From a virus, in IMG/VR virus record IMGVR_UViG_3300027733_000039, positions 33,132-97,131 of that record: 64,000 nucleotides of DNA, one strand, 5' to 3'. Shown piece by piece: positions 1 to 64,000 of the stretch. Within the stretch, counting starts at the first letter, position 1. Every line of letters starts with the position of its first letter. The notes beneath the pieces are model-generated. The model was not told where the DNA came from, made no database searches, and saw only the letters and a list, made by a program, of their open reading frames with translations. Both the position numbers and the translations under genes were made by a program.

Positions 1-20
1 TGACCGATGCACCGTGAGGA

Positions 21-66
21 CATCACGAGGTTGCCCCCGTGATGCTCCCGATCACGCACTGTGATC
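21..66 (-). promoter_or_regulatory. Two hairpins at the 3' end of the leftward gene set
   Basis: Two inverted repeats lie at and beyond the stop of the gene at 52-270. CATCACG (21-27) can pair with CGTGATG (38-44), and GATCAC (50-55) with GTGATC (61-66), the latter spanning the stop codon. They could end the transcript or separate it from a further gene beyond the window edge. Neither is followed by a clear T-run, so terminator function is only a guess. Confidence 0.35.
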
Positions 67-270
67 AACTGAATGGTCGTACCCCTCGGGGTACCACGCA
101 TCACCGCAGGTCGCACAGGTGTAGCCATCGGGGTATCCGATGTCCCACGCTTCAGCGAACTCCAGTGCCTTACCTTCTCGTAAGGCTTCTGCTTGGTAGT
201 AGTCGGCGCACACAAGGCACACCAATTCTCTATCGTCCATCACTTGACCAATTACGACTATGTCCCTCAT
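52..270 (-). CDS. Small zinc-ribbon protein (72 aa)
   Basis: This 72-residue protein has two CxxC pairs, CLVC near residues 18-21 and CATC near 52-55, separated by an acidic helical stretch. That spacing suggests one zinc-binding ribbon. The start overlaps the stop of the gene at 267-782 by four bases (ATGA), so the two are translationally coupled. I do not recognise a family. Small zinc ribbons in phage accessory regions often bind host proteins or nucleic acid, but nothing here shows which. It is the last complete gene of the leftward set at the window's left edge. Confidence 0.7.
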   Translation of the reverse strand: MRDIVVIGQVMDDRELVCLVCADYYQAEALREGKALEFAEAWDIGYPDGYTCATCGDAWYPEGYDHSVDHSA

Positions 271-782
271 GATGCACTCACCTTGAACTTGGCAACGATC
301 GCCTCAAGTAGAGGCTCACCCTGTCGGGCAGTTGCCATGTCCACACCGAGCAGTGCCGAGACTTGCTCTACGAGCGAGTCGTAGTGCGCATCTCGGTCAC
401 GCTCTTCGGTGAACGATTCCATCATGCGAATCTGCTCCTCTTCAAGGAACTCATTGAGCGACATCGTGGTGTAAACACCAGCGATGTCCTGCGGACGCAG
501 TCGGTAGTTGAGACCACTGTTCACCTTCATTGATGGAAGGCGCTCAGGAATGATGTCACCGTTGTACTGCAATCCTTGTTGACGCCCACGATCTCTTGTG
601 ATCGTGCGACCTTTCAACTTGGTGACTTTGCGGGTCTTCGTAGATGAAGTCCTCCACGAGGTGCCCACCTCCACTTGCTCTTCAAGCACTTCGTCAATGA
701 TGAAGTACCCATTGAACTTGGCGCTCATGAAGACCGCTTCGGGACTGACACTCAGAATTGCTCTGATTTCATTTGCTTTCAT
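267..782 (-). CDS. Hypothetical protein (171 aa) with structured leader
   Basis: This soluble 171-residue protein has no recognised domain. The N-terminal half is mixed beta with a basic stretch around residues 45-70 (TKTRKVTKLKGRTITRDRGR), and the C-terminal half is an acidic helix (NEFLEEEQIRMMESFTEERD) followed by a small helical bundle. The ATG at 782 lies four bases after a hairpin that holds the ribosome-binding site (787-800), and upstream is a three-way-junction element shared with the next gene. It is coupled by ATGA overlap to the zinc-ribbon gene at 52-270. It could be a nucleic-acid-binding early protein, but that is a guess from charge only. Confidence 0.75.
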   Translation of the reverse strand: MKANEIRAILSVSPEAVFMSAKFNGYFIIDEVLEEQVEVGTSWRTSSTKTRKVTKLKGRTITRDRGRQQGLQYNGDIIPERLPSMKVNSGLNYRLRPQDIAGVYTTMSLNEFLEEEQIRMMESFTEERDRDAHYDSLVEQVSALLGVDMATARQGEPLLEAIVAKFKVSAS

Positions 783-786
783 GGTT

Positions 787-800
787 GACCTCCTCAGGTC
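787..800 (-). promoter_or_regulatory. Shine-Dalgarno hairpin A
   Basis: On the minus strand GACCT pairs with AGGTC across a GAGG loop, so the ribosome-binding site GAGGAGG lies in the loop and 3' arm. It sits four bases before the ATG at 782. The same layout with different but still complementary arms recurs at 1401-1414 (TGCCT/AGGCA) and 1738-1751 (GTCCT/AGGAC), which is covariation. Confidence 0.7.
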
Positions 801-809
801 TTATCGTCA

Positions 810-872
810 CGACACGGGATGTGTCGCTAGTCCCCAGTGCTCATTGAAGAGCCACGCCCTAGGCGCTGGGGG
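810..872 (-). promoter_or_regulatory. Structured leader element A (three-way junction plus hairpin)
   Basis: On the minus strand CCCCAG/CTGGGG (871-866 with 837-832) closes two inner hairpins: CGCC/GGCG with loop TAG, and GCTC/GAGC with loop TTCAAT. A linker CTAG and a 6-bp hairpin CGACAC/GTGTCG follow. Element B at 1421-1482 has the same lengths and loop TTCAAT but different stem bases (ACCG/CGGT), so the fold is conserved rather than the sequence. It lies between the genes at 878-1396 and 267-782. It may be a leader, an RNA-processing site or a cis-acting switch. Confidence 0.65.
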
Positions 873-877
873 AATGA

Positions 878-1396
878 TCAGCCGTATGTGACCTCACCGA
901 GCAGGATGAACTGCACGATGGCATCAGCCACGATGGCGTCACAATCGCACTCAAACTCGTCAATGGCATTCTCACCGAACAGGTAGCACCCTGCTAGAGC
1001 GCTCACTCGCTTGACTGGTAGTTGACCGTAGTCAGGCACGCTGTCCTGATTGAACTCACCCGTGCCGATCTTCTCAATGAAGTCAGCAATGATGGACTCA
1101 CTGATCACGAGTGGCGTGCCGAAGCGGTAGAACCCGCCCCAACCGTTGAAGCCATCGTCATCGGTCAACTTCGCCAATTCGGCTTCGTCTTCCACCAATT
1201 CACACGCTTCCATGTCGTACAGAGTGACCGATGCGAAGTGTTCGTTGCCGTCCAATTCGCTTTCGCCCAGTTCCGTGCCCCATGTGTAGGTGCTGTTGGC
1301 AACCGCCCACGATGCGATCCCGTAGGAACCGCCCTCGTACGCAGTGCTCAGGATGCTTGCCCCGAGATTGAGTAGTTGTTGTCTTGTTGCTTTCAT
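878..1396 (-). CDS. Hypothetical acidic protein (172 aa)
   Basis: This strongly acidic 172-residue protein has no transmembrane segment. The N-terminal stretch around residues 12-28 (ILSTAYEGGSYGIASWA) recalls an EGGSxYW-type motif seen in small phage proteins of unknown role; that match is from memory and weak. A Cys pair, CDCD, lies near residues 150-153. The start at 1396 is four bases after Shine-Dalgarno hairpin B, with a structured element further up. The surplus negative charge could suit a DNA mimic such as an anti-restriction protein, but no specific family can be named. Confidence 0.7.
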   Translation of the reverse strand: MKATRQQLLNLGASILSTAYEGGSYGIASWAVANSTYTWGTELGESELDGNEHFASVTLYDMEACELVEDEAELAKLTDDDGFNGWGGFYRFGTPLVISESIIADFIEKIGTGEFNQDSVPDYGQLPVKRVSALAGCYLFGENAIDEFECDCDAIVADAIVQFILLGEVTYG

Positions 1397-1400
1397 GGTG

Positions 1401-1414
1401 TGCCTCCTCAGGCA
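1401..1414 (-). promoter_or_regulatory. Shine-Dalgarno hairpin B
   Basis: TGCCT pairs with AGGCA across the loop GAGG on the minus strand. The arms differ from hairpin A at paired positions while the loop and the four-base distance to the ATG at 1396 stay the same. Initiation for the 172-residue protein should require opening this short stem. Confidence 0.7.
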
Positions 1415-1420
1415 TATTCA

Positions 1421-1482
1421 CGACACTTGCGTGTCGCTAGTCCCCAGTACCGATTGAACGGTCACGCCTGAAGCGCTGGGGG
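1421..1482 (-). promoter_or_regulatory. Structured leader element B
   Basis: This is a second copy of element A with identical spacing. The outer stem is CCCCAG/CTGGGG, the inner hairpins are CGC/GCG and ACCG/CGGT (loop TTCAAT), and a CGACAC/GTGTCG hairpin with a GCAA tetraloop follows. Positions that differ from element A change in pairs. It separates the genes at 1496-1732 and 878-1396. Confidence 0.65.
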
Positions 1483-1495
1483 ATTGATCACGCAC

Positions 1496-1732
1496 TCAGC
1501 CGATCGTGAGCAACGCTGACAGGTACGGCAACTTGACGCCCCTGTTGGCAAGTTCGCTTGCGCAGATCTCTGCGATTGCATCCTTGATGATCTCTGAGCG
1601 GGTGTTGAGACCGTCCGATTTCTTCAGAATGTGCAGGAGTTCTGCATCGCTAAGTGCCCGTACATCGGCGCTGTAGTGAGCGATGTATTGCTCTCGCTTG
1701 CGAATGTTTGCGGGTGTGTTCTTGTATGTCAT
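1496..1732 (-). CDS. Small helical protein (78 aa)
   Basis: This 78-residue, mostly alpha-helical protein has a central stretch LSDAELLHILKKSDGLNTRSEIIKDAI that looks like two helices joined by a turn. No zinc site or membrane segment is present. It is the first gene of the leftward set. Its ATG at 1732 follows Shine-Dalgarno hairpin C and a roughly 250-base structured leader. Function is unknown; a small DNA- or protein-binding regulator is possible. Confidence 0.65.
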   Translation of the reverse strand: MTYKNTPANIRKREQYIAHYSADVRALSDAELLHILKKSDGLNTRSEIIKDAIAEICASELANRGVKLPYLSALLTIG

Positions 1733-1737
1733 GGTGT

Positions 1738-1835
1738 GTCCTCCTCAGGACTGCACTGGCAGTGAGCCAGTGGAGCGTGGTGCGCTCAATCAGGACTGGA
1801 GCGGGGGAGAACCTCCAGCCCTCATTGAGCGCCAC
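1738..1835 (-). promoter_or_regulatory. Structured leader C with Shine-Dalgarno hairpin
   Basis: On the minus strand this leader holds a long imperfect hairpin: GCGCTCAAT/ATTGAGCGC (1832-1824 with 1790-1782) enclosing CTGGAG/CTCCAG. A 7-bp hairpin CACTGGC/GCCAGTG (1754-1772) follows, then the Shine-Dalgarno hairpin GTCCT-GAGG-AGGAC (1738-1751), five bases before the ATG at 1732. It differs from elements A and B except for the final hairpin. Confidence 0.6.
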
Positions 1836-1926
1836 GAGCAAGCCGAAGCAAGCCCGTGACGCTGAGGAATTTATTGAACCATGTTTTGATTCTTCAGTTG
1901 TCAGGAGCGCATGAGCGCCAAGCCAA

Positions 1927-1984
1927 GCAATCGGCAGAACGACAAAGAGCGACCCGAAGGTCGCTTTCCGTGTGAGCCGATTGT
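1927..1984. promoter_or_regulatory. Nested hairpin, possible terminator or structured RNA
   Basis: CAATCGGC (1928-1935) pairs with GCCGATTG (1976-1983) and encloses AGCGACC-CGAA-GGTCGCT (1948-1965). Read on the minus strand the inner loop is TTCG closed by C-G, an extra-stable tetraloop. It lies upstream of the leftward set and could be part of its leader, an attenuator, or a rightward terminator with the short TTT at 1965-1967. Confidence 0.45.
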
Positions 1985-2089
1985 CAAGGAACCTGCGAAG
2001 GAAGCGGTACCGCCTTCACAAATAGTCTTCCACATGGAGGGTACATCTGTCAATAGGCAATTGAATAATTCTTGAGAATCTTTTGAGCC

Positions 2090-2266
2090 ATGCCCCATGG
2101 GCTGGAGCGGGCTGGGGGCTGGAATATGGCGCCCCAAGCGACAGCCATCCATCGGATGGAGGAGGAGATAGAGGCATTGGAGGGTAGATCAGGAGATGCC
2201 CTGAGAAGCGTCAGGATGCGCTGTGGTGCGATGTACAGCGATATGGAGCGATGGTGCAGTGGATAG
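2090..2266 (+). CDS. Possible small protein (58 aa)
   Basis: An uninterrupted frame of 58 codons opens at ATG 2090, with later in-frame ATGs at 2126 and 2156. The product has a Gly/Trp-containing start and an amphipathic acidic helix (MEEEIEALEGRSGDALRSV) followed by two cysteines. No strong ribosome-binding site or -10 box is visible, and the region next to it is non-coding, so this is a weak call. It would be the first rightward gene, between the structured leaders and the origin-like region. Confidence 0.3.
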   Translation: MPHGLERAGGWNMAPQATAIHRMEEEIEALEGRSGDALRSVRMRCGAMYSDMERWCSG

Positions 2267-2372
2267 CAATACAGGCGATTGTGGGGTACGTTGTACACCT
2301 ACCTATACCCCGCATCCCCTTACCCAGCAAGGGTTATAGCCCTATTCCTAAGCCACTTAGATGCCTCAGGAT

Positions 2373-2384
2373 GCGTTTAAACGC
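2373..2384. repeat. Perfect 12-bp palindrome
   Basis: GCGTTTAAACGC is a perfect dyad, flanked by CTCA on the left and TGAG on the right, giving an extended interrupted palindrome. It could be an operator or part of the origin. Confidence 0.6.
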
Positions 2385-2473
2385 TGAGAACGCCTCATTG
2401 TGCCAAAACGCCTCTGCGCCTCTTAGAACGGCTTAGGAAGCGAGGGCACATGGGTGGGCACCTTGTCAACTAT

Positions 2474-2539
2474 TGTGACGAATGTCACACGATTGTTACA
2501 CATGGTGTGACGAACGACACATGTGACGAACGACACATG
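2474..2539. repeat. GTGAC iterons
   Basis: TGTGAC-GAAT-GTCACA is a palindrome at 2474-2489. It is followed by two direct copies of TGTGACGAACGACACATG at 2506-2523 and 2522-2539, with a 16-base period. The GTGAC/GTCAC core also recurs in the dyads inside the initiator gene at 61412-61498, so both may bind one phage replication protein. Confidence 0.65.
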
Positions 2540-2560
2540 GGGATAAGGCGCCCCTAACTA

Positions 2561-2659
2561 TGTTCCACAGGATGTTCCACAGATATCCACAGGCATATAC
2601 ACAGGCACCTGTGGATAACCCAGCAAAGCCTTATGGGTGATGGCGAGGGCTGTGGATAA
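2561..2659. other. DnaA-box-like cluster, candidate replication origin
   Basis: Two exact DnaA boxes TGTGGATAA (reverse complement of TTATCCACA) lie at 2610-2618 and 2651-2659. On the other strand are four related sites: TGTTCCACA at 2561 and 2573, ATATCCACA at 2583 and ATATACACA at 2595, spaced 10-12 bases and therefore on the same helix face. The arrangement matches bacterial origin or DnaA-titration sites. No AT-rich unwinding element is obvious. Confidence 0.65.
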
Positions 2660-2784
2660 CCCCCCATGGTTAAGTGAGGGCGAACGGGTGTTCGGGGGGT
2701 AGGCTCCACCTGGCACCCGAACGGCTCCACCCAAATAGCCCCATTCCAAAATCCGACCGACCACCCAACTCGCCCAAATAGCCC

Positions 2785-2790
2785 TATACT
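2785..2790 (+). promoter_or_regulatory. Leaderless promoter -10 for gene 2797
   Basis: TATACT is followed by six bases (tgattc) and the ATG. Transcription should begin at the start codon itself. No Shine-Dalgarno sequence is present. Confidence 0.65.
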
Positions 2791-2796
2791 TGATTC

Positions 2797-3054
2797 ATGC
2801 AAGACAAGGTAAGTATTGACCAGTTCAGGAGTGTTCTCTATCGTCCTACTCCACGTCTCAATGCCAAGATTGTTGACTACGAATTGTCTATCCGTACCCC
2901 CCAGAACTCCACTCATCACTCCATCCCACGGGAAGAACTATCGGAAATGGCACAGAACGCCGTCAATCGCTACCGTTCAGAACGTGACGCTGGTCCCGAG
3001 GGTATTGCGGATAAAAAAGCGGGAATCATTAAGTCTGCTCTGCGTCGTAACTAA
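2797..3054 (+). CDS. Hypothetical protein (85 aa)
   Basis: This 85-residue soluble protein has a charged, Arg-rich C-terminus. The segment SIPREELSEMAQNAVNRYRSERDAG reads as one long helix. No family is recognised. It is the first gene of the rightward accessory block next to the origin-like region and has its own leaderless promoter. The codon choice resembles its downstream neighbours, which supports it as real. Confidence 0.65.
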   Translation: MQDKVSIDQFRSVLYRPTPRLNAKIVDYELSIRTPQNSTHHSIPREELSEMAQNAVNRYRSERDAGPEGIADKKAGIIKSALRRN

Positions 3055-3059
3055 CCATC

Positions 3060-3065
3060 TATACT
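3060..3065 (+). promoter_or_regulatory. Leaderless promoter -10 for gene 3072
   Basis: TATACT, then agattc, then ATG at 3072, with no ribosome-binding site. This nearly repeats the promoter at 2785. Confidence 0.65.
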
Positions 3066-3071
3066 AGATTC

Positions 3072-3788
3072 ATGGCACGATACTACCGAGGTAGCAACTT
3101 CAACAGACTCAAAGAAGACGGTGACAGGGTTAACTATGTCGCTATGAGTGACAAGTACCAGAATGGTAAAGAGTCAGAAAACGGAAGCATTAAAGACGAT
3201 TATGAGGGTGGCTACCCCGTTGCTCGTGTTAAATTAAGTTATGAGCAAGGCAAAGGAACCACCCCTAACTTTGACAATAGTGAATTTACTGAAAGAGTAT
3301 ATGGTGGACATTCTGAAGAGCACTACTACCGTACTCGTGGTTCTGGTAAAGCCCCAACGGAACTGTTCCATTCTGATCCTGATCGGGTAGTAGTTGACAG
3401 CGCTTACTCACACCCAGAGATGCGTAGGCATGTTCCACATTTACTAGCCATTGCCCAAATGGATAACCCAAGTATGAAACTGACAGCATCCGATGATCTA
3501 TCAGGGTACTCCAGTAGACTATCAAAAAATGCCGCTAAGAAGGGTTTAGTCCTCCCACACCCTAATAACCCAAAAATGCATGGGGATAAAGCGGATATAA
3601 GCGCTGATTCAGATGAATACCAGCGCAGAACAATGGTGTCCGACCGTGTCATGGATGAATCAACCCGTATCCCAGAGCATGCCATCTTGAACGGTAAACA
3701 GTTTCTACGTGAAGCACTCGGTCGTAAGCCGAGAACAGAGCAGATGAAAGCACCCAAATCCGAACAATTGACACTTCCAGGGATCTAA
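3072..3788 (+). CDS. MARY/LPGI-type accessory protein 1 (238 aa)
   Basis: This 238-residue protein is a paralogue of the gene at 4584-5237. Both start MARY, share a central block (RRHVPHLLAIAQMD here, RPHMMTLMALAKMD there), then an ASDxLSxxSSxLSxNAxKxGLV block, and both end in SEQLxLPGI. The family is not one I can name. The C-terminal QLTLPG resembles a sliding-clamp-binding peptide (QLxLF or QLSLPL type). That suggests, but does not prove, recruitment to replicating DNA. Alternatively the tail may be a packaging or partner signal. It has its own leaderless promoter and faces a leftward winged-helix gene. Confidence 0.7.
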   Translation: MARYYRGSNFNRLKEDGDRVNYVAMSDKYQNGKESENGSIKDDYEGGYPVARVKLSYEQGKGTTPNFDNSEFTERVYGGHSEEHYYRTRGSGKAPTELFHSDPDRVVVDSAYSHPEMRRHVPHLLAIAQMDNPSMKLTASDDLSGYSSRLSKNAAKKGLVLPHPNNPKMHGDKADISADSDEYQRRTMVSDRVMDESTRIPEHAILNGKQFLREALGRKPRTEQMKAPKSEQLTLPGI

Positions 3789-3821
3789 GTGGCAGAAGAC
3801 CACAAGGAATAACTAAGTCTT

Positions 3822-4160
3822 TTAACCTAGTTCTTTCATAGTTTTACGCCCAAATTGGGTAATTAGACACGTTCTTGCTGGTTTACCCCTACTAGAAGTC
3901 CGTTTTCCTACTTCTTGCACGTACCCACTCTTGACTAAAGTGGTGATGTACCGCCATGGACTAGACAGATCCAGTTCGGGGAACAATTCTTGGGCGATTG
4001 TATAAACTTCTTCGTCCAACTTTGGTTTATCTATGTCAAAGCGATACGTTTCTAACAGTTTCCAGTGTGGGGTGTCACGCTCAATAACCAAAAAGGCTTC
4101 TTGATCCATATGTTCTTTGGCATTGAAGTGATGTTGGCAGTGCGGGCAAGTGGTGAGCAT
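3822..4160 (-). CDS. Zinc-finger/winged-helix-like regulator (112 aa)
   Basis: The chosen ATG at 4160 gives a 112-residue protein that opens with CPHC and continues with HH, a likely N-terminal zinc site. A roughly 75-residue winged-helix-like region follows: an acidic helix VYTIAQELFPELD, a helix WRYITTLVKSGYV and a basic wing VGKRTSSRGKPARTCLIT. This resembles DNA-binding regulators. An in-frame ATG at 4181 is an alternative start. It is divergent from the ParB-like gene at 4224 and convergent with 3072-3788, so it may control this accessory block. Target and role are unknown. Confidence 0.6.
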   Translation of the reverse strand: MLTTCPHCQHHFNAKEHMDQEAFLVIERDTPHWKLLETYRFDIDKPKLDEEVYTIAQELFPELDLSSPWRYITTLVKSGYVQEVGKRTSSRGKPARTCLITQFGRKTMKELG

Positions 4161-4211
4161 ATGTACGAAGTGTAATAGCATATTTTTTCGGTGACAACCT
4201 GAAGAACAGTC

Positions 4212-4217
4212 TATAAT
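4212..4217 (+). promoter_or_regulatory. Leaderless promoter -10 for gene 4224
   Basis: A consensus TATAAT is followed by tgaccg and the ATG at 4224. The leftward regulator gene begins nearby on the other strand, so the intergenic region is divergent. Confidence 0.65.
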
Positions 4218-4223
4218 TGACCG

Positions 4224-4580
4224 ATGGCTGCACACGAGAACTTAAGCGGGCAATTGTCCATGTTCATCCCTGCACGGGAACTAATGAACTACACCGCAGG
4301 GCATACCGAGGGGATCAACAAGGACTACCTTCCATTGTCTAAGTCTCCTGGAGTCATTAGAAAGAAGTTGCAAGAATCTAAGGAAAAGTCAGCGGCAGGT
4401 CAATACTTTGTAAAAAAAGGAAAAGATAGCCTTCATGACAGTATTAGAAAAGAAGGCGTTAAAAGCCCTGTAAATTTACGTATCCGTACAAATGACGTAC
4501 AAATCAACGACGGACACCACCGACTCGTGTCAGCACACGACATTGATCCAAATATGGAAGTACCAGTAAGGTATTCTTGA
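4224..4580 (+). CDS. ParB-like protein 1 with N-terminal clamp-like motif (118 aa)
   Basis: The C-terminal half (about residues 70-118) matches a short ParB/sulfiredoxin-type fold: LHDSIRKEGVKSPV, then INDGHHRLVSAHDID and VPVRY. The DGHHR motif is the family's nucleotide or phosphate-binding box. Such stand-alone domains in phages are DNA-binding or nuclease-like proteins. The N-terminus carries GQLSMFIPARELM, where QLSMF fits the beta-clamp-binding consensus. A Lys-rich linker separates the two parts. Gene 6182-6577 has the same layout. It sits four bases before the LPGI-type gene 4584-5237, so the pair is probably co-transcribed. The exact biochemical activity is inferred. Confidence 0.75.
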   Translation: MAAHENLSGQLSMFIPARELMNYTAGHTEGINKDYLPLSKSPGVIRKKLQESKEKSAAGQYFVKKGKDSLHDSIRKEGVKSPVNLRIRTNDVQINDGHHRLVSAHDIDPNMEVPVRYS

Positions 4581-4583
4581 GAC

Positions 4584-5237
4584 ATGGCACGCTACTTTAA
4601 AGACTTGGGTAAAGGATACGCTCATGGAGGCAGTTTCCCTGGCTACAGCGTTCTAGCCGACACCCCAGATTCAGAAGGGTATGGCGGTACAACAGTACAT
4701 GCTATGGGTTATGTAAACATGCATCACGTACCAGCCAGCGAAACCCCTAACCGCTTTGAGCCAAAGTCAGAAGGTTCATTTGACGGCAATAAAACGGAGT
4801 TGTTTACTCACACCCCTGCGGAGTTAACTGTTAACACCATGTATGCAGACAAGCGTGTCCGCCCGCATATGATGACTTTGATGGCACTTGCCAAAATGGA
4901 TCATCCTGACGCTGAGATTGTGGCGAGCGATACACTCTCTCATTTTAGTAGCAAACTTTCACAAAATGCCCACAAACGGGGGTTAGTAAAAGCAAACTAT
5001 GATAATCCTGACATGCTTTCGTCAGGTGGTTCTCGTGATTCTCACAGTGTATACACAGGGACAGTAGCAGACGCTCGTAGAGCCACAGGGGCAGACACAT
5101 GGCAAGGCATTAAAGAAATACCACATTCTGAGGTCATGGCAGGTAAACAATTCCTCAAACAGATGTTGCGACCTGGCACTACGAGAAAACAAACTCCAAG
5201 AGTTGAGTCAGAGCAACTAAAACTTCCAGGAATTTAA
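4584..5237 (+). CDS. MARY/LPGI-type accessory protein 2 (217 aa)
   Basis: This paralogue of 3072-3788 is clearest over residues 90-135 and at the C-terminal EQLKLPGI. The N-terminal third differs and is Gly/Ser/Tyr-rich (YAHGGSFPGYSVLADTPDSE), so the copies have diverged there. No catalytic motif is evident. It directly follows the ParB-like gene. The shared tail again looks like a clamp-binding peptide. A duplicated pair around a ParB-like gene suggests a functional module, but the task of the module is unknown. Confidence 0.7.
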   Translation: MARYFKDLGKGYAHGGSFPGYSVLADTPDSEGYGGTTVHAMGYVNMHHVPASETPNRFEPKSEGSFDGNKTELFTHTPAELTVNTMYADKRVRPHMMTLMALAKMDHPDAEIVASDTLSHFSSKLSQNAHKRGLVKANYDNPDMLSSGGSRDSHSVYTGTVADARRATGADTWQGIKEIPHSEVMAGKQFLKQMLRPGTTRKQTPRVESEQLKLPGI

Positions 5238-5303
5238 AGATTCTTTAGTCAAACTCTTGACAAGCAGCACACCTATGTGCCAAACTGGTATTAGGGGATA
5301 CTG

Positions 5304-5309
5304 TACAAT
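5304..5309 (+). promoter_or_regulatory. Leaderless promoter -10 for gene 5316
   Basis: TACAAT, then aaatgc, then the ATG. A TTGACA at 5257-5262 is too far upstream to serve as the -35 of this box. Confidence 0.6.
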
Positions 5310-5315
5310 AAATGC

Positions 5316-5549
5316 ATGGGCATGCAGACACCTAGAAAAGAACCAGCGAAGCCGCTGACTCAGACCGCTAAAGAGCGCATTCATAACCAAGGGTACATCT
5401 CTACAACTGTAGATAATGCTCCATCGGGTCGCCTACCTCATATCGCAGCCTTCTTTCGGGCAGTTCACCCTGATCCAAACCATTGTGAAGATTGCAAGAA
5501 TCGCAATGAACTTGCGAACATGCTGGACAACCCAGGTTCCGAATACTAA
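5316..5549 (+). CDS. Hypothetical protein with Cys/His site (77 aa)
   Basis: This 77-residue basic protein has an N-terminal disordered Lys/Pro/Thr stretch and a C-terminal HPDPNHCEDCKNRNELANML segment. The HxxxxHCxxC arrangement there could bind one zinc. No family is recognised. A second ATG (ATGCAG) lies six bases downstream, but the first ATG fits the -10 spacing. It precedes the ADP-ribosyltransferase gene by about a dozen bases and is probably on the same transcript. Confidence 0.65.
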   Translation: MGMQTPRKEPAKPLTQTAKERIHNQGYISTTVDNAPSGRLPHIAAFFRAVHPDPNHCEDCKNRNELANMLDNPGSEY

Positions 5550-5561
5550 TTTAAGCCCTGT

Positions 5562-6182
5562 ATGGCTGCGCCACTTAACCAATATTTATTTGGGGACCAC
5601 TTCAAAGCCGTTCATGGCATGACTGTTGATGAAGCCCTCTCAGGCAAGGTTGCCAAAATAAATAGCACCTTGATGTCCGCAGAAGAGTACGACGATAATT
5701 GGAAAGGCACACGTATTGGTAAAGGAATGCGCCCTTTTGCGGAAAGTCATGCTGACTTGATACAACCAACTAACGTGGGTGAGACAGTACGTTCTTGGCA
5801 AAGAAGTCCAGGTAATATACTTGTTGGTGACTCCCATCGTGTTGCTGCTGTCTTACGAGACCTTACGCAGGCTGTGCGTACTACTAGTCGTGCAAATGAT
5901 GCCCCCCTATATCGGGGAGCAACTCGTGCCCCATCAGAGGATGTTGGTGCTTCTAGAGACACCGCCCTCTCTTTTACCTCAGATAGGCATGCTGCTCGCT
6001 CTTTTACCGCTTCACAGGGGCGTGGTCGTGGAGCAATCTTTAAAGCCGCCCCAGGTTTAGTTCGTGGAGTTCCTTTAGAGGAACTTGGTGGACGACCAAT
6101 GACAGTCGGTAAAAACAGACGACCTGAAGCAGAGTGGCTCATTGATCCACAATCTGTACCAACTGAATGGCCTAAGAAGTAA
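5562..6182 (+). CDS. Putative mono-ADP-ribosyltransferase (206 aa)
   Basis: The C-terminal 95 residues carry the R-S-E signature of arginine-type ADP-ribosyltransferases: Arg118 in PLYRGA, the STS-like LSFTSD at 136-141 followed by the helix HAARSFTA, and the ExE-type PEAEWLI with Glu189 and Glu191. These would bind NAD and transfer ADP-ribose to a target protein. The N-terminal 110 residues form an unrecognised domain. Phages such as T4 use ADP-ribosyltransferases (Alt, ModA, ModB) to modify host RNA polymerase and translation proteins, so host takeover is a fair inference. The stop overlaps the ATG of the next ParB-like gene (TAATG). Confidence 0.75.
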   Translation: MAAPLNQYLFGDHFKAVHGMTVDEALSGKVAKINSTLMSAEEYDDNWKGTRIGKGMRPFAESHADLIQPTNVGETVRSWQRSPGNILVGDSHRVAAVLRDLTQAVRTTSRANDAPLYRGATRAPSEDVGASRDTALSFTSDRHAARSFTASQGRGRGAIFKAAPGLVRGVPLEELGGRPMTVGKNRRPEAEWLIDPQSVPTEWPKK

Positions 6183-6577
6183 TGGCTAAAAAGAAGCACG
6201 TCCTTAACGAAGATCAACTGGCTATGTTCATCCCTGCAAAAGACCTGATGGATGCCATCCCACTAGACCAACCCGCTTCAAGAAGGCCCCTTACATTACG
6301 GAATCTTCCTGATGTTACTTCTCGTAAAGTAAAAGAAGCAAAACGAGATGGTTTGTATAATGAAATTAAAAGTGAGGGCGTACAAACGCCTATCACCATA
6401 GGACAACATCCTCTGCGTGCTAGGTCTGGTCGTGTTTACGATTACTTCCCAGGAGCAAACTACAAAGGGCCTGTTATTGAGGACGGTCATCATCGCATCT
6501 CTGTAGCAAACAGTATTGACCCAAAAATGGAGATTCCAGTAAAGTACGCCGCACCCAACGATGATCTTTCTGATTAG
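6182..6577 (+). CDS. ParB-like protein 2 with N-terminal clamp-like motif (131 aa)
   Basis: Its architecture matches the gene at 4224. It opens with DQLAMFIPAKDLMDAI, and the C-terminal ParB-like region has LYNEIKSEGVQTPI, then IEDGHHRISVANSIDP and IPVKYA. An insert of about 20 residues (HPLRARSGRVYDYFPGANY) separates the two conserved strands. QLAMF fits a clamp-binding peptide. It is coupled to the ADP-ribosyltransferase by TAATG. A DNA-associated role is likely; nuclease activity cannot be judged from sequence. Confidence 0.72.
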   Translation: MAKKKHVLNEDQLAMFIPAKDLMDAIPLDQPASRRPLTLRNLPDVTSRKVKEAKRDGLYNEIKSEGVQTPITIGQHPLRARSGRVYDYFPGANYKGPVIEDGHHRISVANSIDPKMEIPVKYAAPNDDLSD

Positions 6578-6580
6578 AAT
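6575..6580 (+). promoter_or_regulatory. Leaderless promoter -10 for gene 6587
   Basis: TAGAAT overlaps the stop codon of the ParB-like gene. It is followed by ggcaca and the ATG at 6587. Confidence 0.6.
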
Positions 6581-6586
6581 GGCACA

Positions 6587-6760
6587 ATGCCTACGTATCA
6601 ATACAAGTGCCCCAATGGACACATACATGAAGAAGAGCGCAGTATCCGAGAAGCACAGAGCGTAGAGCACTGTCTAGAGTGTCACGAGCCTCTCAAGCCC
6701 GTGTACTACGCCCCAGCCGTCAATCTCGTCGGTCGTGGTTTTTATTCCAACGGAGGGTGA
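6587..6760 (+). CDS. FmdB-like zinc-ribbon protein (57 aa)
   Basis: The start MPTYQYKCPNGH and the end NLVGRGFYSNGG are hallmark sequences of the FmdB-type zinc-ribbon family. One zinc site would be built from C8 with H12 or H14 and the CLEC pair near residues 33-36. Family members are often annotated as regulators, but a role in phages is not established. Similar small proteins are common in aquatic phages. The gene has its own leaderless promoter and is followed three bases later by a membrane-protein gene. Confidence 0.8.
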   Translation: MPTYQYKCPNGHIHEEERSIREAQSVEHCLECHEPLKPVYYAPAVNLVGRGFYSNGG

Positions 6761-6763
6761 TTC

Positions 6764-6958
6764 ATGACTAAATCGGTTATACTTAAAAGTTCTATGGTCT
6801 ACCTACTTATCACCGCCATCATCATTGCTGTACGTTACTTTCATAAGGCTCTTATGAACGCCGTTGAAGAGCATGGTCATGCGCCTGTAGAGAAGACGTA
6901 CCGAGGGTACATGTTTGACGTTCATCATGACTTTAAACGTCGTGAGCATATTAAATAA
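6764..6958 (+). CDS. Single-span membrane protein (64 aa)
   Basis: An N-terminal hydrophobic helix (residues 9-25, SSMVYLLITAIIIAVRY) is followed by a charged soluble tail of about 38 residues rich in His, Lys and Arg. A ribosome-binding site (GGAGG) overlaps the end of the FmdB-like gene just upstream. This shape fits a small inner-membrane accessory or lysis-related protein, but no family is recognised. Confidence 0.65.
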   Translation: MTKSVILKSSMVYLLITAIIIAVRYFHKALMNAVEEHGHAPVEKTYRGYMFDVHHDFKRREHIK

Positions 6959-6963
6959 TCATC

Positions 6964-6969
6964 TATAAT
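6964..6969 (+). promoter_or_regulatory. Leaderless promoter -10 for gene 6976
   Basis: TATAAT, then ctgtag, then a GTG start at 6976. The spacing supports GTG as the true start. Confidence 0.65.
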
Positions 6970-6975
6970 CTGTAG

Positions 6976-7248
6976 GTGCAAAAACTAAATCAAATCCTAC
7001 TTCGTATCCTTGCAGCCTTTGCAGCGTCAGGTCTTGGCGTTATTGGAGCAGGCACCCTCGCAGGCGTGCAACTTTGGAAAGCCATGCTTATGGCAGGTGT
7101 TGCTGCGGTAGCCACCGTTGTAGAACGGCTTGCTCGTCTATACCTAGAAGATGGCAATCTTTCTGCTAAAGACATTGATGTTGCTTTTGGAGTAGCGGCT
7201 AAAGAAGAAACTCCAGCAAAGTTACCTGTTTCTGCAAAGAAACGCTAA
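6976..7248 (+). CDS. Holin-like small membrane protein (90 aa)
   Basis: Two hydrophobic helices (about residues 9-31 and 34-52) are separated by a short turn, and the tail is charged and ends in AKKR. The size and layout are like two-span phage holins. The GTG start is placed six bases after a TATAAT box. Holin function is inferred; several other small membrane proteins in this window (10994, 33851, 36267, 58624) could equally serve, and the endolysin is 21 kb away. The gene runs tail-to-tail into the leftward methyltransferase, overlapping it by 27 bases. Confidence 0.6.
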   Translation: MQKLNQILLRILAAFAASGLGVIGAGTLAGVQLWKAMLMAGVAAVATVVERLARLYLEDGNLSAKDIDVAFGVAAKEETPAKLPVSAKKR

Positions 7249-7800
7249 CTGCCAGTAATACTTGCCTACAACAGGCCATTCAATCTGGTTCTTTTCGTCA
7301 AACCATGATTTACCTTCTGGATCATTAGGTATTGCATCAAACACATTAGTAAGGTTCTTGAAGTCCAAAGAGTTCAGTAACTTCTCAACTCTTGTTTCAT
7401 GGCAGTTCCAATGATGATGTGCACCATCCCACCATTCCAAACCAGGAACATGGGTGCTAGGAACATCTAGGTGTTCCATAACTGACTCCACCATCCACCA
7501 TGGCTCTTGTCCTTCTTTCCATCGCTTAATAGTTTTATGAACGTCTGGTCCAACAACAAGCATTGGTGCATTTGGTTTAGCAATACGTTGCATGTCTTTA
7601 AGGAATGTAGATACTTCTAGCCATGGAATGTGCTCCAAGACATGACCCATGTATATGGCATCAAATGTATTGTCTTCAAAAGGGTACGGTTGACCAGGAG
7701 TTACCTTGACATCTGGTTTAGTGTCATCTGTTTCCCACGTGTCTGCGTTTACCCAACCTTGTGCGTAGTGTGTTCCACAACCAACATTTAAAAGTTTCAT
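7222..7800 (-). CDS. SAM-dependent methyltransferase, class I (192 aa)
   Basis: The SAM-binding motif LLNVGCGTHYAQGWVN opens the protein (residues 3-18). It is followed by an acidic post-I region, and motif IV-like FDAIYMGHVLEHIPW lies at about 48-62. This matches Methyltransf_11-type enzymes. The substrate is unknown; glycans and small molecules are common for this type. Its ATG overlaps the stop of the PhyH gene upstream (TAATG), so the two are a coupled pair on the opposite strand from the surrounding genes and look like an acquired auxiliary metabolic cassette. Confidence 0.8.
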   Translation of the reverse strand: MKLLNVGCGTHYAQGWVNADTWETDDTKPDVKVTPGQPYPFEDNTFDAIYMGHVLEHIPWLEVSTFLKDMQRIAKPNAPMLVVGPDVHKTIKRWKEGQEPWWMVESVMEHLDVPSTHVPGLEWWDGAHHHWNCHETRVEKLLNSLDFKNLTNVFDAIPNDPEGKSWFDEKNQIEWPVVGKYYWQLAFLCRNR

Positions 7801-8561
7801 TAGACAGTGCCTCCATCAATTGGGAAATACCAGCCACCACCATGTTGTAACGCTGTTGGCATATCATGTCGGTGATTAACTCCTGAGTAATGTGCGATTA
7901 AAGACTTACGCACCATTCCTTCAATCTTTGGTTCGGAACCACGGTGCAACAAACGACCATGCCAAAAAAGAACATCACCTCGTTTTGGAAGATATGTAAC
8001 AACTTCTGCATTGCGCTTTTCAATCTCTGCTTCAAACAATGGAGTTAATATGCGCTCACTATATTTAGGCCAGCGATGGTCTTGTTCTTCTGGTGAAAGC
8101 GCTGCAAGGATCTTTTCTCGTGTAACCACGGGCCAACGGTGTGATCCAGGGATGAATTGAAAAGGACCAGAATCAGGATGTATATCTTCTAAAGCAATCC
8201 AAATAGCGGCGTAGTAGTCACCCACGTGCTCAGGATTAAGGTAGGTGTCTTGATGCCAATTACGACGAGTTGTTACCCAACCCGTTAGGTTTAAATGGAC
8301 AGCCGCTGGTTCACCAATCAAACGCTCTAGCGTGTCATTAATGTTGTGATGCGTCAGGATGCTCATTACTTCTGGGTGACGGCGATATGGGGTGCAATCA
8401 GGCCAGCCACCAGGTCGGTCTTCATTATGCTCAATCCAGCACTGCTCATAAGCAACTAATAGATCTTCTGGAAGAAAGCCTTTCTTAATAACAAACCCAT
8501 CGTCATTCCAATCGGCTGGTCCTGGTGTTGGTGCTGGGATAGTTAATTCGGCTAGTTCCAT
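7800..8561 (-). CDS. PhyH-type 2-oxoglutarate/Fe(II) dioxygenase (253 aa)
   Basis: The iron-binding HxD is WHQD (His103, Asp105), the distal His is in FWHGRLLHRGS (about 206), and Arg218 in VRKSL would bind 2-oxoglutarate. This is the phytanoyl-CoA dioxygenase fold, which hydroxylates varied substrates. ATG 8561 is preferred because it lies seven bases after a leftward TATAGT box; a longer frame from 8588 would reach beyond that promoter. With the following methyltransferase it could modify a cell-surface or virion compound. The substrate cannot be read from sequence. Confidence 0.82.
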   Translation of the reverse strand: MELAELTIPAPTPGPADWNDDGFVIKKGFLPEDLLVAYEQCWIEHNEDRPGGWPDCTPYRRHPEVMSILTHHNINDTLERLIGEPAAVHLNLTGWVTTRRNWHQDTYLNPEHVGDYYAAIWIALEDIHPDSGPFQFIPGSHRWPVVTREKILAALSPEEQDHRWPKYSERILTPLFEAEIEKRNAEVVTYLPKRGDVLFWHGRLLHRGSEPKIEGMVRKSLIAHYSGVNHRHDMPTALQHGGGWYFPIDGGTV

Positions 8562-8565
8562 GATG

Positions 8566-8574
8566 TAAACTATA
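8566..8574. promoter_or_regulatory. Overlapping divergent leaderless promoters
   Basis: TAAACT (8566-8571) serves the GTG at 8578 six bases on. On the other strand TATAGT (8574-8569) lies seven bases before the ATG at 8561. The two -10 boxes share three positions, so RNA polymerase should occupy only one at a time. Confidence 0.55.
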
Positions 8575-8577
8575 GCC

Positions 8578-8736
8578 GTGATTGTCACTTACCCAATACA
8601 TACCCCGTCTATGCAGGACGCTATTGATCAAGCAATGCGCCTTGCCAAAGCCCATGGCTACAAAACATCTATTTTACTTAATATTAAGTCTGTAGGTTCT
8701 GGTGCATGGGAAGTCAAACTCCAAGTCCTCAAGTAG
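8578..8736 (+). CDS. Small hypothetical protein (52 aa)
   Basis: GTG at 8578 opens a 52-residue frame: an N-terminal helix (SMQDAIDQAMRLAKAHGY) and a beta-rich end (TSILLNIKSVGSGAWEVKLQVLK). The exact TAAACT-N6-GTG spacing supports the start. No family is recognised. It overlaps the next small gene by 31 bases, and both were found by reading frames directly. Confidence 0.55.
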   Translation: MIVTYPIHTPSMQDAIDQAMRLAKAHGYKTSILLNIKSVGSGAWEVKLQVLK

Positions 8737-8849
8737 CCGACTGTAGTGAACAGTGTGTTCACTGCGGCGCTCGCATGCGTCCTGAGCATGCCCACTATCG
8801 CTGCCCTCAATGTGGAAGCCGTGATGCTTGCTGCGAAGGGGTATATTAA
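8706..8849 (+). CDS. Tiny zinc-ribbon protein (47 aa)
   Basis: The 47-residue product has CVHC near residues 17-20 and CPQC near 34-37, a classic two-knuckle zinc ribbon, with a further DACC at 42-45. It overlaps the end of the preceding 52-residue gene, which suggests translational coupling. No clear ribosome-binding site is present. The function is unknown; the pattern is like other zinc ribbons scattered through this phage. Confidence 0.6.
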   Translation: MGSQTPSPQVADCSEQCVHCGARMRPEHAHYRCPQCGSRDACCEGVY

Positions 8850-8868
8850 ATGGTTTATATACTAAGTA

Positions 8869-8898
8869 TTGAGTACGATGTTCAAAATCGTGTATAAT
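8869..8898 (+). promoter_or_regulatory. Promoter with -35 and -10 for the secreted repeat protein
   Basis: TTGAGT (8869-8874), an 18-base spacer and TATAAT (8893-8898) make a full sigma-70-type promoter. Unlike most promoters here it leaves a leader of about 60 bases before the ATG at 8966. Confidence 0.65.
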
Positions 8899-8914
8899 GT
8901 AATACCGAGACTCA

Positions 8915-8951
8915 ACGAAGACGGGTTGCTTGCGAGCGATCCGTCTTTCGT
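8915..8951 (+). promoter_or_regulatory. 5' leader hairpin
   Basis: ACGAAGACGG (8915-8924) pairs with CCGTCTTTCGT (8941-8951, one bulged T) around an inner GCT/AGC hairpin. It ends five bases before the ribosome-binding site and may stabilise the message or tune its translation. Confidence 0.5.
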
Positions 8952-8965
8952 ATCTACGGAGGCAT

Positions 8966-10966
8966 ATGAAACTGCGTAAAGGTTTCTGGATCTATCTCCC
9001 TGTAGCGATCTTTGCTTGGATCACTCCTTTTACTACTTCTGTTAAGGCAGACACACTTGGTGAGTGGACATACAGCCAATCACAAGCATGCGGTGGATCT
9101 GTTGAGTTAATCGGTGATGCGATCACTTTACACGGTCCTGACTATAACGGATGTAGCGGTGCTGCTCATTGGGTAAAAATAGAAGCAACCATTCCTCAAG
9201 GTGTAAGCACAGTGGACTTTACTTGGGCCTACCAAACCCTTGATGGTGCTTACTACGATCCCCCTCAGTACGCAGTAAATGGTGTCTATGTTCAGTTGAC
9301 TTATGCAAATACTGCAACAGGAACTAAATCAATACCCGTTCAAGTGGGTGACATCTTTACATTCCGACAATATTCAATAGATACTTGCTGTCAACCTGGT
9401 CATTTAACAATCAGTAATTTGTCGCTTTGGAATGGCTTTGTTGAAGCAACGACGACTACTTCTACCACTTCCACTTCTACAACTACCACTTCTACCACTT
9501 CTACCACTTCCACAACCACCACTACAACAACAACAACAACAACAAGTACTACGACTACAACAACTGTTCCAACTACCACAACAACCACGACTACTATTTC
9601 TCCCGATACTACAGTATCGGTTACGACCACAATAGATATTCCAATATCTACAACTACTTCTTTCGTACCCCAAACAACATTGCCCCAATCAACAACGACC
9701 ACGTCAACAACACCAGAAATTCCGACATCTACTGTTCCCGTCTATATTTCTCCAATAATAGAAGTACCAACGGGGACGACATCCACAACCATGCCAGAAG
9801 TAACCATCCCAGCGACGCTTCCTGAAGAAATACCAGTAATAATCCCAGAAGAGATCCCAACTGAGATAACAGACCCAACAACATATGAAACATACCCAGA
9901 CACTACCGTTGACACAGACCAAACACTACCTTTCACACCTATTCCGACTTCGGAAGACTTGTGTAATGGGTCAAACGCTACTGTTTGTCCAGACCAAACG
10001 CTACCGTCTGTCGGTGAGGTTATATCGGATGCGGTATTAACGAACATCCTTGAGAACACCTTTACCCCTGATGCTTCAACAGAAGAGATAACGGCTGCAC
10101 TTGATGAGGTTCTAAGCGCCGACCTTTCTACAGAACAATTTACTGCCGTAATGAATGCCGTACTTGCCGATACATCTGATACCGAGCAAGTGTCTGAAGT
10201 CTTAGTTTCTTTGCTGAGTTCTAATCTTTCAGCCCAAGAACTTACAATTGTGATGGATACCGTCTTTAGCGCAGAAGCAAGCGTGGAAGAGATGGGGGCA
10301 ATTGTTGAGAACTTGCTGGATTCCAATCTTTCCTCGGCAGAACTAGAGGCGGTCTTTACGGCTGCTTTTGACGGTGACTTGTCTGACGCAGAAACAGTTG
10401 CCCTTGCCACCCAGATTCTTGACAGCCCTCTTGATGACAAAGAGTTTGGCACGGTTATTAACGCCATCTTTGACGAAAAGGTATCTGACGAAGTCTTGAC
10501 ACAGACCTTTGCTGCTATTTTGACTCCTGAACTTTCTGACAACAAGTTTGCTGAAGTGGTGAATGTTCTTGAAAATGCCACCATTACAAACGATCAGGTT
10601 GCTCAAGTAGTGGATTTGGTCATTTCCCAAGAAGGTGGTGTAAGTGAAGGGCAAGCCACCGAACTGGCAATGAGCGCTAAAGTTCTGGAAAGCGTTTCAG
10701 GGGAGCAAGCGGCTGAGGTGTTTGATGCGATTGTGGCTTCAGCGGTAACCCCAGAGGATGGTCTTGCCATTGTCAATGCGGTACAGGATGCCCCTAAAGC
10801 CGTTAAGAAATCCTTTGAAAAGAAATTAAATATCTACGAGGGTGTCTTTGACACCTATACCGCAATTGGATCAGTGATACCTGTCAGTGGACGCAGAGTT
10901 ATCATCGCCATAACTACGGTATCATTTATATTGCCCGCACCAGTCGTTTCTAGACGTAGACAATAA
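8966..10966 (+). CDS. Secreted Thr-stalk protein with 17-residue repeats (666 aa)
   Basis: The ATG at 8966 follows GGAGG and begins a Sec signal peptide (KLRKGFWIYLPVAIFAW, likely cut after SVKA). A beta-rich Cys-containing domain occupies about residues 30-155. A Thr/Ser stalk covers about 160-290 and an acidic Pro-rich region follows. Residues 370-556 hold eleven tandem 17-residue helical repeats, for example ASTEEITAALDEVLSAD and LSAQELTIVMDTVFSAE. The C-terminus has a hydrophobic segment (RRVIIAITTVSFILPAP) and ends in RRRQ, like a membrane anchor. It resembles actinobacterial surface proteins and was probably acquired from a host. A role in superinfection exclusion or surface alteration is possible but unproven. 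Confidence 0.75.
   Translation: MKLRKGFWIYLPVAIFAWITPFTTSVKADTLGEWTYSQSQACGGSVELIGDAITLHGPDYNGCSGAAHWVKIEATIPQGVSTVDFTWAYQTLDGAYYDPPQYAVNGVYVQLTYANTATGTKSIPVQVGDIFTFRQYSIDTCCQPGHLTISNLSLWNGFVEATTTTSTTSTSTTTTSTTSTTSTTTTTTTTTTTSTTTTTTVPTTTTTTTTISPDTTVSVTTTIDIPISTTTSFVPQTTLPQSTTTTSTTPEIPTSTVPVYISPIIEVPTGTTSTTMPEVTIPATLPEEIPVIIPEEIPTEITDPTTYETYPDTTVDTDQTLPFTPIPTSEDLCNGSNATVCPDQTLPSVGEVISDAVLTNILENTFTPDASTEEITAALDEVLSADLSTEQFTAVMNAVLADTSDTEQVSEVLVSLLSSNLSAQELTIVMDTVFSAEASVEEMGAIVENLLDSNLSSAELEAVFTAAFDGDLSDAETVALATQILDSPLDDKEFGTVINAIFDEKVSDEVLTQTFAAILTPELSDNKFAEVVNVLENATITNDQVAQVVDLVISQEGGVSEGQATELAMSAKVLESVSGEQAAEVFDAIVASAVTPEDGLAIVNAVQDAPKAVKKSFEKKLNIYEGVFDTYTAIGSVIPVSGRRVIIAITTVSFILPAPVVSRRRQ
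9446..9700 (+). repeat. Low-complexity Thr-codon repeat
   Basis: Degenerate ACN/TCN codons encode the Thr/Ser stalk of the secreted protein. Both strands are open in several frames here purely because of the composition; those frames are not genes. Confidence 0.8.
10073..10633 (+). repeat. Eleven tandem 51-bp units (17 residues each)
   Basis: Each unit encodes a pattern close to LSxxEhxxVhxxhhxxx, where h is hydrophobic. The length stays at 17 residues without gaps while the sequence has diverged, so the repeats are old and selected at protein level. They should fold as a helical solenoid. Confidence 0.7.
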
Positions 10967-10993
10967 GTTGAAACGTGACGACTTAGGAGCCTT

Positions 10994-11161
10994 GTGAAGA
11001 AACTTATTAATGAACTGCATAGCCTTGCTTGGACACTCAGCGGAACGGGCATGGTTTTAATTACCCTTAGTGGACAAACCCTTAAATGGGGTATTTGGAT
11101 TTCTATTGCTTCTTTGGCAGTACATCTTGCTGGAGCACTCTTAAAGGGTGACGAATCATAG
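10994..11161 (+). CDS. Two-span small membrane protein (55 aa)
   Basis: A GTG at 10994, four bases after TAGGAG, opens a 55-residue frame. It has two hydrophobic segments (roughly residues 12-28 and 33-50) and short charged ends (VKKL and LKGDES). It could be a holin or small membrane accessory. No family is recognised. Confidence 0.55.
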   Translation: MKKLINELHSLAWTLSGTGMVLITLSGQTLKWGIWISIASLAVHLAGALLKGDES

Positions 11162-11163
11162 AG

Positions 11164-11169
11164 TAAACT
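11164..11169 (+). promoter_or_regulatory. Leaderless promoter -10 for gene 11176
   Basis: TAAACT, then aagtgt, then the ATG at 11176. It heads the fibre array; the following genes are so closely packed that one long transcript is likely. Confidence 0.65.
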
Positions 11170-11175
11170 AAGTGT

Positions 11176-11883
11176 ATGGCCCATACCGTTAACTACAACA
11201 TCACTCGTGGGCTTCCATGGGAACGACTCATTATCCTCAAGGATAGGCGCACTCACAGACAAATTAAACCCACTGAGGCTCGTTCTTTTATCCAGACTAC
11301 TGGCTTGTCTAAAAAAGAATTAACTGTTGATTTAACAAGCGAAAATGGCATTATGTTGTCGCTAAGTGCCGAAGAAACCCAGGATCTACCGTTGGGAGAA
11401 CTTTCCTATGATGTTCTTGCAACTATCAATGAAGTTCAGAGACCAGTAGCAAAGGGTACAATCGTTGTATCGGCTCTTGACAATATTACTCCGTGGGAGG
11501 ATTCACAAGCAATGGAAATCCGCTTTAAGCAACGTGTGGACTTCCGCCGCACTTTCACATGGAAAGATGCTGATGGAGACATACTCACCGTACAGAACGC
11601 CTACATGCAGGCAAAGAACACCGCAGGTGTTACTGTCCTAGACCTTCGTTGGTATGCGTCCACCCCTTCAGAAGCCACCGTTATTGCTCTTCCAGTAGAG
11701 CGACGTGGTTATCTTGCCCCGATTGCTGGTGGAACACTAGAAATGCACATCTCAGATAAAAACACAGTGTCTGCGGGTGCTTACAACTTTGACTTGTTTG
11801 TTCAGGACTCCGCTGGAGACTGGGACTGCTTGGCGAGTGGGACGGTCGTTGTAGAGGCTGCTATCTCTGCACCGCCTGCATGA
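11176..11883 (+). CDS. Baseplate/fibre tether with two Ig-like domains (235 aa)
   Basis: Two similar beta-rich domains are seen. Residues 1-105 contain RGLPWERLIILKDRRT and a terminal GTIVVSA; residues 112-230 contain RVDFRRTFTWKDADGD and a terminal GTVVVEA. Each resembles the BppU/Ig-like domains that anchor receptor-binding proteins to phage baseplates. It starts the fibre array and overlaps the next gene by four bases (ATGA). A tethering role is inferred from fold resemblance and position. Confidence 0.65.
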   Translation: MAHTVNYNITRGLPWERLIILKDRRTHRQIKPTEARSFIQTTGLSKKELTVDLTSENGIMLSLSAEETQDLPLGELSYDVLATINEVQRPVAKGTIVVSALDNITPWEDSQAMEIRFKQRVDFRRTFTWKDADGDILTVQNAYMQAKNTAGVTVLDLRWYASTPSEATVIALPVERRGYLAPIAGGTLEMHISDKNTVSAGAYNFDLFVQDSAGDWDCLASGTVVVEAAISAPPA

Positions 11884-12308
11884 GCACAAAAACCGTTGAG
11901 GTAACTAAGCAACCGAACAAGTACGTTACGGTTACACAGAAAAAGACAGTCTCTGTCGTAACTGAACCTGCTGATCAAGTACTTGAAGTCCATGATCCAG
12001 GTGTTGCGGGTCCTCCTAATGTTCTCAGCATTGGCACAGTCACCACAGGTACGGCAAGTGCAAACATTACGGGTATTGCCCCAAACCAAGTCCTTAATCT
12101 TGTTTACCCCGTAGCGGCTAGGCACATTCATACACAGGGTGCTGCTGCTACAACTTGGACAATCACACATGCTTTGGGTGGTTACCCGTCTATTACAGTC
12201 GTTGATAGTGGTAAAACTGTTGTATTTGGGGAAGTAAATTATGTTTCTACCGCACAAGTTGTAGTAAACTTTACATCAGCGTTCTCTGGTTTCGCATACC
12301 TCACGTAA
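11880..12308 (+). CDS. Fibre tip/adhesin protein (142 aa)
   Basis: The C-terminal half has TTWTITHALGGYPSITVVDS, then a VxFGEVxY stretch and FTSAFSGFAYLT. This pattern (W-I-H, a pair of beta strands, then SGxAxL) recurs in phage fibre tips. The N-terminal 50 residues are extended and Thr/Val-rich. It is translationally coupled to the tether gene upstream. Confidence 0.65.
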   Translation: MSTKTVEVTKQPNKYVTVTQKKTVSVVTEPADQVLEVHDPGVAGPPNVLSIGTVTTGTASANITGIAPNQVLNLVYPVAARHIHTQGAAATTWTITHALGGYPSITVVDSGKTVVFGEVNYVSTAQVVVNFTSAFSGFAYLT

Positions 12309-12317
12309 GGAAGTTCA

Positions 12318-13610
12318 ATGGCTCAAAAGTTTCTAACTAATATTGACCTCAACCAGAATCAACTGGTTAACGCCAAATTTGAGGTTCTGGGCACTGACCC
12401 GTCAAGTAGCAACTTTGAAGGCCGCCTCATCTATAACAGTACCGAAGACACCATCAAGGTGTACTCAGGTAGCGCATGGCGCAAAATGCTCCACGCCGTG
12501 CAATCCAGTGGTACATATGCCACTGCTCTTACTGTCAGTGAATCTAATGGCACAGTAAGCCTTACCTTAAACCTTGCTGACACCAGCAACGCAGGTTTGT
12601 TGTCTACCACTTTCTGGCAGATGCTTACAGATGCAACTGATGCTGCAACTGCTTCCAAGTTGGCAAAACGTGATGGTAACGGCAACATCAGTGTTGCTGC
12701 CCCAACTGCTGATGGACATGCTGCAACTAAACTATATGTAGACGCAGCCCGTACTGGTCTTGATGTTAAAGCCTCTGTAAGAGTAGCCACCACAGTTGCT
12801 GGAACTTTGAGTTCAAGTTTTGTTAATGGTTCTGTTGTTGATGGTGTAACTCTAGTAACTGGTGACCGTATCTTGATCAAGGATCAAGTATCAGGTTCTG
12901 AGAATGGTATCTACACTGTTAATGCTTCAGGGTCACCAACCCGTGCAACCGACTGTGATGCTTCTGTTGAAGTTACAGCAGGATTTTTTACATTTGTTGC
13001 TGAGGGTACAGCATACGCAGATAGTGGTTGGGTACTTACAACTAACGATACTATCGTTCTTGGAACTACATCCCTTGCTTTTGCTCAATTCTCTGGTGCT
13101 GGTCAAGTTATTGCAGGTACTGGTCTTACTAAGACTGGAAACTCTCTTGACGTTATTGGCACTACTAACCGCATTACAGCAAATGCCGACAGCATTGACA
13201 TTGCTTCTACATATGTTGGTCAGTCAAGCATTACAACACTTGGCACAATTACCACAGGTGTTTGGAACGGTACAGATGTTGCTGTTACAGACGGTGGTAC
13301 TGGTGCATCTACTGAAGCGGTTGCTCGCACTAACTTGGCATCGGCTTCAGGTGAAGCATCAGGTCGCACAACTAGCACTCCTTCCCTTGCTCGTACAGCA
13401 AAACAGGGTTGTGCCGCCAGCATTGCAGGAGTTTCAACTACCACTGTTACTCACAACTTTAGTACAACTGATGTAAACGTAGGAATTTATGAAGTATCAA
13501 CTGGTGCAACCGTTATTGGTGATGTAACCCGTTCTAATAGCAACACACTCTCAGTGGTGCTTTATGGGACTATTGCCGCTAACGACTACACCATTGTTGT
13601 AGTAGGTTAA
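12318..13610 (+). CDS. Tail fibre protein (430 aa)
   Basis: The protein begins MAQKFLTNIDLNQNQLVNAKF, a common opening for phage fibre subunits. It continues as Ser/Thr/Ala/Gly-rich beta structure, including a central DGVTLVTGDRILIKDQ and ENGIYTVNASG region that is widespread in tail fibres. The end repeats the H-NFSTTDVNVGIY and IAANDYTIVVVG pattern typical of a tip domain. The ribosome-binding site is AAGGAAG. It is likely trimeric and involved in receptor contact. Confidence 0.75.
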   Translation: MAQKFLTNIDLNQNQLVNAKFEVLGTDPSSSNFEGRLIYNSTEDTIKVYSGSAWRKMLHAVQSSGTYATALTVSESNGTVSLTLNLADTSNAGLLSTTFWQMLTDATDAATASKLAKRDGNGNISVAAPTADGHAATKLYVDAARTGLDVKASVRVATTVAGTLSSSFVNGSVVDGVTLVTGDRILIKDQVSGSENGIYTVNASGSPTRATDCDASVEVTAGFFTFVAEGTAYADSGWVLTTNDTIVLGTTSLAFAQFSGAGQVIAGTGLTKTGNSLDVIGTTNRITANADSIDIASTYVGQSSITTLGTITTGVWNGTDVAVTDGGTGASTEAVARTNLASASGEASGRTTSTPSLARTAKQGCAASIAGVSTTTVTHNFSTTDVNVGIYEVSTGATVIGDVTRSNSNTLSVVLYGTIAANDYTIVVVG

Positions 13611-13658
13611 GAATTAAATAGACCTTGCGGGGTCACAACATAGGAAGCGATTGAGGTC

Positions 13659-14915
13659 GTGGCACAGAAATTTACAGTACCTATTACTGTCAAGCAACTT
13701 GTTTCTGCTGGTTCTGATGCCGTAACCGTTTTTGTTGATGCTGATACCCAGGCTCGCTTAAAGATTGAAGCAGGTGGTCGTCTTACTTGGGGTTCAGGTG
13801 CTTCTGCTGGTGACGTAAACCTCTATCGTGATTCTGCTGACGTCTTAAAAACAGACGACACTCTCAAAGTTCCTACTCTTTTTGTAGACAACATTGAGAT
13901 TGATACCACAGGTGCAGCCCTCAATGACATCTTAGTATTTAATGGTACTAAATTTGGATCTGCCTCAGCATCTTTTGGTGGTGGAGCAAGCCTCAAAGTT
14001 GCAGCAACTGCTCCAGCATCCCCAAACTCTGGTGATCTTTGGTTTAACTCAACAACACTAGAAACATACATTTATTATGATGGTGGTTGGCTCCAAGCAA
14101 GTGGTGAGCCAGATCTTGTAGAAGACTTAACTGATCTTTCTGATGTTGTTCTTACAACTCCAGTTAATGGTCAATTCTTAAAGTTTGATGGAACTCGCTG
14201 GATTAACGGAACTATTCCAACCATTAATACCTTGGATGACATTGGTGACGTTTCTGTAGCATCACCATCGTCTGGGCAATTCTTAAAGTGGAACGGTAGT
14301 GCTTGGGTTGCTGAAACCATTATTGGAGGCGCAACTATCTCTGATACAGCCCCTGCATCACCTTTGGCTGGTCAACTATGGTTCCAGTCAACTAATGGTA
14401 AAACATTTGTTTACTATGACTCATCTTGGATTGAAGTCGGTGGAATTGGTACAGGCGCACGAATGGTGTCTAGTTCTTCCGCACCAGCCTCTCCACTTGA
14501 AGGAAGTATGTGGTTTAATACCAATACTGCCCAAACATTTGTTTATTACGATTCTTCGTGGATTGAAATCGGTGCATCGGGCGTAACTGCCAGTGTGCAG
14601 GATTCCGCCCCAGCATCACCTGTTTCTGGACAAATCTGGTTTAACTCCCTCACGGGTGGTACATATGTCTATTACGGAACTACATGGGTAGAAGTTGGCG
14701 CTTCACCTTTTAGCGCTCTCGTAAACACTATTAATGCTAAAGGTGACCTTCTTGTAGGAACCGCAGATAACACCATTGGTGGGCTTACAGCAGGTTCAGC
14801 CAATCAGGTTCTTACTGTAGATTCTTCTACAGCAACTGGTCTAAAATGGGCTACCCCAACAACATATGCAACAACAGGAAAGGCAATTGCAATGGCAATT
14901 GTATTCGGAGGATAG
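13659..14915 (+). CDS. Tail fibre protein with WF/YVYYDSSW repeats (418 aa)
   Basis: The GTG start at 13659 gives MAQKFTVPITVKQLVSAGSDAV, matching the opening of the gene before. From about residue 110 four to five repeats appear of the form APASPxxGxxWFN...TYVYYDSSWxEVG, each about 40 residues, which act as short beta modules in trimeric fibres. The C-terminus (INAKGDLLVGTADNTIGGL and LKWATPTTY) is a frequent fibre-end module that also appears in gene 19013. It probably forms a long shaft. Confidence 0.75.
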   Translation: MAQKFTVPITVKQLVSAGSDAVTVFVDADTQARLKIEAGGRLTWGSGASAGDVNLYRDSADVLKTDDTLKVPTLFVDNIEIDTTGAALNDILVFNGTKFGSASASFGGGASLKVAATAPASPNSGDLWFNSTTLETYIYYDGGWLQASGEPDLVEDLTDLSDVVLTTPVNGQFLKFDGTRWINGTIPTINTLDDIGDVSVASPSSGQFLKWNGSAWVAETIIGGATISDTAPASPLAGQLWFQSTNGKTFVYYDSSWIEVGGIGTGARMVSSSSAPASPLEGSMWFNTNTAQTFVYYDSSWIEIGASGVTASVQDSAPASPVSGQIWFNSLTGGTYVYYGTTWVEVGASPFSALVNTINAKGDLLVGTADNTIGGLTAGSANQVLTVDSSTATGLKWATPTTYATTGKAIAMAIVFGG

Positions 14916-14918
14916 ATT

Positions 14919-15272
14919 ATGGCAGCACCAAACATTGTAGGAGTAGCAACAATCACAGGCAAGACAGCAGTTCTTGCACTTACCGCTTCGGCAGTTGCAA
15001 TTGTTACAAACTCAGCAGCCAGTGGACAAGTCTACAAAGTCAACTCATTGTATGTTGCTAACGTAGATGGTGCTACTGCTTTCACGGTAACTATTGATTT
15101 GTTTCGTTCATCTACGGCTTATCGTCTTGCCTATCAAGTATCGGTACCTGCGGGCGCAACACTAGATGTTTTGTCTAAAGCAATCTATCTTGAAGAAGGT
15201 GACTCTATTAGGGCACTTGGTAGCACAACTCTTAAATTAGAGGCTATTTGTTCTTACGAGGTGATTAGTTAA
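14919..15272 (+). CDS. Small beta-rich fibre-array protein a (117 aa)
   Basis: This 117-residue beta protein has NSAASGQVYKVNSLYVANVDG, then TIDLFRSSTAYRLAY and an EEGDSIRALGS turn. It belongs to the same shape class as 19329, 24451 and 27229: one jelly-roll-like domain in which a ligand is handled on the surface. These proteins alternate with Gly-rich adhesins, so they may cap or tether them. Its stop overlaps the next ATG (TAATG). Confidence 0.6.
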   Translation: MAAPNIVGVATITGKTAVLALTASAVAIVTNSAASGQVYKVNSLYVANVDGATAFTVTIDLFRSSTAYRLAYQVSVPAGATLDVLSKAIYLEEGDSIRALGSTTLKLEAICSYEVIS

Positions 15273-16057
15273 TGGCTAGAGGTAACGGTGGATTTCTAGG
15301 AGCAAAGAAGGTTATCAGTAATTCTGCTGCGTCTGGTTTTTACACTTTTGCTGATGCTCAAAGGGAAAGAGGAGCAAGTAACTGGCCCACACCGCCTCTT
15401 CCTCTTACATATCTAGTTCTTGGTGGAGGTGGTGGTGGTTCTGGTGGAACAAGCAGCGTCAACTATGGTTCTGGTGGTGCTGGAGGAACCATTCGCACTG
15501 GTTCTGCTAATGCTCTCTTTGGAACCCAATACACGATTACTGTTGGTGGTGGGGGTGCTTCTTCTATTACAAATGCTTCCTCTGGTGAATCTTCAAGTGC
15601 TTTTGGCATTACTGCTACAGGGGGTGGTGGTTCTGGACAAGGCATGACTGGTGGAAGTAACGCCGATTACTCAGGTGGTAACGGCGGGTTCTATGGTGGT
15701 AGTGGTGCTGGTTCGGGCGGCAACGGAAGTGGTGGGTCTGGCGGTTCTTCTACTGATTCGTCAATTTCTGGAAGTACGGTTTCCTATGGCGGCGGTGGCG
15801 GTTCTCAGTTTGGTAGTAGCGGTGGTGGAGGCGGAGCCATCGTGACGTATGGCTCCTCTGGTGCTGCCAACCGAGGCGGTGGCGGTAGTGGTGGTCAAGC
15901 CAACGGGTCAAATGGTTCTGGCGGTTCTGGTGTGGTGATTATTCGTTACCTAGACACATTCTCATTAGCAACATCAACTACTGGTTCACCAACGATAACA
16001 ACAACAGGTGGCTACAGGATATATACTTTTACTGCATCAGGCAGCATAACCTTCTAA
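15272..16057 (+). CDS. Gly-rich adhesin 1 (261 aa)
   Basis: After a 45-residue N-terminus, YLVLGGGGGGSGG starts a Gly/Ser/Ala-rich region to about residue 220. Tracts such as GGGGS alternate with short TITVGGGGAS and GITATGGGGSG motifs. The end is GVVIIRYLDTF, then RIYTFTASGSITF. This is the Gly-rich fibre-tip type, likely stacked polyglycine-II helices as in phage S16 gp38, though that fold is inferred. It is the first of eight such genes in 13 kb. Confidence 0.75.
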   Translation: MARGNGGFLGAKKVISNSAASGFYTFADAQRERGASNWPTPPLPLTYLVLGGGGGGSGGTSSVNYGSGGAGGTIRTGSANALFGTQYTITVGGGGASSITNASSGESSSAFGITATGGGGSGQGMTGGSNADYSGGNGGFYGGSGAGSGGNGSGGSGGSSTDSSISGSTVSYGGGGGSQFGSSGGGGGAIVTYGSSGAANRGGGGSGGQANGSNGSGGSGVVIIRYLDTFSLATSTTGSPTITTTGGYRIYTFTASGSITF

Positions 16058-16069
16058 GGAGAAATAAAC

Positions 16070-16438
16070 ATGGCACATTTTGCTGAAATTGGCGAAGACA
16101 ACATTGTATTGCGAGTCATCGTGGTATCTAATGATGATTGCAAAGATGGCGCAGGAAGCGAATCAGAGGCTGTAGGCGCTGAATTCTGTCGTAATCTGTT
16201 GGGTGGAACGTGGAAGCAGACCTCGTACAACGGCACCATTCGTGCTCGCTATGCAGGTATTGGTTACAAGTATGATTCCGCTCTAAATGCGTACATCGCC
16301 CCTAAACCTTTCCCTTCTTGGACTCTTAACGAAGACACCACTGAATGGGAAGCACCAGTTGCTCGTCCAGCAGAGGGTATGTACAGTTGGGACGAAGAAG
16401 AGCAAGAGTGGGTGGAAATCGTTATTCCTTCGGAATAA
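16070..16438 (+). CDS. Virion-associated protein of aquatic-phage type (122 aa)
   Basis: The start MAHFAEIGEDNIVLRVIVVSN and the later FCRNLLGGTWKQTSYNG and PFPSWTLNEDT match a small protein I recall from marine and freshwater phages, usually annotated only as hypothetical. The C-terminus is acidic (YSWDEEEQEWVEI). Gene 25760-26035 shares the PFPSW, PxPRPE and WDEExxEF parts. It is probably a fibre accessory because it always sits between adhesin genes here. Confidence 0.7.
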   Translation: MAHFAEIGEDNIVLRVIVVSNDDCKDGAGSESEAVGAEFCRNLLGGTWKQTSYNGTIRARYAGIGYKYDSALNAYIAPKPFPSWTLNEDTTEWEAPVARPAEGMYSWDEEEQEWVEIVIPSE

Positions 16439-16441
16439 TAG

Positions 16442-17632
16442 ATGTCCCTTACTTTTCCCGCCTCTCCAAGCGTTGGTGATACCTACACTGTAGGTGCACG
16501 TACTTGGACATGGTCAGGAACAATTTGGGAAATCACAGGAACTGTTGCGGCGGCTGGTTCTATTGGAACTACTGAACTAGCGGCAAGTGCGGTAACAGCC
16601 GCCAAAATTGCCGACAGTACAATAACTTCAGCCAAACTTGCTTCTACTGTCCCTGTAGTTACGGTCTGTACTTCGTCAACAAAACCTGCATCACCTTTTA
16701 CAGGTCAAACGATTTTTGAGACTGATACCAATCTCATGAAAGTCTATATAACAGGTGGTTGGAGCAACGGTACATCACATTTCCGAAGTCTTTCTGTTGA
16801 CTATCTTGTTGTCGCAGGTGGCGGAGGCGGCGGTCATGGTTATCCACCTGGCAGTAGCACCGATGGATATGGTGGCGGCGGAGGCGGTGGTGGACTACGA
16901 AGCACAGTAGCGGCGACTAGCAATAGTGGAACATTAGAAGCAGCATTAGCACTTACGCCTGCAACTTATACAGTTACGGTTGGTGCTGGTGGTGCTGGTG
17001 GCAATATCTCCAATGGTTCCAATGGTCAAAACTCAGTATTTTCGTCTATTACAGCAACGGGTGGCGGTGGTGGCGGTGCAGGTGGAACAGCAGCAAACTC
17101 TAGTGTCGGCTTAAACGGCGGTTCGGGTGGCGGTGGCGGTGGTCGTGGCGCAAAGGCTGGTGGAACGGGAATTAGTGGACAAGGCAATAACGGTGGCGCT
17201 TCACTTGCTGGAGATGGTTATTACGGCGGTGGCGGCGGTGGCGGTTCGTCTGCCGCTGGTACAGGTTCTGTGGCATATGTTGGTGGCGCAGGTGGTAGTG
17301 GAACAACAAATTCAATAACTGGTTCTTCTGTTGTTTACGGTGGTGGCGGTGGAGGTTCATCTTTAACTGGTGGTGCTGCGGGTTCGGGTGGTGGAACAGC
17401 AGGCACCAGTGGTATAGGGAACTCAAGTTCTGCTTCAGCAAACACTGGTGGTGGTTCGGGTGGTGGCGGTGGCGGAACTGGACCAACTGGGGCTGGTGGT
17501 TCAGGCGTAGTAATTGTTCGTTACCTAACCGCAGACGCTACTGGTTTAACAATTACAGGCGGAACCGCAACAACCTCTGGCTCGTACACAGTTCGTACAT
17601 TTACTGCATCAGGAAGCCTAGTAATATCTTAG
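16442..17632 (+). CDS. Gly-rich adhesin 2 (396 aa)
   Basis: Residues 1-33 form a tether module MSLTFPASPSVGDTYTVGAR...WEIT shared with 17634, 19013 and 22173. A linker with TAAKIADSTITSAKLAS follows, then the CTSSTKPASPFTGQTIFETD module. From about residue 123 (YLVVAGGGGGG) the protein is a long Gly-rich region ending GVVIVRYLTADATG and a terminal TFTASGSLVIS. It should form a trimeric or stacked adhesive tip. Confidence 0.78.
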   Translation: MSLTFPASPSVGDTYTVGARTWTWSGTIWEITGTVAAAGSIGTTELAASAVTAAKIADSTITSAKLASTVPVVTVCTSSTKPASPFTGQTIFETDTNLMKVYITGGWSNGTSHFRSLSVDYLVVAGGGGGGHGYPPGSSTDGYGGGGGGGGLRSTVAATSNSGTLEAALALTPATYTVTVGAGGAGGNISNGSNGQNSVFSSITATGGGGGGAGGTAANSSVGLNGGSGGGGGGRGAKAGGTGISGQGNNGGASLAGDGYYGGGGGGGSSAAGTGSVAYVGGAGGSGTTNSITGSSVVYGGGGGGSSLTGGAAGSGGGTAGTSGIGNSSSASANTGGGSGGGGGGTGPTGAGGSGVVIVRYLTADATGLTITGGTATTSGSYTVRTFTASGSLVIS

Positions 17633-17633
17633 T

Positions 17634-19013
17634 ATGGCTATAGATTTTCCAAACTCACCAGCCACAAATGATTCTTTCACGTCAGGTGGAAAGAAGTGGA
17701 TCTTTAACGGCACCACTTGGAACCTCATTACTGCTAACTCTTATACTATTCCTACAAGTGAAGTAACAGCGGCAAAAATTGCTTCTAATGCTGTTACTGA
17801 GGTAAAGATTAACGATGGGGCAGTAACCCAAGCCAAACTTGCTTCTGGTCTTTCAGGAATTACGGTTACTACTACGGCTAACCGCTCGGCTGTTATCCCG
17901 TCACCTTTTGCTGGTCAATTCATTTTCCTCACTGACACAAGCCAACTACAACGATGGGACGGTAGTGCTTGGGTTGTTGCTATTACTACAGTGCCAACAG
18001 GTGCACCTACGTCTGTAGCAGTCTCAGGTTCACCTACATCTAGCACGGTCACACTTACGTTTTCTGCTGGTGGTGATGGTGGTTCAGCAATCACCAACTA
18101 CCAATATGCTCTTTCCACGAATGCTGGCTCAACATACGGTTCATACACGGCACTTTCTCCCGCCGATGGAACTAGTCCGATAACAATTACGGGTCTTGCC
18201 CTAGGCACAACTTACTACGTAAAACTTAAAGCAGTAAACGCTTTGGGTGCTGGTACATCAGAATCCTCTGCTATTTCCTTTACTACGTCAAGCCTTTCTG
18301 TTGATTATATTGTCGTTGCGGGTGGAGGTGGTGCTGGCGGAAACCGTGGTGGTGGAGGCGGCGCAGGCGGAATGTTGGTATACACAAACCAAAGTGCTTC
18401 TGTTGGAACCTATGCTTTTGTTGTCGGCGGCGGAGGTGGTGGACAAACATCTGGAGTTGAGTCCGTACAAGGGCAAAGTTCTTCTGCTTTTGGAAATACC
18501 GCTACTGGTGGAGGTAGGGGCGGTGGCAACTTGGGTGGTTCTAGCAATGGCGGTTCAGGCGGTTCGGGTGGCGGTGGCGGTTCCAATAATGGCGCTACTG
18601 GTGGTGCTGGTACGGCTGGTCAGGGCAATAGTGGAGGAAGTTCTGATGGCGGTGGCGGTGGCGGCGGAGGAAAAACTGGTGCTGGTGCAAATAGCGTTGG
18701 TGGTTTAGGTGCTGGCGGTGCTGGTTTGGCTAGTTCAATAACTGGTTCATCTGTCACTTACGCTACTGGCGGAATAGGCGGTGCTTCTGGAGATAGTTCA
18801 AATCCTGCTGTCAATGGTACTGCAAACACTGGCAATGGTGGTGTAGGTGGTGCAGGAAACGTAGCAGGTGGTGTTGGCGGTTCTGGTGTAGTTATTGTCC
18901 GTTATTTAACAGCCGATGGTTCAGGTGCCACTATTACAGGTGGCACTGTTACTACATCAGGTTCCTACACAGTCCGTACATTCACAGCATCAGGAAGTTT
19001 GGTTATCGCATAA
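17634..19013 (+). CDS. Gly-rich adhesin 3 with fibronectin type III domain (459 aa)
   Basis: The MAIDFPNSPATNDSFTSGGK tether module is followed by an AAKIASNAVTEVKIND linker. A fibronectin type III domain lies at about residues 122-222 (TGAPTSVAVSGSPTSSTVTL, then YYVKLKAVNALGAGTS). From YIVVAGGGGAGG the Gly-rich tip runs to the terminal SGVVIVRYLTAD and TFTASGSLVIA. It is the only adhesin here with such a domain, a sign of modular shuffling. The stop overlaps the next ATG. Confidence 0.78.
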   Translation: MAIDFPNSPATNDSFTSGGKKWIFNGTTWNLITANSYTIPTSEVTAAKIASNAVTEVKINDGAVTQAKLASGLSGITVTTTANRSAVIPSPFAGQFIFLTDTSQLQRWDGSAWVVAITTVPTGAPTSVAVSGSPTSSTVTLTFSAGGDGGSAITNYQYALSTNAGSTYGSYTALSPADGTSPITITGLALGTTYYVKLKAVNALGAGTSESSAISFTTSSLSVDYIVVAGGGGAGGNRGGGGGAGGMLVYTNQSASVGTYAFVVGGGGGGQTSGVESVQGQSSSAFGNTATGGGRGGGNLGGSSNGGSGGSGGGGGSNNGATGGAGTAGQGNSGGSSDGGGGGGGGKTGAGANSVGGLGAGGAGLASSITGSSVTYATGGIGGASGDSSNPAVNGTANTGNGGVGGAGNVAGGVGGSGVVIVRYLTADGSGATITGGTVTTSGSYTVRTFTASGSLVIA

Positions 19014-19327
19014 TGGCTATAGATTTCCCTAACTCACCATCTAACAACGATCAATACACTGTTGGAGCAACAACATGGATGTATAACGGCACAGCATGGG
19101 TTATCGTCTTAGGCGAATCCTCAATTGCTACGGGTGCAGTAACTACTGATAAAATTGCTACTAACGCTATAACGGCGGCAAAATTGGCAACAGGTGCAAC
19201 TAATGCTTATGTGTTAACGGCGGATTCCACCACCACAGCAGGCGTTAAATGGGCATTTATTCCACCATCAGGTGGTTTATCTACCAGCACAGAAGGTGCC
19301 ATAATGACAATGAGTATTGGAGCGTAA
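19013..19327 (+). CDS. Short tether-module fibre protein (104 aa)
   Basis: It carries the MAIDFPNSPSNNDQYTVGAT tether module and the AATDKI/AAKL linker, then ends with TGATNAYVLTADSTTTAGVKWAF, the same module that closes gene 13659. It has no Gly-rich tip, so it is either a short stand-alone fibre piece or a remnant of an adhesin that lost its tip. The nearest neighbours are adhesin 3 and small beta protein b. Confidence 0.65.
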   Translation: MAIDFPNSPSNNDQYTVGATTWMYNGTAWVIVLGESSIATGAVTTDKIATNAITAAKLATGATNAYVLTADSTTTAGVKWAFIPPSGGLSTSTEGAIMTMSIGA

Positions 19328-19328
19328 T

Positions 19329-19664
19329 ATGGCATCAGGCGACAGAGCAGAAGCACGTTTAGGCGGCCCAACACAGTTAGGTACATCCACCACTACCTTA
19401 TGCACCGTAACAGCGGGTCATACCTATGTAGTGAAACAGATCATCATTTCTAATACAGATACTGTGGATCGTAATGTGACTTTGGCTATTGGTTCGGCGG
19501 CTACAGGTGCAAACCAAATCATGTCAGCGCTACCTATTGGCGCAAACGATCTCATGGTATGGGATACCGCCCTCGTTCTTAACACAACGGAGACATTACA
19601 AGGTTTATCAGATACAGCATCTAAAGTTACGGTCACGGTAGTCGGCTGGGATAAGACAAACTAA
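19329..19664 (+). CDS. Small beta-rich fibre-array protein b (111 aa)
   Basis: ATG at 19329 (AATATGGC) gives 111 residues: LGTSTTTLCTVTAGHTYVVK, then IISNTDTVDRNVTLAIG and VLNTTETLQGLSDTASKVTV. The strand pattern and size match 14919, 24451 and 27229. An in-frame ATG 12 bases upstream overlaps the preceding gene's end and is less likely. Confidence 0.6.
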   Translation: MASGDRAEARLGGPTQLGTSTTTLCTVTAGHTYVVKQIIISNTDTVDRNVTLAIGSAATGANQIMSALPIGANDLMVWDTALVLNTTETLQGLSDTASKVTVTVVGWDKTN

Positions 19665-19667
19665 TCT

Positions 19668-20615
19668 ATGGGATTCTCTGAAGGTCTCGGCATTGGCTCG
19701 TTGAAGCCTGGGGTGTGCACTAGTACTACACGCCCTGCCGCACCCTATGTTGGTCAAACTATCTTTGAGACTGATACAAATAAAATGAAAGTGTATTTAT
19801 CTACTGGTTGGTCTGACGGTACAACACATAGCCGATCTCTTTTTGTTGAGTATCTAGTTATTGCTGGTGGTGGAGCGGGTGGTAGTAGTTACGGAGGTGG
19901 CGGTGGTGCTGGAGGCTACCGTACGAATGTTGTAGGTGCTACCTCTGGTGGTGGTGCTAGTGCCGAAGCGGCAATGGGGCTTGTTACTGGTACATATACG
20001 GTGACTATTGGTGCTGGTGGAGTAGGTAATGCCACAAGTGGTTCTAATTCGGTTTTTTCTACGATTACAGCACTTGGTGGTGGTTATGGAGGCCCATCCG
20101 AAAATAATGGCTTTACTGGAGGTTCTGGTGGTGGAGCGGGTGGAACAGGGAACAGCGGCACTAAAGACTCTGGATCGGGCACTGCAAATCAAGGTTTTGC
20201 TGGTGGTCAAGAATTCCCACAAGATGGGTATGGTCCTGCTGGCGGTGGAGGTGGCGCAGGCGCTGTTGGTGGAAATGCTTCTTCCCTTACTGGAGGCACT
20301 GGCGGTGTTGGTTTAGCAAGTTCAATCACAGGTACAGCAGTAACTCGTGCTGGTGGCGGCGGCGGTGCAACTATCAGTGGAACCCAAGGAAGTGGTGGTT
20401 CGGGTGGTGGCGGAGCCGCTGTATGGGGTAGTGGTGTTGCGGGTACAGCCAACACTGGTGGTGGCGGTGGTGGTTCATTGGGGAGCGGTGGTTCAGGTGT
20501 CGTTATTGTTCGCTATTTAACGGCAGATGGTTCTGCAACAGGGGGGACCATTACCACATCAGGTTCTTATAGAATCCATACTTTCACAGCCTCTGGTAGT
20601 TTGGTAGTTGCATGA
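19668..20615 (+). CDS. Gly-rich adhesin 4 (315 aa)
   Basis: It starts directly with the CTSTTRPAAPYVGQTIFETDT module (from about residue 17), which in adhesin 2 follows a tether module. EYLVIAGGGAGGSSYGGGGG opens the Gly-rich region, and SGVVIVRYLTADGSATGG then TFTASGSLVVA closes it. The nucleotide sequence encoding EYLVIAGG is nearly the same as in adhesin 5, so the two could recombine. It overlaps the next gene by four bases (ATGA). Confidence 0.78.
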   Translation: MGFSEGLGIGSLKPGVCTSTTRPAAPYVGQTIFETDTNKMKVYLSTGWSDGTTHSRSLFVEYLVIAGGGAGGSSYGGGGGAGGYRTNVVGATSGGGASAEAAMGLVTGTYTVTIGAGGVGNATSGSNSVFSTITALGGGYGGPSENNGFTGGSGGGAGGTGNSGTKDSGSGTANQGFAGGQEFPQDGYGPAGGGGGAGAVGGNASSLTGGTGGVGLASSITGTAVTRAGGGGGATISGTQGSGGSGGGGAAVWGSGVAGTANTGGGGGGSLGSGGSGVVIVRYLTADGSATGGTITTSGSYRIHTFTASGSLVVA

Positions 20616-21214
20616 CAATCTCAGCAACTTCTAAAGGGCTAAAGAATGGGGTTTGCACCTCATCTAATCGCCCAGCGAACCCGTTTGACGGCATGGTCAT
20701 TTATGAAACGGACACCGACAAGATTGCTGTATATGACTCATCGGCTTGGGTGTATAAAACTGGCACTGCTGCGCCCGTAACTGGATATAAGTTAAATGTT
20801 ACAGCCACCGCTGGAACATCCATTAGTGATTCTACAGCAACAACAATTTTAAGTGGCTCAGTAACTGTTGTCCCAGGACGTGTATACCAAGTCTATGGTT
20901 CTTGTGCGGCTCAATCTGGAAGCACAATTACATGGAGAGCGCTATGGATTGCCCAATCTAGTTCTGGTTTTGTTCGGGGACTCTATCAGTCTCCACATAC
21001 AACTACCGCCAACCTTCCAATTTCTATGCAAGGAACTACAACTTTCCTTGCATCAGATGTTGGTGTAACTACGGGTAGTGGCACTGCACTCACTTTTGAT
21101 TTACGTATGCGAATGAACGGTGGTATCACTGGACTGAATACGAACCCTGATGGCATTATTGGTGCAAACTCTTTTCCACAAGTTTTAACAATCATTGATA
21201 TAGGAGCAATTTAA
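20612..21214 (+). CDS. Fibre protein with non-Gly tip (200 aa)
   Basis: The CTSSNRPANPFDGMVIYETDT module at residues 15-35 links it to the adhesins. In place of a Gly-rich tip it has a beta-rich domain of about 145 residues (SVTVVPGRVYQVYGSCAAQ, then FLASDVGVTTGSGTAL and FPQVLTIIDIGAI). It may be an alternative receptor-binding tip on the same attachment module. Confidence 0.7.
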   Translation: MTISATSKGLKNGVCTSSNRPANPFDGMVIYETDTDKIAVYDSSAWVYKTGTAAPVTGYKLNVTATAGTSISDSTATTILSGSVTVVPGRVYQVYGSCAAQSGSTITWRALWIAQSSSGFVRGLYQSPHTTTANLPISMQGTTTFLASDVGVTTGSGTALTFDLRMRMNGGITGLNTNPDGIIGANSFPQVLTIIDIGAI

Positions 21215-22173
21215 TGCCCCTCTCTTCTGTTATCGGCGCACAATCGTTGATTAAACCTGGTGTCTGCACATCTACAACTCGCCCTGCATCACCTTACACA
21301 GGGCAAATGATTTATGAGAGTGATACAAACAAGTTACGTTTGTGGAACGGTACTGCGTGGTCAAATGTGACGCACAGTATTGGTTTATCTATTGAGTATC
21401 TAGTTATTGCTGGTGGTGGTGGTGGTGGTTGGGACGTTGGTGGTGGCGGTGGCGCAGGCGGTTTCAGAACTAACGTAAGTGGTGCTACTTCTGGCGGTGG
21501 AGGGCCTTCTGAAGCGGCAATGATTCTTGTTCCAAATACCTACACTGTTACCGTTGGTGCTGGTGGCGCAACAACAAGCGGACCATCGCCAAGACTTTCA
21601 TTTAGCGGTAATGATTCTGTGTTTTCTACAATCACTTCGGTGGGCGGTGGAGGTGGCGGAAACTGGATTGCTTCAGGTAGCAGTGATACAAACAAAAACG
21701 GAAAATCTGGTGGCTCTGGTGGCGGAGGTGGTGGTTACCAAATGGTTTCAACTGGTGGCGCTGGTACTACGGCACAAGGATACGCTGGTGGAGCGTCATC
21801 GGTTAATAGCACAGAAGCAACTGGCGGTGGTGGTGGAGGTGCTGGAAGCGTAGGTGCTGTTGGAATTTCTAGTGGCAGTGGTTTTGCCGCTGGCGGTACA
21901 GGTTTAGCATCAAGCATTACAGGAACCTCTGTCACTTACGCTACTGGCGGTAAAGGCGGAGGAGATAGTTGGACTGGGGGTGTTATTGGAGCCAGCAATA
22001 CTGGTAACGGCGGGGATGGTCAAGGCTCTTCTGCCAACACTACGGGTGGTTCGGGAATAGTTATTATCCGCTACCTGATTGGCGCTGGGTCGGCAACAGG
22101 CGGAACTATTACAACTTCTGGTGTATATACAGTTCACACGTTTACATCCTCAGGAAATTTGGTTATCACATAA
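21214..22173 (+). CDS. Gly-rich adhesin 5 (319 aa)
   Basis: Similar to adhesin 4: the CTSTTRPASPYTGQMIYESDT module, EYLVIAGGGGGGWDVGGGGG, then a Gly-rich region with TVTVGAGGATTSGPSP and TSVGGGGGGNW blocks, ending GIVIIRYLIGAGSATGG and TFTSSGNLVIT. Differences from adhesin 4 lie mostly in loop lengths within the Gly region. It is coupled by TAATG on both sides. Confidence 0.78.
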   Translation: MPLSSVIGAQSLIKPGVCTSTTRPASPYTGQMIYESDTNKLRLWNGTAWSNVTHSIGLSIEYLVIAGGGGGGWDVGGGGGAGGFRTNVSGATSGGGGPSEAAMILVPNTYTVTVGAGGATTSGPSPRLSFSGNDSVFSTITSVGGGGGGNWIASGSSDTNKNGKSGGSGGGGGGYQMVSTGGAGTTAQGYAGGASSVNSTEATGGGGGGAGSVGAVGISSGSGFAAGGTGLASSITGTSVTYATGGKGGGDSWTGGVIGASNTGNGGDGQGSSANTTGGSGIVIIRYLIGAGSATGGTITTSGVYTVHTFTSSGNLVIT

Positions 22174-22352
22174 TGCCTGCACCAATTGATTTCCCTAACT
22201 CTCCATCTTCTGGAGATGAATACGTAGCAGGCGGTATGGTTTGGCGCTATCTTAATGGTGTTTGGAAGCGCTTCCCACAAACTGTTTCTGATAGCGGTTT
22301 TTCTGATACACCTCTCAACGCTTATTTTGTAGATGATGGTGGAGGCGCATAA
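22173..22352 (+). CDS. Tether-module mini protein (59 aa)
   Basis: The 59-residue frame opens with PAPIDFPNSPSSGDEYVAGG, the same tether module as genes 16442, 17634 and 19013, and has VWRYLNGVWKRFPQ and an acidic Gly end (FVDDGGGA). Start and stop both overlap neighbours (TAATG on each side), which supports translation. It may be a minimal attachment subunit. Confidence 0.65.
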   Translation: MPAPIDFPNSPSSGDEYVAGGMVWRYLNGVWKRFPQTVSDSGFSDTPLNAYFVDDGGGA

Positions 22353-23137
22353 TGGCATATCGCCGCATTCTTATTCGCCGTGACACGGCTGCGAACTGGA
22401 CAGCGAACAACCCAACGCTTGCCGCTGGTGAGTTTGGACATGAGACCGATACAGGCAAACTTAAACTTGGTACAGGCGCAATAGCGTGGAACAGTTTGGG
22501 TTACCAAAATAATGTTACTTCTGTAAACGGTTCTACGGGTGCAGTAACGGGTCTTGCCCCAACTGCTAGCCCAACCTTCACAGGCACTGTCTCTGGTGTC
22601 ACTAAAGGGATGGTCGGACTTGGCAATGTGGATAACACAAGTGACGCAAATAAACCAGTATCCACTGCACAGCAAACCGCTCTTGATCTTAAATCAAACC
22701 TTGCTTCCCCAACTTTCACGGGCACTGTAGTTTTACCTAACTCTACAGTCACGGCTACGATGATTGCATCAGATGCTGTAACGCAAGCAAAGATCGCTGA
22801 CAGGGCTGTTGGTTCTGCCGAACTTACAAACTTAACTTTAAATGCCCAAACTGGAACTACATACACCTTGGCGCTTACGGATGCACAAAAATTAGTCACA
22901 TTAAATAATGCGTCTGCAATTTCTTTAACCGTGCCTACAAATGCAACTGCTGCTTTTACTATTGGTGATCAAGTTAACTTATTGCAGTTAGGTGCTGGGC
23001 AGGTAACAGTGTCTGGCGCTGGCGTTACTTTCCGTTCTGAAGGCTCAAAACTTAAATTAAAAGCCCAATACGCAATAGCCACTCTTATCAAAGTTGGAAC
23101 AGATGAATGGGTTGTTGTCGGAAACTTGGCGGCGTAA
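22352..23137 (+). CDS. Tail fibre protein with RRDTAANW head (261 aa)
   Basis: The first 50 residues (RRILIRRDTAANWTANNP, then ETDTGKLKLGTG and AWNSLGY) are a frequent N-terminal fibre module, also in gene 23918. Two PTASPTFTGTV repeats and an AVTQAKIADRAV coil follow. The C-terminal 90 residues (TYTLALTDAQKLVTLNN, then LKAQYAIATLIKVGTDEW) match the end of the capsid-side fibre at 40639-41817. It is likely a trimeric fibre. Confidence 0.75.
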   Translation: MAYRRILIRRDTAANWTANNPTLAAGEFGHETDTGKLKLGTGAIAWNSLGYQNNVTSVNGSTGAVTGLAPTASPTFTGTVSGVTKGMVGLGNVDNTSDANKPVSTAQQTALDLKSNLASPTFTGTVVLPNSTVTATMIASDAVTQAKIADRAVGSAELTNLTLNAQTGTTYTLALTDAQKLVTLNNASAISLTVPTNATAAFTIGDQVNLLQLGAGQVTVSGAGVTFRSEGSKLKLKAQYAIATLIKVGTDEWVVVGNLAA

Positions 23138-23898
23138 TGCAAGTATTAGCAAATGTTGCTGCAAGTGCATTTGAATCCACAGGTGGAACAATAACCGCCT
23201 ACTCAACGTACCGTGTGCATTCTTTTACGGCGTCTGGAACTTTTACAATATCTGAAACAAAGACTGTGGACATGCTCGTAATCGGCGCAGGTGGAGGTCG
23301 TGGGGGTCAAGACGGTGGAAATAACTATGGAAGCGGTGGAGGCGGTGCGGGAGCGATGAACGAGGTAACCTCCTACTCGTTGGCGGCAGGAACATACGCC
23401 GTAACAGTTGGCGGTGGCGGCAACGGCTCACTATCAGACGGAAGTCCCAGCAGTTTTGGTTCTTTGTACTCAGCGCAAGGTGGTGGTGGAGGTGGTTATC
23501 CTAACGGTTTTGCATCCACAGGCGGCAGAACTGGTGGTTCGGGTGGTGGCGGAGGAAGCCGTGGCGGTGGTGGAACTGACCCTGGTGGTGGCGCTTCTGG
23601 CCCAAACACCAATGTTGGCGGTTATGGTGTCCATAGCCCAGGACAGTACCACGCAGGCGGTGGCGGAGGTGGAGCAGGTGGCGCAGGCAGTGACGCAGGA
23701 CAAACAGGTGGTGCTGGTCGTGCAAACTCTATTCGCACTGGTTCTTCAGTTACTTACTGTGTTGGTGGTTATGGAAAGTACAATAATAGTGATGGTGGTC
23801 CAGATCCAGCAGCAAATAGCGGAAGTGGCGCATCTGGAACAGCAGCACCAAGCCGTGGTGCGGATGGTATTGTAGTTATACGTTTAATCCCAACGTGA
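23137..23898 (+). CDS. Gly-rich adhesin 6 (253 aa)
   Basis: ATG 23137 overlaps the preceding stop (TAATG). A short N-terminus (ASAFESTGGTITAYSTYRVH and SFTASGTFTIS) places the TFTASG motif before the Gly region, the reverse of the other adhesins. DMLVIGAGGGRGGQDGG starts the Gly-rich region, which ends DGIVVIRLIPT. The shuffled order suggests that the TFTASG strand and the Gly tip are separable modules. Confidence 0.75.
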   Translation: MQVLANVAASAFESTGGTITAYSTYRVHSFTASGTFTISETKTVDMLVIGAGGGRGGQDGGNNYGSGGGGAGAMNEVTSYSLAAGTYAVTVGGGGNGSLSDGSPSSFGSLYSAQGGGGGGYPNGFASTGGRTGGSGGGGGSRGGGGTDPGGGASGPNTNVGGYGVHSPGQYHAGGGGGGAGGAGSDAGQTGGAGRANSIRTGSSVTYCVGGYGKYNNSDGGPDPAANSGSGASGTAAPSRGADGIVVIRLIPT

Positions 23899-23917
23899 CC
23901 CTAATTGGAGATGACCA

Positions 23918-24442
23918 ATGACAACTAGACGAATACTGATTCGTAGGGACACGGCGGCGGCTTGGACTGCGGCTAACCCTACCCTTGCGTCTGGCGAACT
24001 GGGCGGAGAAACCGATACAGGAAAACTCAAACTTGGAAATGGCTCAACCGCATGGAACAGCCTCGCCTACCAAGGTGGCGTTACCTCAGTTAACGGCAAT
24101 ACGGGTGTAGTGACTGGTCTTGCTCCGACTGCTAGCCCAACTTTCACTGGAACAGTTGTTTTGCCCGCAACAACATCTATTGGAACAATCACCAATACTG
24201 AGTTGTCGTATGTAGACGGAGTCACTTCTGCTATCCAAACTCAATTAGATACCAAAGCCCCTACAAGCAATGCTTCATTTACGGGAACTTTTAGCGCCCC
24301 AGCAGGAACCATTACTAGCACTATGCTTGCTGATGGTACTATCGTCAACGCAGACATTGATGCTTCGGCTGCTATTGCAACAACAAAAATCACTGGCTGG
24401 GAAAATGACCAAGTTGTTTTGAACAACAGAATATTTAATTAG
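23918..24442 (+). CDS. Tail fibre protein, paralogue of 22352 (174 aa)
   Basis: The first 60 residues (RRILIRRDTAAAWTAANPTL, then LKLGNGSTAWNSLAYQGG) are closely related to gene 22352. PTASPTFTGTVVLP and an IASTKITGW-type end follow. It lacks the C-terminal GNLAA domain, so it is a short version. The ribosome-binding site is GGAGATG. It is probably part of the attachment complex. Confidence 0.72.
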   Translation: MTTRRILIRRDTAAAWTAANPTLASGELGGETDTGKLKLGNGSTAWNSLAYQGGVTSVNGNTGVVTGLAPTASPTFTGTVVLPATTSIGTITNTELSYVDGVTSAIQTQLDTKAPTSNASFTGTFSAPAGTITSTMLADGTIVNADIDASAAIATTKITGWENDQVVLNNRIFN

Positions 24443-24450
24443 GAGACATC

Positions 24451-24810
24451 ATGGCAACATTTAGCAAAACAATTCTTAGCGGTTCAACAGATGGTAAAGG
24501 TGTTCTTGTAGCGGCAACTGCTACAGCAGGAACATTGGTTCATACTGGTTCTGCAACTGCGGCAACCTTGCATGAGGTTTGGCTGTATGCAGTTAACACT
24601 TCGGCTTCAGATGTTAAGTTGACAATTGAATGGGGCGAGGCTACTGCACCTAACGGTAATATTGAGTACACGGTTAAGGCTGAAAACGGTTTGTATCTAA
24701 TCGTTCCAGGTCTACTGCTGAAAGGCAATGCGTCAGCACTTACAGTAAAGGCTTTTGCCGCAACAACAAACGTAATCGTTGTTCACGGATACGTCAACGT
24801 AATCGCCTAG
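24451..24810 (+). CDS. Small beta-rich fibre-array protein c (119 aa)
   Basis: It is about half identical by eye to gene 27229: KTILSGSTDGKGVLVAATAT, then EVWLYAVNTSASDVKLTIEW and a GLYLIVPGLLLKGNA block. A single beta-sandwich is expected. In both cases a Gly-rich adhesin follows directly, so this small protein may be a tether or chaperone for the next adhesin. The ribosome-binding site is TAGGAG. Confidence 0.65.
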   Translation: MATFSKTILSGSTDGKGVLVAATATAGTLVHTGSATAATLHEVWLYAVNTSASDVKLTIEWGEATAPNGNIEYTVKAENGLYLIVPGLLLKGNASALTVKAFAATTNVIVVHGYVNVIA

Positions 24811-24821
24811 GTCTTAAATAC

Positions 24822-25763
24822 ATGGGCCTAATTAATAACTTTATGAGCGGTGGACGCTCTATTTCTGCTGGGTCACTAAATCCACGAGCCAATCGTGGTT
24901 CCACAAATCAGGCTGATGGGTATTGGCGTGGTGGTCTTTCTGGTTTTGCCGCAGTGGGAGCAACTGGTAGTTATGCATTGTCAACACTAGGTGGTTTCAA
25001 GTATTTGACCTTCACGGCTGGTGGAACAATGAACGTCACCGATGGTGGGACTGCTGATGTCTTGGTGGTAGCGGGAGGTGCCGCTGGAGGATATGGTGGC
25101 GCAGGCGGTGGTGGTGGTGGCGGTGTGCGAGTTTCTGCTGGAACAATTTTGACAACACTTACTTTTAATTCTGGAGTAAGCACAATAACAATTGGTAACG
25201 GTGGCAGTTCTGGGGCAGACGGTTCATCGGGTTATGGCGGCAGTGGAGGCACATCAAGCATTACACATGCTGCGGGGACTTTCTCAGCAACGGGTGGCGG
25301 TGGAGGCGGTACTGGTGGTGCTAGTTCTGGTGGTTCTGGTGGCGGTGGAATAGGTTCCTATGGATCAGGAAACGCTGGTGGATATACACCAGCGGAAGGA
25401 AAAAATGGTAGCGGAAGCGGTGCTGCTGGCGTCGGTGGTGGTGGAGGTTGGTCAGCCGCTGGTGATGGCTCAATGGGTTACGGAGGAGAAGGTCTTGCTG
25501 TGAATACAGCCGACTCAAACCTTTCAACTGTCATTGGCTACTCGGTTGTTGGTTCTGGTGGCGGTGGTGCAGGAAACTGTAACAACGGTGGTTCAGGAAA
25601 CATTTATGGTGGTACTGGTGGGGGTAAAGGCTCATACGGAAATGATGCACAAAACGCAACTAGTTACGGTTCTGGTGGCGGCGGTGGCGGAAACTGTTTT
25701 GGTTCCCTATATCACGGTGGTGCTGGCAGGTCTGGAATTATTGTGATCAGGTGGGCGGCATGA
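24822..25763 (+). CDS. Gly-rich adhesin 7 (313 aa)
   Basis: The N-terminus (GLINNFMSGGRSISAGSLNP) differs from other copies. LSTLGGFKYLTFTAGGTMNV precedes DVLVVAGGAAGGYGGAGGGG, and a Gly-rich region runs to the terminal GRSGIIVIRWAA. As in adhesin 6, the TFTAGG strand comes before the Gly region. It overlaps the next gene by four bases (ATGA). Confidence 0.75.
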   Translation: MGLINNFMSGGRSISAGSLNPRANRGSTNQADGYWRGGLSGFAAVGATGSYALSTLGGFKYLTFTAGGTMNVTDGGTADVLVVAGGAAGGYGGAGGGGGGGVRVSAGTILTTLTFNSGVSTITIGNGGSSGADGSSGYGGSGGTSSITHAAGTFSATGGGGGGTGGASSGGSGGGGIGSYGSGNAGGYTPAEGKNGSGSGAAGVGGGGGWSAAGDGSMGYGGEGLAVNTADSNLSTVIGYSVVGSGGGGAGNCNNGGSGNIYGGTGGGKGSYGNDAQNATSYGSGGGGGGNCFGSLYHGGAGRSGIIVIRWAA

Positions 25764-26035
25764 AAAATGTTGCAATAATGGATGGAAATGTTGTTGTCAA
25801 TGTTACATTGTGTGGTGATGACTATGTTTTATCTGAAAACGAAATAGAATACTTTGATGACAAACCTGCTTTCATAAATGGAGATTATGTTGACGGCTAT
25901 TTTTATGGTGTTCAACCATTTCCTTCTTGGACAAGGTATGAGGGTGTTTGGATACCGCCAGTTCCCCGACCAGAGACAAGGGACAATTGGTATTGGGATG
26001 AAGAGAAACGAGAGTTTTCTATATACAACGGATAG
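25760..26035 (+). CDS. Small fibre-array protein, relative of 16070 (91 aa)
   Basis: ATG 25760 overlaps the preceding TGA. The protein has KNVAIMDGNVVVNVTLCGDD, then VQPFPSWTRYEGVWIPPVPR and WYWDEEKREFSI. The PFPSW, PxPRPE and WDEEKREF parts match gene 16070-16438, with a shorter N-terminal half. It may be a divergent or trimmed copy. The role is unknown. Confidence 0.65.
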   Translation: MKNVAIMDGNVVVNVTLCGDDYVLSENEIEYFDDKPAFINGDYVDGYFYGVQPFPSWTRYEGVWIPPVPRPETRDNWYWDEEKREFSIYNG

Positions 26036-26044
26036 GTTTGTTCG

Positions 26045-26569
26045 TTGATTTACGATAATCTTTTACCTGAAAACGATTTGGTGAAACTATTAGATTTAAT
26101 TGAATCAGTGAATTTTCCCTTTTATTGGCAGGAAGACATTGATTACGGAAACAAAATCACGAACGACATTTATAATTATGGTTTTGCTCATCTTTTCTTT
26201 GATGAGGGCAATCGGCTATACAGCCCATTTTTAGATCAGATTGAACCAGTTGTTTCAGCGATGTGTGAGCGCATAGGTAAACCTTTAAAGCAGTTGCTTC
26301 GGATCAGGGCTGTTCTGTTAACAAATGTTGGTTGTGAACATAGGAATGTGAAACATGTTGATTTGGATGAGTACCCCAATTCTCTTACTGGTATTTTTTA
26401 TCCGAACAAAACTGATGGGGATCTATATGTTTATGACGGAGATATGATGAGTTCTATTGAACCAATCAGAAATAGGTGTGTGGTGTTAGGTGGAGCGGTT
26501 CCTCATCATGGTTCAAATCCTACAAAACATAAAAGGAGAGTTGTAGTAAATGTTAACTTCATTGTTTAA
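26045..26569 (+). CDS. 2OG-Fe(II) oxygenase, prolyl-hydroxylase-like (174 aa)
   Basis: A TTG start is chosen because the frame opens with IYDNLLPENDLVKLLDLI right behind the preceding gene; no better start is seen. Iron ligands are likely the HxD in KHVDLDE (about residues 105-107) and the distal His in VPHHGSNP (about 156-157), with the basic KRRVVV for 2-oxoglutarate. GIFYPNKTDGDLYVYDGD between them is typical of this fold. Its place inside the fibre array suggests hydroxylation of fibre residues, but host targets are possible. Confidence 0.75.
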   Translation: MIYDNLLPENDLVKLLDLIESVNFPFYWQEDIDYGNKITNDIYNYGFAHLFFDEGNRLYSPFLDQIEPVVSAMCERIGKPLKQLLRIRAVLLTNVGCEHRNVKHVDLDEYPNSLTGIFYPNKTDGDLYVYDGDMMSSIEPIRNRCVVLGGAVPHHGSNPTKHKRRVVVNVNFIV

Positions 26570-27155
26570 TGGAAAACCAAGAATAGAACAATGGTTCCCA
26601 AAGCCTATTTACATACATAATAACTTTTATGCCGATGGGCATTCTGAACTCCACAAATGGTTGTTGGACTATTTTGGTCAAGGGGCAGAGGTCAAAAGGA
26701 CACCAGAACTAAACGTGTCCTCAACACACATGGTTAACAACTTTAATAATGAACCAATTTTTCAGCCTTTGATTGAAGCGATCCGTGAAGAAGTCTTAAA
26801 CTTTGCTACAACCTTGGGTTATGACATATCAATTTTTCATCTTCCGTTGCTGAATATTTGGGCAAACTTAAGTGAAACTGGCGACCATTTGTTTCCCCAT
26901 AATCACCCTGGGAGTTTTATAAGTGGTGCTTACTACATAGAGTGTGATAGTGACCTTGATGTCATAAAGTTTTATAGTGATACAAACAACATGATTACCC
27001 CATCCCCCTTCCCCAATAAGTACTCATTTGAGGATGCTTCCTATGTTTGTGAGCCAAAACGTCTTTTGTTGTTTAAGAGCAATTTCATACACGGGTGCCC
27101 TGCTATTAAAGGAAAAAGGAAGATTGTTGTTTCCTTTAATTTCAATTTATTGTAG
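26550..27155 (+). CDS. 2OG-Fe(II) oxygenase, PF13759-like (201 aa)
   Basis: The central LNIWANLSETGDHLFPHNHP and the following SFISGAYYIE are characteristic of this family, widespread in marine phages. His in HNHP with a downstream acidic residue, the distal His in FIHGCPAIKGKR and the basic residue after it should form the iron and 2-oxoglutarate site. It has its own AAGGAG site inside the end of the preceding oxygenase and overlaps it by 20 bases. The pair is probably co-produced with the fibres. Confidence 0.8.
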   Translation: MLTSLFNGKPRIEQWFPKPIYIHNNFYADGHSELHKWLLDYFGQGAEVKRTPELNVSSTHMVNNFNNEPIFQPLIEAIREEVLNFATTLGYDISIFHLPLLNIWANLSETGDHLFPHNHPGSFISGAYYIECDSDLDVIKFYSDTNNMITPSPFPNKYSFEDASYVCEPKRLLLFKSNFIHGCPAIKGKRKIVVSFNFNLL

Positions 27156-27228
27156 TTGGTAGGTTATACAGGTACCCACCCCAATAAATTAGGTAAACTA
27201 GGGCAATACAGATTTCTAAGGAGAACTA
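27156..27228 (+). promoter_or_regulatory. Intergenic stretch with -10-like box
   Basis: TAAACT at 27193-27198 lies about 30 bases before the ATG at 27229, which has its own AAGGAG site. This would be a leadered promoter for the last part of the fibre array. No -35 is clear. Confidence 0.35.
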
Positions 27229-27585
27229 ATGGCTTCATACACTAAAAACAAACTATCGGGTTCAACTAACGGTAAAGCAGTCAGAGTTAGTGGCACCTCA
27301 ACGGGTACAGCCGTTACTGTCCATCAAGCAGTTACAGGTACTGCAAACTGGGATGAGATTTGGGTATACGCAAATAACACCAGCGCCACTGCTGCCAAAC
27401 TAACTTTGGAGTGGGGAACCACTACTGCTATTGATGGCAACATTGAACTCACTGTCTCCGCTGAATCTGGACTGGTTCTAGTTATTCCTGGCATTATCTT
27501 GCAGAACTCTTTGTTAGTTAAGGCTTTTGCCGCTACTGCCGATGTCATTCTTTTGACTGGGTACGTTCATAACATCACGGCATAA
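27229..27585 (+). CDS. Small beta-rich fibre-array protein d (118 aa)
   Basis: A clear paralogue of 24451: KNKLSGSTNGKAVRVSGTST, then EIWVYANNTSATAAKLTLEW and a GLVLVIPGIILQNS block, ending LTGYVHNITA. The ribosome-binding site AAGGAG is well placed. A Gly-rich adhesin starts three bases after its stop, repeating the order seen at 24451-25763. Confidence 0.68.
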   Translation: MASYTKNKLSGSTNGKAVRVSGTSTGTAVTVHQAVTGTANWDEIWVYANNTSATAAKLTLEWGTTTAIDGNIELTVSAESGLVLVIPGIILQNSLLVKAFAATADVILLTGYVHNITA

Positions 27586-27587
27586 CT

Positions 27588-28472
27588 ATGCCAACCTTTT
27601 GGGATAAGAGAAATAACGTAAGTCAAACCGTTGTTAGTACACCCACCTCTATAAAAACACGCCCATCAACAACTGTTGCTTCTTGGTTTAACCCTCTAAA
27701 CAATAAATTAGTTGCTACAGGTGGAAGCATCCTTGACGTTAGTGGTTACCGTGTGCACACCTTTCAAGCATCTGGATCTTTCATCGTTACTTCTGGTTCT
27801 GCAACTATTCAAATAGGTTTGCTTTCTGGAGGAGGTGCTGGAAAAGGAGATGGCAACGGAGGTGGCGGTGGCGGTGGAGGAGGCTACAAAGAATTTACAA
27901 TTACTGGTGTTGGCGTAGGTACATACAGTGTGGCTGTTGGTGGAGGTGGTCCAGCAAATACAATTGGTGGTGCTTCCTATATGCCCGAGTTTTATATAAA
28001 TAGCACAGGTGGTGGACCAGGTAGTGGATTTGCCACTGTCGGTGGCGTTGGCGGCAACGGAGGTGGTGGTGGCGCTTTTGCCGCTGGTGGGTCATCCTAC
28101 CCAGATGAAGGTAACGCTGGTGGTGCTGGAAACTTTTACAATGGTGGAGGTGGCGGCGGCAGAGGAAGTGCGGGTAGTGCGGGTGGAGCCAACCCAGTAG
28201 AAACTGGTGGTAATGGTGGTACTGGCGCTTTACTTCCTTGGGCAAACATCCCATCTATACAAGTAATGAGTGCGGGTGGCGGTGGAGGAGGCGGTGGCGG
28301 TGGAGGTGGTGTTTCCACTGGTGGAGCAGGCGGTGGCGGAAACGGAGCAGGTTACGCTGGCGGTGCTAATGGTGTTGCAGGAACACAATTTATTGGAGGT
28401 GGTGGAGGTGGCGGATACTTCGCTGGAGGAAATGGTGGTAGTGGAACGGTGTGGATTAGGTATGTCCTCTAG
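27588..28472 (+). CDS. Gly-rich adhesin 8 (294 aa)
   Basis: The N-terminus is PTFWDKRNNVSQTVVSTPTS. ILDVSGYRVHTFQASGSFIV comes before IQIGLLSGGGAGKGDGNGGG, so the TFxASG strand again precedes the Gly region. The latter ends GGSGTVWIRYVL. It has the longest unbroken Gly runs of the set (GGGGGGGGGGG near residue 230). It closes the fibre array; the endolysin gene with its own promoter follows. Confidence 0.75.
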   Translation: MPTFWDKRNNVSQTVVSTPTSIKTRPSTTVASWFNPLNNKLVATGGSILDVSGYRVHTFQASGSFIVTSGSATIQIGLLSGGGAGKGDGNGGGGGGGGGYKEFTITGVGVGTYSVAVGGGGPANTIGGASYMPEFYINSTGGGPGSGFATVGGVGGNGGGGGAFAAGGSSYPDEGNAGGAGNFYNGGGGGGRGSAGSAGGANPVETGGNGGTGALLPWANIPSIQVMSAGGGGGGGGGGGGVSTGGAGGGGNGAGYAGGANGVAGTQFIGGGGGGGYFAGGNGGSGTVWIRYVL

Positions 28473-28477
28473 TGGTG

Positions 28478-28483
28478 TAAAAT
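28478..28483 (+). promoter_or_regulatory. Leaderless promoter -10 for the endolysin gene
   Basis: TAAAAT, then aatgcc, then the ATG at 28490. It separates lysis control from the fibre array. Confidence 0.65.
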
Positions 28484-28489
28484 AATGCC

Positions 28490-29065
28490 ATGACAAAAAT
28501 GACCTGGCCTGTAGTCCCAATCAAATTCTGTGAACACCTTAAAGGCAAGAAGCCTTCGGAAATCACCCCAGCAATGCTTCGCAAATTGTCGTGTGGTGGT
28601 CAACTGCACCATTGCGCCGCCCGTGCTTTTGAAGCAATGAAGGCAGCCGCAGCAGTTGATGGTGTTGTCTTGGCTCCGACTAGCGTCGGTGACACTTTTA
28701 GAAGTATTGGCGCCCAAAAGGCAGGATTCCTACAAAGATTTCAGTTAGAAGTTATTCCAGGTGCCCAGACACGCACCTATGACGGCAAGACGTGGTACTT
28801 GAAGAAAGGCATGGCAGTGCTTGCCAGCCCAACAGATGACGCCGCTAAATGTTCAAAGCACATGCTTGGCATTGCCATTGATATTGCTAACACAGGCAAC
28901 AAGAAGATCATGGATTGGCTATTGGCTAACGAACAGAAGTTTGGTTTTAGTCATGAAGTTGTAGATATGCCAGGCGCCGAGAGTTGGCACATTCGTTTCA
29001 CTGAGGGTCAGGCTATGCCACAATCCGTTCTTGACTACGAGGCAACACTTCCTCCAAAGGCGTAA
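28490..29065 (+). CDS. Endolysin, M15 (VanY-type) peptidase (191 aa)
   Basis: The M15 metallopeptidase signature is present: SKHMLGIAIDIANTG near residues 122-136 gives the zinc ligands His and Asp, and ESWHIRF near 163-169 gives the second His. The first 60 residues (FCEHLKGKKPSEITPAML and GGQLHHCAARAFEAMKAA) form a helical substrate-binding region. Such enzymes cut peptide cross-links or stem peptides in peptidoglycan. No signal peptide is seen, so release needs a holin. A related catalytic domain sits in the tape measure protein. Confidence 0.85.
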   Translation: MTKMTWPVVPIKFCEHLKGKKPSEITPAMLRKLSCGGQLHHCAARAFEAMKAAAAVDGVVLAPTSVGDTFRSIGAQKAGFLQRFQLEVIPGAQTRTYDGKTWYLKKGMAVLASPTDDAAKCSKHMLGIAIDIANTGNKKIMDWLLANEQKFGFSHEVVDMPGAESWHIRFTEGQAMPQSVLDYEATLPPKA

Positions 29066-29068
29066 CAT
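29063..29068 (+). promoter_or_regulatory. Leaderless promoter -10 for gene 29075
   Basis: TAACAT includes the stop codon of the endolysin gene. It is followed by agccat and the ATG at 29075. Confidence 0.55.
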
Positions 29069-29074
29069 AGCCAT

Positions 29075-29530
29075 ATGGCACCACGACCTAAACCAGGATT
29101 AAACAAGTCGGCAAGAGAACGTTTTGCTGAAGGTTTAAACTATTATTCAGGTCAAGGTCTCATCCAAGAAGAGCGTGCTCGTACTCGTGCAAACGAGAGA
29201 ACATTCACACCCAGCACATTAACTCCTATTCCGTGGGACCCTAACACCACCTACTACCATCCACCTGATGAAAGTAGTCGTGTAGAAGCCTTTCGTTATG
29301 TTGCTTTAGAAGGAACCTCTGGCGCTGTTGGTTACAACGGCACTCTCTTTGTTCGTTTTATTAAACATGGCACCCCATGGAAATACTTAAATGTTCCCGC
29401 ACATATTTACCAATCATTTGCGTCGGCTCAGTCAAAAGGGCGCTATATTAACTCGGTACTCAATAACTTTCCAAACAGTAGGGCATCGGGCGATGAAGAG
29501 AGCACGTTTTTCGTACAATCTCAAATGTAA
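29075..29530 (+). CDS. KTSC-domain protein (151 aa)
   Basis: The C-terminal part matches a KTSC domain: SSRVEAFRYVALEG, TLFVRFIKHGTPWKYLNVPA and SFASAQSKGRYINSVLNN. The N-terminal 70 residues are basic and probably helical. KTSC domains are small beta-rich modules found in phages and in bacterial RNA- or nucleic-acid-linked proteins; their action is poorly defined. It lies between the endolysin and terminase. Confidence 0.72.
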   Translation: MAPRPKPGLNKSARERFAEGLNYYSGQGLIQEERARTRANERTFTPSTLTPIPWDPNTTYYHPPDESSRVEAFRYVALEGTSGAVGYNGTLFVRFIKHGTPWKYLNVPAHIYQSFASAQSKGRYINSVLNNFPNSRASGDEESTFFVQSQM

Positions 29531-29532
29531 GC

Positions 29533-29799
29533 ATGAATAAGGTCCATGGCGCTGGGCGCTTGTATTGGATCATTAGAGATTTTGTAGATCTGCGTACACC
29601 TCTGATGTGTATGGGTTTCATGAAAGAAACTGACTATCCATGGCGACACGGTAAGGGTATTCAAATTAGAACATCTAAATACACCATTCAAATAGGATTG
29701 TGTAAGCGCCTTAAGGTAGTTACTGAAACAGACGGTATATTACAAGCCATAGGAGGGCGTGACATGGATACGCCCGCACGAGAGATAGGGATGTGGTGA
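29533..29799 (+). CDS. Hypothetical protein (88 aa)
   Basis: This 88-residue basic protein with an aromatic N-terminus (GRLYWIIRDFVDLRTPLMCM) and a beta hairpin (QIRTSKYTIQIGLCKRLKVV) has no recognised family. It starts three bases after the KTSC gene and its stop overlaps the next ATG (TGATG). Tight packing supports translation. Confidence 0.6.
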   Translation: MNKVHGAGRLYWIIRDFVDLRTPLMCMGFMKETDYPWRHGKGIQIRTSKYTIQIGLCKRLKVVTETDGILQAIGGRDMDTPAREIGMW

Positions 29800-30032
29800 T
29801 GGGTTTTTTCGTTAAGAAGACAGAGCCAAAAGAGATAAAGATTCCACAGAGGATTCGTAACTTAGATCGTGTCTCCTTGCTCCAGTGGTTTGATAACAGT
29901 ATTATGAGTCTTGGAGCCAGTTTTGATAAATGGCGGTATCACGATGGTCCCATCGGAGAAGTAGACGACGCCCTTATAGCCCTCAACAATATTTGGGAAG
30001 AATTACAGGGAAGGGTTGACGCTCACAACTAA
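29799..30032 (+). CDS. Hypothetical helical protein (77 aa)
   Basis: ATG 29799 overlaps the preceding stop. The protein is helical: IPQRIRNLDRVSLLQWFDNS and a second acidic helix GEVDDALIALNNIWEELQGR. No domain is recognised. It sits in the short block just before the terminase. Confidence 0.6.
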   Translation: MGFFVKKTEPKEIKIPQRIRNLDRVSLLQWFDNSIMSLGASFDKWRYHDGPIGEVDDALIALNNIWEELQGRVDAHN

Positions 30033-30044
30033 GCCTGATACCCT
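30016..30044 (+). promoter_or_regulatory. Candidate promoter for gene 30052
   Basis: TTGACG (30016-30021), a 17-base spacer and TACCCT (30039-30044) lie seven bases before the ATG at 30052, compatible with a leaderless start. Confidence 0.4.
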
Positions 30045-30051
30045 CACATCT

Positions 30052-30336
30052 ATGACAAACAACACGGACACCAAACCAATAATTACCAATCTAGAAAAAA
30101 GTGATAAGCGCCGCCTTACTAACGCTATTAATGACCTTTTCATGCTCACTGAATCGTATGCCTCTAAGGTATTTACAACATCTCCTGATGATGCAGAAGC
30201 CACCCTTGTGGACATCAAAAACCTCACGATGCTCCTTGAAGATGTTGCTGCTCTCATTGCAGAAGTTCGTCCAGCCAGAATTAGCCAACCAGGCCCTGAC
30301 CAAGGTCAGATGAAGTTTGATAACGACTCCTATTAA
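30052..30336 (+). CDS. Small helical protein, possible small terminase (94 aa)
   Basis: The ATG at 30052 is chosen over an upstream in-frame TTG at 30016 because of a well-placed promoter. The product is mostly helical (KRRLTNAINDLFMLTESYAS, then DIKNLTMLLEDVAALIAEVR) with a polar C-terminus. It lies immediately before the large terminase, where small terminase genes often sit, and its size is at the low end of that family. No DNA-binding motif is clear, so the assignment is tentative. Confidence 0.45.
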   Translation: MTNNTDTKPIITNLEKSDKRRLTNAINDLFMLTESYASKVFTTSPDDAEATLVDIKNLTMLLEDVAALIAEVRPARISQPGPDQGQMKFDNDSY

Positions 30337-30341
30337 TCGTC

Positions 30342-30347
30342 TATGCT
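30342..30347 (+). promoter_or_regulatory. Leaderless promoter -10 for the terminase gene
   Basis: TATGCT, then aggtct, then the GTG start at 30354. This fixes GTG as the likely start. Confidence 0.6.
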
Positions 30348-30353
30348 AGGTCT

Positions 30354-31919
30354 GTGCTTACAGACGACGAACTAGACGAAAACCTTTTAGCCGAAGACGT
30401 AGCCGAAGAGTTAGACGAGACTTCGGCAGAGTTTCTTGACGAACTGGTTAAACGCATTATTGTTTTTACTGAAGAGTTTTGCGATATTGAACTCTTTCCA
30501 TACCAAGTTCCTATTGCTTATCGCTTAATTGAATCTGTCATTCTTGGTGACGGCGAAGAAATAACTGTTGTAGCAACACGTCAGAGTGGTAAGTCTGAAG
30601 TGCTCTCTAATGTCATGGCTTCTATGATGGTTATCTTGCCTAAGTTGGCAAAGGTGTACCCAACATGGTTAGAGAAGTTTGAACGAGGTTTTTGGTGTGG
30701 AGTGTTTGCTCCTGTGGAAGACCAAGCCGACACTGTCTTTAGTCGTATCGTTGGCAAGTTAACAAGTGAGCATGCTCTTGACTTCCTCTTAGACCCTGAG
30801 ATTGATGACAAAGCCACATCAGGTGGAGCACGAGGTAAGGGACGCATCATCACTCTGAAGCACTCAGGTTCCCTTTGCCGTATGCAAACGTGTAACCCTA
30901 AAGCCAAGATTGAATCAAAGACGTATCACTTCATTTTGATTGACGAGGCTCAAGGTGCTGACGAGTTCATGATTGCCAAGTCTATTAAGCCAATGCTTGC
31001 CTTTAATAACGGAAGCATTTGCCTTACAGGAACGGCTACCCGAAACAAATCTTACTTCTACAAAATGATCCAGTACAACAAAAGACGAATGGTTAACGGT
31101 GGTCGTAAGACCCGCCCTTCACACTTTGAATACGACTGGAAGGTTGCTGCTAAGTACAACGCCAACTATGGCAAGTTTATTGCTAAAGAAAAACTACGCA
31201 TCGGAGAAGACTCCGACGAATTCCAAATGTCCTACGAAAACAAATGGGTCCTTGATAGAGGTATGTTTGTCACGGATGAGCGCTTAGAGAGGCTCTATGA
31301 CCCCTCTATGGGGCTTGTAAAGCAATGGTGGAGGACACCCGTAGTAGTCGGTATTGACGTTGCTCGCTCTAATGACTCCACCGTAGTGACAGTCTGTTGG
31401 GTTGACTGGGACCACCCAGATCCTTTTGGCTTCCACGAGCATCGTGTCCTCAACTGGTTAGAAATTAACAATGAAGAATGGGAAACCCAGTATTTCCAAA
31501 TCATTGACTTCTTGCGTAACTATGACCCTCTCAGAATTGGTATTGACTCTCAGGGTGTGGGCGGCGCTGTGGCTGAACGATTCAAAGTTCTTCTACCAGA
31601 TATTGAAGTAGTTTCCATATCTTCAGACTCCAAGGCACAGCACGAGCGCTGGGTACACCTAACTGAACTCATTCAGAGAGAGCAATTAATTATTCCAGGT
31701 CACTCTAAGGCTAAACGCACCCGTACTTGGAAGCGCTTTAACCAGCAAATGGGTGACCTAGAAAAGGCTTATCGTGGTCCATATATGTTGGCAGAGGCTC
31801 CTAATGAAAAAGGTGCTTTTGATGACTACCCCGATTCTCTTGCTATTGCCTGCTTTATGACCATGACGGATACCATGCCCCAGATACAGGTGGCGGAATC
31901 TCCATTCTTCGGTCGCTAA
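30354..31919 (+). CDS. Terminase large subunit (521 aa)
   Basis: The ATPase domain has Walker A ATRQSGKS (74-81), Walker B ILIDEAQ (194-200) and motif III TGTATR (225-230). The nuclease domain has VVGIDVARS with Asp335, GIDSQGVGG with Asp398, and a late acidic DYPDSLAIAC with Asp494. It packages phage DNA through the portal and cuts concatemers. Length is normal for the family. It starts the packaging/head module with its own leaderless promoter. The motifs fit T4/Terminase_6-like enzymes; whether packaging is headful or site-specific cannot be judged. Confidence 0.95.
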   Translation: MLTDDELDENLLAEDVAEELDETSAEFLDELVKRIIVFTEEFCDIELFPYQVPIAYRLIESVILGDGEEITVVATRQSGKSEVLSNVMASMMVILPKLAKVYPTWLEKFERGFWCGVFAPVEDQADTVFSRIVGKLTSEHALDFLLDPEIDDKATSGGARGKGRIITLKHSGSLCRMQTCNPKAKIESKTYHFILIDEAQGADEFMIAKSIKPMLAFNNGSICLTGTATRNKSYFYKMIQYNKRRMVNGGRKTRPSHFEYDWKVAAKYNANYGKFIAKEKLRIGEDSDEFQMSYENKWVLDRGMFVTDERLERLYDPSMGLVKQWWRTPVVVGIDVARSNDSTVVTVCWVDWDHPDPFGFHEHRVLNWLEINNEEWETQYFQIIDFLRNYDPLRIGIDSQGVGGAVAERFKVLLPDIEVVSISSDSKAQHERWVHLTELIQREQLIIPGHSKAKRTRTWKRFNQQMGDLEKAYRGPYMLAEAPNEKGAFDDYPDSLAIACFMTMTDTMPQIQVAESPFFGR

Positions 31920-31968
31920 ATGGTGCTAATCTTAGATATTAATTAATTCAACCCTCACGGAGGCTTAC

Positions 31969-32370
31969 GTGAACGTAGCACCAGCACCACAATTCCCAGA
32001 GCGCTCACCGAACGTTTTTGAACGTTCAATGGCGCCAAGCATCCCAGGCAACCGAGGACCGTTGCGTTTTGAAGAAGGTGTCGCAACTGACACTGACGTT
32101 CCAAACGACTTCGCCAAGGGCGCATACATGGATCCGACATCTGCCCCAGGTCGTCAGAACCATAACAACCCTGAGATGTTTTACAAGTACCCAGAAGAGA
32201 CTATGCGTGAGCGTGCTCACGTTGGCTCCGCTTCATGGATTGAAGCCCCATCGGTTTTGAGCGAGTTCGTTCAAGGATCAATGTCAGGCGACGGCATGCC
32301 AGCATTTGAGTACGAGTACAACAGCGGCGGTCACATGAACCGCATGAACCCAACAGTCGTTAACGACTAA
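31969..32370 (+). CDS. Hypothetical head-module protein (133 aa)
   Basis: GTG at 31969 follows a strong GGAGG. The 133-residue product is Pro/Asn/Gly-rich and likely disordered (MNVAPAPQFPERSPNVFERS), with aromatic patches near FYKYPEETMRERAHVGSAS. The high local GC and careful codon use resemble highly expressed virion genes. It may be a minor virion component. No family is recognised. Confidence 0.6.
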   Translation: MNVAPAPQFPERSPNVFERSMAPSIPGNRGPLRFEEGVATDTDVPNDFAKGAYMDPTSAPGRQNHNNPEMFYKYPEETMRERAHVGSASWIEAPSVLSEFVQGSMSGDGMPAFEYEYNSGGHMNRMNPTVVND

Positions 32371-32372
32371 GT

Positions 32373-32831
32373 ATGGAAGGCGGCGCCGACGCAGGCGCCA
32401 GCACATCCGACAGCGATGTTAATGGTGGGGGGAGTCCAACGACTCCCCCTACTAATACCCAAAGTGGGATAGCCATCGGTCAGGTGTATGCTGGGGCTGG
32501 ATTCTTTGCTGGTGCGGTTAAATCCCGCAAGCAACATTTCCATGAGACTCAGCAGCAGTACCGACGCCCTGATTACGGGACGGGTGACCGCAACCCAATG
32601 CTAGGACACACTCCAGGTCCTAAGGGTGGCATTGACATGAAGCGCAATATGTCTGGGCTGGGTGTGGGTTACACAGATGCTCTTGACTTGTTTAAGCCAC
32701 AAGGCACTTCTGTCAACAAAAAATCTAATGGTGTAAAACGCCAATACCGTGCTATTGACCCTATGCGTCGTCGTGAAGCAGGAACTCGTGCATATCTTAA
32801 GAATAACCCTCAAAATAAGGACGGAGTGTAA
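32373..32831 (+). CDS. Hypothetical head-module protein (152 aa)
   Basis: This disordered, Gly/Ser/Thr-rich N-terminus (GGADAGASTSDSDVNGGG) leads into a segment with QSGIAIGQVYAGAGFFAGAV and a basic His-rich end (RKQHFHETQQQYRRPDYG). It starts three bases after the previous gene. It may be a scaffold-like or internal virion protein, but no motif proves it. Confidence 0.55.
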   Translation: MEGGADAGASTSDSDVNGGGSPTTPPTNTQSGIAIGQVYAGAGFFAGAVKSRKQHFHETQQQYRRPDYGTGDRNPMLGHTPGPKGGIDMKRNMSGLGVGYTDALDLFKPQGTSVNKKSNGVKRQYRAIDPMRRREAGTRAYLKNNPQNKDGV

Positions 32832-32834
32832 TTT

Positions 32835-33854
32835 ATGGGAAATAGGTCCAGCCTAGAAAAAAGACTTGCTGAAGCCAGCATTGATGACGTAATTAAGTAC
32901 TCAACAGGCAAAGGTCTTAAAGAAGCCCAAAGTACCTTTAGCAAGTTATCCCAAAGCACTACTGGCACTACCAAAGCAGGCGACATCAAACGTGGTGGTA
33001 GCAAACCTTATTTGCTAGGTAGTTCCACCAAACTAGAACATAATGATACTTCTGGTGAAACCAGTGTCCTTGGTTCAAAACAACTTGTGCAATACCTACA
33101 ACCATCCACACAAGGTGGCATCAAAGGTTGTAACACCTGTGGTTCTGAAACAAAAGGTTGCAAAGGCGCTTGCCTTAGTGGCTCAGGTCAACTCGGACTA
33201 ACTGGTGGAGAAATTGCCAAACAGACACGGACTAAAATGGCATGGGAGCACCCAGATCAATATTTAGGTCTCGTACATTCACAAATTCGTAACCATGAAA
33301 GAACTGCGCAAGGGATGCGTAGGACTGCTGTTGTTCGTTTAAATGGAACCTCTGATGTTGGCTGGCACCGCCTGGGTGAGACCTCAGATCTTCTGATTGG
33401 ATCCCGTCCAAAGACTCAATTCAATGAGTACACAAAGTTTGATACTCACGACGTCGTAGAGCATGAGGATCCAAATCCTTACAGCAATTACCACCAAATC
33501 CATAGCGTGACCGAGAACACGACAGTTCCCCGCATTCAGCAAATTACTTCTTCAGGACGAAACGTTGCGGTACCTTTCAATATTAAGAAAGGTGAGTCAG
33601 TTCCTAACGCTGTAACTTTGCGAGACAAGCAAGGTCGTAGCATTGACCTACCAACCGTTCGTACAGAACGTGGTGAGTCCGCAGGAGATGCTCATGACAT
33701 GCGTCACCTTGACCAAAAGATTGGTGGCGCTGTAGTTCTTCGTGCTAAAGAAATCACTGTTCAAGGACGCCGTGGCGTGTTTGATAAGACTGGTTTTATT
33801 CGTCCTATGGAAACCCCTGTGCAAGCACCACAACGTAGGAAGCACACAGAATGA
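32835..33854 (+). CDS. Cys-motif protein with RLNGTSD box (339 aa)
   Basis: A cluster CNTCGSETKGCKGACL (about residues 97-112) gives CxxC-x6-C-x3-C and could bind a metal or iron-sulfur cluster. Downstream are GEIAKQTRTKMAWEHPDQYL and VVRLNGTSDVGWHRLGE. This order, a Cys cluster, then an Arg/Lys helix, then RLNGTSD, recurs in a phage family of unknown function (gp88/DUF7227-like, from memory). The C-terminal third is beta-rich and basic. It lies within the head module, 915 bases after the terminase. Function is unknown; a redox or nucleic-acid role is possible. Confidence 0.6.
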   Translation: MGNRSSLEKRLAEASIDDVIKYSTGKGLKEAQSTFSKLSQSTTGTTKAGDIKRGGSKPYLLGSSTKLEHNDTSGETSVLGSKQLVQYLQPSTQGGIKGCNTCGSETKGCKGACLSGSGQLGLTGGEIAKQTRTKMAWEHPDQYLGLVHSQIRNHERTAQGMRRTAVVRLNGTSDVGWHRLGETSDLLIGSRPKTQFNEYTKFDTHDVVEHEDPNPYSNYHQIHSVTENTTVPRIQQITSSGRNVAVPFNIKKGESVPNAVTLRDKQGRSIDLPTVRTERGESAGDAHDMRHLDQKIGGAVVLRAKEITVQGRRGVFDKTGFIRPMETPVQAPQRRKHTE

Positions 33855-34084
33855 CCGACGCTTGGGCACTCATTATTGCCACACTTATTACTTCTGTAAC
33901 AGGAGCACTTGGTCTTACCATTAAGCAGTTCATTGCTATGCGTAAAGAGAACCGTTTAGATCATGGCATGGTCATGCTTCATTTAAAAGGTGTGAAACGT
34001 GCTATTGAGACCAATAGTGAAAAATTAGACAGTGTAGGCGAGCGCCTTACCAACCACTTGGATTGGCACCTAACAAAGAAGTGA
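33851..34084 (+). CDS. Membrane-anchored coiled-coil protein, holin-like (77 aa)
   Basis: One N-terminal transmembrane helix (ALIIATLITSVTGALGLTI) is followed by an about 45-residue helix (KGVKRAIETNSEKLDSVGER) that should form a coiled coil outside the membrane. This layout resembles DUF2746-type proteins annotated as holins in actinobacteriophages. It overlaps the previous stop by four bases (ATGA). It is the best holin candidate by layout, but the endolysin is not adjacent. Confidence 0.55.
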   Translation: MTDAWALIIATLITSVTGALGLTIKQFIAMRKENRLDHGMVMLHLKGVKRAIETNSEKLDSVGERLTNHLDWHLTKK

Positions 34085-34127
34085 TACTAGACACACCCGT
34101 GAATAGGGTGCTAGGATGTTCCTGACC

Positions 34128-34142
34128 GTAATTCTGAATTAC
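34128..34142. promoter_or_regulatory. 15-base dyad, possible operator
   Basis: GTAATTC-T-GAATTAC is a perfect interrupted palindrome 16 bases before the GTG of the HTH-like gene. CACCC/GGGTG forms a second dyad just upstream (34094-34110). Autoregulation by the next gene's product is a natural idea. Confidence 0.5.
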
Positions 34143-34158
34143 AAAAGGTTAGGTATTT

Positions 34159-34458
34159 GTGAAACAAGAAGACCATAAAAGTAGTTTATTGGATGCGCTT
34201 TTAAATCCAAAAGACGATGCAACATCCGATACTTGCAAGTTTACTCGCACCAAAATGAAGATGTCTTCTGATGAACAAGAGGCTATAGACAGAGCCATTG
34301 AACTTATCCGAGAAGATAACGGTTTGGGCAAAAGTAAAACGTACAGTGCGTCATGGCTTACTAAAGTCATGCGCCAACATGGATACAACGTAAGCATAAG
34401 TACCATCCAACGGCATGTCAATAAGGATTGCTGTTGTTACCAAGGAGGCGCACAATGA
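34159..34458 (+). CDS. Small DNA-binding-like protein (99 aa)
   Basis: A GTG start gives 99 residues. Residues 46-62 form a helix (EQEAIDRAIELIREDNG). SASWLTKVMRQHGYNVSIST and the following IQRHVN look like a helix-turn-helix in which the recognition helix would be SISTIQRHV. The protein ends in CCCYQGGAQ, a cluster of three cysteines. A dyad lies just upstream. It overlaps the start of the metallophosphoesterase gene by four bases. A regulator or small terminase role are both possible. Confidence 0.55.
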   Translation: MKQEDHKSSLLDALLNPKDDATSDTCKFTRTKMKMSSDEQEAIDRAIELIREDNGLGKSKTYSASWLTKVMRQHGYNVSISTIQRHVNKDCCCYQGGAQ

Positions 34459-35609
34459 GTGAACTGGCAGACGCATTAAGTAATCCACCACAAGACAAGA
34501 GCAAACTTCTTGGCAAGTTGGTGGAAATGTTGGAGCGTAAAAACATTGACATCAACGAAATTGGTGATGTTAGAAAAGTAAAGTTGTATCAGTCACTTAC
34601 AAAAGACGCTGACGGTGAAGCACAAATCCACGATCTTGCAGCAATTCAGTTCAGCCCTAAATGGGAGACTGGTCCTGAATGGCCTGTTGTAAAACAAGGT
34701 CCTGCTGTCAAGATGCCACCAGTAACAGCCAAAACTAAAAAGCCAACAACATTTAAAACATGTGTAATTGTTCCCGATATTCAAATTGGATATTACCGTG
34801 GTCGTGATGGTCAGTTGGAGCCAACTCATGATGAGAAAGCAATCCATGTTTGTTTAAAGATGATTCAAGATACCCAACCTGAAGTCATTGCATGTGTGGG
34901 AGACAACTTGGACTTTCCTGAAATGGGTAAGTATCTGACGTACCCTGCGTATGCACAAACTACGCAAGCATCTATTGATCGTGCAACTTTCTTCTGTGCA
35001 CAAATGCGAGCAATGGCTCCTAATGCAAAGATCATTTGGCTTGCAGGAAACCATGAAGAGCGCATGCCTAAGTACATCCTTGTTAACGCAGGTGTCGCTT
35101 ATGGTCTGCGTAAGGGAAACATTCCTGAGTCATGGCCTGTGTTAAGTGTCCCTTACCTGTGTCGCATGGATGAATTTGGCGTGGAGTACCGTCCAGGTTA
35201 TCCAGCAGCAGATTTCTGGGTCAATGAAAAACTCCGTATTATCCACGGTGATCGTGTGAAGTCGTCAGGATCCACAGCACACGTTTACCTCAACCAAGAA
35301 AAGACGAGCGTCATCTATGGTCACATACACCGAATTGAAACAGCATTTAAAACTCGTGAAGACTTTGATGGACCAAGAACCATCATGGCGGCTTCTCCTG
35401 GTTGCCTTGCTCGGATTGACGGCGCTATCCCTTCTACTCGTGGCGGGGTGGATCTAGACGGACGTCCGCTAACTCGCTACGAGAACTGGCAACAGGGTCT
35501 TGGAGTCGTTCAGTACGAAGATTCAGGAGCACATCGCTTCTCTTATGACGTCATCCCTATCTATGACGGTTGGGCAATGTACAACGGCAAGGAATATCAG
35601 GCAGACTAA
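34455..35609 (+). CDS. Calcineurin-like metallophosphoesterase (384 aa)
   Basis: ATG 34455 is preferred because AAGGAGG lies just before it; a longer frame from 34428 lacks a site. The metal-binding set is complete: VPDIQIG (Asp), CVGDNLDFPE (GDxxD), LAGNHEERM (GNHE), IIHGDRV and YGHIHRIE (GHxH). The first 85 residues are a separate helical region. The fold covers nucleases, phosphatases and nucleotidases. In phages similar enzymes act on DNA ends or nucleotides; the substrate here is unknown. The neighbours are an HTH-like protein and a proteasome-like peptidase (TAATG overlap). Confidence 0.85.
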   Translation: MSELADALSNPPQDKSKLLGKLVEMLERKNIDINEIGDVRKVKLYQSLTKDADGEAQIHDLAAIQFSPKWETGPEWPVVKQGPAVKMPPVTAKTKKPTTFKTCVIVPDIQIGYYRGRDGQLEPTHDEKAIHVCLKMIQDTQPEVIACVGDNLDFPEMGKYLTYPAYAQTTQASIDRATFFCAQMRAMAPNAKIIWLAGNHEERMPKYILVNAGVAYGLRKGNIPESWPVLSVPYLCRMDEFGVEYRPGYPAADFWVNEKLRIIHGDRVKSSGSTAHVYLNQEKTSVIYGHIHRIETAFKTREDFDGPRTIMAASPGCLARIDGAIPSTRGGVDLDGRPLTRYENWQQGLGVVQYEDSGAHRFSYDVIPIYDGWAMYNGKEYQAD

Positions 35610-36238
35610 TGACAACCATCATTGGCGTACAAGGTGATGGCTTTGCTGTCGTGTGCGTTGATTCTCGTATTTCTTCTATGGACTCCACTGGGCTATCTCA
35701 GATTGGTACGTTACGAGAAGGGTCTAGCAAGGTTGCAATAAACGGCAAGTACTTGTTAGGAGCGGCTGGAGACGTTCGTGCAATCAATATCTTGCACCAT
35801 GTCTTTCAGCCACCTGCACCCCCTCCAAATGTCAAAGGAAAGAAACTAGACCAGTTCTTTACTGCCAAGTTTATTCCTGCTCTACGGGAATGCTTTGATT
35901 CTCAAGGCTATTCCATCCCTGATCGTGAAGACAAAGAACATATGGCAGAACAGGGGTCTACCCTTTTAATTGCTGTAAACGGCGTTATCTACATCGTGGA
36001 TGGGGACTACTCGTGGGCATCAGAAGCCAATGGTCTTTACTCAATAGGCTCAGGTTCTGCCTACGCTTTGGGGGCAATGCAAGTACTCACACATAACAAG
36101 AAGCAAACCGTTCAGCAGGCTAAAACCCACGCTATTAAGGCTTTAACTATTGCTGCTCGCTTTGATCCCCATACGGGCGCTCCGTACCATACATATGTTC
36201 AAGAGCAAGAAAACACCCGTACTCGTAAAACGGTATAA
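35609..36238 (+). CDS. Proteasome/HslV-like Ntn-hydrolase (209 aa)
   Basis: ATG 35609 overlaps the preceding stop and gives MTTIIGVQGDGFAVVCVDSR. After Met removal Thr would be the N-terminal nucleophile, as in HslV (TTIV). Asp18 in CVDSR and a Lys in SSKVAIN (about 41) fit the catalytic Asp17 and Lys33 of proteasome beta subunits. LIAVNGVIYIVDGD, IGSGSAYALGAM and IAARFDPHTG match the family's conserved blocks, the last being the RDxxSG-like turn. No unfoldase gene is nearby. Lying between terminase and portal, it might process head proteins or degrade host proteins. Peptidase activity is inferred. Confidence 0.8.
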   Translation: MTTIIGVQGDGFAVVCVDSRISSMDSTGLSQIGTLREGSSKVAINGKYLLGAAGDVRAINILHHVFQPPAPPPNVKGKKLDQFFTAKFIPALRECFDSQGYSIPDREDKEHMAEQGSTLLIAVNGVIYIVDGDYSWASEANGLYSIGSGSAYALGAMQVLTHNKKQTVQQAKTHAIKALTIAARFDPHTGAPYHTYVQEQENTRTRKTV

Positions 36239-36266
36239 TCAATCTAAACCTATTCAAGGAGTCATC

Positions 36267-36533
36267 ATGGCTGATCTCAAGAAAACACACGCAGACGCAA
36301 CAATTAAGGGTGCCGCAATCGGACTCTTGGCTTATGTCGCTGCAAAATACAATGTCTCACCAGAAGTAGTTGCTGTGGCAATTCCACTAGTAGCCGCTGG
36401 TTTGTCAGTGGTATCAAGCAAGATCGGTGATAAAAACACCGCACTATTGTTGAGCCTTGCAACAAAAGCAATTGAACAAGCACCAGCACCAATCAAGGCA
36501 CCAGCAAAAAAGACTGCTCCAAAAAAGAAGTAG
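36267..36533 (+). CDS. Small membrane protein with Lys/Pro tail (88 aa)
   Basis: ATG 36267 follows AAGGAG. Two hydrophobic helices, about residues 13-28 and 34-51, are followed by a third weak segment (TALLLSLATKAIEQA) and an Ala/Pro/Lys tail ending TAPKKK. This is holin-like in layout, similar to gene 6976. It precedes the portal gene, so a virion or membrane role is equally open. Confidence 0.55.
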   Translation: MADLKKTHADATIKGAAIGLLAYVAAKYNVSPEVVAVAIPLVAAGLSVVSSKIGDKNTALLLSLATKAIEQAPAPIKAPAKKTAPKKK

Positions 36534-36572
36534 TATTTACATACCTACTCTTTTATTGATAAGGTGTAACTG

Positions 36573-38261
36573 ATGGCTGTTGATTTCTGGTCCCCGTCTT
36601 ACCGTGCATCTTCAAGCGACCTCACTGTTGCTATCAGCCCTTTGGGTTTGGTGGAATTGGCAGACGAAGAGTTTGAAGTCCATGGACCACGTTTAAACCG
36701 CTACAGCGCAGCGTGGGCTTGGTATTTAGGACACCACTGGAGTTATCGCCGTGAGATGGGTGAGTCACAGTTCTACTTGAACTATGTCCGCACTATGTCG
36801 GATTACATTACTAACTTTTGTTTTGGTAAAGGTGTTCAATTTAAAACACCTGAACAGAACGGCGCCATCATTCCACACCTGCTTCACCGTGTATGGGATC
36901 AAGACAACAACAAACACTTTGTGTTGTGGGAGATGGGTCAACTTGCTTCAGTAACTGGTGACTGCTTTGTCAAAGTTGCCTTTGAAGAGCCTTACGTGGA
37001 TTCTGTAAACATTGCGCATGAAGGTCGTGTGCGAGTCATTCCGTTGAACCCAGCGCATTGCTTCCCTGAATACCATCCACATGACCGTGATCGTTTGATT
37101 CGTTTTAAACTCAAGTATCGCTTTTGGGGAACTTCTCCAGAAGGTACTCGTCAGGTATATACCTTTACTGAAATCCTTACTGATGATACTGTTCAACAAT
37201 TCATCAATGATGAACTCATTGACCAGTATGACAATGTGTTGGGAACTATCCCCATCGTTCATATCCCAAATACGACCATCTCGTCATCGCCTTGGGGTCA
37301 ATCAGATGTCTGGGACATCATCCCACTGAACCGTGAACTTAACGAGAAGATGGTTGAAGTATCTGACATCATCAACTACCATGCTGCTCCTGTAACAATT
37401 ATTACTGGTGCTAAGGCTTCACAACTAGAGCGTGGTCCTAAGAAAGTTTGGGCAGGTCTTCCTAAAGACGCTAACGTTTTCAACCTTGAATCTCGTGGTG
37501 AGATGTCGGGTGCTTTGGAATACATCAGTGTTATTAAGCGCACCATGCATGAAATCACTGGTGTGCCTGAAACTGCTCTTGGTCAATTCCAACCAGTATC
37601 CAATACTTCAGGTGTTGCTTTGGCTATCCAATACCAGCCAATGATGAATCGTTTCATGATGAAAAAGATTCACTTCACCAAAGGTTTAGAGCGAGTAAAT
37701 GAACTCATCATTCGTACCGTGGCTATCTTTCAACCTGAGTGGCTCTCATATAATCCTTCACTTGCTGCGGAACCCGAACCAGATCAACTCCCTCAGTTAG
37801 ACCCTCGGGATCCAAGTATCTATAAGACCACAGTGCACTGGCCTGAGCCATTGCCTGTAGATGTGCTTATTAAACTTAATGAGGTTCAAGCCAAAATGGC
37901 ATTGGGTCTGGAATCTAAGCGTGGTGCCTTGCGTACCTTGGGCGAAGAGTTCCCCAATGAGAAGATGCTTGAGATCTTTGAAGAACTTCAAGATGACGCC
38001 TTGGATCAGGGCGCTCTTGACATGATGCGTGCCCAAATCCAGCAAGCCATTATGTTGGCTACTGGAATGGTTACGAATCCAGACGGAGGGGCGGCTCCCG
38101 CACCCACACCTTCTGGAGATGGTAATGTGGCTTCATCTGATAGCGGTAACGCTCCTTTACCAGGAGTGCCACCAATAGAAGAGGAGTTAGTAAACAAAAT
38201 AGTTTCACGGGCATACGGGGCAAGGTTCGCCCAACGCCGTAACCCAGACGAAGACAATTAA
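36573..38261 (+). CDS. Portal protein (562 aa)
   Basis: It has the length, position and motifs of SPP1 gp6-type portals: YYLNYVRTMSDYI-like N-terminal helices, PIVHIPNTT, the wing region IPLNRELNEKMVEVSDIIN, then ITGVPETALGQ and SNTSGVALAIQYQPMMNR leading to the stem helix. The C-terminal 90 residues are an acidic helix plus a Pro/Gly-rich flexible end. Twelve copies would form the DNA channel at the head vertex. The ribosome-binding site is AAGG. Confidence 0.92.
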   Translation: MAVDFWSPSYRASSSDLTVAISPLGLVELADEEFEVHGPRLNRYSAAWAWYLGHHWSYRREMGESQFYLNYVRTMSDYITNFCFGKGVQFKTPEQNGAIIPHLLHRVWDQDNNKHFVLWEMGQLASVTGDCFVKVAFEEPYVDSVNIAHEGRVRVIPLNPAHCFPEYHPHDRDRLIRFKLKYRFWGTSPEGTRQVYTFTEILTDDTVQQFINDELIDQYDNVLGTIPIVHIPNTTISSSPWGQSDVWDIIPLNRELNEKMVEVSDIINYHAAPVTIITGAKASQLERGPKKVWAGLPKDANVFNLESRGEMSGALEYISVIKRTMHEITGVPETALGQFQPVSNTSGVALAIQYQPMMNRFMMKKIHFTKGLERVNELIIRTVAIFQPEWLSYNPSLAAEPEPDQLPQLDPRDPSIYKTTVHWPEPLPVDVLIKLNEVQAKMALGLESKRGALRTLGEEFPNEKMLEIFEELQDDALDQGALDMMRAQIQQAIMLATGMVTNPDGGAAPAPTPSGDGNVASSDSGNAPLPGVPPIEEELVNKIVSRAYGARFAQRRNPDEDN

Positions 38262-38313
38262 GGTTTAAAAAAACTGTTATTAACCGCCAAACAAACTAGG
38301 TAAGGAAAACATT

Positions 38314-39114
38314 ATGGCTAAGAACGTCAGTCCCGAAGGGGACATTATTACAGTACCTGCGGACGCACCGATGGTGGAACGCTTCGTAGAAAGTGCTATG
38401 AGTAAGCCCAGCAAAACCTTCACTGAAGAAGAAGTTGAAGGCATCCGCAAGCAAGAAAAAGATAAAATGTACAAGCGCATTGAGGAAGCGGATTCCCGTG
38501 TGAAGTCAATGGAAGACCAAATGAGTGTAATCTCCTCAGAGCGTGAGGCAGCCCGTAAAGAGGCTGACGAACGTAAGTCCAAGGAATCAGAACTTCTTCG
38601 CCAACGTGAAGTGGATGAACTGAGTGCCAAGGAACTTATCGCCAAGCGAGAAGATGAGTTTAACCTAAAACTCAAAGAAATTGATGGCGACTACCAGCGA
38701 CGCTTTGCAGAGATTGAAGCCCAGCGCCAGTCCCAAGAGGCAATCATTGAAAAAGAGCGCCGACTCCAAGAACTCAACTCCTACCGCCAGCGTCGTCTGG
38801 GGGAGGAACAAGAGAACATCATCCCTCAACTCGTTGATCTTGTGGCGGGTAGTTCGGAAGATGAGATTGAAACATCTATTAGTGTACTTCGTGACCGAAG
38901 TAATGCTATTATTGAATCAATCCAACAAGCGACTGCGCAACAGCAAGGTCGCTTGAGGGGGGCACCAGTAACGGCGCCTCCTGTCGGGCCAATGGAAACT
39001 CAGACGGAATACCAACAGTTGAATGCGGATGATATCCGTAACATGACAATGGATCAGTATGCAAAAATGCGTGATCGGCTACTCAATGCCCGCCCTAATA
39101 GGGGCAGGTTTTAA
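38314..39114 (+). CDS. Capsid scaffolding protein (266 aa)
   Basis: Residues 45-170 are an almost continuous charged coiled coil (EEVEGIRKQEKDKMYKRIEE, then RQREVDELSAKELIAKREDE). The C-terminal 40 residues hold an NADDIRNMTMDQYAKMRDRL helix, a likely capsid-binding element. It lies between portal and capsid genes, the classical place. No protease motif is seen in it. The Pro-rich linker before the last helix could be a cleavage region. Confidence 0.85.
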   Translation: MAKNVSPEGDIITVPADAPMVERFVESAMSKPSKTFTEEEVEGIRKQEKDKMYKRIEEADSRVKSMEDQMSVISSEREAARKEADERKSKESELLRQREVDELSAKELIAKREDEFNLKLKEIDGDYQRRFAEIEAQRQSQEAIIEKERRLQELNSYRQRRLGEEQENIIPQLVDLVAGSSEDEIETSISVLRDRSNAIIESIQQATAQQQGRLRGAPVTAPPVGPMETQTEYQQLNADDIRNMTMDQYAKMRDRLLNARPNRGRF

Positions 39115-39151
39115 ACCACATACCCAAACTTAATCCTAGGAGGATTATAAT

Positions 39152-40237
39152 ATGGCTTTCCCAGCCCCAACAGGTGGTGCGGTAACAGGAGCAGATCTTG
39201 GTTCAATTACCACGACTGGTTACTCCTCAGACGCAACACTTTCACCAGCAATTCAGCAAATTTGGTCAAAAGAGATTTTGTTCCAAGCAATGCCAGTCCT
39301 TCGTTTTGAACAGTTCGCTGTCAAGAAGACGGAACTGGGAGTCATGCCAGGTCTCACCGTCAACTTTATGCGTTACAACAACCTCACGGTTGATGCTGGC
39401 GGCTCGGAGTTGGTAGAAGGCGTCCGCATGGAACCATCGGCTTTGACTGCTTCGCAGATTCAAATCACCGTGAAAGAACAAGGCAAGTCGGTTGCAGTAA
39501 CCGAGTTGCTCTTGAACGCATCATTTGATGACGTTATGGCATCGTCCAGCCGCTTGCTCGGTCGTCACATGGCACAGTCCATGGACGTTCAGGCACGCAA
39601 CACGCTGTACGCCGCAGGCGTTCCATTTGGTGGCGGTTCAGCAGTAGCACCAAGCGTTGTCTTCGGTCGCAAGACCAACGGCAGCACTCGTGGCTCAGTT
39701 GCTCCATACGAGTACTCGGCAGCAGGCTCGGCTTCGGCTCCTGGCTACCTCTCACCAGCAACCATCAAAGACGCAGTACAGGTCCTTGCTGGTCAAAACA
39801 TCCCACGCCTCGGCGACACCTACGTGTGCTTCGTTCACCCAGCCCAGAGCCGCTCGCTCCGTGACTGGCCTGAATTCATTGAAGTCACGAAGTACGCTGC
39901 TCCTGGCAACTTCATGCTCGGTGAAATCGGTCGTATCTACGACGTAGTGTTCATTGAGACCACGCAAGTTCTTCAGGGTGGCACTGGAATCGTTGACGTA
40001 ACCCCAGGTGGTTCAATCAACGACCCAACAGCAACATCATACTCAGCCATGATGATCGGAGACAACGCATTTGGTCAGGCTATTGCCTTGCCAGTTGAAC
40101 TCCGTGACGGTGGCGTCATTGACTTCGGTCGTGAGCATGGTCTTGCTTGGTACGCAATCTGGGGCTTCGGCGTAATCACGCACGAATCCCGAGTGTTGAT
40201 CAACACCAAGGGTGGCGCTATTGACGCTAACTTCTAA
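39152..40237 (+). CDS. Major capsid protein (361 aa)
   Basis: It matches N4 gp56/HK97-fold capsid proteins: an N-terminal arm, IQQIWSKEILFQAMPVLRFE, then VMPGLTVNFMRYNNLT, TASQIQITVKEQGKSVAVTE and LLGRHMAQSMDVQARNTLYA. The later VCFVHPAQSRSLRDWPEF and the GEIGRIYDVVFIETTQ strands complete the A- and P-domains. The codon use is strongly biased and the AGGAGG site is strong, as expected for the most abundant virion protein. A strong hairpin follows. Confidence 0.92.
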   Translation: MAFPAPTGGAVTGADLGSITTTGYSSDATLSPAIQQIWSKEILFQAMPVLRFEQFAVKKTELGVMPGLTVNFMRYNNLTVDAGGSELVEGVRMEPSALTASQIQITVKEQGKSVAVTELLLNASFDDVMASSSRLLGRHMAQSMDVQARNTLYAAGVPFGGGSAVAPSVVFGRKTNGSTRGSVAPYEYSAAGSASAPGYLSPATIKDAVQVLAGQNIPRLGDTYVCFVHPAQSRSLRDWPEFIEVTKYAAPGNFMLGEIGRIYDVVFIETTQVLQGGTGIVDVTPGGSINDPTATSYSAMMIGDNAFGQAIALPVELRDGGVIDFGREHGLAWYAIWGFGVITHESRVLINTKGGAIDANF

Positions 40238-40262
40238 TCTTTAGAAGTAAAATGCAGTAGAG

Positions 40263-40288
40263 TATGGGGCGGGGAAACCCGCCCCATA
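40263..40288 (+). terminator. Strong hairpin after the capsid gene
   Basis: TATGGGGCGGG pairs perfectly with CCCGCCCCATA across a GAAA tetraloop. Only a short T-run (ATATT) follows, so it may work as a partial terminator or mRNA stabiliser that keeps capsid message high. Confidence 0.75.
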
Positions 40289-40322
40289 TTCATAAGTAAA
40301 CTCAAACAACTAGGAGACAGTT

Positions 40323-40568
40323 ATGGCAACCAAAAAAGCCAAAGTAAATGAATTTGCAGAAGTAGACGAAGATACAGAAGAAACTCCTGCCGTAGAAGTA
40401 CAGCCCCTTGAAGTACAAGCCGATCAAGTAAGTGGTCGTGTAAAAGGCACTTGGCTCATGTTCTGGGGTTCAAACAGTTACGACTTTAAAGATGGTGTGC
40501 GCTACAACCTTCCTCGTGATCTTTATGATTACTTGAAGAAGAGTGGCAATATCTACGACACACTCTAA
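40323..40568 (+). CDS. Small head protein (81 aa)
   Basis: This acidic N-terminus (EFAEVDEDTEETPAVEVQPL) precedes a compact domain, GTWLMFWGSNSYDFKDGVRY followed by LPRDLYDYLKKSGNIYDTL. Small proteins of this sort after the capsid gene are often head-completion or decoration proteins. The ribosome-binding site is TAGGAG. The specific role is unknown. Confidence 0.65.
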   Translation: MATKKAKVNEFAEVDEDTEETPAVEVQPLEVQADQVSGRVKGTWLMFWGSNSYDFKDGVRYNLPRDLYDYLKKSGNIYDTL

Positions 40569-40581
40569 AGTGTCGGGCAGC

Positions 40582-40611
40582 GTGCTCTGTAAATAAGTAT
40601 ACTTAGAGCAC
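40582..40611. promoter_or_regulatory. Inverted repeat enclosing a -10-like box
   Basis: GTGCTCT (40582-40588) pairs with AGAGCAC (40605-40611). Between them AAGTATACTT is itself a palindrome that contains TATACT (40598-40603). This could be a promoter under an operator, or a terminator after gene 40323. It lies 28 bases before the ATG at 40639. Confidence 0.45.
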
Positions 40612-40638
40612 ATACTCTCTAGACCCATGAGGTAAACA

Positions 40639-41817
40639 ATGCCTGGCTTCACCGTTCCTAATGCAACCGATTATGCAGGCGGGACCATTGCCTCTTTGGA
40701 CCAGTCAGAGCCAGACTCCTTAGACTTTTCAAGCATTGCTGATCACCGTTCTGGTATCATCAGTGGTGGAAACGTTACTACCGTAGTAAGCGCTGCTGGT
40801 AATGGTACTCCTGCTTACCTAAACATCACTCTTTCTACTGTAGAAGTGCGTATTGGCACTACATATGGAACCATTACGGGATCTACCGTTATTGTTGCGG
40901 CAGCACCTGTCAACACAGATACTCGCTTTGACATTATTGTTGCTTATAACAACAGTGGTACTTTCCAATTTGATGTTGTCCAAGGAACCGCAAGTTCTAC
41001 AAACCCAGTGTTCCCAACCCTTACAAGTACTCAAATTCCTTTGTATGCGGTGTATGTCAAAAATACATACAACACTTCCTATACAACTTCTCTTGTTGTA
41101 GATAAGCGCTCATTCAATTCTTCAACACTAAGTCGTGTTGCATCAGGAGCACCATCTGGCAGCACGGGCATTGTGGGTGACACTTTTGTCACAAGTACAG
41201 CAACTGCAAACGTTGGGCAGTCACAGGTCTATGTTAAGACTGGTGCATCTGCTTGGACAACCCTTGCCCAGTATGTAGCCACTGCCTCTACCAACACAGC
41301 CAACTCTGTTGTATACCGTGATGCAAGTGGAAACTTTGCCGCAGGTACAGTAACCGCCACAGCCTTTAGTGGTTCTGGTGCTTCACTTACAAGTATTCCT
41401 GGGTCCGCCCTTAACGCAGGTGCCGTAGGTACAACACAACTTACAGATGCTTCAGTAACGGTCGCCAAACTGGCTACGGGAGCGGCTCGTGCAGGGTTTA
41501 ACTCCACAAGGGCTACTGCTACCATCGCAAGCAACAACTACACAGTAACAACTGCTGACCTTGGCAAACTCCTTGAGTTCAACCCCACAGCAGCAAACAT
41601 GACTATTACCGTTCCAGGTACAGGATTCACTGACGGTGACCGCATTGACCTTCTTGCAATTAACTCTGCTGCTTACACAGTTACCATCCAAGGTGACTCT
41701 GGTGTAACGGTAAATGCTGAAGGTAATAGAAAGACGCTAAAGGCTCAATGGGCTGGAGCCACCCTTATCAACCGTGGAACCAATACGTGGGTGCTTATCG
41801 GCAACCTGATCGCCTAG
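40639..41817 (+). CDS. Head/neck fibre-like protein (392 aa)
   Basis: The N-terminal 170 residues are beta-rich (VTTVVSAAGNGTPAYLNITL and PVFPTLTSTQIPLYAVYVKN). A fibre-type coil (GALGTTQLTDASVTVAKLAT-like) follows, then a C-terminal domain shared with tail fibre gene 22352: YTVTTADLGKLLEFNPTAAN and LKAQWAGATLINRGTNTW. Its position right after the capsid genes suggests a head-mounted fibre or whisker. It has its own GAGG site. Confidence 0.65.
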   Translation: MPGFTVPNATDYAGGTIASLDQSEPDSLDFSSIADHRSGIISGGNVTTVVSAAGNGTPAYLNITLSTVEVRIGTTYGTITGSTVIVAAAPVNTDTRFDIIVAYNNSGTFQFDVVQGTASSTNPVFPTLTSTQIPLYAVYVKNTYNTSYTTSLVVDKRSFNSSTLSRVASGAPSGSTGIVGDTFVTSTATANVGQSQVYVKTGASAWTTLAQYVATASTNTANSVVYRDASGNFAAGTVTATAFSGSGASLTSIPGSALNAGAVGTTQLTDASVTVAKLATGAARAGFNSTRATATIASNNYTVTTADLGKLLEFNPTAANMTITVPGTGFTDGDRIDLLAINSAAYTVTIQGDSGVTVNAEGNRKTLKAQWAGATLINRGTNTWVLIGNLIA

Positions 41818-41821
41818 GGCC

Positions 41822-42925
41822 ATGATTCCAGGAATCGTAGAGTCCTCAAGGTGGGTCGCTTCTTTTAGCGATACTTTTAATCGTACAGATGCTGCAAATA
41901 TTGCTACGTCTAATCTTGAATGGGCAGAGGTTATTGGCGATTGGCAAGTGGTTTCAAACACGGCATATACCCCTACTTCGGCATCTTCTTATCCATTAGC
42001 AGCCATAGACACTTTTAGAGAAAATACTTCAGTCACTTCATACAACGGTGTAGGTACTGGTTTTGGCGCTGGTTTTGGCGCTGCTTTTTGGGTAGTTGAT
42101 TCAAACAACTGGTGGGCAGTAGTTAGTGATGTGTCTACTACTCAATCAAGTGGCATAACATACTCTTGCCCCAGTGGCGGCACAGTTGAGGGAACTACTT
42201 GCAAAAAAACGTGTTATCAAACTTGTTATGACACTTGTTATGATGCTTGCTGTACAGATGGTTACTGTGCTAGTGGTTCAGGAAGTTGTGGTGGTGGTGG
42301 TTACGCCTATGGTTGTGCTACTACAGTGGCAGGTGGTTGTGACCCTGCTCGTTACTATAACTGTGGTGGGGCTACGACTGGCAACCCAAACTTGTATACC
42401 TGTACGGCTAACCCTTGCCAAGCCTGCCGTTATGTCCAAACGTATGATCCAAATACTTATCCATACTATTTTACCTATTATGAATGCTTTTCAGGAGTGG
42501 TGCCAGCCTCTACTTCATGGAGTGCAGGAACAGTTACAGCAACAGTTGCTTGCAACCCTCATACTTGCCCTACTGGGTATTCTTGTAACCCTTACGCATG
42601 TGATTACACTGCAACTGCAACAACTACCACAGTTACCAATTACGCACACACTATAAAGTTACTGCGTAAGTTGGCAGGAACCGTTTCTGTTGTTGCAACA
42701 CAGTCACTTGGGTCAGACCAAACTACTCCTATTTACCTCACCTCCCTTTCAGTAAGTACAGTAGGTAACATAATCACTTATTCAGGATTGCGCAATGGTT
42801 CTACAAATTCGTATACTGCTACAGCCGTAACTCCTACCAAGAATACAAAACACGGTATTATAATGGCACCAACTACGGCTGGTACACAGGGAAATAGAAT
42901 AGATAGATTTGATTACAACGCATAG
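41822..42925 (+). CDS. LamG-like fibre protein with Cys-rich insert (367 aa)
   Basis: The N-terminus (FSDTFNRTDAANIATSNLEW, then GDWQVVSNT) and the C-terminus (HTIKLLRKLAGTVSVVATQS, then RNGSTNSYTATA) form a LamG/concanavalin-like beta sandwich. Between them residues 115-262 hold 20 cysteines, including CKKTCYQTCYDTCYDACC with a four-residue period, CTANPCQAC and CNPHTCPTGYSC, amid Tyr/Gly/Asn. Such density points to disulfide knots or a metal cluster and is rare in phage fibres. It probably binds glycans at the cell surface. It follows gene 40639 by five bases. Confidence 0.7.
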   Translation: MIPGIVESSRWVASFSDTFNRTDAANIATSNLEWAEVIGDWQVVSNTAYTPTSASSYPLAAIDTFRENTSVTSYNGVGTGFGAGFGAAFWVVDSNNWWAVVSDVSTTQSSGITYSCPSGGTVEGTTCKKTCYQTCYDTCYDACCTDGYCASGSGSCGGGGYAYGCATTVAGGCDPARYYNCGGATTGNPNLYTCTANPCQACRYVQTYDPNTYPYYFTYYECFSGVVPASTSWSAGTVTATVACNPHTCPTGYSCNPYACDYTATATTTTVTNYAHTIKLLRKLAGTVSVVATQSLGSDQTTPIYLTSLSVSTVGNIITYSGLRNGSTNSYTATAVTPTKNTKHGIIMAPTTAGTQGNRIDRFDYNA

Positions 42926-42934
42926 GAGCACAAA

Positions 42935-43087
42935 ATGGAACAACAGTTAACAGCAGAAGAAAGACTTGCAATTTGTAAAGGTTGCGATCGTCTTTTTAAA
43001 CCCACAATGACTTGTAAAGAATGTGGTTGCTTTATGAAAGTTAAAACGCATATGAAATCTCAAAAATGCCCAATTGGAAAGTGGTAA
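42935..43087 (+). CDS. Small zinc-ribbon protein ending CPIGKW (50 aa)
   Basis: The 50-residue frame has CKGC (residues 14-17) and CKECGC (27-32), then KCPIGKW at the end. The spacing and the CPxGKW end match tiny proteins I recall from T4-like cyanophages and pelagiphages. It has a TAGGAG site and follows the Cys-rich fibre gene by nine bases. It might help fold or load metal into its Cys-rich neighbour, but this is only an idea from position. Confidence 0.7.
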   Translation: MEQQLTAEERLAICKGCDRLFKPTMTCKECGCFMKVKTHMKSQKCPIGKW

Positions 43088-43091
43088 CAAC

Positions 43092-43409
43092 ATGGCTTAT
43101 CAGATAATTAAAACAAGTCTTGGACCTTTGGTTGAAAGTGAAGGAGACTTCTATTCTTTGACAGACCACTATGGTCTATTTGATATTACCGAAAATCACC
43201 CAGAATTCCTTGAAGCCCTTAAACAACACATACTAGATACCTCTACAGAAATGCTCAATGACATTAAAGAAGGTTTTATTATGGGTGCTGTACTTCCAGC
43301 CAATGGTTTATACGCTTATCTAAACTCTTTTAGCATTTACACGCAGTATGTACATCAACATTGGGGTCCTTATCAGCAAGCACTGACCCAAGCGAAAGCC
43401 ACACAATGA
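43092..43409 (+). CDS. Hypothetical protein (105 aa)
   Basis: ATG 43092 gives a 105-residue mostly helical protein (HPEFLEALKQHILDTSTEML and IKEGFIMGAVLPANGLYAYL) with an N-terminal strand pair (QIIKTSLGPLVESEGDFYSL). No family is recognised. It overlaps the next gene by four bases (ATGA). Its place before the neck genes suggests a small virion or assembly protein. Confidence 0.6.
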   Translation: MAYQIIKTSLGPLVESEGDFYSLTDHYGLFDITENHPEFLEALKQHILDTSTEMLNDIKEGFIMGAVLPANGLYAYLNSFSIYTQYVHQHWGPYQQALTQAKATQ

Positions 43410-43561
43410 CACTAGAACGACCTATTCCTAAGCCCACAGGAACTGTTGCGGACATTACACGAGTCCTTGGAACCATGTCGCACCGTCGTCGTGAGCAACA
43501 ACCAGAGGTAAATCAACCGTCACGAGACTCTACGCCTGGGGCTGGTTCAGGCGATCAGTAA
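43406..43561 (+). CDS. Small disordered protein (51 aa)
   Basis: ATG 43406 overlaps the preceding TGA. The 51 residues are basic and Pro/Gln/Ser-rich (PIPKPTGTVADITRVLGTMS and RRREQQPEVNQ). It may be an assembly factor or simply a linker protein. The function is unknown. Confidence 0.5.
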   Translation: MTLERPIPKPTGTVADITRVLGTMSHRRREQQPEVNQPSRDSTPGAGSGDQ

Positions 43562-43568
43562 TTTGAAG

Positions 43569-43574
43569 TAAACT
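43569..43574 (+). promoter_or_regulatory. Leaderless promoter -10 for the neck gene
   Basis: TAAACT, then ataggc, then the ATG at 43581. This starts the neck/tail transcription unit. Confidence 0.65.
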
Positions 43575-43580
43575 ATAGGC

Positions 43581-44393
43581 ATGGCTATATATTCCGCTGC
43601 AATCCTTGATGATGTTATGACTGTAGCGAGAAACTACCTTCGTGACTTTCCTCGCTTCTTCCAAGTATCTTTTGATGCTGTAGGGCGCACCTACGAACTA
43701 GGGCACCCCAATATTGACCAAGACACCATGTGGATTGCTTCCACTGTAGGTGCCTCTGTAAGCACTCTCTCTACTTCACAATATTCTTTAGATAGCCGTA
43801 ACGGTATTTTACGACTTGCTACAACTCCTGCTGCTAACGCCAAGATAATGGTGGAGGGATACCATTATGAATGGGTATCCCCTGCTGATCTTGAGTTCTA
43901 TTCTAAGCAAGCCATTGCACAACACTTATTCAGTCTTGAAATACCTCTTGAGAATATGTCGGCTCTTATCATTGAGACAATTGGTATTGGAGCCATTGTT
44001 GAATCTTTGGGTGCTTTAATGTCCGAGTTCAGTCGTGATATTGATGTCATGACATCAGAATCTATCCATATCCCAGCCAGCCAGCGCTTCCGTATGGTGC
44101 AAAGCCTTTTGCAGTACTGGAGTAATCAGTATCAAACACAGGCTCGTGCCCTCAATATTGGCATTGACAGAATTGAAATATTTAATCTACGTCGTGTTTC
44201 TCGTACCACAAACCGTTATGTACCTATCTTCAAAGCCAGAGAACTTGGCGATTATGGTCCAACAGAACGAATCTTTCCAAATAGCGATAAAGAAACTATC
44301 CAATTGGAAGAAGCACCACTTGATAACTTGCGTGAGGACGTATATGTTGATACAGACCCACCAGAGGGTTACGTCAACAATACGTATTTCTAA
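43581..44393 (+). CDS. Neck/head-tail adaptor protein (270 aa)
   Basis: The protein combines helices (DDVMTVARNYLRDFPRFFQV) and beta strands, then a helical central region (FYSKQAIAQHLFSLEIPLEN and FRMVQSLLQYWSNQYQTQAR). Position between capsid and sheath genes, and co-transcription with two further neck proteins, identify it as a head-tail connector. Specific homology was not recognised. Its stop overlaps the next ATG (TAATG). Confidence 0.65.
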   Translation: MAIYSAAILDDVMTVARNYLRDFPRFFQVSFDAVGRTYELGHPNIDQDTMWIASTVGASVSTLSTSQYSLDSRNGILRLATTPAANAKIMVEGYHYEWVSPADLEFYSKQAIAQHLFSLEIPLENMSALIIETIGIGAIVESLGALMSEFSRDIDVMTSESIHIPASQRFRMVQSLLQYWSNQYQTQARALNIGIDRIEIFNLRRVSRTTNRYVPIFKARELGDYGPTERIFPNSDKETIQLEEAPLDNLREDVYVDTDPPEGYVNNTYF

Positions 44394-44929
44394 TGGATCT
44401 TAGGCGAGAACTAAGCCAAATACGACAGCATTACCGTGAGTACACAAGGAACTACGGTGAGACAGTTGTCTGGTTTGAGTACCTACCCCATACAACACCT
44501 GCCAGCGCTGGTTCCATCTTTGATGACGTTTACGACGAAGGCATTGTAGGAACTGGCGGTAAGAAGTATAAAGACGGTGTAATCATTCCTGTGCTTCTAA
44601 TTACAGAAACAGAAGACCAAAAGAGGGCTATTCCTGAAGGTCGTCAACCTGTAGAACTTACAAACTTTGTTGCATCCATTGAGGACTTCAGAAATGCTGG
44701 GGTTACCAATCCTTTTGAGTACCAATCGCACCTCAACGATATGTTCCTTTATGATGGTCGCTACTTCAGCATTGCTACTTACCGTGTGAGAGGGCGCTTG
44801 CGAGATGACGTAATGGTTGTCGTAGAAGGTATTGAAGTGTACATAAATCAAGAAATGCCATTTGATCCAGGTCCAGCAGCCATGAACACACAGAACCTTC
44901 CTTGGCCTACAACGCTGCCTAATATTTGA
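44393..44929 (+). CDS. Neck/head-closure protein (178 aa)
   Basis: Residues 1-25 are helical (RRELSQIRQHYREYTRNYGE); the rest is beta-rich with GGKKYKDGVIIPVLLITETE and FLYDGRYFSIATYRVRGRLR, followed by VMVVVEGIEVY. The shape is that of small head-closure proteins that plug the portal. It is coupled to 43581. The role is inferred from order. Confidence 0.6.
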   Translation: MDLRRELSQIRQHYREYTRNYGETVVWFEYLPHTTPASAGSIFDDVYDEGIVGTGGKKYKDGVIIPVLLITETEDQKRAIPEGRQPVELTNFVASIEDFRNAGVTNPFEYQSHLNDMFLYDGRYFSIATYRVRGRLRDDVMVVVEGIEVYINQEMPFDPGPAAMNTQNLPWPTTLPNI

Positions 44930-44943
44930 TAAACTTAGAATAA

Positions 44944-44961
44944 TCTTAGCGAGCGCTAAGA
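44944..44961 (+). promoter_or_regulatory. Hairpin after neck gene
   Basis: TCTTAGC-GAGC-GCTAAGA is a perfect 7-bp hairpin 15 bases after the stop. It could end or pause transcription, or regulate the short frame that follows. Confidence 0.5.
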
Positions 44962-44991
44962 GGTCCAACGCCTAGAACTTAAGGATGTGCC

Positions 44992-45060
44992 ATGATCGGC
45001 TTATCATCTGTATTGCCTTTGAGTTCTAGTTTTGCTGCCTGCGTGAGGTCCTTTAAATGA
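44992..45060 (+). CDS. Possible leader peptide (22 aa)
   Basis: ATG 44992, seven bases after AAGGA, opens a 22-residue Ser/Leu-rich frame (IGLSSVLPLSSSFAACVRSF). Its TGA overlaps the ATG of the tail-completion gene (ATGA). It may be translated only to bring ribosomes to that gene. It is too short to judge by composition. Confidence 0.4.
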   Translation: MIGLSSVLPLSSSFAACVRSFK

Positions 45061-45692
45061 AAAAGGGTTTCCTTTTTGCTGAAGATGAGGCTATTAAAAA
45101 GCGTTTTTCTGCATTAACGGTTTCTGATGACCGTGACGAAGCCCGTCCTGTACAGGTCTTTTTCCGCTACCCAGAGGGGGAAACTGAGAGAAAGTACCCT
45201 TTCATTACAATTGAACTCATTGACATCATGCATGCCAAGAATCGTCAACATTCTGAGGTGTACCTTGAAACACATAATGCAGGGCATCCAAACAACCTTG
45301 ATTACTGGCCCAGCACCTCGTCTGCCAGTTCACCCAACATTGCGGGGCACGATTCCTTTAGAACTACTGAATTCACTCCAGTAGACCTTTTATACCAAGT
45401 TTCTACGTTTACAAGAAGTGCTATACATGACCGACAACTTGCTTCACAAATGCTTGCAAGCATTGTGCCTTTTAGGTACAGTTCAATCCTTATTGAGGCG
45501 GATGGAACGTCTCGGAGATTGGACCTCCTAGATTGGTCTACTGCTGACCTCCTTGACCCCGAGGCTGGTTACCGCAAACGTATCTTCCGTAAGGTATACA
45601 CTCTCCAAATGACGTCGGAAATACCGACGACCGCACTAATTGGCCTCAAGAAAGTTCAGTCTGTATCAACTACACTTGAACAGACAAATTAA
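45057..45692 (+). CDS. Tail completion/terminator protein (211 aa)
   Basis: The fold looks like tail-terminator proteins: RPVQVFFRYPEGETERKYPF followed by ITIELIDIM, a long acidic/aromatic loop, then LLYQVSTFTRSAIHDRQLAS and a final strand RKVYTLQMTSEI. It precedes the sheath gene as in other contractile phages. Translation is probably coupled to the short frame upstream. Confidence 0.65.
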   Translation: MKKGFLFAEDEAIKKRFSALTVSDDRDEARPVQVFFRYPEGETERKYPFITIELIDIMHAKNRQHSEVYLETHNAGHPNNLDYWPSTSSASSPNIAGHDSFRTTEFTPVDLLYQVSTFTRSAIHDRQLASQMLASIVPFRYSSILIEADGTSRRLDLLDWSTADLLDPEAGYRKRIFRKVYTLQMTSEIPTTALIGLKKVQSVSTTLEQTN

Positions 45693-45732
45693 TTTGAAAC
45701 CCTGTAAGACACCCCTGATTTAGGAGTAAACA

Positions 45733-47310
45733 ATGGCATATGATCGTCCAGGAGTCTACGTAAGAGAGACTCCATTTACCAGCAATATCACACCTCGTAA
45801 TGCCACAACGGCAGCCGCCTTTGTTGGCGAAGCAGAGCGTGGTCCAGACTCCCCTGTCTTGGTTTCCTCATGGAATGACTACAAGGCAGCATTTGGTGAG
45901 GTCTCCAATACATATGACCTCGGCTATGCCGTCTACCATTACTTTGCAAACGGTGGGCGTGACGCTTACGTATCACGAGTACTTGATACCACTGCTGCTG
46001 CTTCAACAACCACCTTCCAAGGAACCATTACTGGCGCATCAGCGGCAAGTAACTTGTTCGTATTGAAGGCAGCCTCTAAGGGTGTCTGGGGTGACCAACT
46101 TTCAGCCGTTATCACTTTTGATGCAAACACTTTGACAGACCCATCGGGTACTCCAAAAGTTAACTCAGCCAGTTTGTTTTCTTTGGCAATTAACCAAGTT
46201 CGTGGCAGTTCAACAATTGAAGTTGAGCGTTGGCAAGAGTTGTCTTTTGATATCACTTCCAGCCGTTACTTCAAGAGCGTCCTTGACTTGTACTCAGCAT
46301 ACGTCAAAGTTTCAGGAACCCCAGCCACAATTGCAAGTAATGTTACCATTGCTATATCTGGTATTACAGCAAGTGTTCTTAGTAAGTCCCTTACTTTTGC
46401 AGGCGGTTCTGATGCTGTTAACGCATCTGCCGTACCTGCCGATACTGAGTGGGCAACGGCTGTAACCAACTTGGACATTGTAAATGGTCCTTTGTTGATT
46501 AACCTTGTTGGACAAACTTCCAGCACCCGTGTCAACCAAGCCCTTGCTTACGCAGCAGCCCGTGCTGATGCTTTCATCATTATTGATTGCCCTCTTTCGG
46601 CAGCAACTAAGGTTGACATGCAAACTGCGGTATCAGGTTATAGCACCAGCAATGGTGGTTTTGGCGCTGTGTACTTCCCAGCATTGAAAATGTATGACCC
46701 AGCAAAGAGTGGTCCAACAGCAATCCGTGACACCTACACAGGTGGTGCAATCGCTGGTGCTTATGTACGTTCAGAGAACCTCCGTGGTGTTGCTAAAGCA
46801 CCTGCTGGTTACTTCTTGGATCTACAGAACGTATTTGGACTTGTTGCAAAACTTACAGATGCTGATCAAGGTGCTTTGTACAACACCAACAATGTTAACT
46901 GCATCCGAATGGTTGCAGGTGGTGGAACAATCATCAATGGTGCCCGTACCTTGGCTAAGAATCGCCCAGATAAGTACATCACCATCCGACGCAGTCTTTC
47001 CTTCTTGCGTGTTGCTCTTACTGAGCAATCACAGTTTGCAGTGTTTGAATCAAATGATGAGCGTCTGTGGGACCGTATCAAAGTTGCACTTTCAAGCACT
47101 TTGACGGACTTCTGGGCAAAAGGAAACCTTAAGGGTGCAAATCCAGGATCTGCTTTTTATATCATCTGTGACTCCACAAATAACACACAAGCGTCTATTG
47201 AAGATGGATACGTAAATATTGAGGTTGGCGTTGCCTTGCAATACCCAGCCGAATTCGTTGTAATCAACCTCACCCAATGGGCTGGCGGCAACTCCGCTGT
47301 AACCCTTTAA
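45733..47310 (+). CDS. Tail sheath protein (525 aa)
   Basis: The opening RPGVYVRETPFTSNITPRNA and TTAAAFVGEAERGPDSPVLV, followed by SSWNDYKAAFG, is typical of sheath subunits. The C-terminal domain has GGTIINGARTLAKNRPDKYI, VALTEQSQFAVFESNDERLW and a terminal EFVVINLTQW. The contractile sheath drives the tube through the envelope. The ribosome-binding site is TAGGAG. Length is ordinary for the family. Confidence 0.95.
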   Translation: MAYDRPGVYVRETPFTSNITPRNATTAAAFVGEAERGPDSPVLVSSWNDYKAAFGEVSNTYDLGYAVYHYFANGGRDAYVSRVLDTTAAASTTTFQGTITGASAASNLFVLKAASKGVWGDQLSAVITFDANTLTDPSGTPKVNSASLFSLAINQVRGSSTIEVERWQELSFDITSSRYFKSVLDLYSAYVKVSGTPATIASNVTIAISGITASVLSKSLTFAGGSDAVNASAVPADTEWATAVTNLDIVNGPLLINLVGQTSSTRVNQALAYAAARADAFIIIDCPLSAATKVDMQTAVSGYSTSNGGFGAVYFPALKMYDPAKSGPTAIRDTYTGGAIAGAYVRSENLRGVAKAPAGYFLDLQNVFGLVAKLTDADQGALYNTNNVNCIRMVAGGGTIINGARTLAKNRPDKYITIRRSLSFLRVALTEQSQFAVFESNDERLWDRIKVALSSTLTDFWAKGNLKGANPGSAFYIICDSTNNTQASIEDGYVNIEVGVALQYPAEFVVINLTQWAGGNSAVTL

Positions 47311-47328
47311 TCAAGGAGCATATAGAAT

Positions 47329-47967
47329 ATGGCAATTTCACAACGCACAGACCCACTAAGGAACTTTAAGTTCCGAGTGAGCATTATGCCAAAAAACAAC
47401 ACTGGTAACTTAGGTGCTAACCTTGGTGCACTTGGTGAACTTGGTTTTGCCCAAGTAAGTGGTATCTCCGTGACTAACGAAGTCATTTCTTACCGTGAAG
47501 GTGGAATGAATACACATCCACATAAAATGGTGGCTCAGTCCGATTTTGCTCCTGTGTCGTTTGCACGTGGCGCATTTGCTGGACAAGACCAACTATGGCA
47601 ATGGCAGAAGTTTATCCATGCATGGTTGGGTGGCGGTGTTTCTGGAGAAACAGGACTAGCGACAGGTGACGGAGATTACCGTTGCGACATTATTGTTCGT
47701 GTTTACGATCATCCACATACAGCAACTGAAGCAACTACTGGGGCTTTGAATTACCAGTATGATGGTGGCGTTGACCAATCAGGAGCAATTGTTCCAGGAA
47801 ATGTGAAGTTTGCATTTAAACTTTTCAATGCATGGCCTGGCGCTTACGCTCTTACTGATTTGAACGCAGGAGACAATGGTATCCTGATTCAATCAATGAC
47901 AGTTCACCACGAAGGCTTTTATGTTGCATGGAACCAAACAGATATTGATAAAATCGCTACTTTATAA
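47329..47967 (+). CDS. Tail tube protein, T4 gp19-like (212 aa)
   Basis: DPLRNFKFRVSIMPKNN, GFAQVSGISVTNEVISYREG and FVQWQKFIHAW-like segments fit the T4 gp19/tube family, with the standard NVKFAFKLFNAWPGAYALTD near the end. It stacks in hexameric rings inside the sheath. It lies directly after the sheath gene with AAGGAG before its ATG. Confidence 0.92.
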   Translation: MAISQRTDPLRNFKFRVSIMPKNNTGNLGANLGALGELGFAQVSGISVTNEVISYREGGMNTHPHKMVAQSDFAPVSFARGAFAGQDQLWQWQKFIHAWLGGGVSGETGLATGDGDYRCDIIVRVYDHPHTATEATTGALNYQYDGGVDQSGAIVPGNVKFAFKLFNAWPGAYALTDLNAGDNGILIQSMTVHHEGFYVAWNQTDIDKIATL

Positions 47968-48004
47968 CATTTAAATAAGTACCACAATTTAGGAGCACAA
48001 AAAG

Positions 48005-48787
48005 ATGGATGCAAAACAACAGGCTGACTCTATTAACTCAGCACTTCAAGAGGCTATTCCTGAAATGAAAGCAGCCCCTAATACGGTGGTTGAACTCATA
48101 CGAGGAATCTTTAATGACGAACTTGAATCATGGGATACCACGGCTGTAGTTCGGGAACTAAACGGGTTTGATGAAGAGGCTTTGGCTTCTTTGGATAACC
48201 GTAACCTTGTGTACGCAGAGTACATGTCAGCACTATTAAAGCGGGCAGTGGTCTCTATTGGCTCTGTAATGATTGCAAATAACCCATCTGTTATAGACAA
48301 CCTCATTATTGGTGATAGAGACTTGTTATTTCTAGGGGTTGTTGAAGCCACCTACGGCAAAACCCGAGAGTACCAAGTTACCTGTAGGTCTTGTGATGCA
48401 TCTAATGACGTCACTGTTTCTATGGATGAATTTGAGAACAAGAAAACAGATCTTGATGTTCACAAACCTTTAGTAGGCGTTCTATCTGATGGCACTGAAA
48501 TAGAGTTCCGACTTCCTACAGGTGGTGACAGTCAACTTGTAGCCAAGAAAGCAAAAAGTACAGCGGAACAAAATACGTTTATGATTGCCCGTTGTGTCAC
48601 TAGTAAGCACATTAAAAATGCTGAAAACTGGGCAAAGGGATTGGGACTAAAAGACCGAGCCAACCTTGTCAAACTCCTGCTGGACAACCAGCCAGGACCT
48701 GTCGTAGGGGAGGTGAATGCCCAATGCGCCACGTGTGGTGAACCAATGGTTCTAGCGCTTGATTGGGCATCCCTTTTATTCGGTTAA
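48005..48787 (+). CDS. Tail assembly/baseplate protein with zinc finger (260 aa)
   Basis: A helical N-terminal half (TVVELIRGIFNDELESWDTT and YAEYMSALLKRAVVSIGSVM), GDRDLLFLGVVEATYGKTRE, then CRSC near residue 132 and CATCGEP near 247 as a probable four-Cys zinc site. The arrangement resembles T4 gp26-type baseplate proteins that serve as tail assembly chaperones. A second frame without a good start overlaps its end, so the product may have a frameshifted long form. It precedes the tape measure gene, the usual place of chaperones. Confidence 0.65.
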   Translation: MDAKQQADSINSALQEAIPEMKAAPNTVVELIRGIFNDELESWDTTAVVRELNGFDEEALASLDNRNLVYAEYMSALLKRAVVSIGSVMIANNPSVIDNLIIGDRDLLFLGVVEATYGKTREYQVTCRSCDASNDVTVSMDEFENKKTDLDVHKPLVGVLSDGTEIEFRLPTGGDSQLVAKKAKSTAEQNTFMIARCVTSKHIKNAENWAKGLGLKDRANLVKLLLDNQPGPVVGEVNAQCATCGEPMVLALDWASLLFG

Positions 48788-48926
48788 CTTAACTCATATA
48801 TACTGGGAATACGATCTGATCGCCACGGTTTACAAGGGCTTCACGCTCACTGACTTACAAAATATGACGGTACGCCAAAGGCAGTACTGGTCTGCAATGG
48901 GCAAATGGCGTAAATCTGGAGATTAA
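48756..48926 (+). CDS. Second chaperone frame, probably reached by frameshifting
   Basis: This frame lies one base ahead of the 260-residue gene and is open from 48756 to the TAA at 48926. It encodes NLTHIYWEYDLIATVYKGFT and LTDLQNMTVRQRQYW. It has no ATG until 20 codons from the end and no ribosome-binding site; only a TTG at 48759 could start it. The overlap contains CCCTTTTATT (48771-48780), suitable for a +1 or -2 slip before the zero-frame TAA at 48785. Frameshifted pairs before the tape measure are normal for tail chaperones. Confidence 0.6.
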   Translation, partial: RLIGHPFYSVNLTHIYWEYDLIATVYKGFTLTDLQNMTVRQRQYWSAMGKWRKSGD

Positions 48927-48929
48927 TGT

Positions 48930-51608
48930 ATGGCGGAAATGCCGAGTGAACCAAGTATTGGGAGTGGGGCGTTTGGTGATTCTTTCGTGCCTGCTGGTAA
49001 TTCTGGTAAGGCTGACGTTGCTTTAACGCTTGCCCAAGTTCCTAAACTTGTTGATAAGTTTTCTGATCGTTTAGATAAAGCCTCTGCACAAATCAAGGCT
49101 TTTGCAGCAGCCTTAAAACAAGCGACAAGTTCTGCTGGTACTTCCCCTACCTCAGCAACCACTTCAGGCGGTGCTATTGCACAAGCCATTGCAGCGTCCA
49201 AGGCGCAAGTAACTAAAGGACCTGTCCCTATTGCTTCAGCAGGCGCTGTAGGGGGCGGTGGGGGCTTCTTTGCCAACATGCGTGGTGCTCTTAGTGCTGA
49301 TGGTGGCGCAGGCTATGCAGATCTTGCAAAGGGTGCCATGAAAATAGGTGGGCAAATACTTGGCGCCGTAGATGCCCGCACTAATTCTGCGTACCCAAAG
49401 ATGTTGCAGAACGATCAATTGGCTGTTCTATACCAGCAAACACAAGGCATTAACCAACAACAGTATTACAACCAGTTCCGACAGCCTCTCCAAGGTGCCC
49501 GCCTTGGTGCTGGTGGTATCAATACGCTTTTGTCTTTACAAGCACAAACAGGTATCCTTGCTAAAAACCAAGCATCAGGTGTAGCAGGATTACGAGCCGC
49601 TACAGGCTATGCCTATAGCACTGGTGACATGGCTCAAATGTTACAAACATTGGCTTCACCACAAGTAAACAACCGAATGACCATGACCCTTGGTACAGGT
49701 TTATATGGTCTTGGCGGCAAACAACGATCTATTACAGAAGTAATGCAAAGTATTGTTCGTGGATCTGGTTTGACTAATGCACGAATGGTTCAAGGAGCCA
49801 TGCAACAAGGCTCAGTAACTCGTGCTCGTTTAAGTTCTATGGGGGTACCTGAAGACATGCAAAACATGGTTCTTCAGTACGCACAAGAAAACGTACAGTT
49901 CCAACAAAAAACTAAAGGTCGTCAGGGAATGTACAACCCTGAAAACAAAACCCAAAGACAGACAATGGGTATTGAAGCAAATTTTGCTACGCAACGTGAA
50001 GAAACAACTAGGGTGTCAGAACTTCGTGATGAAAAGTATTACAACCGTCAAAAAGACAACCTTGCTACAATGGAAAAGAATACGCAAGCGTTAATCAAGT
50101 TACAAACAACCATGGAAGAATTGGCATCTGGTCTTATTGGTAAACGTATATCTACCCGTGGTTCAATTGCGATGCGTGCACTAAAAGGTGTTGCTGGTCT
50201 TGGTTTGATGGCTGGTGGCGCCGCTTTGTCAGAGTTTGGTATTGGCATACCTATGGCAATGGCTGGTGCTGGAATGTTTGGTAGTGCTTTTACAGGAGAC
50301 GGTACTGAGACAAAGAGTAATAACAAAGGTGCAACTGTTAGCACTACTAGAAAAACTTCTGGTGCAGTAGGAAATCTTAATAGTACATTTAGACAACGTC
50401 TTGAACAAATGATGCAAGATAACCCCAACGTTTCTGTTGGTGGAGGGTTTCGCTCAAGTGCACAACAACGAACCCTATTCCTTTCTCGTTACTCTCGTAC
50501 CTCTGATAAGACAGGTACCTTTTGGGATGGTGCGTACTGGAAGAAAAACTCTGGTGTTGCAGATGCTGCTCCTCCAGGAATGTCAATGCACGAAATTGGA
50601 TTGGCGGCTGACCTTACAGGCGACCTCCAATGGGTACAACAAAATGCGGCTAAGTATGGCCTAAAGACTTTTGCTGATGTAAATAATGAACCTTGGCACG
50701 TTCAACCAGCAGAACTTCCAAATAGTCGCCGTGACTACGAAAAAGCAGGAGCCACATGGGGAACTATTGCTGGCGCTGAACGCTTTGATCCAAACAGCAA
50801 ATTTGAAGGAATGACTTCTGAAGGTGGTGTATCTGACGCTTTAACGAAATCTGGTGGGAGCGCTGTACCTTCCTTTAGTCAAATGAGTATGGGTGATCAA
50901 ATGACCGCATTCCGTGCAGCCTCAATGATGGGTGGTGGTGGGGGTGGTGGTGGAAGAATGATGACAGGACGCCGTGTGCGTAATGTTGGTTCCCCTAATA
51001 CGTCTACTCAGAATTCTGGTTCTGTAACAACAGGTACCCCAATGGACCCTCGTGCTATTGCCCAAATACTATTAAACCGTGGATTTAAAAAAGAAGATAT
51101 TTGGAAGATGTTGGCTATTTCTTCTCGTGAATCACGCTGGATTCCTTCTGTACGTAACGTAGGTCCTGTTGATGACTCCTATGGTCTCTTTCAAATAAAC
51201 ATGAAAGGTTACCTGGGTGAGGGACGACGTAAGCAATTTGGAATTGCAGAAGACAGTGAACTATTTGACCCAAAGACAAATATTAAAGCCGCTCGCATTA
51301 CATATGGCGGTGGCAACCTTTCACCTTGGAGTGTTAAAGGTGATTGGAAAAATGGAATTGATCCAGACAAGATGGCTCAAAGCAAGAACATTGCGCAAAG
51401 TATGAATCTTCCTACAACGGGAGACCCCACAACACCAATGCGTGGAGGTGGGGGTACTACCGTAGTATCTGGTGGTGGAATCACTATTGCTCCAAACATC
51501 TACATTCAAAGTGCAGGTAACAATGTGGCTGACGCCCAACGTGCAGCCCAGGAAGTTGCAAAACTAATGACTCAAGATCTTAAACGTGCTGCTATGAGGA
51601 GTTTCTAA
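48930..51608 (+). CDS. Tape measure protein with M15 peptidase and SLT lysozyme domains (892 aa)
   Basis: Residues 1-480 are helical, Gln/Ala-rich and low in complexity, with a hydrophobic segment near 411-445 (RALKGVAGLGLMAGGAALSE). An M15 peptidase domain follows: GGFRSSAQQRTLF, MHEIGLAADL near 552 and EPWHVQP near 587. A Gly/Ser linker with GGGGGGGGR near 670 leads to a lytic transglycosylase domain with ISSRESRWIPS near 730 (catalytic Glu) and SYGLFQIN near 751. It sets tail length and locally opens the cell wall at injection. Having both enzymes in one tape measure fits a thick peptidoglycan host. Confidence 0.85.
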   Translation: MAEMPSEPSIGSGAFGDSFVPAGNSGKADVALTLAQVPKLVDKFSDRLDKASAQIKAFAAALKQATSSAGTSPTSATTSGGAIAQAIAASKAQVTKGPVPIASAGAVGGGGGFFANMRGALSADGGAGYADLAKGAMKIGGQILGAVDARTNSAYPKMLQNDQLAVLYQQTQGINQQQYYNQFRQPLQGARLGAGGINTLLSLQAQTGILAKNQASGVAGLRAATGYAYSTGDMAQMLQTLASPQVNNRMTMTLGTGLYGLGGKQRSITEVMQSIVRGSGLTNARMVQGAMQQGSVTRARLSSMGVPEDMQNMVLQYAQENVQFQQKTKGRQGMYNPENKTQRQTMGIEANFATQREETTRVSELRDEKYYNRQKDNLATMEKNTQALIKLQTTMEELASGLIGKRISTRGSIAMRALKGVAGLGLMAGGAALSEFGIGIPMAMAGAGMFGSAFTGDGTETKSNNKGATVSTTRKTSGAVGNLNSTFRQRLEQMMQDNPNVSVGGGFRSSAQQRTLFLSRYSRTSDKTGTFWDGAYWKKNSGVADAAPPGMSMHEIGLAADLTGDLQWVQQNAAKYGLKTFADVNNEPWHVQPAELPNSRRDYEKAGATWGTIAGAERFDPNSKFEGMTSEGGVSDALTKSGGSAVPSFSQMSMGDQMTAFRAASMMGGGGGGGGRMMTGRRVRNVGSPNTSTQNSGSVTTGTPMDPRAIAQILLNRGFKKEDIWKMLAISSRESRWIPSVRNVGPVDDSYGLFQINMKGYLGEGRRKQFGIAEDSELFDPKTNIKAARITYGGGNLSPWSVKGDWKNGIDPDKMAQSKNIAQSMNLPTTGDPTTPMRGGGGTTVVSGGGITIAPNIYIQSAGNNVADAQRAAQEVAKLMTQDLKRAAMRSF

Positions 51609-53230
51609 TGGTTGATCGCTATGCAACAAAGCAATTTTATAACTTTGGTAACTATGAAACATCACTTAAAACGTATGGTAACAATCAAGCAACAGATAAT
51701 CCAAAGTTTTTATGGCCTAAAGATTCAACTAGAAATGCGGCTTTAGGACAAGACAAAGAAACTAAAGTACAACGTGGGTATCTTCGTATGATTACTGAAG
51801 CATACGGAACAGAAAATACTGCATTGGGAAACCGCAGACTACACTTTCAATTCAATCCAGATACCTTAACAAGAATGGTTTCTGCTCGTAATGATATTCA
51901 AATGTGGCAGAACCAAGATCCATACCAGTTTACGCAACCCATTCCTGGTGATGCTAACTTTTCGTTTGATTTAATGTTTAACAGAGAAGCAGAAGTTGCC
52001 TCTGCTTCATATAGAACTGGTAATGGCATAGCAGTAAGTGATAAAGCGGCAAACTTTACAAGAAAAGTAAATACGGGAGGAGGACATCCGTCCCGCCCTA
52101 AAACCACAAGTTTTACAGATAGTCCTTATGATCAAGCGTGGGTAACAGACATTGGGGTTCTTGCTGACCTTATGGTGTTTGACCAGATTATTGGTCAAGG
52201 AATGAACAAAGACCTTATTGAAAAGATAGCAAAAAAAGCACAAGATGTTACTGCTGCATACAACTTGTCAAAGAGCGGAGTAACAGGGACATCTGATGCC
52301 GCTGACAAAGAAATAACGTTTGACTTAGACAAAACTAAAGTTTCTTTAGGAACTAATATAGGAAACTCTGCTTTCTTAATTGCCCAACCAATTCGTGTTG
52401 TATTTTCTTCAACGTTTATGGTTGAAGGTTTTGTTACAAGCACATCAGTAGTCTTTAATAAGTTCAACCCAGCAATGGTGCCTACACAATGCTTAATAAG
52501 TGTACAAATGCAAGCAATGTACATTGGGTTTGCCAATAAAGATACATACCTTACAACTTTATACAAAGACTTTGACGCATCATCTGCTTTTACGTCTACC
52601 CAAACAGCAACAACACAAACTGCCGAAAACAAAGCACTTGTAGACTACGGTAAAAAGGTAACAAACCCAGCCCGTGGTTTTGTAAAAAGTGGTACTTTAG
52701 ACAAAAGTAACTTAAACCCTGCACGTATCTACACCACTGATAATGATCAAGTCTCTCGTGTGACCATGAGATTACTGCTTTCAGAAACTACAAAAGACTT
52801 TGCAAAGAGTAATTATGGTTCTATAACTGCCTATTTAAGAGTAGTGGTGACATACCTAGGTAGAACTGGTGGTGCTTCTGTGCCACCTACAGTTAGTTAT
52901 AAAACAAATGATGAGGTTTACCGCACTACTGCATCTAAAGAATTGAATATGTCTAAGGCAAAAGATGGCGTTACAGACCTTGAGTTTGAAATTAGTAACC
53001 CAACGCACACTGCTGGTGCAGTATGGGATACGGCATCAAATGCTAGGTATAGAATAAATGCTGTTATTTATTATCACATAGATGGAACGCAAGGCGCTAG
53101 TGTTGATGCTACTCAAATTGCAACAGCAACAGAAGAACTTACTTGGAATCAAACGTGGTATGTGGCTGAACATTTAAAAAACAGTGTAGTCTCAACAGCA
53201 ACAATCCAAGGATACATTGATGCCCCTTAA
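51608..53230 (+). CDS. Baseplate/tail protein (540 aa)
   Basis: The segment RRLHFQFNPDTLTRMVSARN resembles the FNPxxL motif of LysM-associated baseplate proteins. Further regions are NFSFDLMFNREAEVASASYR, FMVEGFVTSTSVVFNKFNPA and NPAMVPTQCLISVQMQAMYI, all beta-rich. A long helical insert lies around residues 190-240. The gene abuts the tape measure (TAATG) and overlaps the LysM gene. It is probably the large part of a two-gene T4 gp53/LysM-like adaptor between tube and baseplate. Confidence 0.7.
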   Translation: MVDRYATKQFYNFGNYETSLKTYGNNQATDNPKFLWPKDSTRNAALGQDKETKVQRGYLRMITEAYGTENTALGNRRLHFQFNPDTLTRMVSARNDIQMWQNQDPYQFTQPIPGDANFSFDLMFNREAEVASASYRTGNGIAVSDKAANFTRKVNTGGGHPSRPKTTSFTDSPYDQAWVTDIGVLADLMVFDQIIGQGMNKDLIEKIAKKAQDVTAAYNLSKSGVTGTSDAADKEITFDLDKTKVSLGTNIGNSAFLIAQPIRVVFSSTFMVEGFVTSTSVVFNKFNPAMVPTQCLISVQMQAMYIGFANKDTYLTTLYKDFDASSAFTSTQTATTQTAENKALVDYGKKVTNPARGFVKSGTLDKSNLNPARIYTTDNDQVSRVTMRLLLSETTKDFAKSNYGSITAYLRVVVTYLGRTGGASVPPTVSYKTNDEVYRTTASKELNMSKAKDGVTDLEFEISNPTHTAGAVWDTASNARYRINAVIYYHIDGTQGASVDATQIATATEELTWNQTWYVAEHLKNSVVSTATIQGYIDAP

Positions 53231-53471
53231 CTCCTCATCACGTTATACGACCTATAAGGATCCTACGACTTCAGTGCTCCTTGCAGTACCAAAAACCACG
53301 TCATCTGAAAACTACAGTACGTATGTTTCTAAGGCTGGAGACACCTTTGATATTATTGCTACTCGTATTTATAGAGACCCAAGTTTGTATTGGCGTATTG
53401 CTAACATAAACCCACATGTAAAGTTTCCTAATGAAATACCAATGGGTACACAACTTAGAATACCAACATGA
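53217..53471 (+). CDS. LysM baseplate protein (84 aa)
   Basis: The last 55 residues form a LysM domain: YVSKAGDTFDIIATRIYRDP, then LYWRIANINPH and GTQLRIPT. In contractile tails this domain links the tube end to baseplate and need not bind peptidoglycan. It overlaps both neighbours (13-14 bases upstream and four bases downstream), showing tight coupling. Confidence 0.85.
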   Translation: MMPLNSSSRYTTYKDPTTSVLLAVPKTTSSENYSTYVSKAGDTFDIIATRIYRDPSLYWRIANINPHVKFPNEIPMGTQLRIPT

Positions 53472-54640
53472 TTTTTAAGAGTAACTTCCCTAACTCTCCA
53501 GATGTTTCTGTGGTGCTCAGTGGTGTATCAGTAGATTACACGTCCATACAAACAGTCACTATTGATATTGCCGAAAACCAACATGATATGGCAACTATTG
53601 AGTTTGTAGGACTTTTGCCTAAAGCCATCACTAATTATGTGGGTACACCTGTATTCATCTCAATATCAGTAAGCCCAGCACAAGTTACCTCATTTTATGG
53701 TTATGTAACATATGTAGAACCTGAGATGACTACTCGTCTTGGTTTAATCAATAATAGTCCAGTACAGGCTGCTACGGTCGTTTGCTTTGGATCTAGTTAT
53801 GACATGTCAAGTACTAAAAACAAAGTATGGGAAAATATAACTATTCCTAACCTTGTTGAAAAACTTGCAGATACATATAACTATTCATACTCAGTTCCTT
53901 CTGATTATTTTGTTTGGAACCGATTGTTACAGAACCAACAATCTGACTGGGCATTTCTAAAAGAAACTTGTTCGGCTATTGGGTACTCATTGACTACTAA
54001 TGGCACACACATACATGTGTATGACCCCTACAAAGCAATAGGAAGAAAACTTCCTTATGTAGAACTTGTAACAGTCCGTGGGGCATCAGGAGACATGGTT
54101 TATGTTCCAGGGCGTATTATGGAATTTACGGGAACGTTTGGAGATATTACTCCAGATGGTGCCTCTAATCGTTTTGATTACGTTGGTATTGATTCTTCTG
54201 GAAAAGCAGTAGTGTCCTCAACTAATGACACGACCTTTAGTAACCTAGGAGAAGTTGTTCCATATAAATATATAACTACTGTAAACACAAACGTCTCTTC
54301 TGTAGAAATGCTTAACAAGTTTGCAAGTGGTGCAGTGCGTAAACGTTACCCTTACAACGCCAAGGTTATAGTAACGGGCATTCCAGATCCAGTACCAGGC
54401 TCTATCGCCAAGATTGATAACTACGATTCTAACTTTGATGGTTACTGGTTAGTGCGCTCTGTAAAGCACACTGTAACCAGATCTAACTTCCTTACAGAGT
54501 TGACTATATCTACGGATTCTACTAATGGTAAAAACCCAGAAGTGGCCCCTGTTACGGCATATGCACAACCCCCTGTACCAGTACTTTCCACAACTAATGC
54601 TTGGAAGGCTTCTAAAGCCTCTGGAGAAGTGTATGTTTAG
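53468..54640 (+). CDS. Baseplate hub protein, gpD/gp27-like (390 aa)
   Basis: Two barrel-like domains with VTIDIAENQHDMATIEFVGL, ITNYVGTPVFISISVSPAQ and YGYVTYVEPEM near the start, and PSDYFVWNRLLQNQQSDWAF with LKETCSAIGYSL in the middle, are typical of late-control D/gp27 hubs. The end (IDNYDSNFDGYWLVRSVKHT and VTRSNFLTELTIS) is also typical. It forms the trimeric hub that carries the spike. It overlaps the spike gene by eight bases. Confidence 0.82.
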   Translation: MIFKSNFPNSPDVSVVLSGVSVDYTSIQTVTIDIAENQHDMATIEFVGLLPKAITNYVGTPVFISISVSPAQVTSFYGYVTYVEPEMTTRLGLINNSPVQAATVVCFGSSYDMSSTKNKVWENITIPNLVEKLADTYNYSYSVPSDYFVWNRLLQNQQSDWAFLKETCSAIGYSLTTNGTHIHVYDPYKAIGRKLPYVELVTVRGASGDMVYVPGRIMEFTGTFGDITPDGASNRFDYVGIDSSGKAVVSSTNDTTFSNLGEVVPYKYITTVNTNVSSVEMLNKFASGAVRKRYPYNAKVIVTGIPDPVPGSIAKIDNYDSNFDGYWLVRSVKHTVTRSNFLTELTISTDSTNGKNPEVAPVTAYAQPPVPVLSTTNAWKASKASGEVYV

Positions 54641-55016
54641 TAACCCTGTATACCGAGGAATTGTAACCTACTCAGATGGGACTACTGGAGAGATTAGGGT
54701 TCGTGTGCCTGTACTGGCTGGAACAGATGGGGTTCTTCCTATCTCATACATTGGTAGAACAGCGTACAATGGAGTTTGGGCAGTTCCCGCAATTGGATCA
54801 CAAATAGTAGTCACCGCTGACGATGCAAACCTCACTAATGTGTTTTGGCTACAGGTAGCCCCTGACCCTGCCACATCTACGACGGGTTTACAAGATCAAA
54901 TAAATGTTAACACTAGCAATATTGCAACAAACACTAGTGGTATTGCAGCAATTATAGTACGCCTTAATGAACTAGAATCGTATAGAGATGCTCTACTTTT
55001 AGGAGTTTTTAACTAA
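54633..55016 (+). CDS. Baseplate spike/OB-fold protein, gp5/gpV-like (127 aa)
   Basis: ATG 54633 gives an OB-fold start: VYRGIVTYSDGTTGEIRVRV, then WAVPAIGSQIVVTADDANLT and NVFWLQVAPDP. The remainder is a short coiled coil (QINVNTSNIATNTSGIAAII). It is small for a spike and lacks a beta-helix needle, so a separate tip or a minimal spike is likely. It overlaps the hub gene. Confidence 0.75.
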   Translation: MFSNPVYRGIVTYSDGTTGEIRVRVPVLAGTDGVLPISYIGRTAYNGVWAVPAIGSQIVVTADDANLTNVFWLQVAPDPATSTTGLQDQINVNTSNIATNTSGIAAIIVRLNELESYRDALLLGVFN

Positions 55017-55019
55017 ATC

Positions 55020-55433
55020 ATGCCATCCATAGCAACCCCCTTTAGTATTGATAGTTCAGGACGTGTTGCTAAAACAAACACGCCCGAGCGCATAGCCGAA
55101 CAGCAAATTATTGATGTTCTAACAACCTCCAAATTTGAAAGAGTAATGAGACCAACATATGGTGCTGGGGCTACTCAACTACTTTATGAGCCAGTTGATG
55201 ACCTTGTTTATGGAGAATTCAAAACTGATGCGTTAATGGAATTAAACAAAAATCTAACAGTTGCTTCAGTTAATAATTTACTAATACAACCTTCGGACAT
55301 TCCATATGTGGATGCCGACCCCAGCGTAGTCATTGAGATAAAGGTGCAGTACAGCATGGCTTTGTCTAATAACCGAGTTTTTTCTTTTAAAATAGCAACC
55401 CCTACTGGCCTCACTGAGGAGTCTTTGATATGA
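55020..55433 (+). CDS. Baseplate wedge protein, gp25-like (137 aa)
   Basis: The core EQQIIDVLTTSKFERVMRPT, then YGAGATQLLYEPVDDLVYGE and VQYSMALSNNRVFSFKIA, matches the gp25 family, which starts sheath assembly. The N-terminal FSIDSSGRVAKTNTPERI is the usual arm. It overlaps the gpJ-like gene by four bases. Confidence 0.9.
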   Translation: MPSIATPFSIDSSGRVAKTNTPERIAEQQIIDVLTTSKFERVMRPTYGAGATQLLYEPVDDLVYGEFKTDALMELNKNLTVASVNNLLIQPSDIPYVDADPSVVIEIKVQYSMALSNNRVFSFKIATPTGLTEESLI

Positions 55434-57004
55434 CCACTTTTGATTACACAAGCCGAGATTACACGTCCATTCAAGCCGACTTGCTTGCACGTGCTGCTAC
55501 ACAACTACCTGAGTGGACATCTCGGGAAACTTCAGACTTTGGTATGGTCCTTGTAGACCTTTGGTCTTACATGGGAGACGTACTGCATTATTACGTGGAC
55601 CGTGCTGCGGGAGAAGCATTTCTAGGTACGGCTACACAGCGTGAAAGCGTTTTGGCAATTGCTAACTTGTTAGATTATGTACCCGCTGGTCGTCGGGCAG
55701 CCACGGCTGCAATTCAACTAGATGCTTCTTTGACTACAGCCTCTGACACAACGCCTATTTACATACCACAATACACACGCTTTGAAGCATCCCCATTGAT
55801 TGATACGTCTACAAAAGTAGTATTTACTTTAGATACACCTATTGCTTTTGTTGGAACCGTTTCTGGAGCAAGTACAAACCTTGTGTCCGATGGTGTCACA
55901 TACTCTACTTACGCAAAAACAGTAGTACCCTCAGTACTTTTGACAGAAGGAGAGCGCTTTACTGAGACATATACAGCAACTGGACTATCTGGGCAACAAC
56001 TTACTTTACGACAAAGTGGCGCTGTAACGAGCAGTATAACTGTAAGTGTTGGAGAAGGCGCTAATTCTTCAGATGTAAGTTATTCGTATGTAGCAAGAAT
56101 AATTGATGGTGGAAGTAGTTCCAAAGTGTATACGGTTAGCATTGACGCAGACAACTACACAACTATTTCTTTTGGAAACGGCATTAACGGAAAAATACCT
56201 ACTACTAACTCTTCTATATCTATTAGTTACCGACGTAGCCGAGGGGCCGCTGGGAACGTGGTAGTGGGCGCTATTACAACATTAGAAAGTACAACGGTAC
56301 CAAACAAGCCATCCTTAGATGGTTTGCGTGTTATTCCAAACATAAGTAAGGCTAGTGGAGGTGTAGACATTGAATCAATAGCGTCTCTAAAAGCAAACAT
56401 CCCTGTGACATTTAGAACGCAAGATCGTGCTGTTTCTTTACAAGATTACAAAGACATTGTAAAACGTGTTACGGGAATTGTACGGTCAACGGCTTATGTA
56501 GACGGAAGTAATGTTGTTCAAATTTTGGCTATGGAAGAACCTTCAGACTATGGTTCTGCCCTTACATTGGTATTGAGCAACACCAGACGGCAAGAAATTA
56601 TTGATTACCTAGAACCTCGTGAAATTGTATTTGCAACATCAAATGTTGGGGCATCAGTAAGTTTAACAAAAGTAAATATTGTGGCTACAGTACGAGTTCA
56701 AGATGGTTATATTCAAGAATTTGTCAATGATAATGTAAAGACTGCTATACGAAACTTATTTGCTTTTGACAATATGGATTTTGGAGGACGTGTTTCCTTA
56801 GGAACTGTTTACCGTACAATTCTTGATACTGATGGGGTTGATTACGCAGTAATCACTAGATTTACCACTACTGGTAGCAATGTTATTGATAGTAGTGGTG
56901 GGTTTACAGGAGTCATTGCAGCAGATACATCATTACTGACTATTGCAACATCTTCAACTTTTACTGTTACTCCAAGTGGTGGCATCATTGCCTCAGGAGG
57001 TTAA
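55430..57004 (+). CDS. Baseplate wedge protein, gpJ-like (524 aa)
   Basis: SRDYTSIQADLLARAATQLP, then LVDLWSYMGDVLHYYVDRAA and GEAFLGTATQRESVLAIANL define the N-terminal Baseplate_J pattern. IVGAITTLESTTVPNKPSLD-like, GGVDIESIASLKANIPVTFR and QDRAVSLQDYKDIVKRVTGI follow in the correct order. It forms the wedge with gpI-like protein. Confidence 0.9.
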   Translation: MTTFDYTSRDYTSIQADLLARAATQLPEWTSRETSDFGMVLVDLWSYMGDVLHYYVDRAAGEAFLGTATQRESVLAIANLLDYVPAGRRAATAAIQLDASLTTASDTTPIYIPQYTRFEASPLIDTSTKVVFTLDTPIAFVGTVSGASTNLVSDGVTYSTYAKTVVPSVLLTEGERFTETYTATGLSGQQLTLRQSGAVTSSITVSVGEGANSSDVSYSYVARIIDGGSSSKVYTVSIDADNYTTISFGNGINGKIPTTNSSISISYRRSRGAAGNVVVGAITTLESTTVPNKPSLDGLRVIPNISKASGGVDIESIASLKANIPVTFRTQDRAVSLQDYKDIVKRVTGIVRSTAYVDGSNVVQILAMEEPSDYGSALTLVLSNTRRQEIIDYLEPREIVFATSNVGASVSLTKVNIVATVRVQDGYIQEFVNDNVKTAIRNLFAFDNMDFGGRVSLGTVYRTILDTDGVDYAVITRFTTTGSNVIDSSGGFTGVIAADTSLLTIATSSTFTVTPSGGIIASGG

Positions 57005-57007
57005 TAG

Positions 57008-58627
57008 ATGGCACGTCAATCTTTTAGACTAAAGCGAGTCGTTGGTGCTGGAGATGCTGTTGGTGTTGGTTCCTTTGTAAGGGGTACAAGTGCGCTACAA
57101 GGATCTGCTGGTGCTTCTACATTTGATCAAGATTCGGCTATCCGTTCTACAGGCATCATTTCAGTTAACACAATTTCCGCAGAGTCTACGTTTGAAGCAA
57201 TTGCAATTGAGTACAATGCGTCCCTTTTAAATTGGACATTGACGGAACCTTTTATTGAAGTTACATCTATACCAGATGGTTCATCTGGTCTTGTAGGAGT
57301 CGCAATTGTGTACTCACATACGGGGTATCCACAAACCGTTACTGACGGCAAGTTAATCTTTCAAGGCTCAGAAAACACATATCTACACCAACAAACAATC
57401 CAAATAACAACTGACCAAGGTGTAGAGGAAATGTATGAACCAGAACCTGGTAAGTGGGCATATTATTCGTTGTTTGCTTACTATAATAATGACGGTCCTT
57501 ATGGAACTTTCTATTATGAACTGCTATCTCAAATTGAAATAATTGTTCCTAAAGATTATGGGTCACGAAGTGCTCTATGGTCTCGTATTCCTTTGTATTA
57601 CCGTGAACAAGACCTTGTAAATAACAACCAACTAGAGCGATACATTGATACTTTTGGATTTGAACTAGACAAAACAAGAACATTAATTGATACCATGATG
57701 GTTCAATACGACCCATTACTAGCAGAAGCAGAAGCAGTAGATGAACTAGCAAAAATGCTAGGACTTGAACTTGGTGTTTCTGACATTGGCGTGTCACGAA
57801 CAAGAGCGCTTCTTCATGACATTGGTTATTTAAGAAAGAATAAAGGAACATTGGATGCTGTTGTGGATTACGCAACCGCAGTAAGTGGTGGTGACGTTAC
57901 CGTATTCACTGGTGCCTCAGCACCTTTCTATACGTTCTGTGTCCACGCAGAACGTGCAAACTTAATTGCTGACCCACGATTTATTGGTGCCCAAAACTCT
58001 ACATGGGCAGTAACTTCACAAAATAGTGTCACAGTAAGCACAACTCCTGTGGATGGGATTACTATCACAGCGGGAGGAACTGCTACCAAAGTAGCAATCA
58101 CTTGTAAGCAAGCAGTTCCTGTAGACGTAGATCGTTCCTACTATATTTCTGCCGACCTTAGTGCAACACCTGAGATAGTCTATGGTGGTTTTTGGGGGGC
58201 AGGTGCATCTTGGAGTGACTGGTCTGCCACAACTGCTGTTTCTGCTATTCCTCTTGGTATTAACAACCGTTACGCATACCAAATGGCAAACGGTACGGGA
58301 ACTAAATATCCCGTCTTAGTGTTTAAATTAAGTGCAAACCAATCCATTACAGTTTCTAACTGGATGGTTGAGCCAAACAAAGCAGGGTCTTTCTTTGATG
58401 GTAGTAGCATATTTGGTGGTTTCTTGTATCAAGGTTTTAGTTCTGACTACATATGGTCTGGTACCCAATACACTTCGTATTCCACATACACAACCAACAG
58501 GAAACGCACACAGAAAGCATTAGAAGGCTTGCTACCTAAGATACTTCCAGTTACAATGCTAGGTACCTCGGGAGGACAACCTAAATACCGAGTTTACTTT
58601 GATTGGATTCCTGGAAAGACTTTATGA
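57008..58627 (+). CDS. Baseplate protein, gpI-like, with carbohydrate-binding-like insert (539 aa)
   Basis: The conserved gpI part is LYYREQDLVNNNQLERYIDT, then FELDKTRTLIDTMMVQYDPL and AVDELAKMLGLELG, with YLRKNKGTLDAVVDYATAVS. Residues about 310-450 form a beta-sandwich (ERANLIADPRFIGAQNSTWA, YYISADLSATPEIVYGGFWG and VLVFKLSANQSITVSNWMVE) like a CBM4/9 module. It may give a first contact with surface glycans. The 130 N-terminal residues are another beta domain. Confidence 0.82.
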   Translation: MARQSFRLKRVVGAGDAVGVGSFVRGTSALQGSAGASTFDQDSAIRSTGIISVNTISAESTFEAIAIEYNASLLNWTLTEPFIEVTSIPDGSSGLVGVAIVYSHTGYPQTVTDGKLIFQGSENTYLHQQTIQITTDQGVEEMYEPEPGKWAYYSLFAYYNNDGPYGTFYYELLSQIEIIVPKDYGSRSALWSRIPLYYREQDLVNNNQLERYIDTFGFELDKTRTLIDTMMVQYDPLLAEAEAVDELAKMLGLELGVSDIGVSRTRALLHDIGYLRKNKGTLDAVVDYATAVSGGDVTVFTGASAPFYTFCVHAERANLIADPRFIGAQNSTWAVTSQNSVTVSTTPVDGITITAGGTATKVAITCKQAVPVDVDRSYYISADLSATPEIVYGGFWGAGASWSDWSATTAVSAIPLGINNRYAYQMANGTGTKYPVLVFKLSANQSITVSNWMVEPNKAGSFFDGSSIFGGFLYQGFSSDYIWSGTQYTSYSTYTTNRKRTQKALEGLLPKILPVTMLGTSGGQPKYRVYFDWIPGKTL

Positions 58628-58878
58628 CCTATTTGATTGCAGGGTTAGCCGTTTACAAGTTGATGCAAGTACTAGATCTACTTACACCTAGGGAAGCAAT
58701 GCCTTGGGTAAAAGTTCTTATTGGAGTTGCTTTTGGGTACGGCTCATTATTTATTTTAAATATTCACGACAAGTGGATTTCGGGGTTAGCAGTTGCTACT
58801 ATTGCAGGTGCCTGCCACGGAGTACTTAGATTGATTACTCTCATGGGAGATACGGCACAACGCAAATCAATCAAATAA
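58624..58878 (+). CDS. Small membrane protein (84 aa)
   Basis: ATG 58624 overlaps the preceding TGA. Three hydrophobic segments are likely (TYLIAGLAVYKLMQVLDLL, WVKVLIGVAFGYGSLFILNI and ISGLAVATIAGACHGVLRLI). It follows the baseplate genes and may be another holin candidate or a membrane-inserted tail accessory. No family is recognised. Confidence 0.6.
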   Translation: MTYLIAGLAVYKLMQVLDLLTPREAMPWVKVLIGVAFGYGSLFILNIHDKWISGLAVATIAGACHGVLRLITLMGDTAQRKSIK

Positions 58879-58889
58879 ATGGAGCACAA

Positions 58890-59690
58890 GTGTTAAAAAC
58901 ATATGGAGTACTAGGTAACGGAAATACAAATAAGAATGTCATTGAAGATGCATTACGTGAATTAGGGACTGACAACGAGTTCATCGTTGCGTGTGGTTCA
59001 AAGACATCTGAATCAGAGTCACGAGTTTTGAACTGGCTCATTGACATGGAAGTGTTTTACAAGGTGATACATGCAGGTAAGGCGCCTGAAGCATTTCTTG
59101 AGAAAGCAATGACCGTGCATGTTCATCAAGACGCCGTGGGGCCAATGTTGAAGTTGCTAAAGAGCGCTTCGGGAACATTGCTACTTCTTTGGGATGATGC
59201 CCAAATGGATCGCATGGAAGAGATTTGTATTGCTGCTGCTGATGCAGGTATCCCAATTCTAGATTTGACAAATGGTCTTGTACCGATCATGGTCACTGGC
59301 GAAGACACACAAGAACAAGCAGAACCAACAGAGACCGAAGAAGTAGAAATAGAACCCTTCAGTCATGACGAGATGATGTCTATGTCAATTGGTGTCCTGC
59401 GCAAGACCGCAAAGTCACAAGGGATCGCTGTGGATCAACATGCCACAAAAGAAGACATTGTAAAAGCCATCATGTCAGATGCGCCTATGGAAGTAGAAGA
59501 GGAAGAGATCCTCCCACCTATTGAGTTAGGTACGTTTCATGTTGTAACTAGCGCCCCAACTGCCCAAGCAATTACTAGTTCTTATAACACCTGCATGCTT
59601 ACAGCAACATTCCCTAGTGGAGTAATCATGAGCCGTTCTGCAAACGTAGAGGAAGTCAAACAGTTGTTTGGCTTCGGGTCAACTATTTAG
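58890..59690 (+). CDS. Rossmann-like protein with SAP-type motif (266 aa)
   Basis: A GTG start follows GGAGC. Residues 1-135 look like an alpha/beta nucleotide-binding fold (KTYGVLGNGNTNKNVIEDAL, then SGTLLLLWDDAQMDRMEEIC and GIPILDLTNGLVPIM). An acidic linker leads to SIGVLRKTAKSQGIAVDQHA and TKEDIVKAIM, a SAP/Rho-N-like DNA- or RNA-binding motif near residues 163-190. The C-terminal 60 residues are beta-rich (TFHVVTSAPTAQAITSSYNT). It may regulate gene expression late in infection. It converges with the Dps-like gene, overlapping by eight bases. Confidence 0.6.
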   Translation: MLKTYGVLGNGNTNKNVIEDALRELGTDNEFIVACGSKTSESESRVLNWLIDMEVFYKVIHAGKAPEAFLEKAMTVHVHQDAVGPMLKLLKSASGTLLLLWDDAQMDRMEEICIAAADAGIPILDLTNGLVPIMVTGEDTQEQAEPTETEEVEIEPFSHDEMMSMSIGVLRKTAKSQGIAVDQHATKEDIVKAIMSDAPMEVEEEEILPPIELGTFHVVTSAPTAQAITSSYNTCMLTATFPSGVIMSRSANVEEVKQLFGFGSTI

Positions 59691-60117
59691 TTGAAGCCTT
59701 AAGTTGCCAGCGCCACTTTTCATGCATGTCAATACGCTCTGCGAGGAAGTTAGCAATACCTTGTTCGTCAGCGTCATTGGCAGCATGAAAGGTTTTAACC
59801 AGGGTTTCTAGAACGCCATCATTTACTTTCAATAATGCTTTTGCCATTGCTTGTGGCTCTGGCTTAACTTCTTTTGCTTCTACTGTTCGCAATTCAGTAA
59901 ATTTGCTCAATGTAAAGGGAGCGTACTCATCCATCTTTCGTATGTTCTCTGCCAATGGGTCAATACTGCTGTAAACGTCTTCATAGATTTCAGCAAACAA
60001 AGCGTGGTACTGACTGAAGTCTTGACCTTCTACGTTCCAATGGTACCCATGTGCAACAAAATACATAGTGACTGCATCAGCCAATGCAACTTTAAGGGAA
60101 TCAATAAGTTTAGACAT
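59683..60117 (-). CDS. Dps-like ferritin (144 aa)
   Basis: The ferroxidase pattern of Dps proteins is present: HGYHWNVEGQDFSQYHALFA gives His26 and His38, and SSIDPLAENIRKM gives Asp53 and Glu57. Helix lengths fit the four-helix bundle of a 12-mer that oxidises iron and shields DNA. The start at 60117 overlaps the stop of the gene upstream (TAATG). In a phage it could guard DNA against peroxide or store iron. It is the last gene in a leftward operon of five. Confidence 0.85.
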   Translation of the reverse strand: MSKLIDSLKVALADAVTMYFVAHGYHWNVEGQDFSQYHALFAEIYEDVYSSIDPLAENIRKMDEYAPFTLSKFTELRTVEAKEVKPEPQAMAKALLKVNDGVLETLVKTFHAANDADEQGIANFLAERIDMHEKWRWQLKASTK

Positions 60118-60377
60118 TAGCAATCCCATTTTCGTAACGCCAAAGCCTTACGAGTAGGTTCTCCATTTGATTGTTTCATTGGACCCTCCATACCACCCAT
60201 TCTGGCACAAAAAGATTTGCGGCGTGCAGCCGCTTTAGGTGATTTTGCTGCTTGCTCGGATGACACAGGTGGTTTAAGGTTATGCCCTTCTGCTTTAGCA
60301 GACGCACGACCTTTAGCATTTAAGCCACCTTCAGGGTTCTTGCCTTCTTTGCGTTGCCAAGCAGCAGTTTTAGCCAT
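60117..60377 (-). CDS. DUF6321-like small basic protein (86 aa)
   Basis: KTAAWQRKEGKNPEGGLNAK, then GRASAKAEGHNLKPPVS and KSFCARMGGMEGPMKQSNGE with PTRKALALRKWDC are the conserved sequence of a small phage family (DUF6321, from memory), widespread in marine phages. It is strongly basic and may bind nucleic acid. Both ends overlap neighbours (TAATG and ATG overlap). Function is unknown. Confidence 0.8.
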   Translation of the reverse strand: MAKTAAWQRKEGKNPEGGLNAKGRASAKAEGHNLKPPVSSEQAAKSPKAAARRKSFCARMGGMEGPMKQSNGEPTRKALALRKWDC

Positions 60378-60601
60378 TACTTTTCTTTCTTATGAGGATG
60401 CTTTGAGTGCCAGCCTTTAGTAGCAGCAACACCTTCTTTAACTGTCTTGGCTCCAGCCACTTTAGTTAAATTAATCTTGTCATTCTTTCCTTTAGTTTTG
60501 CCAAGGTGATCTACAATTATCTTCTTACCTTTTGCGTAAATGACATGAGGCTCGCCACCAGCAGAAATGGTTGCTGGTTTTTGTTTTTTCTTTGCTGACA
60601 T
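60377..60601 (-). CDS. Small basic protein (74 aa)
   Basis: The product is Lys-rich with a short beta hairpin (EPHVIYAKGKKIIVDHLGKT) and an end TKGWHSKHPHKKEK. Similar proteins accompany DUF6321 genes in aquatic phages as far as I recall. It may bind nucleic acid. It is translationally coupled to both neighbours. Confidence 0.7.
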   Translation of the reverse strand: MSAKKKQKPATISAGGEPHVIYAKGKKIIVDHLGKTKGKNDKINLTKVAGAKTVKEGVAATKGWHSKHPHKKEK

Positions 60602-60765
60602 TACTTCTTTCCTTTTTTAGAAGCAGTCATATTGTCTATGAGGTTTGGGTAAGGACGACCAGCGGCCTTAGCCCGAGCCTTTGCTTTTGACTTTTGCTCA
60701 GGTGATAACTTTCCTGATTTCTTTTTGGGATTAGGTGTATCCCAAACCTCTTTTTTAGACGCCAT
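60601..60765 (-). CDS. Tiny basic protein (54 aa)
   Basis: ATG 60765 gives 54 residues: KKEVWDTPNPKKKSGKLSPE, then AKARAKAAGRPYPNLIDNMT. The VWDTPNP and AGRPYPNLxDN parts are conserved in tiny cyanophage and pelagiphage proteins as I remember them. It is very basic; a DNA-compacting or virion role is possible. The stop overlaps the next ATG (TAATG). Confidence 0.7.
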   Translation of the reverse strand: MASKKEVWDTPNPKKKSGKLSPEQKSKAKARAKAAGRPYPNLIDNMTASKKGKK

Positions 60766-60767
60766 AA

Positions 60768-60866
60768 CTATTTCTTTTTAGCAGTTTTCTTTGCAGCCTT
60801 TTTAGGACCTTTGCCGTAACCTGCTTGTTTTTTGTCGGTCATACCACAACCACATGTCTTGCACAT
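60768..60866 (-). CDS. Mini Cys/Lys protein (32 aa)
   Basis: The 32 residues begin MCKTCGCGMTDKK and end in a Lys/Ala tail (KGPKKAAKKTAKKK). CxxCxC could bind metal. AAGGATAAGG before the ATG at 60866 supports translation. It is first in the leftward operon that ends with Dps. Confidence 0.6.
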   Translation of the reverse strand: MCKTCGCGMTDKKQAGYGKGPKKAAKKTAKKK

Positions 60867-60902
60867 AAAGTACCTTATCCTTCTTTGTACAGGGTTTTTA
60901 CC

Positions 60903-60908
60903 ATTGTA
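60903..60908 (-). promoter_or_regulatory. Candidate -10 for the leftward Dps operon
   Basis: On the minus strand TACAAT lies 36 bases before the ATG at 60866. No convincing -35 was found at the usual distance. Confidence 0.4.
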
Positions 60909-60938
60909 GCAATTAGGAGGAGGGCTAGTTTGACACGG

Positions 60939-61106
60939 ACGCAGGTTGAAAGGAGGGAAAGACCTGCGCTCTGTAAACCCTGAGGAGGTTGCCCTCCCCC
61001 TAACGCTTATCATCACTATACAGCACCAAGTTAAGTGATGGTGCCGTATAGTGGTGTGGACAGTGTAGCATGGGCAACCCAATGTTGAACAACCTGAGGA
61101 GCGTAA
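60939..61106 (+). promoter_or_regulatory. Structured leader of the initiator gene
   Basis: This stretch holds several alternative stems: GCAGGT/ACCTGC (60941-60966), AACC/GGTT or GGAGG/CCTCC around 60976-60998, and a 16-bp imperfect hairpin (61012-61055, CACTATAC and GCACCA arms). A long-range pair GGTTGCCC (60987-60994) with GGGCAACC (61072-61079) encloses that hairpin. CCTGAGGAG precedes the ATG at 61110. TTGACA at 60930-60935 could be a -35. The exclusive pairings suggest a regulated leader. Confidence 0.5.
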
Positions 61107-61109
61107 TTA

Positions 61110-61595
61110 ATGGCACGAAATAATAGGTTAAGTGGACCATTTCTTCCCGTTCCGAGGTGGGTGCTCCCTTACATTGCAACGGACTATATTTCGCATGCCG
61201 TACTGAATCACTTCCTCCAGTACCTGCACCCAGATACCCAGGAACTGACAACCTCTTACCAGCACATCGCAGAGCAGATGGGGTGTGACAGACGAACAGT
61301 GATCCGCTCTATCAAGCGCCTAGAGGAGATTGGGCTGATCGTAAAACAGCAACGAACGAAGAATAATAAGAACCTGACGAACCGCTACTACGTCAATTTT
61401 AACAACCCAATGGTGACACACGAGTCACCACTAGTAGTGACTCTGGAGACACTAGGTAGTGTCACGGGAGACACCACTAGTAGTGTCACCAGTGACACCC
61501 AATCAAGAGTAAATATCAAGAGTAAAAGAATCAAGAAAGGGGAAATTTCTAAAGTGAATATTGATTGGAGGTTGGTAAATGAAGAAGCAGATTGA
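61110..61595 (+). CDS. Winged-helix replication initiator-like protein (161 aa)
   Basis: Residues 35-90 form a winged helix (LTTSYQHIAEQMGCDRRTVI, then RSIKRLEEIGLIVKQQRTKN) as in HTH_36/RepA/lambda O-type initiators. The wing NKNLTNRYYVNFNNP follows. The rest is Thr/Ser-rich and low complexity, encoded by overlapping dyads at 61412-61498, and ends with a Lys-rich helix. Lambda O likewise carries its origin inside the gene. The next genes are a loader and a helicase, so an initiator role is likely. It overlaps the next gene by 17 bases. Confidence 0.75.
   Translation: MARNNRLSGPFLPVPRWVLPYIATDYISHAVLNHFLQYLHPDTQELTTSYQHIAEQMGCDRRTVIRSIKRLEEIGLIVKQQRTKNNKNLTNRYYVNFNNPMVTHESPLVVTLETLGSVTGDTTSSVTSDTQSRVNIKSKRIKKGEISKVNIDWRLVNEEAD
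61412..61498. repeat. Dense GTGAC/GTGTC dyads inside the initiator gene
   Basis: Five overlapping inverted repeats lie in 87 bases: GGTGAC/GTCACC (61412-61429), GAGTCAC/GTGACTC (61422-61443), GACACTA-GG-TAGTGTC (61448-61463), GACAC/GTGTC around CACTAGTA (61470-61487) and GTGTCAC-CA-GTGACAC (61483-61498). ACTAGTAGTG occurs twice. They share the GTGAC core with the iterons at 2474-2539. This is a candidate binding array or origin. Confidence 0.65.
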
Positions 61596-61977
61596 TGACT
61601 GGGGCACAGGGTTAGGCTCAGACCCCGACCGTCAGCCAGAGATACACATCCCGAAGGGGAACTCCCGCTCGGCTCTGGTCTACTTCTTTCGTGACAACAT
61701 GCCCACCGAAGCCATGGACAGAATCACCGCCACGGTCAACGCTCCCGCACTTATGAAGGGCTTTGCCAAACTTACACAACGAGGCTTTACACATGAACAG
61801 ATACATGCCATGATCATGGCCTTCGCAAGAGACATAACACGGAGACCGTTACCAGTGGAAGTAGCACCGTGGAGAGCCTTTCTAGCGAACTTAGACAAAT
61901 ATGCAAAGGATGCAACAAAACATGAAGACATTGATACAGCAACCCCATCAATTGACCCACGACTCTCGGAAGGTTAA
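61579..61977 (+). CDS. Hypothetical replication-module protein (132 aa)
   Basis: The product has an acidic N-terminus, a region RSALVYFFRDNMPTEAMDRI and helices AKLTQRGFTHEQIHAMIMAF and VAPWRAFLANLDKYAKDATK. FTHEQIxxMI resembles the helical C-terminal parts found in phage replication proteins, but no family is certain. It sits between the initiator-like and loader genes, so an accessory replication role is likely. Confidence 0.6.
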   Translation: MKKQIDDWGTGLGSDPDRQPEIHIPKGNSRSALVYFFRDNMPTEAMDRITATVNAPALMKGFAKLTQRGFTHEQIHAMIMAFARDITRRPLPVEVAPWRAFLANLDKYAKDATKHEDIDTATPSIDPRLSEG

Positions 61978-62092
61978 AGCCACTATTCATTGTGTGCTTT
62001 GTGATATTTATTTCTTATACGCAGATGCATACTTAACTCACCCTTGTGCGGTATCATCGTTACCCCCTCACAAAACGGATACACATGACTGA
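61922..62092 (+). CDS. Possible small zinc protein (56 aa)
   Basis: In another frame, ATG 61922 opens 56 codons with IHCVLCDIYFLYADAYLTHP followed by C, giving CxxC and HxC ligands at a plausible zinc distance. It overlaps the preceding gene by 56 bases and the next by eight. The otherwise empty gap 61978-62084 lies inside it, which favours its being real. No ribosome-binding site is clear. Confidence 0.4.
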   Translation: MKTLIQQPHQLTHDSRKVKATIHCVLCDIYFLYADAYLTHPCAVSSLPPHKTDTHD

Positions 62093-62717
62093 CTGGAAGA
62101 GTTCTAAATACTGGCGCAATCGTTCTACAGAGGAGCGCTTACGTAACTTGCGCCTTCCACCTCGTTATAAGAATTGCTCGTTCAATTCTTTTGAGACCAC
62201 AGAGGCATCCGAACCCTTCAGCAATGCTGTTAGCAAGTGGGCAGGCAACATTGACAAGCGTATGGAAGACGGCATGGGTTTATATATCCATGGCAAAACA
62301 GGTTTAGGTAAAACACACCTAGCCGTGTCTGCTTTAAAAGAAGCAGTTACAAAACACGAGTTGAGTGGACTCTTTCTTTCTTACGACATCTACGTTGAGA
62401 TGGTTCATGACGCTCGTAACAATGACAATGAACTTCCTGACATGTACGGTGACGCCAACTTGCTTAAGTATGTCCGACGTGTTTATGACGTTGTCGTAAT
62501 TGATAACTTGAACGCAGACCGCTTGACTGACTACATGGCAAAGACAGTTTCCAGCATGATTGAATCACGTTATGACATGCAGTTACCGACCATCTTTACA
62601 ACAGACATCAACCCTGATAAATTGTCTGTGTTGTACACCAGCCGTGTGCAATCCATCATTCGTGAATCTTGTTATTTGATACACATCACAGGCGACGACT
62701 ACAGGGCACAACAATAA
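62085..62717 (+). CDS. DnaC-like helicase loader ATPase (210 aa)
   Basis: ATG 62085 gives a protein with Walker A GKTGLGKT (70-77), Walker B VVVID (136-140), a sensor-like ITFTTDINP stretch near residue 170, and an arginine-rich end (SRVQSIIRESCYLIHITGDD). The N-terminal 60 residues (LPPRYKNCSFNSFETTEASE) are typical of DnaC/DnaI loaders. It would load the DnaB-like helicase encoded 674 bases downstream. Confidence 0.85.
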   Translation: MTDWKSSKYWRNRSTEERLRNLRLPPRYKNCSFNSFETTEASEPFSNAVSKWAGNIDKRMEDGMGLYIHGKTGLGKTHLAVSALKEAVTKHELSGLFLSYDIYVEMVHDARNNDNELPDMYGDANLLKYVRRVYDVVVIDNLNADRLTDYMAKTVSSMIESRYDMQLPTIFTTDINPDKLSVLYTSRVQSIIRESCYLIHITGDDYRAQQ

Positions 62718-62950
62718 TGCCAAGTAAAGTACGCCCACCAAAGACACGTGAGCAAATGGATCGGCGCAATCTCAGAAGCCGTCAACGACGCAAACGTGCA
62801 GTTGTAGTTGTAGTTGAAGGACAACGCATCTGTGCTTACCCAGAATGTACAACTATCTTGAGTCGTTTTAACTCAAGGGACATTTGTGCTTCCCACGAAC
62901 GCTTAACTGCTCGCAGTACTCCACACACTCTTTTTAACTGTGACTTTTAA
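62717..62950 (+). CDS. Small basic Cys/His protein (77 aa)
   Basis: ATG 62717 overlaps the preceding TAA. The N-terminus is highly basic (REQMDRRNLRSRQRRKRAVV). CAYPECTTILSRFNSRDICA with SHERL gives a CxxxxC-x12-C-x2-H type zinc site. It may bind DNA near the replication fork. No named family is recognised. Confidence 0.65.
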   Translation: MPSKVRPPKTREQMDRRNLRSRQRRKRAVVVVVEGQRICAYPECTTILSRFNSRDICASHERLTARSTPHTLFNCDF

Positions 62951-63390
62951 TGTTTAAGAATGACATTCAGTCATTTGATGACGTTGGCTATGGTGTTATT
63001 TTTGAAGACCTCTTGGCTAGTCCACCTGAAGGTTTAAAAGCAATTGGTAGCGCTCTACACAAAAACCGCAACAATTGGAACCGAGTGTTGAATCTTTGGA
63101 CACCACATGATCTTCCATTGAAGGCTCTTTACGACACAACACATCGTTTAGGTATTGGTGCAGAGGTCTACACATTCCTACATGAAGACGCAGTTGAGGC
63201 TGTGGATAACTGGCTACAGCGTAAAGGAATGTCTCTTCCTGTTCTCTACTACAAAACTTTTGGAGATCTTGAATATGACTTGCGTTTCAAGAGATCCGTC
63301 CGTACAATCTTTGTTCCACACCAAGACCAAGCAGCAGTGTTAGGTATTCGTGCGACAGTCACATCCTCTACAAGCGCTTGGGTACTCTAA
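62950..63390 (+). CDS. Hypothetical replication-module protein (146 aa)
   Basis: An alpha/beta protein: VGYGVIFEDLLASPPEGLKA, then DLPLKALYDTTHRLGIGAEV and a strand RSVRTIFVPHQDQAAVLGIR. The last part is reminiscent of HAD-like folds but key Asp residues are not aligned. It overlaps the previous stop (TAATG) and ends directly before the helicase gene. Function is unknown. Confidence 0.6.
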   Translation: MFKNDIQSFDDVGYGVIFEDLLASPPEGLKAIGSALHKNRNNWNRVLNLWTPHDLPLKALYDTTHRLGIGAEVYTFLHEDAVEAVDNWLQRKGMSLPVLYYKTFGDLEYDLRFKRSVRTIFVPHQDQAAVLGIRATVTSSTSAWVL

Positions 63391-64000
63391 ATGGCATCAA
63401 CTGAACATCTCCTCATCAGCAAGGTTATTCAAACTGCTGACCTCAGCGAAGTCATTGATTCAGGTTTACGTCCCGAGCACTTCAGTGGTGAATGGTCAGA
63501 CGTTTGGTTGTGGGTTCTCAACTATTGGCGTGAGTACGCAACCATTCCATCTCCACGAGTTTTCAAACAAGAATACGGTGACACTCGTCTTCTCAATGCA
63601 GAGAATGAACCATTTGCTGCACTCATTGATGAAATCTATGTTGCTTACAAACAACAGCACCTTGTTGACGCCATCACATCTGCATTGCCTGCTCTTAACA
63701 ACAATGAGACAGAAACTGCATTTAAGAAACTCTCGGAAGGTTTGCAAAAAGCCTCAGTGGAAGTTGCACGCCTCCGAGACATTGACCTCACACAATCATG
63801 GGAAGGACGTCTAGCAAAATATGAAGAAATGCGTAACACTCCGAACGGTCTTCGTGGCATTCCAACGGGGTTCCTTGGTCTTGATCGGATCACTGCTGGT
63901 CTTCGGCCTCAGCAACTTGTCACTTTTGTGGGTGAAGCGAAAAAAGGAAAATCGCTAATCACTCTTATCATGGCACAAGCCGCACACAACCACGGCATTG
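63391..64000 (+). CDS. DnaB-like replicative helicase, cut by window end (at least 203 aa)
   Basis: The frame opens with ATG directly after the preceding stop and is still open at the window end. Residues 1-135 are the helical N-terminal domain; RGIPTGFLGLDRITAGLRPQ precedes Walker A GEAKKGKS at 181-188. This is the RecA-like core start of DnaB helicases. It unwinds DNA at the fork and would be loaded by the DnaC-like protein. Walker B and later motifs lie outside the window. Confidence 0.85.
   Translation, partial: MASTEHLLISKVIQTADLSEVIDSGLRPEHFSGEWSDVWLWVLNYWREYATIPSPRVFKQEYGDTRLLNAENEPFAALIDEIYVAYKQQHLVDAITSALPALNNNETETAFKKLSEGLQKASVEVARLRDIDLTQSWEGRLAKYEEMRNTPNGLRGIPTGFLGLDRITAGLRPQQLVTFVGEAKKGKSLITLIMAQAAHNHGI

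Follow-up and report, generated by a model that had tools for sequence, protein, structure and literature searches.

A proteasome-family peptidase encoded upstream of the portal gene in a predicted actinophage is dispensable for its head type and probably an exchangeable accessory gene

A phage gene lying shortly upstream of the portal gene encodes a proteasome-family Ntn hydrolase that is dispensable for the head type in which it is found. We hold, with moderate confidence, that it is probably a group I, AAH-like Ntn peptidase, carried by actinophages as an optional and exchangeable accessory gene and acting in the infected cell. The gene was studied in a window of 64,000 nt, the whole stretch of DNA analysed here, which covers positions 33,132 to 97,131 of the 97-kb IMG/VR record IMGVR_UViG_3300027733_000039; the whole record was also examined family by family.

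The features discussed below are collected in Table 1. The start codon of the peptidase gene overlaps the last base of the phosphoesterase stop codon (1 nt). An earlier note, made from the sequence, had placed the peptidase gene just before the portal gene; it does lie upstream of the portal, with one small ORF between the two whose product had no family match. In 12 of 75 loci, a homolog of the small protein encoded upstream of the phosphoesterase occupies the corresponding position. A VanY-type endolysin is encoded in the window, and in many relatives a homolog of it is located between the terminase and the phosphoesterase. Because of these endolysin homologs, the stretch that had been taken for a head module is better described as an accessory/lysis region than as a pure head module. 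Other genes of the window include one for a GP88-type protein, two very glycine-rich ORFs that are probably tail or fibre related and, in the structural region, an ORF with a dense cysteine-rich stretch.

Table 1. Positions of the features discussed (window coordinates unless a contig or locus handle is given)
Feature	Position	Strand	Remarks
Two very glycine-rich ORFs	24822-25763; 27588-28472		
VanY-type endolysin	28490-29065		
Terminase large subunit	30354..31919	+	
Pfam GP88 / phrog_1617 protein	32835-33854		Between terminase and portal
Small protein, weak helix-turn-helix match	34159..34458	+	Pfam match below cut-off; upstream of phosphoesterase
Metallophosphoesterase	34428..35609	+	phrog_20266, 6.7e-81
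Proteasome/HslV-like Ntn peptidase	35609..36238	+	209 aa; ATG start; product starts MTTIIG
Small hydrophobic protein, Lys/Ala-rich tail, membrane-like by sequence	36267..36533	+	Between peptidase and portal
Portal protein	36573..38261	+	phrog_64
Putative scaffold, coiled-coil-like	38314..39114	+	Suggested by position and composition
Major capsid protein (MCP), N4-gp56 family	39152..40237	+	TIGR04387, 6.9e-38
ORF with dense cysteine-rich stretch	41822-42925		CYQTCYDTCYDACCTDGYC...
WhiB-like gene, record of the window	L086:3410-3649	-	At about 22.9 kb of the record
WhiB-like gene, record of the window	L086:969-1211	+	At about 20.5 kb of the record
ClpC/ClpB-D2-like ATPase, large carriers	G020:C1:45696-47108; G025:C1:164167-165612 (L385:934-2382)		Homologs in G021, G022, G023 (match split over two frames), G026, G032
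Slot protein, gene-minus loci	L240:5319-5615; L332:7108-7452; L356:7156-7452		Weak phrog_25889 match in two of the three
Portal gene followed directly by ferritin-like gene	L136:8115-10345		Peptidase-carrying phage; Pfam Ferritin 9.8e-20

The assignment of the product to the proteasome-type Ntn hydrolases, already made in the earlier note, was supported by several independent comparisons. The protein matched Pfam Proteasome (PF00227) with an E value of 2.4e-7 and 31 bits, above the cut-off of 22.4, and the phrog_1040 'peptidase HslV family' with 2.6e-25. Behind the MTTIIG start, Asp18, Lys41, GSGSAY (147-152) and ARFDPHTG (183-190) were all present at the places of the HslV/proteasome-beta motifs, as had been noticed, and Thr2, Asp18 and Lys41 correspond to the proteasome triad Thr1/Asp17/Lys33. 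In a set of relatives reduced to less than 90% identity, Thr2, Thr3, Asp18 and Lys41 were invariant in all 75 members, as were Ala53-Gly54-Asp55, Arg57, Gly147 and Gly149. The predicted active site is intact, as judged from these residues. Moreover, dN/dS against close relatives was 0.03-0.08, and the peptidase is under purifying selection.

The sequence and the predicted structure of the peptidase were then compared with solved folds, the latter being a check proposed alongside the original family call. A single-sequence search of the PDB gave BPH (0.0015) and HslV (0.014), and a profile of 74 phage relatives gave the same two proteins with 2.9e-7 and 2.1e-6, respectively. The AlphaFold2 model built from the same alignment (mean pLDDT 90, pTM 0.86) displayed the secondary-structure elements of the proteasome-beta core, including the alpha-beta-beta-alpha arrangement of Ntn hydrolases. 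Foldseek searches of the PDB with this model returned BPH at the top (2.1e-11) and HslV next (5.3e-11), with a probability of 1.00, and the same fold was also seen in other phage proteins. The modelled subunit is compact, with helices H1 to H4 (H1 at 56-64, H2 at 77-98), and S12/H5 are absent from the model. The pore-loop region at about 99-117 (QGYSIPDREDKEHMAEQGS) is long and mildly acidic, has a pLDDT of 65-78 and is shorter in some relatives. Sequence comparison and predicted structure together confirm the family and fold call.

We then considered whether the peptidase might be a prohead protease, substituting for an S78/S77-type enzyme and cutting the scaffold, MCP or portal as the head assembles, a capsid-maturation role raised in the earlier note. 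The idea was reasonable, since no Peptidase_S78/S77 match was detected in the whole 97-kb record, in agreement with the observation that no classical prohead protease lies nearby, and since the arrangement phosphoesterase, peptidase, small ORF, portal does not vary among the close relatives of the window, where the gene keeps its place upstream of the portal in the gene-plus members of the lineage. It was contradicted by phages that have the same head genes. Using the portal as the marker of head lineage in locus comparisons, we scanned IMG/VR with the portal and MCP of the window and obtained 98 newly fetched loci, partly redundant, with more than 3 kb of upstream sequence. The peptidase gene was present in 61 of these same-portal loci and missing from the other 37, whose TerL, portal and MCP (where whole) were 72-86%, 74-85% and 74-82% identical to those of the window; conservation of these head genes is thus not matched by conservation of the peptidase. 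When ten gene-minus records of 36.5 to 94.0 kb, several of them almost complete in length, were searched whole with a profile, no peptidase was found, in records that may be incomplete and where a missing peptidase or unfoldase is not proof; the same search gave clear matches (1e-90 to 1e-100) in two gene-plus control records. In a quick portal tree of 57 rows, peptidase presence switched at least five times, and gene-minus rows stood inside gene-plus clades (L238 beside L145; L334 beside L198; and L368; L238 and L334 are fragments, and the record of L368 was searched whole). The peptidase is therefore shown to be dispensable for this head type.

The capsid protein and the distribution of canonical proteases argue in the same direction. 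The MCP N-terminus is short and alike in gene-plus and gene-minus phages, and no cleavable propeptide was recognized in the MCP, the one head protein inspected for it. In N4 and DEV, the N-terminal arm of the MCP (residues 1-46) is retained in the mature capsid (PMC11768535, PMC10925440), and the MCP of the window is, by analogy, of this uncleaved N4-gp56 kind. Other peptidase carriers possess canonical maturation proteases: of 17 records that contain peptidase loci, seven gave an S78 match above cut-off (best 4.2e-13, others 1e-5 to 1e-7), and none of the seven has a portal of the window type. DSL-LC01, the closest named relative, carries both the peptidase and an S78 prohead protease, and three of its genes, located before the MCP and about 25 kb from the peptidase, are annotated as capsid maturation protease. 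A 249-aa protein of locus L136, considered as a phrog_3677 protease, had no PHROG match and was rejected. Conversely, peptidases 71-75% identical to that of the window occur in L074, L075, L079 and L081 (contigs of 79-216 kb), loci with no other head gene in common with the window, and the window portal was absent from all 18 other-context records searched; identities of up to 75% were reached in phages of 170-216 kb that do not have this portal. Capsid maturation was thus rejected as the role of the peptidase on presence and absence, S78 co-occurrence and the MCP evidence, and we regard a prohead protease of this kind as highly improbable. The stable adjacency of peptidase and portal in gene-plus members leaves a little room for some head-related benefit. 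The tempting inference is corrected accordingly: a protease encoded next to a portal need not be a head protease.

The genes around the peptidase are instead consistent with an accessory cassette. The phosphoesterase (phrog_20266) was the commonest neighbour of the peptidase, found upstream of it, within a distance of three genes, at 29 of 75 non-redundant loci; 13 of these had the portal downstream too, and 11 had WhiB downstream and no portal. Of 24 pairs with the phosphoesterase directly upstream, 22 overlapped or had a gap of no more than 6 nt, and the peptidase is probably co-translated with the phosphoesterase. Portal-adjacent peptidases did not form one clade. Moreover, the phosphoesterase of the window was closer to its counterparts in L178 and L179 (78-80% identity), two loci without this portal, than to those in L094, L151, L207 and L196 (55-59%), where the portal is shared at 84-90%. 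Phosphoesterase identity is thus at odds with portal sharing, as predicted by exchange of an accessory cassette. The phosphoesterase was also kept where the peptidase was absent, indicating that the two proteins are not obligate partners. Where sister phages lack the peptidase gene, its place downstream of the phosphoesterase is mostly taken by a small protein of about 98-140 aa. This slot protein and the peptidase were mutually exclusive (43 loci, none shared).

Since the peptidase and phosphoesterase genes are closely linked even in unrelated contexts, the peptidase could also be a specific processing enzyme, or a connectase-like transpeptidase, whose target would be a single phage or host protein, perhaps the phosphoesterase with which it is probably translated. 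Connectase is an example of a monomeric and specific member of the family (PMC8665760). However, helices H1/H2, which are missing in connectase, are present in the peptidase model, and the phosphoesterase often occurs without the peptidase, so that we find such a dedicated role distinctly unlikely.

Whether the peptidase works with an unfoldase was addressed by a family search of the 97-kb record, which detected no AAA_2 unfoldase; no HslU partner was found encoded with the peptidase. The sole weak AAA match was a DnaC-like helicase loader and was rejected as a phage unfoldase. For these reasons, the peptidase would act alone or borrow an unfoldase of the host. In some actinophage carriers of 104-268 kb, a gene far from that of the peptidase encodes a possible unfoldase, an AAA+ ATPase of the ClpC/ClpB-D2-like type that has a single module and a phage-specific N-terminal part (PDB match 1.3e-74). 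One version of host dependence, close to an idea of the earlier note, is that the peptidase binds an AAA+ unfoldase of the host, such as ClpC, ClpX or Mpa/ARC, and diverts it to the degradation of host or defence proteins. It is homologous to HslV, which works with HslU; any partner would have to come from the host, since the record holds no phage unfoldase; and the ATPase of the large carriers could be seen in the same light. On the other hand, HslU is not generally expected in Actinobacteria, and the large-phage ATPase, besides its distance from the peptidase gene, was absent from the other carriers searched. In addition, no unfoldase is known for BPH, the nearest solved relative, and its pore loop is long and acidic (PMC5777263). 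Docking on a host unfoldase is conceivable, and we judge it rather unlikely.

Relatives of the peptidase are encoded in at least 570 IMG/VR stretches. Among the named carriers are DSL-LC01, Microbacterium phage Pumpernickel and Arthrobacter phages Pitbull and Hum25, together with a Moorella phage, a Psychrobacter phage and Vibrio phages; in these, the gene is mostly surrounded by early or accessory genes. The two WhiB-like genes in the record of the window point to an actinobacterial host. One contig of 267,766 b (IMGVR_UViG_3300042868_009074) holds two different copies of the peptidase (L188 and L191), about 219 kb apart, and in another peptidase-carrying phage the portal gene is followed directly by a ferritin-like gene (Table 1).

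Taken together, these data favour an optional accessory peptidase, and its path of action might be as follows. In this lineage, the accessory slot between the metallophosphoesterase and the portal holds the peptidase gene. Host methionine aminopeptidase would remove Met1 and expose Thr2 as the Thr1 nucleophile, and the subunits may assemble into a self-compartmentalised oligomeric ring, as in BPH and HslV, with the flexible loop at about 99-117 guarding the entry to the chamber. During infection, the peptidase would then degrade or process proteins inside the cell with no unfoldase supplied by the phage. It most likely acts in the infected actinobacterial cell and not in the virion, with host or regulatory proteins as probable targets. 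A bolder and in our opinion unlikely extension is that the actinophage branch, with its hundreds of mostly freshwater contigs, encodes an unfoldase-independent, proteasome-like compartment protease that is exchanged between unrelated phages together with the phosphoesterase and dismantles host or anti-phage proteins in the course of infection. If true, this would be a viral proteasome for host takeover or counter-defence.

Phage proteasome homologs have been catalogued already, without function, partner or informative context (Fuchs 2021), and we found nothing useful in the literature on a function for phage HslV. The present data add a large actinophage branch of the peptidase, strictly conserved and with a recurrent and probably co-translated neighbour. 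Moreover, its natural presence/absence polymorphism in close head lineages provides a matched set for studying the function of a viral proteasome homolog.

Among known systems, BPH (PDB 5ovs/5ovt/5ovu) is the best solved match by profile and by fold, and its long acidic pore loop after H1/H2 may have a counterpart in the long, mildly acidic loop that follows H2 in the peptidase. It differs in being a cellular gene, of about 20% identity to the peptidase, and the heptameric double ring is a BPH feature. BPH and Anbu showed no activity in vitro (PMC5777263). In a small tree with long branches, BPH grouped with HslV (support 85/90), apart from the phage family, which fell together with rhizobial and Streptomyces relatives. 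HslV (ClpQ) of HslVU shares the fold, the MTTI- start and the T/D/K triad, whereas the loop after H2 is longer in the peptidase. A true HslV was rejected on the NCBIfam HslV cut-offs (27.8 vs 157.75 and 29.1 vs 137 bits) and on the lack of an HslU-type ATPase in the record. The Peptidase_S78 prohead protease is likewise a phage protease typically found beside the portal, but its fold is unrelated, and both enzymes co-occur in other phages. The peptidase is a member of the phrog_1040 phage peptidases with no difference in content, and homologs are annotated in several isolated phages; the PHROG gives no mechanism.

Fuchs, Alva and Lupas named HslV, BPH, AAH, CPH and PPH as group I relatives and found neither an informative genomic neighbourhood nor an AAA+ partner (Fuchs 2021, PMC8665760). 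PPH has about 140 residues and lacks H2 (Fuchs 2021, PMC8665760), and this identity was ruled out by the 209 aa of the peptidase and by helix H2 in its model. Scans of genome contigs gave no bacterial homologs; these came from a plasmid collection, on plasmids of Rhizobium, Sinorhizobium, Mesorhizobium (E values to 5e-13), Streptomyces (3e-13) and Paraburkholderia. One Mesorhizobium and one Streptomyces relative scored 67-72 bits against the family profile, compared to 29 for BPH and HslV. Relatives in both alpha-proteobacteria and Actinobacteria, a range close to that named for AAH, and the compact H1-H4 subunit of the model fit the AAH branch as the one that the peptidase most resembles, a likeness drawn from host range and compact fold and not from the published cluster map. 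AAH was reported in phages, but in no actinobacteria-specific phage (Fuchs 2021, PMC8665760), whereas here actinophage carriers are abundant and their neighbour gene is recurrent.
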